23,937 nucleotides of DNA from a virus: IMG/VR virus record IMGVR_UViG_3300030020_000105, positions 1 through 23,937 of that record; one strand, given 5' to 3'. The notes under the pieces were generated by a model, which ran no database searches, was not told the DNA's origin, and saw only the letters and a list, made by a program, of their open reading frames with translations. Shown in pieces: positions 1 to 23,937 of this stretch. The position numbers were made by a program, and so were the translations under genes. The number at the start of each line of letters is the position of its first letter. Positions within the stretch are counted from its first letter, which is position 1.

Positions 1-526
1 TGGTGCATCCTTCGTGAAGTCGGCGCTTGGCTTCAAGGTACGCCTCGTGCGCCTCGATGGCGGTAGCGAATCGGCCGAGGAACTTCCGCGTTCCGTCTGG
101 CAGCTTGATCTCCGACTTGAATCCACCGCGCTCCGCATCGACGCCAGCGCCGAGTAGTCCCGTGGAGTTCTGGGGCATGGCCCGCCGCATATTCTGCGAG
201 TTCACCCGGCGCGTAGCTGGCCTCAGGTTCCCCAGGCGATTGTTGAGCGGATCACCGTCCCGATGATCAACGAGCGGCGGCCATTCGCCATATGTCATGA
301 ACCACGCGAGCCGATGCCCTCGATACAGGCGGTAGTTGATCCCGATCAGGTAGAGCCAGACATCCACCGCGCTGCCACTCTTGCCAGCCTTCGTGTGGAT
401 GTACGGGCCGCCAGCTCGGGAGCCGGCAAACTCACCGCCCCGCGATTCACGCCAGGCGAATGACCCATCATCAGGATCGTAGGCGAGGAGACGATGTGCC
501 TCGTCAAATGTGATTAGTTCGGCCAT
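1..526 (-). CDS. HNH homing-type endonuclease with AP2-like C-terminus (partial at window edge)
   Basis: Translating the minus strand from the ATG at 526 gives an open frame of 175 codons that leaves the window at base 1. Around residues 70-105 it has the HNH core of phage HNH/AP2 endonucleases: a HRLAW segment, then VDHRDGDPLNNRLGNLRPAT. The C-terminal part (about 125-175) has the AP2-like GVDAERGGFKSEIKLPDG...FLGRFATAIEAHEAYLEAKRRLHEGC pattern, which usually ends within a few residues of this point, so the gene is probably nearly complete. Such enzymes nick or cut DNA and spread as free-standing homing genes in phage genomes. It follows the small-terminase candidate by 24 bp on the same strand; HNH genes are often found beside terminase, where some assist packaging. 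That role is inferred here. Confidence 0.88.
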   Translation of the reverse strand, partial: MAELITFDEAHRLLAYDPDDGSFAWRESRGGEFAGSRAGGPYIHTKAGKSGSAVDVWLYLIGINYRLYRGHRLAWFMTYGEWPPLVDHRDGDPLNNRLGNLRPATRRVNSQNMRRAMPQNSTGLLGAGVDAERGGFKSEIKLPDGTRKFLGRFATAIEAHEAYLEAKRRLHEGCT

Positions 527-550
527 GCTCTAGCGTAGCACGGTCTTACC

Positions 551-1066
551 CTAATCCGGCATTCCACCTCGAATTTCTACCTTTTCGTCACCAGCGCCTT
601 CAGCCTGGGCCAGGGTCGCCGCCATGCGCATCGGTACTTCGACCGAGGCGTTCGCCATCGCAGTCAGGCGAGAAACGGTCTTGAGGCGCTCGCTGGACGC
701 ATCCTCCCTCAATGCCGACTCATCGACCTTCGACAGCTCAGTTTGCGACATGAACGCCAGCCGCATGAAGTTTCCGGACAGCATCTCCATGCCGGATTCC
801 AAGTTGGCGCGCATCCGCTGGATTCTTGCTGCCCGGTCTTGGGCGGCGATCTGCGCAGAAATCGTCAAGCTTTTCAACGCGATCTCAGTTGCAACTATTT
901 GATTTGCAACGCTTTTTATTTTCTGCGCACTGTCTGAGATATAACTTCGCAGCAGGGCCTCGGAGACATTCGCCTTCTTCGCCAGGGAGCGAATCGACTC
1001 GCCCTCCACGTGCTTGTCGCGGTAGTGCTTGATCTGCTCCGGAGTGAGTTTCGCTTTTCGGCCCAT
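551..1066 (-). CDS. Helix-turn-helix DNA-binding protein, probable terminase small subunit
   Basis: 171 aa. Residues 1-45 form a resolvase/Hin-like HTH (KLTPEQIKHYRDKHVEGES followed by IRSLAKKANVSEALLRSYI). The rest is predicted to be long helices rich in Ala, Met and Ser, ending in an acidic tail. This matches small terminase subunits, which bind pac/cos DNA through an N-terminal HTH and oligomerise through helices, then recruit the large ATPase/nuclease subunit. The large subunit should lie off the left edge beyond the HNH gene. The start ATG at 1066 follows the upstream stop by 9 bp, with only a weak ribosome site. Alternative: another phage HTH protein of unknown role. Confidence 0.6.
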   Translation of the reverse strand: MGRKAKLTPEQIKHYRDKHVEGESIRSLAKKANVSEALLRSYISDSAQKIKSVANQIVATEIALKSLTISAQIAAQDRAARIQRMRANLESGMEMLSGNFMRLAFMSQTELSKVDESALREDASSERLKTVSRLTAMANASVEVPMRMAATLAQAEGAGDEKVEIRGGMPD

Positions 1067-1075
1067 GGCCTGATT

Positions 1076-1270
1076 CTATGGCCGGACAGGGATGCGGACG
1101 AGTAGGAGGTGCTCGACGCTGGAGGCTTGCTGGCGGGTTTGGCTGCAATTCCTACAGGTTTGGCTCATCGTGGGTCGCATGCCACGGGGCGTGGAGTGCC
1201 ATCCGCCGGTCGCCCACTTGTGCCGGCCGGTCAGGATCGTGGAGAAGTCAGGGCGCGGGCAGGGCTGCAC
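1076..1270 (-). CDS. Small Cys-containing phage protein
   Basis: 64 aa from a GTG start at 1270, 3 bp after the preceding stop. The protein is basic, with a Cys near the N-terminus (QPCPRPDF) and a central CRNC pair (TMSQTCRNCSQTRQQASS), so it could hold a small zinc site. The family is not recognised. Its place in an unbroken chain of small minus-strand genes just before the small-terminase candidate supports it as real. The start is uncertain because no clear Shine-Dalgarno precedes the GTG. Confidence 0.5.
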   Translation of the reverse strand: MQPCPRPDFSTILTGRHKWATGGWHSTPRGMRPTMSQTCRNCSQTRQQASSVEHLLLVRIPVRP

Positions 1271-1273
1271 GGT

Positions 1274-1525
1274 TCAGCGCGCGGGAGGCACGTCCGGCGG
1301 ATCGTCGCGAAGCGGGCTCAGGATCATGGAGACGCACCAGCCCTCGGGAAACCGGCTCCAGTGCTTCCAGTTGATCATGGCGACGGCCTCCACGGGGCTG
1401 ACGCCACCGCGCTCCTCCAGACGCTCCAGGGTCTGGCCGTGGTTCTTCTGAGCCAGCGCCCGGTCGAACACGTCGAAGGGCAGGCTGTAGCCTGCGCGGC
1501 GGATGGTCAAGCGGCCGGCGCTCAT
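1274..1525 (-). CDS. Hypothetical phage protein (83 aa)
   Basis: 83 aa beginning MSAGRLTIRRAGYSLPFDVF; ends Pro-rich (DDPPDVPPAR). It is a compact soluble protein with several Trp (NWKHWSRFPEGWC). The ATG at 1525 overlaps the stop of the 14-codon ORF upstream by four bases (ATGA), implying translational coupling. The family is not recognised. Coding is supported by the overlap, by position in the operon and by protein-like composition unlike the other frames. Confidence 0.62.
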   Translation of the reverse strand: MSAGRLTIRRAGYSLPFDVFDRALAQKNHGQTLERLEERGGVSPVEAVAMINWKHWSRFPEGWCVSMILSPLRDDPPDVPPAR

Positions 1526-1566
1526 GGCGCGACGGCGGCCCGGTGCTTGTGGGTGCGGAGGTTCAT
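1522..1566 (-). CDS. 14-codon mini-ORF in a coupled gene chain
   Basis: The ORF reads MNLRTHKHRAAVAP. It has ATGA overlaps at both ends: its start overlaps the stop of the 65-aa gene (1563-1760) and its stop overlaps the start of the 83-aa gene (1274-1525). Its first ten codons resemble those of the upstream 65-aa gene (MNLRQHKRRA; 22 of 30 bases identical by eye). It may be the remnant of a duplicated gene kept because it passes ribosomes to the next gene, or a translated leader. Too short for any structural claim. Confidence 0.4.
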   Translation of the reverse strand: MNLRTHKHRAAVAP

Positions 1567-1760
1567 GGCTTCGCCCAGCCCCTGGTCGGGTGCCAGCCCT
1601 TGGGGCGCACCATGGAGCCCATGATCCAATTCCGGCGGCCTTTGGCGTCTCGCTTGACGCTCCAGCATGGCGAAACAGTGAATGTCGGGTACTTCGGGGC
1701 TTCGATGTAGCGGATTAGCCATCCGACATAGGCGCGACGTTTGTGCTGGCGGAGGTTCAC
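1563..1760 (-). CDS. Hypothetical phage protein (65 aa)
   Basis: 65 aa from a GTG start at 1760, overlapping the upstream stop as GTGA. Begins NLRQHKRRAYVGWLIRYIEA and is basic and aromatic-rich; ends WHPTRGWAKP. The GTG is preferred because the frame upstream of it is only a shadow of the neighbouring gene and the four-base overlap matches its neighbours. The family is not recognised. The basic character would suit a nucleic-acid-binding accessory protein, but that is only a guess. Confidence 0.55.
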   Translation of the reverse strand: MNLRQHKRRAYVGWLIRYIEAPKYPTFTVSPCWSVKRDAKGRRNWIMGSMVRPKGWHPTRGWAKP

Positions 1761-1978
1761 GGGTTTTCCATGGCGTCGGTGATCTGGCGGCATTGGTCGG
1801 GCTCGCACCCGCAGCCACACCCGCAGAGATACGACGGGTATTCTGAATCGATCTCGGCCACGATGGCAGCGGCCTGGGCCACGCGCTCGCGCTTCCAGAA
1901 GATCCGGCGACCCCAGGGACGAAGGTGCTGTGCCCATTCGCTGGCGCGGGCCAGGGTGCCTTTCTTGACGCTGGACAT
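1757..1978 (-). CDS. Hypothetical Cys-rich small protein (73 aa)
   Basis: 73 aa starting MSSVKKGTLARASEWAQHLR at an ATG 2 bp after the upstream stop. The C-terminal half has a striking LCGCGCGCEPDQC cluster with five Cys in about 12 residues, which could bind a metal. The middle is helical (RIFWKRERVAQAAAIVAEID). The longer upstream frame is rejected because it runs antisense-like through the better-supported 93-aa gene. Family not recognised. Confidence 0.58.
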   Translation of the reverse strand: MSSVKKGTLARASEWAQHLRPWGRRIFWKRERVAQAAAIVAEIDSEYPSYLCGCGCGCEPDQCRQITDAMENP

Positions 1979-1980
1979 GC

Positions 1981-2262
1981 TTAGTACCCCGTAGGGCCTC
2001 CATTGTCGCCAGGGCCATCGATCGGATATACGATGCGGCACTGGTTCTGCGTGAATCGCTCCGGGCCAGCCGGGAACGGGTTGTGCGCGGTCGGCTCGGG
2101 CTGGGCGCGCTGGCGGCCCTCGGCGATGTCGAGTTGGTCGCGGAGCCATTTCGCGCCGCCGAGCGCCAGATAGCGGTCATGTTGGCGGTTGGTGAGCCTC
2201 GCGAAGATGCGGGCGCGTAGCGGATCTTCCTTTGGCTTGCGGCCTTCGCCCCAGCGGCTCAT
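1981..2262 (-). CDS. Small phage protein with ribbon-helix-helix-like segment
   Basis: 93 aa. The N-terminal half (ARLTNRQHDRYLALGGAKWL) looks like the short strand plus two helices seen in phage ribbon-helix-helix-type proteins with a GGxxWLR signature. The C-terminal half is Pro/Gly-rich and probably disordered (GPGDNGGPTG). The ATG at 2262 lies 3 bp after the stop of the previous gene. A DNA-binding role is plausible but rests only on this motif-like resemblance. Confidence 0.62.
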   Translation of the reverse strand: MSRWGEGRKPKEDPLRARIFARLTNRQHDRYLALGGAKWLRDQLDIAEGRQRAQPEPTAHNPFPAGPERFTQNQCRIVYPIDGPGDNGGPTGY

Positions 2263-2265
2263 GGC

Positions 2266-2463
2266 TCAGCCGACCTGATTCGGTTCGGGGTCGTCCTCGG
2301 CATCGAAGTTGACGGCTTCCAGGGCCTCAGCCAGCTCGAATTCTGCGTTCTCCATGCACTTGATGTCGAAGCCTGTGGCGTCGACAGGATGCTTGCTCAC
2401 TTGGTAGTAATCGATGGCGCGACACAGGACGGCGGCGAAAGCCTGGGCAGATTTCTTGTTCAT
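2266..2463 (-). CDS. Hypothetical acidic protein (65 aa); frame open further upstream
   Basis: 65 aa starting MNKKSAQAFAAVLCRAIDYY, with an acidic C-terminus (FDAEDDPEPNQVG). The frame stays open upstream to 2670, with an alternative ATG at 2646 giving 126 aa. That extension (CTWIARQGKIRFRQAARHPE...SSAVPHGGRFTDQTP) reads like a protein and reminds me of small ORFs that follow structured immunity RNAs in phages. Neither start has a convincing Shine-Dalgarno. It is the first gene after the promoter at 3212-3240 and the structured leader, and heads the small-gene operon leading to terminase. Function unknown. Confidence 0.55.
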   Translation of the reverse strand: MNKKSAQAFAAVLCRAIDYYQVSKHPVDATGFDIKCMENAEFELAEALEAVNFDAEDDPEPNQVG

Positions 2464-3211
2464 GTGGGCTCGCTGATTGCTGGGTGTTTGATCGGTAAAG
2501 CGGCCACCATGAGGAACTGCGCTGCTGTGCCCGCTTGCTTGACTCTCGCCCTTAGCGCCCTCCCTTTCGGGGTCTTCCGGGTGCCTGGCGGCCTGCCTGA
2601 ATCGGATCTTGCCTTGTCGTGCGATCCAAGTGCACGCATGAAACATGCAGGAGCTTTCCCCCTCCCACACCCAGCAAAGCCCTGGGACTTCTCGGGGTTA
2701 CGGCCCGCCCTGGCGCCTGTGGTTGAGTCTAGCTCATGCGTGGAAATGAAGAAGGCGGCCGGTGCTGATCTCCGGCTTGTTCGCTCACCACGTCGGCGAA
2801 CTCGCGGCGTTCAGGCGCGGGTCGCCTGTCAACGGGTCAGCGCATCAGCCTGCGCGTTCGCCCTCAAGTCTGGAACCCGCGCCCTAGGCAAACATAGTTC
2901 ACCCGGTATCGCTTCGTCTCGGTGCTACCCGCTATGTCCGCCCCTTGTATTGCGGTTTGCATGGGATTGGCCGTCTAGAGTTCCAGACTTGAAGGCCCGG
3001 CTTGCGCCGGCTCCAAGCCACGTCTTTCCGTGGTGTCACTTGGGATTTGATCCCCTTATCGATGGGATCAGTGTCGCCAGCTAGTCTCGCTCGCCGGCCG
3101 CGCACGTTCTTTTCTCGTGAGCCATTGGCCGATGCTTGCGGAAGGCGAGTTGCCTGCAACCCCGCTTCTCGCTTTCGGGTATGTGCAGACCGTTTCGCAT
3201 CGGTTGAACGT
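2464..3211 (-). other. Long structured leader without a clear gene
   Basis: About 740 bp between the promoter at 3212-3240 and the gene at 2266-2463. Several frames are open on both strands, but none looks coding except possibly the extension of the downstream gene (2464-2646). The stretch is rich in inverted repeats: 13 bp at 2864-2876/2980-2992; CCGGC/GCCGG at 2997-3010; CCACG/CGTGG at 3018-3033; and two mutually exclusive stems sharing ATCCC (3042-3054 versus 3048-3070). That suggests an untranslated structured transcript. Confidence 0.5.
2864..2992 (-). ncRNA. Candidate structured RNA closed by a 13-bp stem (c4-like?)
   Basis: Bases 2864-2876 (TCAAGTCTGGAAC) and 2980-2992 (GTTCCAGACTTGA) are perfect reverse complements. 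Inside them GCAAAC/GTTTGC, CATAG/CTATG and GGTA/TACC can pair in nested order, giving a layered hairpin of about 129 nt. It lies downstream of an operator-overlapped promoter and upstream of a small ORF, the arrangement of the c4 antisense RNA-icd-ant immunity operons of P1-type phages. Identification as c4 is by resemblance only; the pairing itself is seen directly. Confidence 0.42.
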
Positions 3212-3240
3212 AGTATCGCCTAGCCGATGGCTGGAGTCAA
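3212..3240 (-). promoter_or_regulatory. Sigma70-type promoter with 14-bp operator
   Basis: Minus strand: -35 TTGACT (3240-3235), 17-bp spacer, -10 GATACT (3217-3212). The spacer and -10 hold ATCGGCTAGGCGAT (3228-3215), one mismatch from the palindrome ATCGC-N4-GCGAT found at four other promoters here. Transcription would start near 3205 and run through the structured leader into the small-gene operon. Confidence 0.62.
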
Positions 3241-3247
3241 GCGATAT

Positions 3248-3511
3248 TTACTCGCGATCCGTCAGGATTCCGGAGAATGCGAACGTGACGTGGTGCACCG
3301 TATCGCCAAGGAAGATGATCTCACCGGATACGGTCGCCACCACGTCTAGGTTCGCGTTGTCCGCGAGCGCGTCGATCAGCGCATCGGCTGCCGCCTGGGG
3401 CGCGCTCCAGTCGGCCGGCGCCGAGGTGGCCGTGATCTCGTCGAATTGCGCTGCAATGGCGGCTTTCGCCTCGTCCTTCGTGGCGGCGCGGATGGGGAAT
3501 GCGTAGTTCAT
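3248..3511 (-). CDS. Hypothetical phage protein (87 aa)
   Basis: 87 aa starting MNYAFPIRAATKDEAKAAIA. The ATG at 3511 has a good Shine-Dalgarno (AGGAGAG, about 7 nt upstream), so the longer in-frame start at 3610 is rejected. It looks like a small alpha/beta protein: an amphipathic Ala-rich helix region (residues 10-55), then a beta-rich end (LDVVATVSGEIIF...HHVTFAFSG). The pattern resembles small phage proteins of unknown function that share this start. It lies after the YbcO-like gene and is the last gene of the nin-like cluster before the promoter at 3212. Confidence 0.72.
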   Translation of the reverse strand: MNYAFPIRAATKDEAKAAIAAQFDEITATSAPADWSAPQAAADALIDALADNANLDVVATVSGEIIFLGDTVHHVTFAFSGILTDRE

Positions 3512-3542
3512 GGGTGGCTCTCCTGGTGAGCTTGTGATGGTA

Positions 3543-4016
3543 CTAGACGAGGCCGTCGCGCTGAAGGATTCCCAGGCTGCGAAGATGGCCGAGTAGCCAA
3601 TCCAGATCAAGTTCGGCGCGCGTCATATCGCCCGCATTCGTCATCTGATCGAAAGCGCCATCGCATGCGCCACACGCGTAGGCCCCCGCCAAATCGTCAG
3701 CCTTCGTTCCCATGCCCCGACCGCCCTCTCCGAGCTGCGCGCCCCAGCGCGCGTGACTCCAGATCGTATGCGTCGAGTCATACGTGCAGATTCCGACGTA
3801 GCGAACCTGGCAGTCCTTGCCGCGCGCGCTTTCGCGGATGCGCCGGCCGCGCGCCTCTTCGGCGTGGGGCGACGTTGGAACACGGGCCGGCGTGCGGATT
3901 GGTGGAAGATCCTGAGCCAGGACGGCAGCGAGGCCGCTGGATGGTGCAGTGTCGCGTGGGCCGATGGTGCCACCGATCCGCTTCACCTCGCGCGGCGGCG
4001 GGCGCTTCCAGGTCAT
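3543..4016 (-). CDS. YbcO-like putative nuclease (DUF1364)
   Basis: 157 aa. Residues 60-125 match the DUF1364/YbcO pattern: RESARGKDCQVRYVGICTYD, a His at about 88 (WSHAR), GMGTKADDLAGAYACGACDG with a CxxC at 115-118, then a C-terminal helical segment. YbcO of the DLP12 prophage is a Cys/His metal-binding protein proposed to be a nuclease, and relatives sit in lambdoid nin regions near Holliday-junction resolvases. The N-terminal ~55 residues are basic, Pro-rich and probably linker. The ATG at 4016 overlaps the upstream stop as ATGA, so the longer start at 4094 is not needed. Catalytic activity is inferred from the family. Confidence 0.8.
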   Translation of the reverse strand: MTWKRPPPREVKRIGGTIGPRDTAPSSGLAAVLAQDLPPIRTPARVPTSPHAEEARGRRIRESARGKDCQVRYVGICTYDSTHTIWSHARWGAQLGEGGRGMGTKADDLAGAYACGACDGAFDQMTNAGDMTRAELDLDWLLGHLRSLGILQRDGLV

Positions 4017-4168
4017 TCCATTTCCCTTGCCTGCATGATTCTCACGATCCGGCGCGCGCGAGCCATGATACGGCGACGGCGGATGAGCGCCCACCAGGGT
4101 AGCGCATCGTGGGCGCGGAGCATCGCAACAGCAATTCGGGCATCCTCAAAATCTCGAACGGTCATCAT
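4013..4168 (-). CDS. Small basic protein (51 aa) in nin cluster
   Basis: Starts MMTVRDFEDARIAVAMLRAH and is very basic at its C-terminus (LIRRRRIMARARRIVRIMQA). Both ends are coupled: its ATG overlaps the ninB stop as ATGA (4168-4165) and its stop overlaps the YbcO-like start as ATGA (4016-4013). The double overlap and full use of the gap between two recognised genes support it as real. The Arg-rich helix could bind nucleic acid. Family not recognised. Confidence 0.68.
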   Translation of the reverse strand: MMTVRDFEDARIAVAMLRAHDALPWWALIRRRRIMARARRIVRIMQAREME

Positions 4169-4554
4169 GCGATTAGCCCCTGCTCAAAGTCCACGCCCTG
4201 CTGAGCGCCGAACGCCTCGATGAATTCCTGAAGCTCAGCCATTTCGCCCACCGTCATACGGCTGGTGCGCTGACCCAGGACAACAAACCCGCCATCGATT
4301 CCAGGGATCACACGCTGGCGCTTAAGGGCTGCGGTGCAAGCGTCCTTCCATTCTTCGGATGTGAGCTTCTGTCCGTGCCAGTTCACCTGATTCGCCAATG
4401 CCTCCAGCAAGACCCATAGGCGGGCGTTTTGCGACAGATTTCGGGTAGGCTGACTGATGACCACTACTCGGCCGTCCGGCGCCGTCCTGATCGCCTCGAT
4501 GGCGCGAGCTCGGGCTGTCTGGTGCGCGAGGATGAACGTCTGCTTCTCGCTCAC
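4165..4554 (-). CDS. ninB: NinB/Orf family recombination mediator
   Basis: 129 aa from a GTG at 4554 that overlaps the previous stop as GTGA. The NinB core is plain: NARLWVLLEALANQVNWHGQ, LTSEEWKDACTAALKRQRVI, PGIDGGFVVLGQRTSRMT and a terminal EFIEAFGAQQGVDF. In lambda, NinB (Orf) binds ssDNA and SSB and replaces host RecFOR functions, helping annealing-type recombination. Here it lies in a nin-like cluster downstream of the replication genes and could work with the RecT encoded on the other arm. Length and motif order are those of the family; no residue looks lost. Confidence 0.92.
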   Translation of the reverse strand: MSEKQTFILAHQTARARAIEAIRTAPDGRVVVISQPTRNLSQNARLWVLLEALANQVNWHGQKLTSEEWKDACTAALKRQRVIPGIDGGFVVLGQRTSRMTVGEMAELQEFIEAFGAQQGVDFEQGLIA

Positions 4555-4802
4555 TTGTCGATCCCCTTCGGCCAAACAACCTTCACGCGCTCGCGCAGGC
4601 GCCGCTCAGCCTCTGCGCCCTCGCGGATTCCGACATCAGCGCAGTAGGCTTCGCGCGCGCCGCGATACTGCTTGCCGACCATGCGCAAGATCGCCTGGAC
4701 GTGCTCATTTCGATGAAGGCATTCCAGCTTCCAGGCATCATCCCAGGTATCGGTAATGATGCCGCTCAGCAGCGTTACCTTGGTGCGGTTGCCGCCTGTC
4801 AT
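4551..4802 (-). CDS. DUF7696-like phage protein
   Basis: 83 aa. The segment WDDAWKLECLHRNEHVQAIL ... REAYCADVGIREGAEAERRL resembles the small phage family in which a W-x-EC motif is followed by a helical region ending in a chain of Glu/Arg, often found beside ninB and replication genes (DUF7696-type). The ATG at 4802 overlaps the HTH gene stop as ATGA, and its own stop overlaps ninB as GTGA. Function unknown; the family assignment comes from pattern memory rather than a search. Confidence 0.66.
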   Translation of the reverse strand: MTGGNRTKVTLLSGIITDTWDDAWKLECLHRNEHVQAILRMVGKQYRGAREAYCADVGIREGAEAERRLRERVKVVWPKGIDK

Positions 4803-5026
4803 TGCGCAGAGTCCTCCAGTTCAAACGGAGTACGCTGCCATGCCCAGCGAGCCGACACCCCATCGGTCTTCACTTCGCGAACAAGCCCGGACTGGCGGAA
4901 CGCGCGAAGCCACTCCGAAACCGTCCTGACGTGGCAACCCGTCATGGCCGCCACCTCGGGCGCCGTTCGATCCGCCTTCATCAGGCTCGCAATGATCTCG
5001 GATACGTTGTCTCGTGCTGAAGGCAT
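4799..5026 (-). CDS. Small winged-helix/HTH protein
   Basis: 75 aa. Residues 5-55 form a MarR/Mar-like winged HTH: ARDNVSEIIASLMKADRTAP EVAAMTGCHVRTVSEWLRAF, then the wing SGLVREVKTDGVSARWAW. A good Shine-Dalgarno (AAAGGATTG) precedes the ATG at 5026. Such mini-HTH proteins are common between dnaB/dnaC and nin genes in phages and may be replication accessory factors or regulators. It follows dnaB by 18 bp and is coupled to the next gene. Confidence 0.75.
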   Translation of the reverse strand: MPSARDNVSEIIASLMKADRTAPEVAAMTGCHVRTVSEWLRAFRQSGLVREVKTDGVSARWAWQRTPFELEDSAQ

Positions 5027-5044
5027 GTCAATCCTTTGGGTTAT

Positions 5045-6394
5045 TTACGCCGCGTCCTGAAAACTCTTACGGAAACCTTTTCCTACCGAAGAAACGGATG
5101 CCATATGCAGCATCTCCATGCTTTCTCCCCAGCGCTGAAATCTGCCCTCAAAGTCCAGCGCAAATTCACCGCATGGCCCGGATCTATTCGCAGCCACCTC
5201 GCAGCCAATGACGCGTGTATCGCCGTTGATGTGCTCGCGTGCAGGCCACAGGAAGATCACGGCGTCGGCATCCTGCTCGATAGCACCGGAGTCCCGGAGG
5301 TCGCCCAGGTTTGGCCGCCTGCCTGCGCGCTCCTCAACTTTTCGATTGAGTTGCGAGAGCACGATTACAGCGATATCAAGCTCCTTCGATAGGGCCTTGA
5401 TGCCTCGGCTGATTTCTTCAATGTCGCTGTTTCTGTTCTGCTCTCTTTTGCTAGCAGATGAGCACAACTGCATGTAGTCGATTATGAGAACCTTTAGTCC
5501 CTTGACGCTTCTAGCCTTGGATCGAATATCGGCTATTGTCAAGCCACCTTGATCGTCCAACCACAGCGGAAGATTCAGGTTCGCCTCAATACCATCGGAG
5601 ATTCGGCTCCAACCTTCATCGGCGTTATCCTCATGCTGACCTGTCATTAGAGCGGTCAGGCTTATTCGACCGAGGTTTGCCACGGAACGATCAGCCAATT
5701 CATCCACGCCCATTTCCTGAGACAGCATCAACGTTGGCAGCGATGCCTTCGCCATCGTGGTTCCGATTTGCTGGACAAGACTGGATTTACCCACCTTTGG
5801 CCGAGCGGCTACAACGTAGACCTTGCCGGGTCGTAGGCCGCCAGAAAGGTGGCGATCAAGCCCACCAATTCGGGTGGGCCAGCCAGCAGCAATAGTGCCG
5901 TCCGCAAGGGCGTTGTATTGATCGATCCGGCCCGCCATCAGGTCGCCAATTAGGCGCGGAACCTTGGCGCTTGATCGCGCAAGACCTGAGAATAGCGCGG
6001 TAATACGCTCCGCTCGCTCCGAGCTTGGGGCGGCCTCATCCGCAATTTCTGCCGCAGCGTCGATTGCTCCTAGGATCGCCCGGCTCGCCGAAAACTCTTT
6101 CACAATCTCGACATAGCGAAGAATGCTTCGCCGGCTTGTGAGCGACAGGGCAATTTCGTTGATGGTCGAAATATCGATCTCCGAAGCCGCCCCCCGAGTC
6201 GCGTTGTGCACGGTCAGTACGTCCACCGGGTGGCCGGCAGCATGCAATCCCATGATCGCCGAATAGATCACTTGATGGTTTCGAACGGCGAAGTCCTCGC
6301 ATCTCAGCTTCGCAGAGATACGGTCAGCCGTGTCCGGCCAGTTCATGAGCGCCGCCAGGATAGCGTGCTCAGCATTCACGTCGTGATGCTTCAC
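5045..6394 (-). CDS. dnaB: Replicative DNA helicase, DnaB family
   Basis: 449 aa, the usual length for DnaB. The N-terminal primase-interaction domain covers about residues 1-100 (NAEHAILAALMNWPDTADRI). The RecA-like C-terminal domain has Walker A ARPKVGKSS (197-205), Walker B VLIIDYMQL (302-310), the Gln sensor SQLNR (347-351), the RRPNLGDLRDSGAIEQDAD arginine-finger region (359-377) and ANRSG near 402. It would unwind DNA 5'-3' as a hexamer at the phage fork. It is coupled by ATGA to the O-like protein at 6391, so initiator and helicase are made together. No DnaC/P-type loader is seen, so the phage may self-load it or use the O-like protein. Confidence 0.96.
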   Translation of the reverse strand: MKHHDVNAEHAILAALMNWPDTADRISAKLRCEDFAVRNHQVIYSAIMGLHAAGHPVDVLTVHNATRGAASEIDISTINEIALSLTSRRSILRYVEIVKEFSASRAILGAIDAAAEIADEAAPSSERAERITALFSGLARSSAKVPRLIGDLMAGRIDQYNALADGTIAAGWPTRIGGLDRHLSGGLRPGKVYVVAARPKVGKSSLVQQIGTTMAKASLPTLMLSQEMGVDELADRSVANLGRISLTALMTGQHEDNADEGWSRISDGIEANLNLPLWLDDQGGLTIADIRSKARSVKGLKVLIIDYMQLCSSASKREQNRNSDIEEISRGIKALSKELDIAVIVLSQLNRKVEERAGRRPNLGDLRDSGAIEQDADAVIFLWPAREHINGDTRVIGCEVAANRSGPCGEFALDFEGRFQRWGESMEMLHMASVSSVGKGFRKSFQDAA

Positions 6395-7164
6395 TTCGGA
6401 TTTACCTCGTCTGGTTCATGGAACTTGCCTTCTAGCGTCTCAAGGAAGTTCTCGGATTTCAGGAGCCACTCAAGGCCTAGCTCAAATGGTCGGCGACCGG
6501 GCGTCGAGCGAATGCCCATAAGAAACCCTGAGCGGGCTACGTAGGAAAAGAACCTCTCCCACCAGCCCAGCGACTGCCGGGTCTTGTCCTCATCCCAGCG
6601 GGAACGAAGCAACGCGGATCTAGAAGCGTTCCAATGCGCTGGATGCCTCGACTGAGGGCATAGGCGCTTGAAGGCCTCGACGATCTGCGTCTGAGGGCAA
6701 CGCTCCGTTTCGACCGGAGATGCAGGGGCGGGAACCGCCGCCACCTCGTCTACGGATACGGATACGTCTCCGAATACGTCTAGGTGCGCATCTGCTAGCA
6801 ATTGATTGCAGGCGATAGCGGACTCAGGCGGATTCGGGTATTTGCTCTTCTGTGCGCGAATCTGCTGACCGAAGTTGACTATTTCTAGGTAACGCTCCCC
6901 GTCCTGAGCCGGGTACACCCTTACAAGATCCGCAGCTTGAACAGCGCCAAGCCACTTACCTACGTCCGAGTCGGAAACCTTATTCAACTGCCGAGGATAC
7001 AAATGCCCACGAAGCAAGCCTACGTCTGCGAAATAGCGACCGAAGTCGTCAACCACCGACATGAGCCGGCGATAGAAGACCTCTTCGCCCCAACCCAACT
7101 TTGCGATCTTCGGGCTGGTTATGATCCCCTCGCGGAGAATCCGGTTAGGCACGGGCGATCCCAT
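6391..7164 (-). CDS. Phage replication protein, O-like with winged-helix N-terminus
   Basis: 257 aa from the ATG at 7164 (MGSPVPNRILREGIITSPKI). The segment up to about residue 100 is the N-terminal domain typical of phage replication initiators: a RILREGI start, WGEEVFYRRLMSVVDDFGRY, then DVGKWLGAVQAADLVRVYPA. The centre is a Pro/Ala linker (about 125-155). The C-terminal part has the helical FKRLCPQSRHPAHWNASRS and WWERFFSYVARSGFLMG segments common to DnaT/O-like proteins. It overlaps the upstream nuclease gene by 20 bp and is followed directly by dnaB, so it probably recognises the origin and recruits DnaB. A GTG at 7152 is an alternative start. Confidence 0.85.
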   Translation of the reverse strand: MGSPVPNRILREGIITSPKIAKLGWGEEVFYRRLMSVVDDFGRYFADVGLLRGHLYPRQLNKVSDSDVGKWLGAVQAADLVRVYPAQDGERYLEIVNFGQQIRAQKSKYPNPPESAIACNQLLADAHLDVFGDVSVSVDEVAAVPAPASPVETERCPQTQIVEAFKRLCPQSRHPAHWNASRSALLRSRWDEDKTRQSLGWWERFFSYVARSGFLMGIRSTPGRRPFELGLEWLLKSENFLETLEGKFHEPDEVNPK

Positions 7165-7672
7165 GCTGCTCAGCAATGCGCCTGATCGCCACGGCGACCT
7201 CAATCGAATGGCATTGCGAACCAGTGAAGCGGTAGACCGTCCAGCCCCGGGCCTCGATCAGGCTTTGGCGGACATCGTCCTTGGCTTTGTCCTGGTGCCA
7301 TGTTTTCCCGTCGCATTCGATGGCGACCTTGGCGATGGGGTTGCCGAAGTCCACAAAGAATCGATCTACCGGGTACTGGGGATACAGCACAGCATCGGCC
7401 GCACGAATGTCATGCCACAGGGAGGCCTCAATCGGCGTCAGCACGATCTTGGCTTCGTGATCCCATGCGTAGGTGTCCATGCCCCATTCGTTGGCGCCGG
7501 CCGCGAGGATTTTCGGTTCGTAGTGCGCATAGAACTTCCGCACCAAGTCCCAATGCAGTCTCAACTTTGCGTTGTGCTCGGCCAAAAGGCGCTCGGAGTT
7601 CTCGCGGGAGTTGAGTCCGGCCGCCTTCAATGCATCAAGGTCGATCGGACAGCCTTTTGAAAAAGGGCTCAT
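7145..7672 (-). CDS. DUF559/Vsr-like PD-(D/E)XK endonuclease domain protein
   Basis: 175 aa. An N-terminal helical region (1-75) precedes a Vsr/DUF559-type fold: LTPIEASLWHDIR (78-90), PQYPVDRFFVDFGNPIAKVA with the first catalytic Asp near 108, IECDGKTWHQDKAKDD (118-132) supplying the E-x-D-G-K core, and ARGWTVYRFTGSQ (141-153). The family resembles very-short-patch endonucleases that nick DNA. It is the first gene of the replication operon and overlaps the O-like gene, suggesting a part in replication, recombination or host DNA breakdown; that role is inferred. The ATG at 7672 has only a weak ribosome site. Confidence 0.82.
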   Translation of the reverse strand: MSPFSKGCPIDLDALKAAGLNSRENSERLLAEHNAKLRLHWDLVRKFYAHYEPKILAAGANEWGMDTYAWDHEAKIVLTPIEASLWHDIRAADAVLYPQYPVDRFFVDFGNPIAKVAIECDGKTWHQDKAKDDVRQSLIEARGWTVYRFTGSQCHSIEVAVAIRRIAEQHGIARA

Positions 7673-7900
7673 TTCTATTGCGCTCTCAGCAACCTCTCCC
7701 GAAGAAACAGGGACGGCAGGTGGGGGAGAGAGTCCACCCCGGCCCAGGAGCTACCCGGAACCGTTGCCGTTTGTGCCCCCAGTTTCGCACGACGGCACAG
7801 GCACGGCAACCACGGATCAGCAGAAACTTCCAGAAATATTTTCCTGTTCGAGTGGAACTTTTCCGTGCGGTAGCCCACACAAGGAATCGGCGCGGACGTG
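7673..7900 (-). other. Leader of the replication operon; no clear gene
   Basis: 228 bp between the terminator at 7901 and the DUF559-like gene. Two minus-strand frames are open through most of it. One, from a GTG at 7880 to 7686, would give a 64-aa protein with two CxxC pairs (GCRACAVV and TCRPCFFG). The other runs from 7878 to 7675. Neither has a ribosome site or recognisable homology. The promoter for the replication operon should lie here unless transcription reads through from upstream, but I cannot point to convincing -35/-10 boxes. Confidence 0.3.
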
Positions 7901-7923
7901 AAAAAGGCCGCGCGAAGCGGCCT
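7901..7923 (-). terminator. Rho-independent terminator after the pentapeptide gene
   Basis: On the minus strand AGGCCGC (7923-7917), a 5-nt loop and GCGGCCT (7911-7905) are followed by a T-run (7905-7901). It lies 33 bp downstream of the stop of the pentapeptide-repeat gene. Confidence 0.82.
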
Positions 7924-7956
7924 GGCTGGGGTTGGATGGCTTCGGCCCGGATCGGC

Positions 7957-8733
7957 TCAGGATTGGCCCTCTGCAGCCTTGCGTTCCGCCGAACGGCGCT
8001 CTTGTTCCGCAATGTCTGCCACGTACTGGCGCGATTCCAGCCACTTGAAGGCCGCCTCACCATCGCGGAAGAACATCTTGGCGGCAACGGGTGCGGACAG
8101 AACGCCAGCAGTCAGCGTATCCATCGCGCGAATCTCGGGGTCGGTCGAGCATACTTGCAGCCAGCCGGCCATGCAGTGCGTTGTGCCGCAGAGGGTTTCT
8201 TCAGCACAGGTGCGCGCCTTCCATGCGTCATCGCCGTGCCAGTGGCCCATCTCCAGACGTGCGCTGTCATCCATGACGATGGCGCGCACCTTGTCCAGGC
8301 TTTCGATGGATTGTTCGTTGGTTGCCCGCTTGGCGGCGTAAGTGCCCGTGAGGTCAGCGCCCGTGAGGTCAGCGCCCGTGAGGACAGCGTCCATGAGGAC
8401 AGCGCCCGTGAGGACAGCGCCCGTGAGGTCAGCGCCCGTGAGGTCAGCGCCCGTGAGGACAGCGCCCGTGAGGACAGCGCCCGTGAGGACAGCGTCCCTG
8501 AGGTCAGCGTCCCTGAGGTCAGCGTCCCTGAGGTCAGCGTCCCTGAGGTCAGCGTCCCTGAGGACAGCGCCCGTGAGGTCAGCGTCCCTGAGGTCAGCGC
8601 CCGTGAGGACAGCGCCCGTTTCACCCGCCCTCTCCAGTGCATGTCGCGTCCGCAGACCGCTGGCGATTTCGTCCGGGACTTCGCACTCGAAAAGAACGGC
8701 GCCCGAGAAGCGGTGTTTGATTTGGTGGAGCAT
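7957..8733 (-). CDS. Pentapeptide-repeat protein
   Basis: 258 aa. Residues 1-37 are a non-repeat cap. Residues 38-131 are an unbroken run of about 19 pentapeptides of the A(D/V)L(T/R)(G/D) type, which folds as a right-handed quadrilateral beta-helix. Residues 132-258 are a separate domain with [20 protein letters not shown], known to me from phage proteins of unknown function. Some pentapeptide proteins mimic DNA and bind gyrase (Qnr, MfpA); nothing here proves that. The gene is monocistronic: it has its own operator-overlapped promoter (8759-8788), a Shine-Dalgarno (AGGAACC) before the ATG at 8733, and terminators on both sides. It is thus separated from the early operon it interrupts. Confidence 0.88.
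8341..8625 (-). repeat. 15-bp tandem array encoding pentapeptides
   Basis: About 19 adjoining 15-bp units on the plus strand of the form agcg(c/t)cc(c/a)(g/c)tgagg(t/a)c, varying mainly at three positions. They lie in frame inside the pentapeptide-repeat gene. The near-identity of units at silent as well as coding positions points to recent expansion or homogenisation by unequal recombination or slippage. Not a CRISPR: there are no spacers. Confidence 0.95.
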
Positions 8734-8758
8734 GGTGGTTCCTGGTTGTGAGGGGTTT

Positions 8759-8788
8759 AGTATCGCTCACGCGATTAACCATTGTCAA
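8759..8788 (-). promoter_or_regulatory. Promoter and operator of the pentapeptide gene
   Basis: Minus strand: -35 TTGACA (8788-8783, consensus), 18-bp spacer, -10 GATACT (8764-8759). The perfect palindrome ATCGC-GTGA-GCGAT (8775-8762) fills the end of the spacer and enters the -10, so a bound repressor would block polymerase. Expected start is near 8752, leaving a roughly 19-nt leader with an AGGAACC ribosome site. Confidence 0.8.
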
Positions 8789-8795
8789 CAGGCCA

Positions 8796-8831
8796 AAGAA
8801 AAGCCGCCAGGCGGGCGAGTCGCGTGGCGGC
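8796..8831 (-). terminator. Rho-independent terminator after the methyltransferase gene
   Basis: Minus strand: GCCGCCA (8831-8825), a GC-rich 15-nt loop with further pairing, TGGCGGC (8809-8803), then TTTTCTTT. It lies 33 bp downstream of the methyltransferase stop and upstream of the pentapeptide promoter. Confidence 0.78.
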
Positions 8832-8863
8832 AAACCGGCGAGCCGGGAGGGAGGATTAGGGTT

Positions 8864-9916
8864 CTAGAAAATGCTCAGTTGCCGCTCATCGGCATGGCGC
8901 ACCACTTCGTCATCCGTATCGGCATCGATATGAACCGGGGGTCGGCGCTCTGCCATCAGTTTTTCGATGTTGATGACGGCTTGGCGGAAGTAGCTGGCCT
9001 TCAGTTCAAAACCAACCCCGCGCCGGCCCTGGTTGACCGCGCACCATACTTCGGAGCCGATGCCCAAAAACGGTGTCAAAACCGTCTCGCCGGGATTGCT
9101 CCACATATCAACGCATCGCTCGATCACGTCGAGCTGAAGAGGTGAGATGTGAAGCTCATCCTTTTCCTCGCGGGCGCTCCGGTACTGAAGCGTTCGCGTC
9201 TGCCGAATGTCGCTCCACACTGGCGAGGCGTAGCGCTGCCACGTCATGATCGATACCCATTGACTGTAGGGCCACACAGTCTTTCCTTCGGCCACCAGGA
9301 CGTCTGCCTGAGCCTTGTATGCCTCGCGCGAGACGTCCACGCCGTCTCCGATGTACTGCTCGAATCCGCCGCTGATTGCCGTTTCGTTGATACCAGGCTT
9401 TCTGAAGCTCACGATGTAGTCGGCCAATCCCTGGCCGCTGAGCGCAGAGTCCTTGCACAATTGCTTGTGAAGCAGGCGGATCGACTTCGTTCGCTGCTGC
9501 GCGACAACCGGGTCTTTCCAGATGCAAATCTCGCTGTGCAAGATCCATCCAGCGGCTTGGTAGGCGCGAATCACATCGCCCCGGAAATCTCGCATCCCGA
9601 TGAATCCCTCGCGCGTCTTCGTGGCCGGCAGCTGCATGACATGCACGCTGTGCAGGCGACCTGGCATTGATACGCGCAGAAGCTCACGGATCAGGAAAGC
9701 GTAATGCTCCCAAAACGAGGGGCCTTCGTTGTTGCTCACGTCGCGGTCGCTGTTCGTGAACTTGTAGAGCCCCTCGAACGGCGGCGAGTGGATGCCGTAA
9801 TGAATGCTGTTGTCCGGGATTGCACGGATCAGTTCGCAGGAGTCGCCGTTATAGATGGCGTAGTCCTCGGAGATAACTTGATCGATGGTCTTGAGGTTGG
9901 TTGCGATTTCATTCAT
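8864..9916 (-). CDS. DNA methyltransferase (beta-class, N4/N6-type)
   Basis: 350 aa. The catalytic motif comes first: HSPPFEGL (43-50) is the (D/N/S)PP(Y/F/W) motif IV, and SPPF favours amino-methylation, possibly N4-cytosine. Later [14 protein letters not shown] (256-269), [14 protein letters not shown] (281-294, the FxGxG SAM-binding motif I) and [13 protein letters not shown] (298-310) follow, which is the beta-class circular order. The product would methylate phage DNA, probably as protection from host restriction; the target site is not readable. The start ATG at 9916 overlaps the helicase gene by 8 bp (ATGAATGA), and a terminator follows. No cognate restriction nuclease is adjacent. Confidence 0.92.
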
Positions 9917-11309
9917 TGGTTTCTTTCAGCCAGTCGGGCAGGTTCATGGGGACGTTCGGGGAATAGACTTCGCTCTGGCGCGTTGAGCCATGCACGAGGT
10001 CGCTGGACAGATCGGCCATTTGAGCCACCATGGCCGCGCCCATGCGTTCGGCCTCGGCTTCTTTGCGGCGCAGATTGGCGAGTACGGCGCCTTCGGTTGA
10101 TGCGGCGATGAAGTGGGCTGTCACAGGCCTGGTTTGCCCGAATCGCCAGAATCTGCGAACCGCCTGATAGACCTGCTCGAAGCTGTCGTTCAGGCCCACA
10201 AAAATGGTGTCTGCGCACAGCTGCAGATTCAGGCCGAACCCGATGATGCGCGGCTTACTCAGGAGGATCGGGGCCTCGCCAGCCAGCCAACGCTTGAGGC
10301 GCTTCTCTTTTTCCTCGTCCTTCAGGCTTCCGAAGATGGATATGCATCGGTCGCCGAAAATCTCCGCCAGCGTGTCCTGCTCGGTGTTGAGATTACACCA
10401 GATGACCCATGGCTTACTGCGGCCGGCTGCGTCCTCTTCGGCGATGATGCTGATGGCCTTGCCTACGCGCGGGCCGATGCTTTCACGGCGCGCAGTCAAT
10501 CTCTCCCCAAGCGTGAGCGCGGGCGCGCCATCGACCGGGACAATGTGCTCGACTTGGCGCAGCGGCTCCAAGTCATAGCCATCGTCGGGGTATCCGAGAT
10601 CAGACGGACGGCGCAGGAGAACCGACCATGAGCACATCCATTCCCAAAAGATTTCTTCCGCATGACCCTTCAGGCGCCAGATGCTGGTGTCGCCACCGTC
10701 GTGCGTGAAGAAAGTCGCCTGCATCCCGGTAACGCTCATGACCCCCAGGAATTCGGCGTGATTGCCAAGCTCCGTGAAGTCGTTCGGGGCGGGCGTTGCT
10801 GTAGCGCAGAGTCGGTACGGAATGTCCTTGCACCACTCGATCAGCATCGTCCGGGTCTTGCCGTCGAATGCCTTGAGGATGCTGCTCTCGTCCAGAATTA
10901 CGGCCGTGAACTGCGTGCGGTCAAAGTGGTGCAATTTCTCGTAGTTCGTCACCGTCAGGCCTGGCTCGACGTCAGCCTGAGTCGCGCATTGCTTGGCGGC
11001 GAGTCCAAACTTCTCAGCCTCGCGCACCATCTGGCCGGCTACCGCCAGCGGCGTCAGGAGCAGGACATTGCCAGCAGTCGCTGTATGGATGGCCGATCCC
11101 CAGGCCAGTTCCATGAACGACTTTCCAAGCCCCGTTTGCGCGAAGATGGCAGCGCGGCCGCGCTTGAGCGCCCATCGCACAATGTCGCGCTGGTGCGGGA
11201 AAAGCTGCGCGGGAAGCGCGGGAAGCGGATCGGCTAAACCGGTACTTGGATCGGTTTTGACCTTGTTTGCAAGGAATTGCTCATAGCTAGCGCCCATGGG
11301 TTCTTTCAT
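9909..11309 (-). CDS. SNF2/DEAD-box family helicase
   Basis: 466 aa. Superfamily 2 motifs in order: Q-like LFPHQRDIVRWAL (36-48), Walker A QTGLGKS (58-64), LLLTPLAVAGQM (83-94), Walker B DESS (140-143), ATATP (169-173), RIIGFGLNLQ (354-363) and motif VI QAVRRFWRFGQTRPV (382-396), which is typical of SNF2-like proteins. It would be an ATP-driven DNA translocase. It is directly coupled to the methyltransferase downstream, a pairing seen in many phages whose purpose is unclear. The ATG at 11309 has no good Shine-Dalgarno; an in-frame ATG at 11297 is possible. A 7-bp hairpin lies just upstream. Confidence 0.93.
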   Translation of the reverse strand: MKEPMGASYEQFLANKVKTDPSTGLADPLPALPAQLFPHQRDIVRWALKRGRAAIFAQTGLGKSFMELAWGSAIHTATAGNVLLLTPLAVAGQMVREAEKFGLAAKQCATQADVEPGLTVTNYEKLHHFDRTQFTAVILDESSILKAFDGKTRTMLIEWCKDIPYRLCATATPAPNDFTELGNHAEFLGVMSVTGMQATFFTHDGGDTSIWRLKGHAEEIFWEWMCSWSVLLRRPSDLGYPDDGYDLEPLRQVEHIVPVDGAPALTLGERLTARRESIGPRVGKAISIIAEEDAAGRSKPWVIWCNLNTEQDTLAEIFGDRCISIFGSLKDEEKEKRLKRWLAGEAPILLSKPRIIGFGLNLQLCADTIFVGLNDSFEQVYQAVRRFWRFGQTRPVTAHFIAASTEGAVLANLRRKEAEAERMGAAMVAQMADLSSDLVHGSTRQSEVYSPNVPMNLPDWLKETNE

Positions 11310-11322
11310 GTTGTGCTTGTTG

Positions 11323-11340
11323 GTCGCCCAATCGGGCGAC
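11323..11340. repeat. 7-bp inverted repeat before the helicase gene
   Basis: GTCGCCC (11323-11329), loop AATC, GGGCGAC (11334-11340). It sits in the 42-bp gap between the 135-aa gene and the helicase start, with no T-run on either strand, so it is not a standard terminator. It may be an operator or an mRNA hairpin affecting helicase translation. Confidence 0.5.
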
Positions 11341-11351
11341 TGGGACGGGAT

Positions 11352-11759
11352 TTAGCCCTTGCGAGGGCGTCGAACTTCGCGGACGCGAACCCTCAGAAAT
11401 CCGGCTTTGGTTGCGATCTCCGCGCATGCATCAGCCGATGATGCGATCTCGTATGGGCGCGCGCAGATTCGCTTCGGCTTGACCTTCTGGAAATAGGCTT
11501 CTTCGTCCCATTCGAGTGGCTGCTTTCCGACTGGATTGGCGGCGAATGCGGCCAATTCATCCATGCGGACTCGCTTCGCCTCGATCATGGCGTCAGCGAC
11601 CCATCCTTCGACGGTGAATCCAAGTGATTCAGTGTCCTGATGATCGACGCCTGTAACCTTCGATTGACGCTTCGCCTTTGGCTTTGCCGCGAGAGCCGAT
11701 GGCGTATGGAACGGATTGATCGGTTGCCCGAAAGCGTTTACGAATTTGTCTTCTCTCAT
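11352..11759 (-). CDS. Hypothetical phage protein (135 aa)
   Basis: 135 aa starting MREDKFVNAFGQPINPFHTP. The N-terminal 40 residues are basic and probably flexible. The rest looks globular: LGFTVEGWVADAMIEAKRVR, a WDEEAYFQKVKPKRICARP segment and a basic C-terminal strand (FLRVRVREVRRPRKG). A clear Shine-Dalgarno (AAGGGG) precedes the ATG at 11759. It is part of the leftward early operon between cro and the helicase. Family not recognised. Confidence 0.72.
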   Translation of the reverse strand: MREDKFVNAFGQPINPFHTPSALAAKPKAKRQSKVTGVDHQDTESLGFTVEGWVADAMIEAKRVRMDELAAFAANPVGKQPLEWDEEAYFQKVKPKRICARPYEIASSADACAEIATKAGFLRVRVREVRRPRKG

Positions 11760-11770
11760 GAATCGACCCC

Positions 11771-11968
11771 TTATGCCGGAACAGCCAGATCAAGCGCGAC
11801 CCGAGGCCGAACCGTCACGACCCCGAAGAGTCCAGCAACGCTCGTAACCTCAAGCACAAAACCCGCATCGCGGGCAATGGATTGAAGCGTGTTCGCTTGG
11901 TCGGCAATCTGGGACGCGATGGCTTCCGCCACGATGGCGTCCATTTCTTCCTTGGTGTGGAAGTTCAC
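11771..11968 (-). CDS. Hypothetical phage protein (65 aa)
   Basis: 65 aa from a GTG at 11968 with AAGGGA about 6 nt upstream; it begins NFHTKEEMDAIVAEAIASQI and ends with a beta-rich segment (FVLEVTSVAGLFGVVTVRP). The longer frame to 12121 runs through the previous gene out of frame and is rejected. It lies 11 bp after the 90-aa gene. A small helix-plus-strand protein of unknown function in the leftward early operon. Confidence 0.62.
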   Translation of the reverse strand: MNFHTKEEMDAIVAEAIASQIADQANTLQSIARDAGFVLEVTSVAGLFGVVTVRPRVALDLAVPA

Positions 11969-11979
11969 TTCGATTCCCT

Positions 11980-12252
11980 TCACGGCGTAGGTGCCGAATT
12001 GGAATGGCCGCTTCCGCCCAGGTAATGGACGTGCTCGCGGTCTTGCTGGGAGTGGTGAATGGCGTCGATGTTGACGTCCGGATAGAGCAGCATGCGTTCC
12101 ATTGCGACATCGAGCATGCAACGACCGGCCTCAACGCACAAGAAATCCGCATTTTCCAGAGCCCAGCGAACAGTCTGGATGTCCTGAGAAATCTGGATCG
12201 TGGATGCTTGATCTTGCAAGCGGCCGAGGGCAGAGAGAACTTCTGGTTTCAT
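11980..12252 (-). CDS. Hypothetical phage protein (90 aa)
   Basis: 90 aa starting MKPEVLSALGRLQDQASTIQ. Mostly helical through residue 55 (WALENADFLCVEAGRCMLDV), then a His-rich tail (IHHSQQDREHVHYLGGSGHS). Its ATG at 12252 overlaps the cro stop as ATGA, so it is translated with Cro as second gene of the leftward early operon. No family recognised; cro-adjacent genes of this size are often CII-like regulators or host-takeover proteins, but no HTH is visible. Confidence 0.7.
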   Translation of the reverse strand: MKPEVLSALGRLQDQASTIQISQDIQTVRWALENADFLCVEAGRCMLDVAMERMLLYPDVNIDAIHHSQQDREHVHYLGGSGHSNSAPTP

Positions 12253-12524
12253 GGCTTCACCTTGAGGTCTTCCTTCGCGCGGATGGGCATGGGCGTGTGG
12301 CGCCCATCCTTGAATCGATAGTTGGTGTAGCGCGGATCGGCCGGGCTCCAGGCTTCGTTATCCGCCCGCAGAACGCCGTTCGTGATCGCCTCCAGCCTGA
12401 TTTGCTGGATCGGCGGCATGGAGTCGCCCTCCCATGAGTACAGGGCGTTTTGTTTCAACCCCAGCGCACGAGTGAGGGCGCTGACGTTGTTCTTGAAGTG
12501 GGCGAGGGCCTGAGTTTTCGTCAT
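12249..12524 (-). CDS. cro: Cro-like transcriptional regulator
   Basis: 91 aa. Residues 1-55 carry the Cro pattern: MTKTQALAHFKNNVSALTRA LGLKQNALYSW, a short HTH with recognition helix near 23-33, then MPPIQQIRLEAITNGVLRAD, the phrase seen in many Cro-family proteins. The remaining 35 residues are an Arg/Lys-rich tail. It is the first gene after the leftward promoter (12534-12562) and the only recognised regulator near the 14-bp palindromes, making it the best candidate to bind them. Predicted transcription starts about 3 nt before the ATG, so the mRNA is nearly leaderless. Confidence 0.86.
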   Translation of the reverse strand: MTKTQALAHFKNNVSALTRALGLKQNALYSWEGDSMPPIQQIRLEAITNGVLRADNEAWSPADPRYTNYRFKDGRHTPMPIRAKEDLKVKP

Positions 12525-12533
12525 ATGGCTGAT

Positions 12534-12562
12534 ATGTTATCGCCTTTGCGATTCCGCGTCAA
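12534..12562 (-). promoter_or_regulatory. Leftward early promoter (PR-equivalent) with operator
   Basis: Minus strand: -35 TTGACG (12562-12557), 17-bp spacer, -10 TAACAT (12539-12534). The perfect palindrome ATCGC-AAAG-GCGAT (12552-12539) lies in the spacer and touches the -10. A weaker half-matching site, ATCGC-CAG-GCGTT with a 3-nt gap (12573-12561), covers the -35. It drives cro and the leftward early operon. Confidence 0.82.
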
Positions 12563-12626
12563 CGCCTGGCGATCACCATCCACTCGACTCGTTGCGCCGC
12601 CCCATTGATTTATTTCAGAAGACCCC

Positions 12627-12656
12627 TTGACGCACGGTCATCGTTCGGGCGATACT
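12627..12656 (+). promoter_or_regulatory. Rightward early promoter with imperfect operator
   Basis: -35 TTGACG (12627-12632), 18-bp spacer, -10 GATACT (12651-12656). ATCGT-TCGG-GCGAT (12640-12653), one mismatch from the palindrome, overlaps the -10 exactly as at the other sites. The expected start (about 12663) coincides with the ATG of the first rightward gene, so the transcript would be leaderless. Confidence 0.74.
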
Positions 12657-12662
12657 TCATTC

Positions 12663-12830
12663 ATGAACACGACACCCAAACAAGCCGCCTACCTCTCCAC
12701 CCTTGAAATCATGGTGAGCCGCCAGATCGCCGGACGACACGAACTCGTCTGCAGCATGTCGGATGCTCGCAAGGCTATCGCCGGACTGCGCAAGATGCGG
12801 GCGCTGGTCGCTACCGGGTGGAACGCATGA
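12663..12830 (+). CDS. Small protein opening the rightward operon (55 aa)
   Basis: 55 aa, MNTTPKQAAYLSTLEIMVSR..., mostly helical and mildly basic. The ATG lies at the predicted transcription start of the 12627 promoter and no Shine-Dalgarno is present, consistent with leaderless translation. It occupies the place where a CI repressor would lie in a lambda-like switch but shows no CI domains. Its stop overlaps the next gene as ATGA. Function unknown. Confidence 0.66.
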   Translation: MNTTPKQAAYLSTLEIMVSRQIAGRHELVCSMSDARKAIAGLRKMRALVATGWNA

Positions 12831-13462
12831 TTGCCGCGCTCTACGTCGAGACTGGCGGCGGGTATTTCGGACTGGACGGCGTCGATCCGTGGGACGAAGC
12901 GCGCGATGCACGCGAATACGATGGCCCGCACTCCGTTGTGGCGCATCCGCCGTGCCAACGGTGGGGCCGGATGTGGCACGGGAGCACTCGCAAGCCGCAC
13001 CAATTCACTTTGGGCGACGACGATGGTTGCTTCAAGTCGGCTCTTGCCAACGTGATGTGGTTCGGCGGCGTTCTGGAGCACCCAGCCGACTCTAAGGCAT
13101 GGGATGCGCACGGGATAACCAAGCCACCCCGATCAGGGGGCTGGGTGCAAGCGTTTCCCTACTGGAGTCTCGGGTGGACGTGTTGCGTCTATCAGGGCCA
13201 CTACGGCCACTTGGCTGGCAAGGCGACGTGGCTTCTCGCGCATGGAATGGAACGCGAAGACCTTCCCGAGCTCCGCTGGGGCAAAACCGAACAGCGCATC
13301 CATCCTCGCGCCCTGGAGCTGCACGGCTACGAGAAGGCCCGCCGCATCGGAATGATGGCAATGGTCGGCGGCAAGGACAAGACCCGAATCCGCAACGCCA
13401 CGCCGCCCGAGTTCCGGGATGTGCTGATCGCCATCGCTCGCTCCGTCACCCCGAAAGGATGA
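12827..13462 (+). CDS. Phage protein with PPC motif, possible methyltransferase-like fold
   Basis: 211 aa from the ATG at 12827 (ATGA overlap). The N-terminus, IAALYVETGGGYFGLDGVDP, is followed by GPHSVVAHPPCQRWGRMW (about 38-55) and later MWFGGVLEHPADSKAW and QGHYGHLAGKATWLLAHG. I recognise this as a recurring phage protein. The PPC resembles the catalytic Pro-Pro-Cys of C5-cytosine methyltransferases, and the following EHP may match the ENV-type position, but the classic SAM-binding FxGxG is only weakly suggested by ETGGGYFGLD. A base-modifying or DNA-binding role is therefore possible, not shown. Confidence 0.75.
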   Translation: MIAALYVETGGGYFGLDGVDPWDEARDAREYDGPHSVVAHPPCQRWGRMWHGSTRKPHQFTLGDDDGCFKSALANVMWFGGVLEHPADSKAWDAHGITKPPRSGGWVQAFPYWSLGWTCCVYQGHYGHLAGKATWLLAHGMEREDLPELRWGKTEQRIHPRALELHGYEKARRIGMMAMVGGKDKTRIRNATPPEFRDVLIAIARSVTPKG

Positions 13463-13463
13463 A

Positions 13464-13739
13464 ATGACCGCAATCACCCCACTCGGCCGCGCCGCCCTGG
13501 CCGTCCGCAGCGCGCAACATGCATCGGATCAGCTCTCCGCTTTTCTGGCGAAGCGCGCCGATGCGGGCTCGCACATTCGGCAACTGGCCGAAACGCTGGC
13601 AACCGAGCTGGCGCTGGCAGAGGCTTCGCTCATGGCTGCACAGCCGAACCTGACCGGCCAGATCGAGATCACCGGAGACGTGATGATCACGGGAAAGTCG
13701 GCGCTGTGGATCGACCTGGGCGAAGGGGTGACACGATGA
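13464..13739 (+). CDS. Hypothetical phage protein (91 aa)
   Basis: 91 aa starting MTAITPLGRAALAVRSAQHA, with AAAGGATG just upstream as ribosome site. A long Ala/Leu helix covers residues 8-58, followed by a beta segment (TGQIEITGDVMITGKSALWI). One base separates it from the previous stop, and it overlaps the next gene as ATGA. A small coiled-coil-like protein of unknown role. Confidence 0.7.
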   Translation: MTAITPLGRAALAVRSAQHASDQLSAFLAKRADAGSHIRQLAETLATELALAEASLMAAQPNLTGQIEITGDVMITGKSALWIDLGEGVTR

Positions 13740-14098
13740 TCGCGCGCCCGACCATGACATCCGAGGACATGCGGAGCCTGCGTGAGTTCTTGGACTCGCC
13801 CGCCGGGAAGACGATGCTTGGCCAGATCAATGACGCGTTCCACGTCCCGCCCATGAGCATCGACCAGCCGGACGATTTCTGGCGCCCGAGTCCTCCCAGC
13901 TCCACGCCATACCCTCTGGATACCGAAATCTCGAACGACATTCCGCCCAGCCACTCGCGTACTTTTCGGCCGGCCCACGCCAGGCTGGCTCGTCAGGTGA
14001 GCTACTTCCCGATCATCATCGTCACCATTCTTTCCACCGCAGCCTGCGCCGCCATGATTGGCTGGTTCGTGTCGGCTGCTTTGAAAGGCACCCCATGA
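13736..14098 (+). CDS. Membrane-anchored hypothetical protein (120 aa)
   Basis: 120 aa starting MIARPTMTSEDMRSLREFLD; the start overlaps the previous stop as ATGA. The first 45 residues are helical and soluble, the centre is Pro/Ser-rich, and residues about 90-114 form one membrane helix (VSYFPIIIVTILSTAACAAM) near the C-terminus, suggesting a tail-anchored inner-membrane protein with its bulk in the cytoplasm. Early-expressed small membrane proteins of phages often act on the host or in exclusion; none of that is shown here. Confidence 0.7.
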   Translation: MIARPTMTSEDMRSLREFLDSPAGKTMLGQINDAFHVPPMSIDQPDDFWRPSPPSSTPYPLDTEISNDIPPSHSRTFRPAHARLARQVSYFPIIIVTILSTAACAAMIGWFVSAALKGTP

Positions 14099-14241
14099 AC
14101 CAACACCACCTCTACCGCATGTATAGCTCGTCCTGGACTGGGGTAGCCCCTCGATCAGAGGGCCAGCGCTGGCCTGGCGCACCTTGCCGATTTCACAACG
14201 GGTGGTTTCGGAGGCTGATTCTGTTGATTGCGGGTCATTGA
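14095..14241 (+). CDS. Possible small protein (48 aa) closing the operon
   Basis: An open frame MNQHHLYRMYSSSWTGVAPR..., ending WFRRLILLIAGH. Its ATG overlaps the preceding stop as ATGA. Composition is basic and aromatic with a short hydrophobic end. Its stop lies inside the -35 of the promoter at 14238. The overlap supports translation, but no family is recognised and the length gives little statistical support. Confidence 0.42.
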   Translation: MNQHHLYRMYSSSWTGVAPRSEGQRWPGAPCRFHNGWFRRLILLIAGH

Positions 14242-14267
14242 CCGCGTTCATTGGTGCTTGCTATGAT
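14238..14267 (+). promoter_or_regulatory. Strong operator-free promoter
   Basis: -35 TTGACC (14238-14243), 18-bp spacer, extended -10 TGC-TATGAT (-10 at 14262-14267). It lacks the ATCGC-N4-GCGAT palindrome; an inexact inverted repeat (GCGGGTC-att-GACCGC, about 14230-14246) surrounds the -35 instead. It would start transcription near 14274, just before a long-hairpin RNA. Confidence 0.72.
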
Positions 14268-14274
14268 GACTGCA

Positions 14275-14400
14275 CTGACTCTTGTGGCGGAACCATGGGG
14301 AGTCGGGAAAGCAGAGCCCGAAGGGCACTGCGTGTTCCAGCCGAAAGGTGTCCCCGAATTCCGCCTCGGGGATGAGCGCGCAGTGCCCTTCGGGCTTTGT
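14275..14400 (+). ncRNA. Candidate long-hairpin RNA
   Basis: AGCCCGAAGGGCACTGCG (14315-14332) pairs perfectly with 14379-14396. With wobbles the stem extends to about 27 bp (14311-14337 with 14374-14400). The apical region holds a second hairpin, TCCCCGA (14351-14357) with TCGGGGA (14366-14372). The descending arm ends in TTTGTTCGTTT, weakly terminator-like. It starts about 40 nt after a strong promoter. The overlapping open frames have weak starts (TTG) and no ribosome sites. No Rfam family is assigned with confidence; possible roles are an antitermination RNA like HK022 put, an antisense regulator or a leader. Confidence 0.55.
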
Positions 14401-14732
14401 TCGTTTGGCGTCCGGTCGCGTCGTCAGTGACGAGTCAATGCCCCAGCAATCCGGGCGCCGGAAAGTAGACCAGATGAAGCGGAAGGCTGAAAGCCGCGAC
14501 ACGGTAGCCAGAACTTGTGGCCGGTGCAACACCGATGAATCCGTGGGACTGGCCGCACAGACACGTCCGGGACTAAGGGAGTTGACTCGATCCTTAGCAT
14601 GTCTGTCCACTTCGGTGGGGTGAATCCTTCCTTGCCCTAAGAACGGGTAGGGGAGGCCTTTGGGTGAATTCCCCATCGATACGATCCAAGACCTTGCTCC
14701 AGATCAAGCATCAAACAACGGAAAATACTCCT
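14401..14732 (+). other. Structured leader before the recT operon; no clear gene
   Basis: About 330 bp with no convincing gene. Hairpins include CGGTG-caa-CACCG (14522-14534) and a stacked stem: ACAGACA (14557-14563) with TGTCTGT (14600-14606), inside it CTAAGG (14573-14578) with CCTTAG (14592-14597), and GAG/CTC within that. GGGTGAAT(T)CC occurs twice (14618-14627 and 14662-14672). Probably the 5' untranslated part of the mRNA from the 14238 promoter. Confidence 0.45.
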
Positions 14733-14948
14733 ATGCGATCCCTAACCTATGCCCCCATGTACGGCCCGACAGCCGCCCGCCAGATCATCGAATCGGCCTG
14801 CATTGGCAATCCGCATTTCCATGACCGACAAGTTCGCGATGATGTCACGGTGACGTTCGAACACGCGCAGCATTCGAGCAAAGCCATCGCCACGCATGAG
14901 GCAGGTTGGGTTGTTGCGACGGCCTGGGTCAATGGGGATGACGCATGA
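14733..14948 (+). CDS. Hypothetical protein (71 aa) upstream of recT
   Basis: 71 aa starting MRSLTYAPMYGPTAARQIIE. A compact alpha/beta pattern ends DDVTVTFEHAQHSSKAIATH and VVATAWVNGDDA. Its stop overlaps the recT start as ATGA, so the two are coupled. The ATG at 14733 has only weak ribosome-site support; an upstream start at 14664 is in frame but would place the structured leader inside the protein. Family not recognised. Confidence 0.66.
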   Translation: MRSLTYAPMYGPTAARQIIESACIGNPHFHDRQVRDDVTVTFEHAQHSSKAIATHEAGWVVATAWVNGDDA

Positions 14949-15937
14949 GCGGCGATCTCATCCAATTCGCCGAGAAGACGATTCTCGACCTCGCGCCGGC
15001 TTTCGAGCGGGTCTGCGTGGACAAGTCCATTGTCTTCGCGCGGGAAGCTGAATTTGCCATCCAGATCATCACGAATTCGGACTACTGCCTCAAGATCGCG
15101 AAGCAGAACCCGCAGAGCGTGCGCGATGCTGTGACCAACATCGCAGCGATTGGCGTCAGCCTGAACCCGGCGCGCAAGCAGGCATACCTCGTGCCGCGCA
15201 AGGGCGGAATCACGCTGGTCATCAGCTACATGGGCCTGCTGGACATTGCGATCCAGTCGGGATCGATCCTTTGGGGACAGGCTGAAATCGTCTACCTGAA
15301 CGATTCGTTCGAGTTGAGCGGATTTGACCAGCCCCCGAAGCATGGGCGCAATCCGTTCTCGAAAGATCGCGGGGAAATTGTTGGGGTCTACGTCGTGGTC
15401 AAGACGCGTGATGGAGACTATCTGACGACGACGATGACCGCCAGCGAAGTGTGGGACGTGCGCGAGCGTTCGGACGGCTGGCAGGCGTTCGTGAAGGACA
15501 ACACGAAACGCTGCCCATGGAACACGGACGAAGGCGAGATGATCAAGAAAACGGTCATCAAGCGTGGCTACAAAACTTGGCCCAAGACCGAACGCCTGGA
15601 CACCGCCGTACACCACCTCAACACCACGGCTGGCGAGGGAATCACATTCGAGTCGCCGGCTGCGCTCGCCGCGCCCCAGGTGATCGATGGCGAGCCGAAG
15701 GAAATCCCTCGCGAACAGGTCATCCACAACGCTGCGATGGCCTGCATCCAGAAGTTCGAGTCCGGCGACGAAATGGGCGCATACGAGGAAGTTGAATGGA
15801 TCACCGACAGCGACGAGAAGATGCTGCTGTGGGGCATCTTCGGCAAGGCCCGATCCAAACTCCGAAACACCCTGAAGCGGCTCGCCGAAGAGGCGCGCGC
15901 CAAGGAACAACAACTGAAGAAGGGCGGCACGAAATGA
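14945..15937 (+). CDS. recT: RecT-family single-strand annealing recombinase
   Basis: 330 aa. The RecT core is evident: FAREAEFAIQIITNSDYCLK (about 37-56), NIAAIGVSLNPARKQAYLVP (76-95), GGITLVISYMGLLDIAIQSG (98-117), then WGQAEIVYLNDSFELSG and KDNTKRCPWNTDEGEMIKKT, which matches the conserved W-x-x-D-x-x-E-M-x-x-K-T signature. It anneals complementary ssDNA at breaks and replication ends. The C-terminal 90 residues are acidic, then Lys-rich. The start overlaps the small gene upstream, and the stop overlaps the coiled-coil gene downstream as ATGA. The exonuclease (RecE or YqaJ type) that often accompanies RecT is not recognisable next to it. Confidence 0.95.
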   Translation: MSGDLIQFAEKTILDLAPAFERVCVDKSIVFAREAEFAIQIITNSDYCLKIAKQNPQSVRDAVTNIAAIGVSLNPARKQAYLVPRKGGITLVISYMGLLDIAIQSGSILWGQAEIVYLNDSFELSGFDQPPKHGRNPFSKDRGEIVGVYVVVKTRDGDYLTTTMTASEVWDVRERSDGWQAFVKDNTKRCPWNTDEGEMIKKTVIKRGYKTWPKTERLDTAVHHLNTTAGEGITFESPAALAAPQVIDGEPKEIPREQVIHNAAMACIQKFESGDEMGAYEEVEWITDSDEKMLLWGIFGKARSKLRNTLKRLAEEARAKEQQLKKGGTK

Positions 15938-17136
15938 CTGAAGCTATCGAACACCAAGCACCGAATGCTACGGCGGTCGCGATCCGTAAGAGCCTCGAAC
16001 AGATCGACGGCGCACTTGTTGAATTCGAAAAGATCGAAGCAGGCTTCGCTGACCTGGAGGCGGCGCACCCGTCGAATCTCGCGTGTGATGTGACGACCAC
16101 GAAGGGCATGAAAGAAGCCATCGCCGGCCGCGCCGCATGGCGTGAGCCCCGCATTGCCACGGAGAAGGCTCGCAAGGCCGGAAAGGCTCCTGTCCTGGCG
16201 CTTGGCAAAGACCTGGATGCACGCGCCGCCGCAATCACGGAGCGGCTGGAAGCCGGCGAAGCAAACTATCACGAGCAGATCAAGGTCGAGGAATTCCGCA
16301 AAGCTGCCGAGGCCGAAGAAAAGCGCCTTGCCGAAGTGAAACGCCGCGAGTCGCAGAGCCTCGCGCTTGCCGCTATCCGCAATCGCTCGTTCGCCGTGCA
16401 GGGAAAGTCCGCCAACGTGATCAGCGGCGCAATCGTGACGCTGCATACCGATGAGGCCGAAGGGTTTGGGCTGGATCGCGACTACTCCGCCCTGGGCAAG
16501 ATCGCTGTTGACGAAACACGCGAGAAGTTGCGCGACATGCACCAGGCTGCAATCGAGCGCGAAGCCGAAGATGCGGCGCGCAAGGCTGAAGCGGAAGCGC
16601 TGGCAAAGGAGCGCGCCGAGCTGCAACGACTGCGCGCCGAACAGGATGCACGCGACCGCGAAGCACGCGAAAAGTTGGACGCCGAACGCCGCGAGGCTGA
16701 CGCCATCCGCGCAAAGGCAGACGCCGAAGCGCGCGCCCTGCGGGATGCCGAAGAGGCGCGCCTGCGGGCCGAGCGTGCGGAGCATCAGGCGAAGCTCGAT
16801 GCCGAGCGCGCCGAACTCCGCAAGGCCCAGGACGAGGCTGATCGCGTGACACGCGCCGCTCAGGCTGCGGCAATCAAGGCGAATCAGGAGAAAGAAGCCG
16901 CCGCACACGCCGAACGCATCGCTGCCCAACAACGCGAAGAGGCCGAACGCGCCCATGCCGCCCGCATCGCGCACAAGAAGGCTGAAGCCGCGCACTTCGC
17001 CGAGGCCAAGGGCCGGGCCGCCTGGGCCGACCTTGCCGCTGTCTGCGAAATGGTTTTGGCCGGCGAGAAGATCGCTGTCATCCGAGTCGCTGCCGCGGCA
17101 GCACTGGAGAAGGCCGGCAGGATCGCCGCATCGTGA
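15934..17136 (+). CDS. Long coiled-coil protein of the RecT operon
   Basis: 400 aa, extremely rich in Ala, Glu and Arg. Residues 15-110 (AIRKSLEQIDGALVEFEKIE ... TTKGMKEAIAGRAAWREPRI ... KAPVLALGKDLDARAAAITE) match a helical N-terminal domain I know from phage operons with RecT. Residues 115-150 and about 205-365 are near-continuous heptad-like helix, interrupted by a short globular patch (SLALAAIRNRSFAVQGKSAN...ISGAIVTLHTDEAEGF). It probably forms an elongated dimer that scaffolds DNA or protein. It takes the position where an exonuclease is usual, but I see no nuclease motif. It overlaps recT (ATGA) and the next gene (GTGA). Confidence 0.8.
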   Translation: MTEAIEHQAPNATAVAIRKSLEQIDGALVEFEKIEAGFADLEAAHPSNLACDVTTTKGMKEAIAGRAAWREPRIATEKARKAGKAPVLALGKDLDARAAAITERLEAGEANYHEQIKVEEFRKAAEAEEKRLAEVKRRESQSLALAAIRNRSFAVQGKSANVISGAIVTLHTDEAEGFGLDRDYSALGKIAVDETREKLRDMHQAAIEREAEDAARKAEAEALAKERAELQRLRAEQDARDREAREKLDAERREADAIRAKADAEARALRDAEEARLRAERAEHQAKLDAERAELRKAQDEADRVTRAAQAAAIKANQEKEAAAHAERIAAQQREEAERAHAARIAHKKAEAAHFAEAKGRAAWADLAAVCEMVLAGEKIAVIRVAAAAALEKAGRIAAS

Positions 17137-17768
17137 ACGCGCTGTTTCATCGGGGAATTCGAGGATACGCATCCGTCCTGGCCGCCCTGTCGTTCGATCC
17201 CCTGAGCATTCACCAGCTCGCGGAGCGCTTCGGCGTCAACCGACAGAACATGATGGATATCGTTCGCGGCCTTCACCACCACGGGATGATCCATGTCTCC
17301 GACTGGTTCAAGCCGGGCCATCACGGCGGCCACTGGCGCGAGGTCTGGAGCGCAGGGCCTGGTGATGACATTCCTAGGCCGCTCGGATTCCGGGGCCGCG
17401 TCGTCGGAAGTCGGCGCGCACCTCATTCCTTCCGGGCAGAGCTTCACCATTTCAGCCTGCTTGTCCAGGCGCTCGAAGAGGGGCAAAGCGCGCCCTCGCT
17501 GGTTGAGTTGATCGGCCTCGGTCGCGATTCCACCTCCCTGGTGATCAAGCACATGAATGCGCTCCAAGTCATCCATATCGCAGCCTGGGAAAGTACGCGA
17601 TTCGGGCTGCCGCTTCCGGTCTACCGAATGGGCCTCACGATGCGAGACAAACCGCGTCCGAAGCCACCAACGAAGCGTGAACACAACCAGCGATATTGGG
17701 CTGGCAGAACCCAGCGCCTCAAAGATCGGGTGATGTGCCAGATGATGGCCGCGCCACTTGCGCGGTAA
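17133..17768 (+). CDS. Winged-helix DNA-binding protein
   Basis: 211 aa from a GTG at 17133 overlapping the previous stop as GTGA. It seems to have two helix-turn-helix modules: FDPLSIHQLAERFGVNRQNM MDIVRGLHHHGMIHV (about 21-55) and SAPSLVELIGLGRDSTSLVI KHMNALQVIHIAAW (about 119-152), each followed by a wing-like strand pair, as in MarR/Lrp-type folds. The C-terminal 45 residues are Lys/Arg-rich (KPRPKPPTKREHNQRYWAGR). It could be a regulator or recombination accessory. It is the last gene before an internal operator-type promoter. Confidence 0.72.
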   Translation: MNALFHRGIRGYASVLAALSFDPLSIHQLAERFGVNRQNMMDIVRGLHHHGMIHVSDWFKPGHHGGHWREVWSAGPGDDIPRPLGFRGRVVGSRRAPHSFRAELHHFSLLVQALEEGQSAPSLVELIGLGRDSTSLVIKHMNALQVIHIAAWESTRFGLPLPVYRMGLTMRDKPRPKPPTKREHNQRYWAGRTQRLKDRVMCQMMAAPLAR

Positions 17769-17784
17769 TCGCGTTTGCGATACC
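17768..17784 (+). promoter_or_regulatory. Operator and -10 element before the 17818 operon
   Basis: Perfect palindrome ATCGC-GTTT-GCGAT at 17768-17781, running into GATACC (17779-17784) as a candidate -10, the same phase as the other four sites. The -35 region is poor (CACTTGC around 17756-17761), so the promoter may be weak or need activation. It overlaps the end of the winged-helix gene by 1 bp. Confidence 0.66.
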
Positions 17785-17817
17785 ATCGGCGTATCGACTC
17801 TCAAACCGGACTCCACC

Positions 17818-17970
17818 ATGATCTATCCTCGCCACGCCGTCAAGGTCGCCTACGACACGGCCATGACTCTCTACCCGACGCGCGAGGCCGCCGTGGCGGC
17901 TGTTTCGCGTGAACTCTGCTTGTCGCCCGAGGCCATCGAAGAAGCCCTGGCTCTGGAGACGGTGCAGTAA
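17818..17970 (+). CDS. Hypothetical small protein (50 aa)
   Basis: 50 aa, MIYPRHAVKVAYDTAMTLYP ... LSPEAIEEALALE. Two helices with a turn (AVAAVSRELCLSPEAIEEAL) resemble a bare HTH. It is the first gene after the operator at 17768; an in-frame start at 17758 would begin upstream of the operator and is less likely. One-base overlap (TAATG) with the next gene. No clear Shine-Dalgarno. Confidence 0.6.
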   Translation: MIYPRHAVKVAYDTAMTLYPTREAAVAAVSRELCLSPEAIEEALALETVQ

Positions 17971-18170
17971 TGGCCTGTCTCGTTCCCACCCAAACCTTTC
18001 GATGGCTTATTCATACCGCGCTGGTTCAGACGATGCACGATGGCAAGGTGAAAGACATGCCTCTGGAGCACAGTCGGACGCTTCAGCAGGCATACCTGAA
18101 CACCGACACCGGAGCCGCCTTCTGGCAAGCTGTTCCCGAGGTGATGGACTATGACCAACCCCGCATCTGA
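17970..18170 (+). CDS. Hypothetical phage protein (66 aa)
   Basis: 66 aa beginning MACLVPTQTFRWLIHTALVQ; helical and amphipathic, ending FWQAVPEVMDYDQPRI. Linked to the previous gene by TAATG and overlapping the next by 20 bp. Family not recognised. Coding is supported by the tight linkage and the lack of a better frame. Confidence 0.6.
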   Translation: MACLVPTQTFRWLIHTALVQTMHDGKVKDMPLEHSRTLQQAYLNTDTGAAFWQAVPEVMDYDQPRI

Positions 18171-18336
18171 AGATGACGACATTGGCGAGTTCTGGCGCGA
18201 CGTGCGCGCCGAACTGCTGATCGCCATCCTTGTCGCGCTCGTTTTCCTGATCCCCACCGGCAGAGAGGACGACACCCGCATCCGCTGCAGCAGCGGGAGC
18301 GCTGCGCAGCCAGCTCTAACACCGTCGAAGGATTGA
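18151..18336 (+). CDS. Single-pass membrane protein (61 aa)
   Basis: 61 aa, MTNPASEDDDIGEFWRDVRA, then one membrane helix at about 20-37 (ELLIAILVALVFLIPTG), then a polar tail. The acidic N-terminus probably lies in the cytoplasm or is excluded by charge; topology is uncertain. A GAGG ribosome site lies upstream within the overlapping 66-aa gene. Function unknown; small early membrane proteins are common in phage accessory operons. Confidence 0.65.
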   Translation: MTNPASEDDDIGEFWRDVRAELLIAILVALVFLIPTGREDDTRIRCSSGSAAQPALTPSKD

Positions 18337-18337
18337 C

Positions 18338-19636
18338 ATGACCACCACACCCCAGAACAGCGACGCGCTGGCGTTGCCCCTGACCGACGATGAAATCTGG
18401 CGCGCATGGATCACTCGACCCATCGTCCCGGATGGCGAAGACGACAGCATGGAGGCGCAGTTCGTTGCCGCTTGCCGCGCTGCCATCGTTCTTGACCGAG
18501 CCCAGCGTCCGCAGGCCGAGCCATCCTCACCGCCATCTTTGCCACACCCCATCACCAACATGCTGGTCGGGGATGACTCGGAAGACGTATTTACCGCTGA
18601 CCAGATGAACGAACGCTGGGCCGATGGCTGGAAGACTGGCTACAAGCATGGGGCTTGGGCTGACCAGCGTCCGCAGGCCGGGGTCGAAGCGGTGAGCCCA
18701 GCCGATGAAGAGAAGCTGGAGGCTGTTGAGAAGGTCGCCCAGCGCCTTCGAGAGCACATCAAGTGGATGCGTAATGGTATGGAAGGTGTCGGGCCGAAGT
18801 GCGTCAACCTATACGACATGCAGGTGATGCTACCGGTACTCGAAGAGTTCTGTTCCAAGCAAGACGCCACCCAGACAGCCGCAGTAGGGGCGAGCAGTGC
18901 TCCTGTGGCGTGGACGCTTTCGTTCAATGGCCGGCCTATCAACGCCAAGACCACGTTCGACACGCGAGAAGAAGCCCAGCGGTACGCCGACAAGTGCATG
19001 GAACCCGACGTGTGCGACCCGAATCCTAATCCGGTCTACGTCATCCCCCTCTACGCAGGGAGTGCTCCTGTGGTGGAGCCGGTGGCCTGGGAGGCGAAGA
19101 TTCTCGGCAAGTGGACTGCCACGCGACACCCCGAGACTTTGCGCGGGGATGGCTATGAAGTCCGCGCCGTCAACGCCACTAGAAGTGCTGCGGCTGCGAT
19201 CCCTGACGTGGCGAAGATGGTAGAGCAGGCGAAGTTGAACCTGCGGGCAATCACCACGTCATGTCTATTCCGGGACAGGCTCGATCGTGAAATGGCTGGC
19301 GACTTGGGCGAAAAGATTGATTCCGCACTCGACGCACTCGGCGCTGCCGCAACCCAGGCGAAAGCCAGCGTGAGTGCGGAGTGGCTGCCGATTGAGACGG
19401 CGCCCCAGACTGGCCGGACGATCCTGCTGGGCTACTTCAACGCGCCGGGCAAGTGGCGCACGCTGCGGGGCCAATGGTTCACCGATGCCGTGATCCAGGA
19501 AGAGTGGACGCATTCCGACGTTCATGAGGCCGGCTGGTTCGAGACCTCCGTCGAATGCGACGACGAGGACAGCGGCTGCTGGCCGACCGACCCCACCCAT
19601 TGGCAACCGCTGCCGGCGCAACCTCCGAAGGACTAG
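18338..19636 (+). CDS. Modular Ead/DUF551-like accessory protein
   Basis: 432 aa with a patchwork build. Residues 10-45 are helical (LTDDEIWRAWITRPIVPDGE ... FVAACRAAIVLDRAQRPQAE). A second unit (about 85-185) includes WADGWKTGYKHGAWADQRPQ and a long helix. A third (about 187-245) is the SAPVAWTLSFNGRPINAKTT ... YVIPLYAG module, and APVVEPVAWEAK begins a further partial copy. The C-terminus (about 345-430) is DUF551-like: WLPIETAPQTGRTILLGYFN ... WPTDPTHWQPLP. Enterobacterial Ead and related proteins share this mixing of modules; their function is unknown. A good ribosome site (GAAGGA) precedes the ATG. Confidence 0.85.
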   Translation: MTTTPQNSDALALPLTDDEIWRAWITRPIVPDGEDDSMEAQFVAACRAAIVLDRAQRPQAEPSSPPSLPHPITNMLVGDDSEDVFTADQMNERWADGWKTGYKHGAWADQRPQAGVEAVSPADEEKLEAVEKVAQRLREHIKWMRNGMEGVGPKCVNLYDMQVMLPVLEEFCSKQDATQTAAVGASSAPVAWTLSFNGRPINAKTTFDTREEAQRYADKCMEPDVCDPNPNPVYVIPLYAGSAPVVEPVAWEAKILGKWTATRHPETLRGDGYEVRAVNATRSAAAAIPDVAKMVEQAKLNLRAITTSCLFRDRLDREMAGDLGEKIDSALDALGAAATQAKASVSAEWLPIETAPQTGRTILLGYFNAPGKWRTLRGQWFTDAVIQEEWTHSDVHEAGWFETSVECDDEDSGCWPTDPTHWQPLPAQPPKD

Positions 19637-19641
19637 ACCCC

Positions 19642-20550
19642 ATGGACAACATTGACGAAGCAGCGGTAGATGAGTTGCTGTGCGAGCTGGCGGGAATCGA
19701 CACGCACGACGTGAACCTCCGCCACCACGACAAAGCATGGGCGGCAGTCGAAAAGTTCGTCGCCCACCACACCGCGAGTGCCAAGGCTGACGCCCAGGCG
19801 AGGGGTGGTGAGGCGGTGGCGTGGGTGAATCTGCTGCCCGGCTGGGACGACGAATCACGTCGCGTCTTCACGGACGTAAAGGCGGCGGCGAGCTACCACG
19901 AGCACTGCTACGACCTGACGCCGGTCTACCTCGCCACCCAGCCAGCGCCTGCACTGGCACGAGAGCCGCTGAGCGATGAGCAGATTCAAGACGCATGGGC
20001 GGATGCCAGCGATCCCAACAGCGCAGAGATGAGCATCTTCGACTTCGCGCGGTCTATCGAACGCCACTTCGGCATCACGGCAGATTCGGCGAGGGCTGCT
20101 GCGTCCGAGCCGCCAGAAGCGTGGCGCGATGTTCAATCTGAGCGTCAGCGCCAGATCAGCGCGGAGGGCTGGACTCCTGAGCATGACGACGAGCACAAAG
20201 AGGGTGAGATGTGCTTCGCTGCTGCGGGCTATGCGTGTGCGGCATCGGATGCGCTGCAGGCCATCGAGCATCAGTTCGATGGTGATGGACAGCCGACCCT
20301 CAATGAGCCGGCGCCATTGCCTCACCGCGCACCCTGGCCCCACGGCTGGGTATTCAAACGCGCACCTGTTCGTCGTCAGCTTGTCAAGGCCGGCGCGCTG
20401 ATCCTTGCGGAGATTGAGCGGATCGACCGGCTCCTGGCGCGAGGCCCCATCTGCAGCGACTGCGGGGCACAGGCAAGCCCGAGCCAGACGGGATCGGCGG
20501 TCGATGCATTTTGGAGCGGAACCCTGTCTGGCAGAAACAAGCCGGCATGA
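19642..20550 (+). CDS. Modular Ead-like accessory protein
   Basis: 302 aa from the ATG at 19642, with GAAGGA upstream. The N-terminal 50 residues are helical. A module GGEAVAWVNLLPGWDDESRR ... YDLTPVYLATQPAP (about 55-100) parallels the PVAW...PLY module of the preceding gene. LSDEQIQDAWADA (about 112-124) parallels its LTDDEIWRAW start. Then comes AWRDVQSERQRQISAEGWTP EHDDEHKEGEMCFAAAGYAC (about 165-205), a domain common in phage accessory proteins. It ends with a CSDCG pair. The two genes look like recombined siblings; function unknown. Confidence 0.83.
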   Translation: MDNIDEAAVDELLCELAGIDTHDVNLRHHDKAWAAVEKFVAHHTASAKADAQARGGEAVAWVNLLPGWDDESRRVFTDVKAAASYHEHCYDLTPVYLATQPAPALAREPLSDEQIQDAWADASDPNSAEMSIFDFARSIERHFGITADSARAAASEPPEAWRDVQSERQRQISAEGWTPEHDDEHKEGEMCFAAAGYACAASDALQAIEHQFDGDGQPTLNEPAPLPHRAPWPHGWVFKRAPVRRQLVKAGALILAEIERIDRLLARGPICSDCGAQASPSQTGSAVDAFWSGTLSGRNKPA

Positions 20551-20669
20551 ATGCTGCCCCGCTGACTATCGAGAGCCTGAAGGCAAACACCGAGGAGGGC
20601 TGGCCCTGGTGGGGTGAGGATGCAGCCCTGAATGACAAAAGCCCCGGAAACGGGGCTTTTCTTGTCTGA
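20547..20669 (+). CDS. Possible small protein (40 aa) reading through the terminator
   Basis: The ATG at 20547 overlaps the previous stop as ATGA and opens MNAAPLTIESLKANTEEGWP WWGEDAALND, which then continues through the terminator stem (KSPGNGAFLV) to a TGA at 20667. The first 30 residues look protein-like. Translation through the hairpin could affect termination. It may equally be a chance frame. Confidence 0.42.
   Translation: MNAAPLTIESLKANTEEGWPWWGEDAALNDKSPGNGAFLV
20637..20660. terminator. Bidirectional rho-independent terminator
   Basis: AAAAGCCCCG-GAAA-CGGGGCTTTT: a 10-bp perfect stem with a GNRA-type tetraloop, A-run on one side and T-run on the other. It ends the rightward early operon and, on the minus strand, the lysis operon 23 bp after the stop at 20683. 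Confidence 0.95.
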
Positions 20670-20682
20670 CACTAGTCAGGTA

Positions 20683-20937
20683 TCAGGCGGCCGGCGCGGA
20701 GTCGTCCACGGGCGCGGCAGGGGCCGGCGCGGGCGGCGTGGCGCTCGGGTCTTGCGCGTCGTCGGTGGTGAGCTGCGCGGTCGCAGCATCGATCTTGGCC
20801 TGGATGGTGTCGATGGCGGCTTGATCGGCGCCGCTGGCCTGGGCGAGCGCCACGAGGTCGGCAATGGCCTTGGTGTTGACGGCGGCTTGCGCGGTCAGGG
20901 CATCGACGGATGCGGACAGCTTGGTGAGATCGGACAT
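20683..20937 (-). CDS. Small coiled-coil protein after Rz
   Basis: 84 aa from the ATG at 20937, which has a good Shine-Dalgarno (AAAGGA). Residues 1-60 form an Ala/Asp helix with regular hydrophobic spacing (MSDLTKLSASVDALTAQAAV ... DTIQAKIDAATAQL), followed by a Pro/Ala tail (PPAPAPAAPVDD). The frame is also open upstream to a GTG at 21045 that overlaps the Rz stop as GTGA, giving 120 aa. The strong ribosome site and the lower GC3 of that extension favour the shorter form. Similar proteins occur next to lysis genes; function unknown. Confidence 0.7.
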   Translation of the reverse strand: MSDLTKLSASVDALTAQAAVNTKAIADLVALAQASGADQAAIDTIQAKIDAATAQLTTDDAQDPSATPPAPAPAAPVDDSAPAA

Positions 20938-21041
20938 GATTTGATCCTTTGCGTGGTGAATGATGGCGTGGAATTGAGCGAGCAGTCTACCTTCTCGCGC
21001 TTCCATGAGTGTGTCGAATCGCTTAAGAAGCTCGAATTCCG

Positions 21042-21551
21042 TCACGGCGTCACCGCACTGGCGTGATCTGCGGCGCAGAGGCTGCCACTGGTGAGGAGTC
21101 CGCGAGCGTAGCCCGCAAGGTCTGCAGCGTCTCCCGCCGTGTCTGCAAACGCTTCTGCAGTTGCGTCAAGCAGTCGCCCAGGCACCATGTCGGCGCCGCG
21201 GTCGCTTGCGGGAGCGCCTGGGGCGGAAGCGGCGCTACGGATTGCAGCGGGGGCGGGACGAACTGCGTCGTGCCGCAGGCCGTCAACCACAGCAGTGAGA
21301 TTGCGGACAGCAGGCACGAGAGCAGCAGTTTGCGCGAGGGCGACATTCAAATTCCCCTGTTGATTGGCGGCGACCTTGGCATCATGAGCCGCCACGGCGG
21401 CGGATGCTGCAGCCTCGGCGGCCTGGACAGCCTGCGTGACGGCCTGCGTTGCCGCAGTCTTGATCGCCGCATCATGAAATCCGAGCCACATCAGAGCGGC
21501 GGCCAGGATGATTAGGACGCCGATCAGCTCGATCTCCCAGCGCGCGATCAC
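21042..21551 (-). CDS. Rz-like inner-membrane spanin
   Basis: 169 aa. One N-terminal membrane anchor (about 8-25, LIGVLIILAAALMWLGF) is followed by a long Ala-rich periplasmic helix (AIKTAATQAVTQAVQAAEAA...), the plan of i-spanins. Position after holin and endolysin, and a lipoprotein gene nested in another frame, make the assignment strong although sequence similarity to lambda Rz is not evident. With the o-spanin it would fuse inner and outer membranes in the last lysis step. It overlaps the upstream membrane gene as ATGA. Confidence 0.82.
   Translation of the reverse strand: MIARWEIELIGVLIILAAALMWLGFHDAAIKTAATQAVTQAVQAAEAAASAAVAAHDAKVAANQQGNLNVALAQTAALVPAVRNLTAVVDGLRHDAVRPAPAAIRSAASAPGAPASDRGADMVPGRLLDATAEAFADTAGDAADLAGYARGLLTSGSLCAADHASAVTP
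21050..21346 (-). CDS. Rz1-like outer-membrane spanin lipoprotein, nested
   Basis: 98 aa wholly inside the Rz-like gene in another frame. Signal peptide KLLLSCLLSAISLLWLTAC ends in a lipobox (LTAC, Cys about 24), giving an outer-membrane lipoprotein. The mature part is Pro-rich (VPPPLQSVAPLPPQALPQA), as in o-spanins, and has two more Cys (WCLGDCL). Shine-Dalgarno AGGGGAA precedes its ATG. The nested Rz/Rz1 arrangement is classic. Confidence 0.88.
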   Translation of the reverse strand: MSPSRKLLLSCLLSAISLLWLTACGTTQFVPPPLQSVAPLPPQALPQATAAPTWCLGDCLTQLQKRLQTRRETLQTLRATLADSSPVAASAPQITPVR

Positions 21552-21844
21552 GATGCCGCCGAAAGCCCGGCAGCGGCAACGCGCGCCTTGATCGCGGCCA
21601 GGAGTTGCGCCTGAGCGGCTATTTCAGCCTGGCCGGATGCGATCTTCGCCTGGGCCGGCGAGGTGTCGCCCAGGTGGTCGAGAAGCGACCCCACCAGCTT
21701 GACGGTTTCGGCGTGCGTGTAGTCTTCCACCTTCTTTTCGACGGCGATGACGGCAGCCGGCGCCTTCACGTTGCGCAGGGCAAAGATAGCCGCGAGCGTG
21801 CCGGCGATGGTGAGCGCGATGATTCCAAGGGTCGTGTAGTCCAT
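21548..21844 (-). CDS. Membrane-anchored helical protein of the lysis cluster
   Basis: 98 aa. Starts MDYTTLGIIALTIAGTLAAI with a membrane helix at about 4-23, then an Ala-rich soluble helix (AVIAVEKKVEDYTHAETVKL ... QAEIAAQAQLLAAIKARVAA). It lies between holin and spanins, with a GGAG ribosome site. It could be a second holin-like or antiholin protein or an accessory to lysis; the single N-terminal helix does not decide. Overlaps the Rz-like gene as ATGA. Confidence 0.75.
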   Translation of the reverse strand: MDYTTLGIIALTIAGTLAAIFALRNVKAPAAVIAVEKKVEDYTHAETVKLVGSLLDHLGDTSPAQAKIASGQAEIAAQAQLLAAIKARVAAAGLSAAS

Positions 21845-21883
21845 GCAGAGCTCCAGTTGAGATCGATTACCCTACGCGGAGAT

Positions 21884-22153
21884 TTATCCGCGAGGATCTG
21901 TGTTGACATTGGGGTCAGCCTGGGCCTTCCCGCGAAAGAACGAAGCAACCCCAAGGATACCGCCAATCGCGAACCAGGCTTCAGCCGGAATCGTCGCGGG
22001 CGTGAGCTTCATCAGCGGCAGCACGAAGTAGTTCCCGAGGAACGTCACACCGAAACAAAAGCCAATGAACGGGCGCCAGATAATGCTGGGCCAGTGGTCG
22101 GCATCGGTTTCCGGCGCGGATGCGCCCTTGGGAACGTCGGTTTCGGCTTCCAT
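21884..22153 (-). CDS. Holin (3TM-type)
   Basis: 89 aa, MEAETDVPKGASAPETDADH, then hydrophobic stretches at about 24-48 (IIWRPFIGFCFGVTFLGNYF VLPLM) and 57-74 (PAEAWFAIGGILGVASFF), ending with a charged tail (RGKAQADPN). The WRP-x-x-G...I-P-A-E-x-W...GGILGV-x-SF-R pattern is that of the 3TM-type phage holin family. It would form the inner-membrane lesion that releases endolysin. It directly follows the endolysin gene (one-base overlap, TGATG). Confidence 0.86.
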   Translation of the reverse strand: MEAETDVPKGASAPETDADHWPSIIWRPFIGFCFGVTFLGNYFVLPLMKLTPATIPAEAWFAIGGILGVASFFRGKAQADPNVNTDPRG

Positions 22154-22593
22154 CAGGGGATCTGTTGAAATTCGCCAGTAAAAAAAGCCTGGGCGGCGCG
22201 CTCGCAGCGCTCCGGGGTTTGTTTATGCCAGTCGGAAGCCAGGGCATTCTGCTGCGCGCCAAGCCAGTCTCCAGCCGCCAGCGCCGCCAGCAGGTGGCGG
22301 AACAGTAGAACGCCCGAAGTTCCAAGCTGAAATTCCATCGACACCAGGTAGGCTTGGCGAACAGCGTCCAGCGCCTGGATCTGCGGCCACGTCCGCGCGA
22401 TGCCGTCCCGCGCGTGCACGTAGTCGGCCTGGAACTGCGCGTCAATCTGGGCATCCGTCCACTCCGTTACCCCGATGACCAGCGCAGGATCGTAATGGCC
22501 GATCCCGATGGTCGGCTTCCCGCGCGAATCGGGATAGGCGATGGATCGGCGCCCCTCTTCGCCAATCAGGAGGGATTCAGCATCGTGGATCAT
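22153..22593 (-). CDS. Endolysin, T4-type lysozyme (GH24)
   Basis: 146 aa, close to the usual ~160. The catalytic triad of T4 lysozyme-type muramidases is in place: Glu13 (GEEGRRSIAY), Asp22 (PDSRGKP) and Thr28 (PTIGIGH), with the same 9- and 6-residue spacing as T4 E11-D20-T26. The C-terminal helical lobe (VSMEFQLGTSGVLLFRHLLA ... ERCERAAQAFFTGEF) is also typical. No signal peptide is seen, so release should depend on the holin. It cleaves the peptidoglycan MurNAc-GlcNAc bond. The start overlaps the small gene upstream as ATGA. Confidence 0.95.
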   Translation of the reverse strand: MIHDAESLLIGEEGRRSIAYPDSRGKPTIGIGHYDPALVIGVTEWTDAQIDAQFQADYVHARDGIARTWPQIQALDAVRQAYLVSMEFQLGTSGVLLFRHLLAALAAGDWLGAQQNALASDWHKQTPERCERAAQAFFTGEFQQIP

Positions 22594-22754
22594 GGGTTCG
22601 GGCTTTTGGTGGTACGCAGCTTGCCGTCCGGGTCGGTGACGACGCCGTATGAGCCTCGCGGGGCCGGCGCTGGAGTAGGCTTCGGAGCCTCGCGCGAGAC
22701 GGCCGGGCCGAATGGCTTGAACTTCTCAGGCGTCGGGTCGTCGGTCGTGCGCAT
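22590..22754 (-). CDS. Small Pro-rich protein (54 aa)
   Basis: 54 aa, MRTTDDPTPEKFKPFGPAVS ... PTPAPAPRGSYGVVTDPDGK; Pro-rich and likely disordered. AAAGGG lies upstream of the ATG at 22754, so the longer frame to 22889 is rejected. Overlaps the endolysin as ATGA. Unknown role; similar linker-like proteins are seen in late phage operons. Confidence 0.62.
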   Translation of the reverse strand: MRTTDDPTPEKFKPFGPAVSREAPKPTPAPAPRGSYGVVTDPDGKLRTTKSPNP

Positions 22755-22771
22755 GGCGGCCCTTTCGATTG

Positions 22772-23008
22772 CTACGGGTGTTTCCAGCCAGCGGAGACAA
22801 GCGCCAGCCACACGATGCCGGCCACGAACAAGGCCAGCAGAGTGCGAAGCGACCACTTTCCGAACTCGGCCATCTGGTCGTTCAGCCATTCCTGAAGACC
22901 CTCCTTGAGGGCCTCTTTCACTGCGCGGCTGTTCGGGTCAATGGGCATCGATTTCTTTGGCGAAGCCCCTTCGGGCGCTCCTGCATTGTCGATTCTAGGG
23001 GGGTGCAT
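22772..23008 (-). CDS. Small membrane protein, possible holin/antiholin
   Basis: 78 aa. The soluble N-terminal half has a basic/acidic amphipathic helix (SRAVKEALKEGLQEWLNDQM), then one C-terminal membrane helix (about 53-73, LRTLLALFVAGIVWLALVSA). It starts 3 bp after the tailspike stop with a GGAG ribosome site. Single-pass late proteins of this kind can be pinholins or antiholins; the recognised 3TM holin makes an accessory role as likely. Confidence 0.72.
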   Translation of the reverse strand: MHPPRIDNAGAPEGASPKKSMPIDPNSRAVKEALKEGLQEWLNDQMAEFGKWSLRTLLALFVAGIVWLALVSAGWKHP

Positions 23009-23010
23009 GG

Positions 23011-23937
23011 TCAATACGCTCCACGCTTCATCTGGCGGCGGGCCGCCTTGATCAGAACACCGTTCGTCGCCCCAGGCCCAGGGGCGGTGAACTCTGCCAA
23101 TCCGATCTGCCAAAGACGCGCCTCGGCGATCGAAAAGGCGTTCGCGGCATTGGTGGCAAATTGGATAGTGAACGACGAGACGCTGGATGGGATCTGGAAC
23201 GTAACAACCTGCGTTGAGTATGTGGTGGTAGCCGTCCCACTATCGTAGATAGATGTTCCGTTCAGTTTTACTGTTGACCAACCCTTGCTGGTAAACGCAA
23301 TCACGTAATATTGTGCGCTGGCAACGTTGGCGCACGATATTACCGAATGGAACAGATTGAACGTCGATCCGCTGCCTGGAGTATTGACTACAAAGGTGCC
23401 CTGGATTGAGTCCGCCACCAAGCTCATTGAAGCACCCGAGATATCACTCGTCCAGCCAGCCGGTGTACCGCCCGTAATTGTCATTGCTCCAGCAGTTCCG
23501 CCGGTCATAGTTCCGAAGTCCCCTAATGAATTAAGAATCTCGTTCGGCCGCATTGAGTAGACGAGCGCATCTTCATATCCATCGGCGCCAGCTTCAGAAT
23601 TCACGACAGTCGATGAGGGATCAAAGATGGTGGTAGTTGGAAAATATGCGTTGGTAGGTAGGCCGATGAATGCGTTTGTGTTATAGCTGGCATCGATGAT
23701 CCAATTGGCATCGATCTGCTGAGTCATGACTTTACTGCGCGGCAGGTTCCCGAATCCGGGGTTCTGATTAGACGCATCCGCCGACCCCCAAAATTCATTT
23801 TGCCGGACAACAAGGTTCAGGATCGCTCCCGTAAACGGACTTGCCGGATTGGAGTAAAACATCCACCCACGCGAGTTTTCCTGATAATTATTCGTGAACA
23901 CGGCATTAGATATGTACCCGGCGGATTCAAAAAGAAA
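23011..23937 (-). CDS. Tailspike/tail fibre C-terminal part (N-terminus beyond window)
   Basis: 308 codons open from the right edge to a TGA at 23011. The visible N-terminal part (SAGYISNAVFTNNYQENSRG ... ILNLVVRQNEFWG) has the short repeating strands of a right-handed beta-helix, as in polysaccharide-degrading tailspikes. Then come Ser/Thr/Gly-rich beta segments (TMTGGTAGAMTITGGTP) and a beta-sandwich-like end (STVKLNGTSIYDSG ... VVTFQIPSSVSSFTIQF) suggesting a carbohydrate-binding or trimerising domain. Its base composition is more AT-rich than the rest of the window, typical of exchanged host-range genes. No catalytic residues can be named from this fragment. Confidence 0.8.
   Translation of the reverse strand, partial: FLFESAGYISNAVFTNNYQENSRGWMFYSNPASPFTGAILNLVVRQNEFWGSADASNQNPGFGNLPRSKVMTQQIDANWIIDASYNTNAFIGLPTNAYFPTTTIFDPSSTVVNSEAGADGYEDALVYSMRPNEILNSLGDFGTMTGGTAGAMTITGGTPAGWTSDISGASMSLVADSIQGTFVVNTPGSGSTFNLFHSVISCANVASAQYYVIAFTSKGWSTVKLNGTSIYDSGTATTTYSTQVVTFQIPSSVSSFTIQFATNAANAFSIAEARLWQIGLAEFTAPGPGATNGVLIKAARRQMKRGAY

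Follow-up and report, generated by a model that had tools for sequence, protein, structure and literature searches.

The recombination operon of the window (the whole 23,937-nt stretch of phage DNA analysed here) is preceded by a strong promoter and a long hairpin, which raises the question of what this locus encodes. The original prediction read it as an RNA gene outside the phage's own operator control. Comparison with other phages provided good support, at the level of sequence and predicted fold, for a new structured RNA family in phages, of which the window RNA is one member.

The promoter was borne out as an extended -10 promoter that lacks the phage palindrome (Table 1). It had the top sigma70-like score across the whole 23.9-kb IMG/VR fragment, a score reached by none of 400 random 100-nt stretches. 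The ATCGC-N4-GCGAT palindrome, which was found exactly or with one mismatch between the hexamers of four other promoters of the GATACT/TAACAT type, was absent from the promoter at 14238. The view of a dedicated RNA gene free of this operator was supported, and such a gene may be expressed in a lysogen as well as during infection. The stop codon of a 48-aa ORF (14095-14241) overlaps the -35 box. This ORF (MNQHHLYRMYSSSWTGVAPRSEGQRW...) is conserved in two contigs with related RecT proteins, L003 and L004, and had no Pfam match.

The predicted transcript starts at about 14274, is about 130 nt long and contains two hairpins, HP1 followed by the long stem P2. The region 14238-14400 folded at -92.2 kcal/mol, compared with -60.1 ± 4.1 kcal/mol for shuffled sequences (z = -7.8), and none of 200 shuffles was as good. 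The long stem with an apical hairpin and a T-rich edge (CTTTGTTCGTTT in the DNA, 14395-14407) proved to be real, with 28 bp instead of the roughly 27 bp first claimed. Its arms are 88% complementary across 26 nt with G-U pairs excluded, and its apex is a two-hairpin branch. The earlier reading overlooked HP1 and the complementarity of its loop strand (A) to a strand in the apex of the long stem (A'). In the window this match (A:A') is 7 bp long, GGCGGAA with TTCCGCC, with a p of about 0.07 when taken alone. The hairpin was rejected as coding sequence because the ORFs running through it differ between the window and L003. The stretch of approximately 300 nt that separates the RNA from the next gene (14410-14735) contained no convincing ORF or promoter; it is 97% identical in L003 and mildly structured (z = -2.1).

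Table 1. Features of the RNA locus in the window, and lengths of the A:A' match in the family.
Feature	Position	Strand	Description
Sigma70-like promoter	14238-14267	+	-35 box TTGACC (14238-14243), 18-nt spacer, extended -10 TGcTATGAT; no operator palindrome; predicted start ~14274
Operator-like palindrome ATCGC-N4-GCGAT	3215, 8762, 12539, 12640, 17768		Between or near promoter hexamers
HP1, putative 5' kissing hairpin	14275-14306	+	Loop strand A, GGCGGAA (14286-14292); from folds
A-rich linker and CAGAG motif	14307-14316	+	CAGAG at 14312-14316
P2, 5' arm of the 28-bp stem	14310-14337	+	From fold and pair comparison
HP3, apical hairpin CCGAAAGG	14340-14349	+	From fold
HP4, apical hairpin	14350-14373	+	Loop strand A', TTCCGCC (14359-14365), complementary to the HP1 loop
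P2, 3' arm	14374-14401	+	From fold
U-rich tract CUUUGUUCGUUU	14395-14407	+	Intrinsic-terminator-like end; imperfect in the window, UUUUU or longer in other members
A:A' match in window, L003, L032, L140, L132			7, 12, 8, 9 and 7 bp, respectively
A:A' match in L093, L544, AH02, Lbo			10/11, 9-10, 7 and 7 bp, respectively

The RecT of contig L003 is 100% identical to that of the window, and the two sequences are 97% identical downstream of window position 14385 and divergent upstream of it. The matching site in L003 comprises a promoter, HP1, the linker AAGCAGAG and a 24-bp P2 of mostly different sequence, with an apex made of a GAAA hairpin and a second apical hairpin, and a U-tract at the end. 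Its HP1 loop, CAGGGCGGGAAC, is complementary to the apical strand GTTCCCGCCCTG over 12 bp. Both the predicted stem and the predicted loop-loop match are retained between the window and L003 through changes on both sides. The palindrome of the window's regulated promoters is also present in the L003 contig. In two more distant RecT relatives, L004 and L005, a promoter and a 60-aa ORF replace the RNA, suggesting that the RNA element is an accessory cassette. The different cargo of L004 at this site (about 4686-4940) consists of a TTGACG-17-GATACT promoter with an inner TCGG-N4-CCGA palindrome, followed by the 60-aa ORF.

Nine members of this previously unnamed RNA family, with predicted lengths of about 110-150 nt, were found in unrelated phages: seven in IMG/VR (the window, L003, L032, L140, L132, L093 and L544) and two in cultured phages (Pseudomonas phage AH02 and Leptolyngbya phage Lbo-JY16, or Lbo). 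Each combines a CAG-containing linker, a P2 of at least 18 bp (19-28 bp across the members), a terminal U-tract and an HP1 loop of which at least 6 nt are complementary to A'. Hairpins homologous to the window HP1 were found in L003, L032, L140, AH02 and Lbo. L032 (with L031) came from a scan of RecT relatives for the same layout in which the loop match, here 8 bp, was among the search criteria, and L140, L132, L093 and L544 came from scans of IMG/VR with the pattern CAGAGCC...GGCTTTTTT, which did not require a loop match. CAG lies just 5' of P2 or at its base in all nine members; CAGAG was part of the search pattern for the last four, and L003, L032, AH02 and Lbo (AATCAG in both cultured phages) were located without it. 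A promoter-like site was present in 7 of 7 IMG/VR members, with a predicted start 19-62 nt upstream of CAGAG. Lbo has a promoter-like site, TTGACT-16-TATTCT, at the matching distance, and the AH02 promoter, judged by eye, is weak. With these sites at such a spacing and the U-tract at the end, the locus is built like a standalone gene for a small RNA.

Rfam contained no family for the window RNA or for the other members, at the gathering score and at E values up to 5, and the sub-threshold matches to bglG, snoRNA and mir-191 were dismissed as chance. On our own covariance model of the P2 part (R1), the six training members, a set of pre-selected hairpins, scored 45-58 bits. Most other matches stayed under 30 bits; a few long hairpins reached 33-41 bits and were judged separately. 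R1 was run on six cultured phages chosen solely because their terminase, portal or RecT resembled those of member phages, and it gave a weak match (23 bits) in AH02, exactly within the 137-nt intergenic gap after ninB (AH02 29505-29625). In the predicted fold, HP1 carries the loop UUGGCGG; after it come P2, a small hairpin, CCGCCAA as an unpaired stretch, P2' and U8. A BLAST search with the AH02 RNA led to Leptolyngbya phage Lbo-JY16 and Plectonema phage Lbo240-yong2 (71% over 83%). Between AH02 and Lbo, 19 of the 30 predicted pairs were unchanged, 2 were changed on one side and 9 on both sides, and none was broken, while the kissing strands were identical.

Two hairpins that were first counted as members, in L342 and L374 (39 bits with R1), are now regarded as unconfirmed: their loop match was not significant, and the supposed strand A was the -35 box of a promoter starting at CAGAG. 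These long CAGAG hairpins with a U-tract and without HP1 (L342:13197-13340 and L374:1390-1525, both on the minus strand) may represent a truncated class of relatives or plain terminators. L145 and L448 from the pattern scans were rejected as plain long terminators with CAGAG, the latter lying between host metabolic genes. BLAST searches with the members in phages, plasmids and E. coli genomes returned nothing except the Leptolyngbya phages for AH02. Neither a pattern scan covering 84,980 species genomes nor model and BLAST searches of about 370-400 genomes of Burkholderiales and Gammaproteobacteria showed a clear prophage copy; only about 15 model candidates were scored per genome, so this is weak evidence of absence from prophages. 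The pattern TTGGCGGG...TGTCCGCCAA matched three times in 391 genomes, each time by chance.

The exact loop complementarity of the nine members had a combined Fisher p of about 1e-9 against shuffles, a value in which AH02 and Lbo, sharing the same loop letters, are not independent and which includes L032, selected partly by its loop match; the values for single loci were modest. A second test of loop complementarity used dinucleotide shuffles and a partly different member set. A generalised descriptor (CAG, P2, U-tract and a loop match of at least 7, not tied to CAGAG) was run over 5.3 Mb with the window's own copies excluded, and it recovered only L003, L544, L132, L140, L083 (the L032 sequence), AH02 and Lbo. 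These had at least 18 pairs with at most 2 mismatches, and everything else had 14-16 pairs with 4 mismatches. Covariation of the P2 pairs on padded alignments exceeded 500 of 500 shuffles and all slid controls, in matches chosen for having the stem and with pairs that were partly chosen. MAFFT aligned the nine members only with padding; alignments A3 and A4 were forced with N-padded fragments, and the pair counts rest on manual placement of the arms. An independent model built from AH02 and Lbo only (R2) placed its best match at the right spot in L003, L093, L140, L032, L132 and L544, with weak E values (0.003-0.8); within the window the RNA scored lower than a plain terminator at 20632. A stem not conserved by compensatory changes had been set beforehand as the refuting outcome; such changes were observed between the window and L003, in the padded alignments, and between AH02 and Lbo.

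As the original prediction held, the window RNA sits at the start of the recombination operon, and no good promoter was found between it and recT. Recombination genes also lie near the RNA in L003, L032, Lbo and AH02 (ninB) and, by ORF reading, in L093; the window, L003 and L032 were found through recT and so do not count as independent support for such a neighbourhood. The Lbo RNA stands immediately before an operon that encodes a phrog_1376 protein, the annealing protein Erf and an exonuclease, and this phrog_1376 protein weakly matches phrog_17928, the family of the window protein encoded at 15916-17136. Terminase genes are downstream of the RNA in L544 and L140, and no same-strand operon follows closely in L093 and L132. 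The nearest named relatives of member-phage proteins include those in Erwinia and Yersinia phages for the window RecT (50%), in Pseudomonas phages for the L544 terminase (43%), in Shewanella and Yersinia phages for the L140 terminase (45%) and, distantly, in Faecalibacterium phages for the L132 portal (26%). The cultured members infect Pseudomonas koreensis and the cyanobacterium Leptolyngbya boryana. Contig L567 (IMGVR_UViG_3300044844_000380), from the same phage as the L093 member, encodes on its minus strand (6068-6424) a 118-aa protein with a Pfam RNA_pol_A_CTD match (E = 1e-20), a possible transcription-hijacking factor. The window itself encodes a pentapeptide-repeat protein at 7957-8733 on the minus strand (Pfam Pentapeptide, E = 2.5e-36) in highly repetitive DNA.

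The explanation that we favour, with about even confidence, is a standalone, probably constitutive accessory small RNA that has its own terminator and probably forms head-to-tail dimers by loop-loop pairing. The anatomy, the compensatory changes, the loop complementarity, the promoter-like and terminator-like flanks and the patchy spread are read directly from the sequences and their predicted folds; we infer from them that the RNA is transcribed, dimerises and acts in trans. A host sigma70 promoter without the phage operator would drive the RNA, and transcription would end at its own U-tract. The transcript would fold into the 5' HP1, the CAG-containing linker and a P2 rod of 19-28 bp topped by HP3 and A', and two copies would then pair A with A' to give a head-to-tail kissing dimer or chain. 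The assembled double-stranded rod would probably be presented in trans to a protein or RNA partner. A and A' lie at opposite ends of the rod, about 53-78 Å apart at 2.8 Å per bp, and only 7 nt in L140 and 11 nt in L032 link A to P2, so a fully folded monomer could hardly close A:A'. On this geometry, A:A' most likely pairs between two molecules, pseudoknots being outside RNAcofold-type energies. A bolder and tentative version is a widespread class of self-assembling phage RNAs, in which short rods with sticky loops would form head-to-tail dimers or filaments within infected or lysogenic cells, the loops would coevolve as a phage-specific code, and the assemblies would serve recombination or counter-defence.

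The main rival is a conditional terminator acting in cis, in which P2 would block the recombination operon and nascent A:A' pairing would delay P2 and let polymerase through. The layout lends this reading some plausibility, since P2 stands between the genes of the 12627 promoter and recT and is not followed by a good promoter, and the RNA heads an operon in the window, L003, L032, Lbo, L544 and L140, directly before the phrog_1376/Erf/exonuclease operon in Lbo and before terminase genes in L544 and L140. In L140, L093 and L544, A' is also immediately next to the 3' arm of P2, but A' overlaps neither arm, unlike a classical anti-terminator, and P2 is far more stable than A:A'. The RNA moreover comes with a strong promoter of its own, no same-strand operon that could be controlled lies close downstream in L093 and L132, and the cassette is missing upstream of recT in L004 and L005; we consider such a switch possible but not probable. 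Free variation of the P2 sequence with persistent length and pairing, neighbours that include RecT, Erf, exonuclease and NinB, and the behaviour of an accessory cassette would also suit a decoy or counter-defence RNA in trans, whose rod of about 25 bp would titrate a host double-strand-binding enzyme or a defence protein, e.g. a nuclease threatening recombining phage DNA. This is a special case of the standalone RNA and not its opposite, and in this narrow form it is unlikely, as the conservation of the loops and of the CAG motif points beyond a simple duplex.

An ordinary intrinsic terminator beside a promoter, with an unusually long stem, would account for the U-tract that ends every member, and like intrinsic terminators all members have a GC-rich stem followed directly by a U-tract; long CAGAG terminators also surfaced in the pattern scans (L145 and L448). 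Members differ from such terminators, however, in their stem of 19-28 bp, branched apex, promoter about 25-60 nt upstream and 5' hairpin complementary to the apex. The dedicated promoters and the compensatory changes in cultured isolates also speak against a plain terminator, and the recurrence of HP1, the loop complementarity and the multi-branch apex in nine phages largely refutes it, leaving it quite improbable. The original claim that the fold is too long for a simple terminator was thus correct in that extra conserved structure is present, but the P2 stem, as judged from its sequence, very probably terminates transcription. The suggested HK022 put-like antitermination found no support, because the long stem with a U-tract in every member resembles an intrinsic terminator. 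The put RNA is a cis element of about 70 nt that acts on RNA polymerase, has two stem-loops and lacks its own terminator (PMC9378689). The window RNA resembles it in being a structured RNA of a phage, located between an early promoter and an operon, but at about 130 nt it is about twice as long, forms one very long branched stem plus the putative kissing hairpin HP1, ends in its own U-tract and has no Rfam match, so an RNA acting in this way on its own polymerase is very improbable. Least probable of all is a DNA-level element, with the interleaved inverted repeats serving as a replication or recombination site: the repeats do exist as DNA and recombination genes are near, but G-U pairs in the stems and the strand-specific U-tract and promoter point to RNA.

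The standalone RNA was also compared with other small phage RNAs. The phi29 pRNA is a phage RNA of about 120-170 nt with two complementary loops that differ together between phages. The likeness is conceptual only and is limited to the two complementary loops, the oligomer here being predicted from loop complementarity; the present family occurs in unrelated tailed phages, with three members at recT and not at packaging genes, and neither the window RNA nor the other members matched the Rfam pRNA family. Natural RNA oligomers are described as rare (PMC7357161). The abiF RNA and the type III antitoxins are likewise small, phage-borne structured RNAs; abiF RNA is a motif of 36-37 nt that has a toxin gene beside it, and the type III antitoxin RNA RCd22 also ends in a terminator (PMC12373285). 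The abiF covariance model (RF03085) gave no match in the window RNA at gathering or at E up to 5 and none in the other members, and no Abi-type gene was recognised adjoining the members examined, whose neighbours were read by eye, with HMM searches on some ORFs. Racrs are small non-coding RNAs encoded alone in phage genomes that mimic CRISPR repeats (PMC10651486). In contrast to these, the stem sequence of the present family is not conserved, and the window RNA had no match to Rfam CRISPR repeat families. By sequence model or anatomy, put and abiF RNA do not fit the family, and Racrs probably do not either.

To our knowledge, few structured non-coding RNAs have been described from phages, and natural RNAs that assemble themselves through loop-loop pairing are rare. 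The present family keeps its shape and not its letters across phages of very different hosts, and its absence from Rfam makes it a new target. Since members occur in the cultured phages AH02 and Lbo-JY16, expression, assembly and effect on infection are directly testable, and the recurrent RecT, Erf, exonuclease and NinB neighbours suggest the first place to seek a role. If the proposed assembly is true, self-assembling rod RNAs would represent a new kind of natural RNA assembly.
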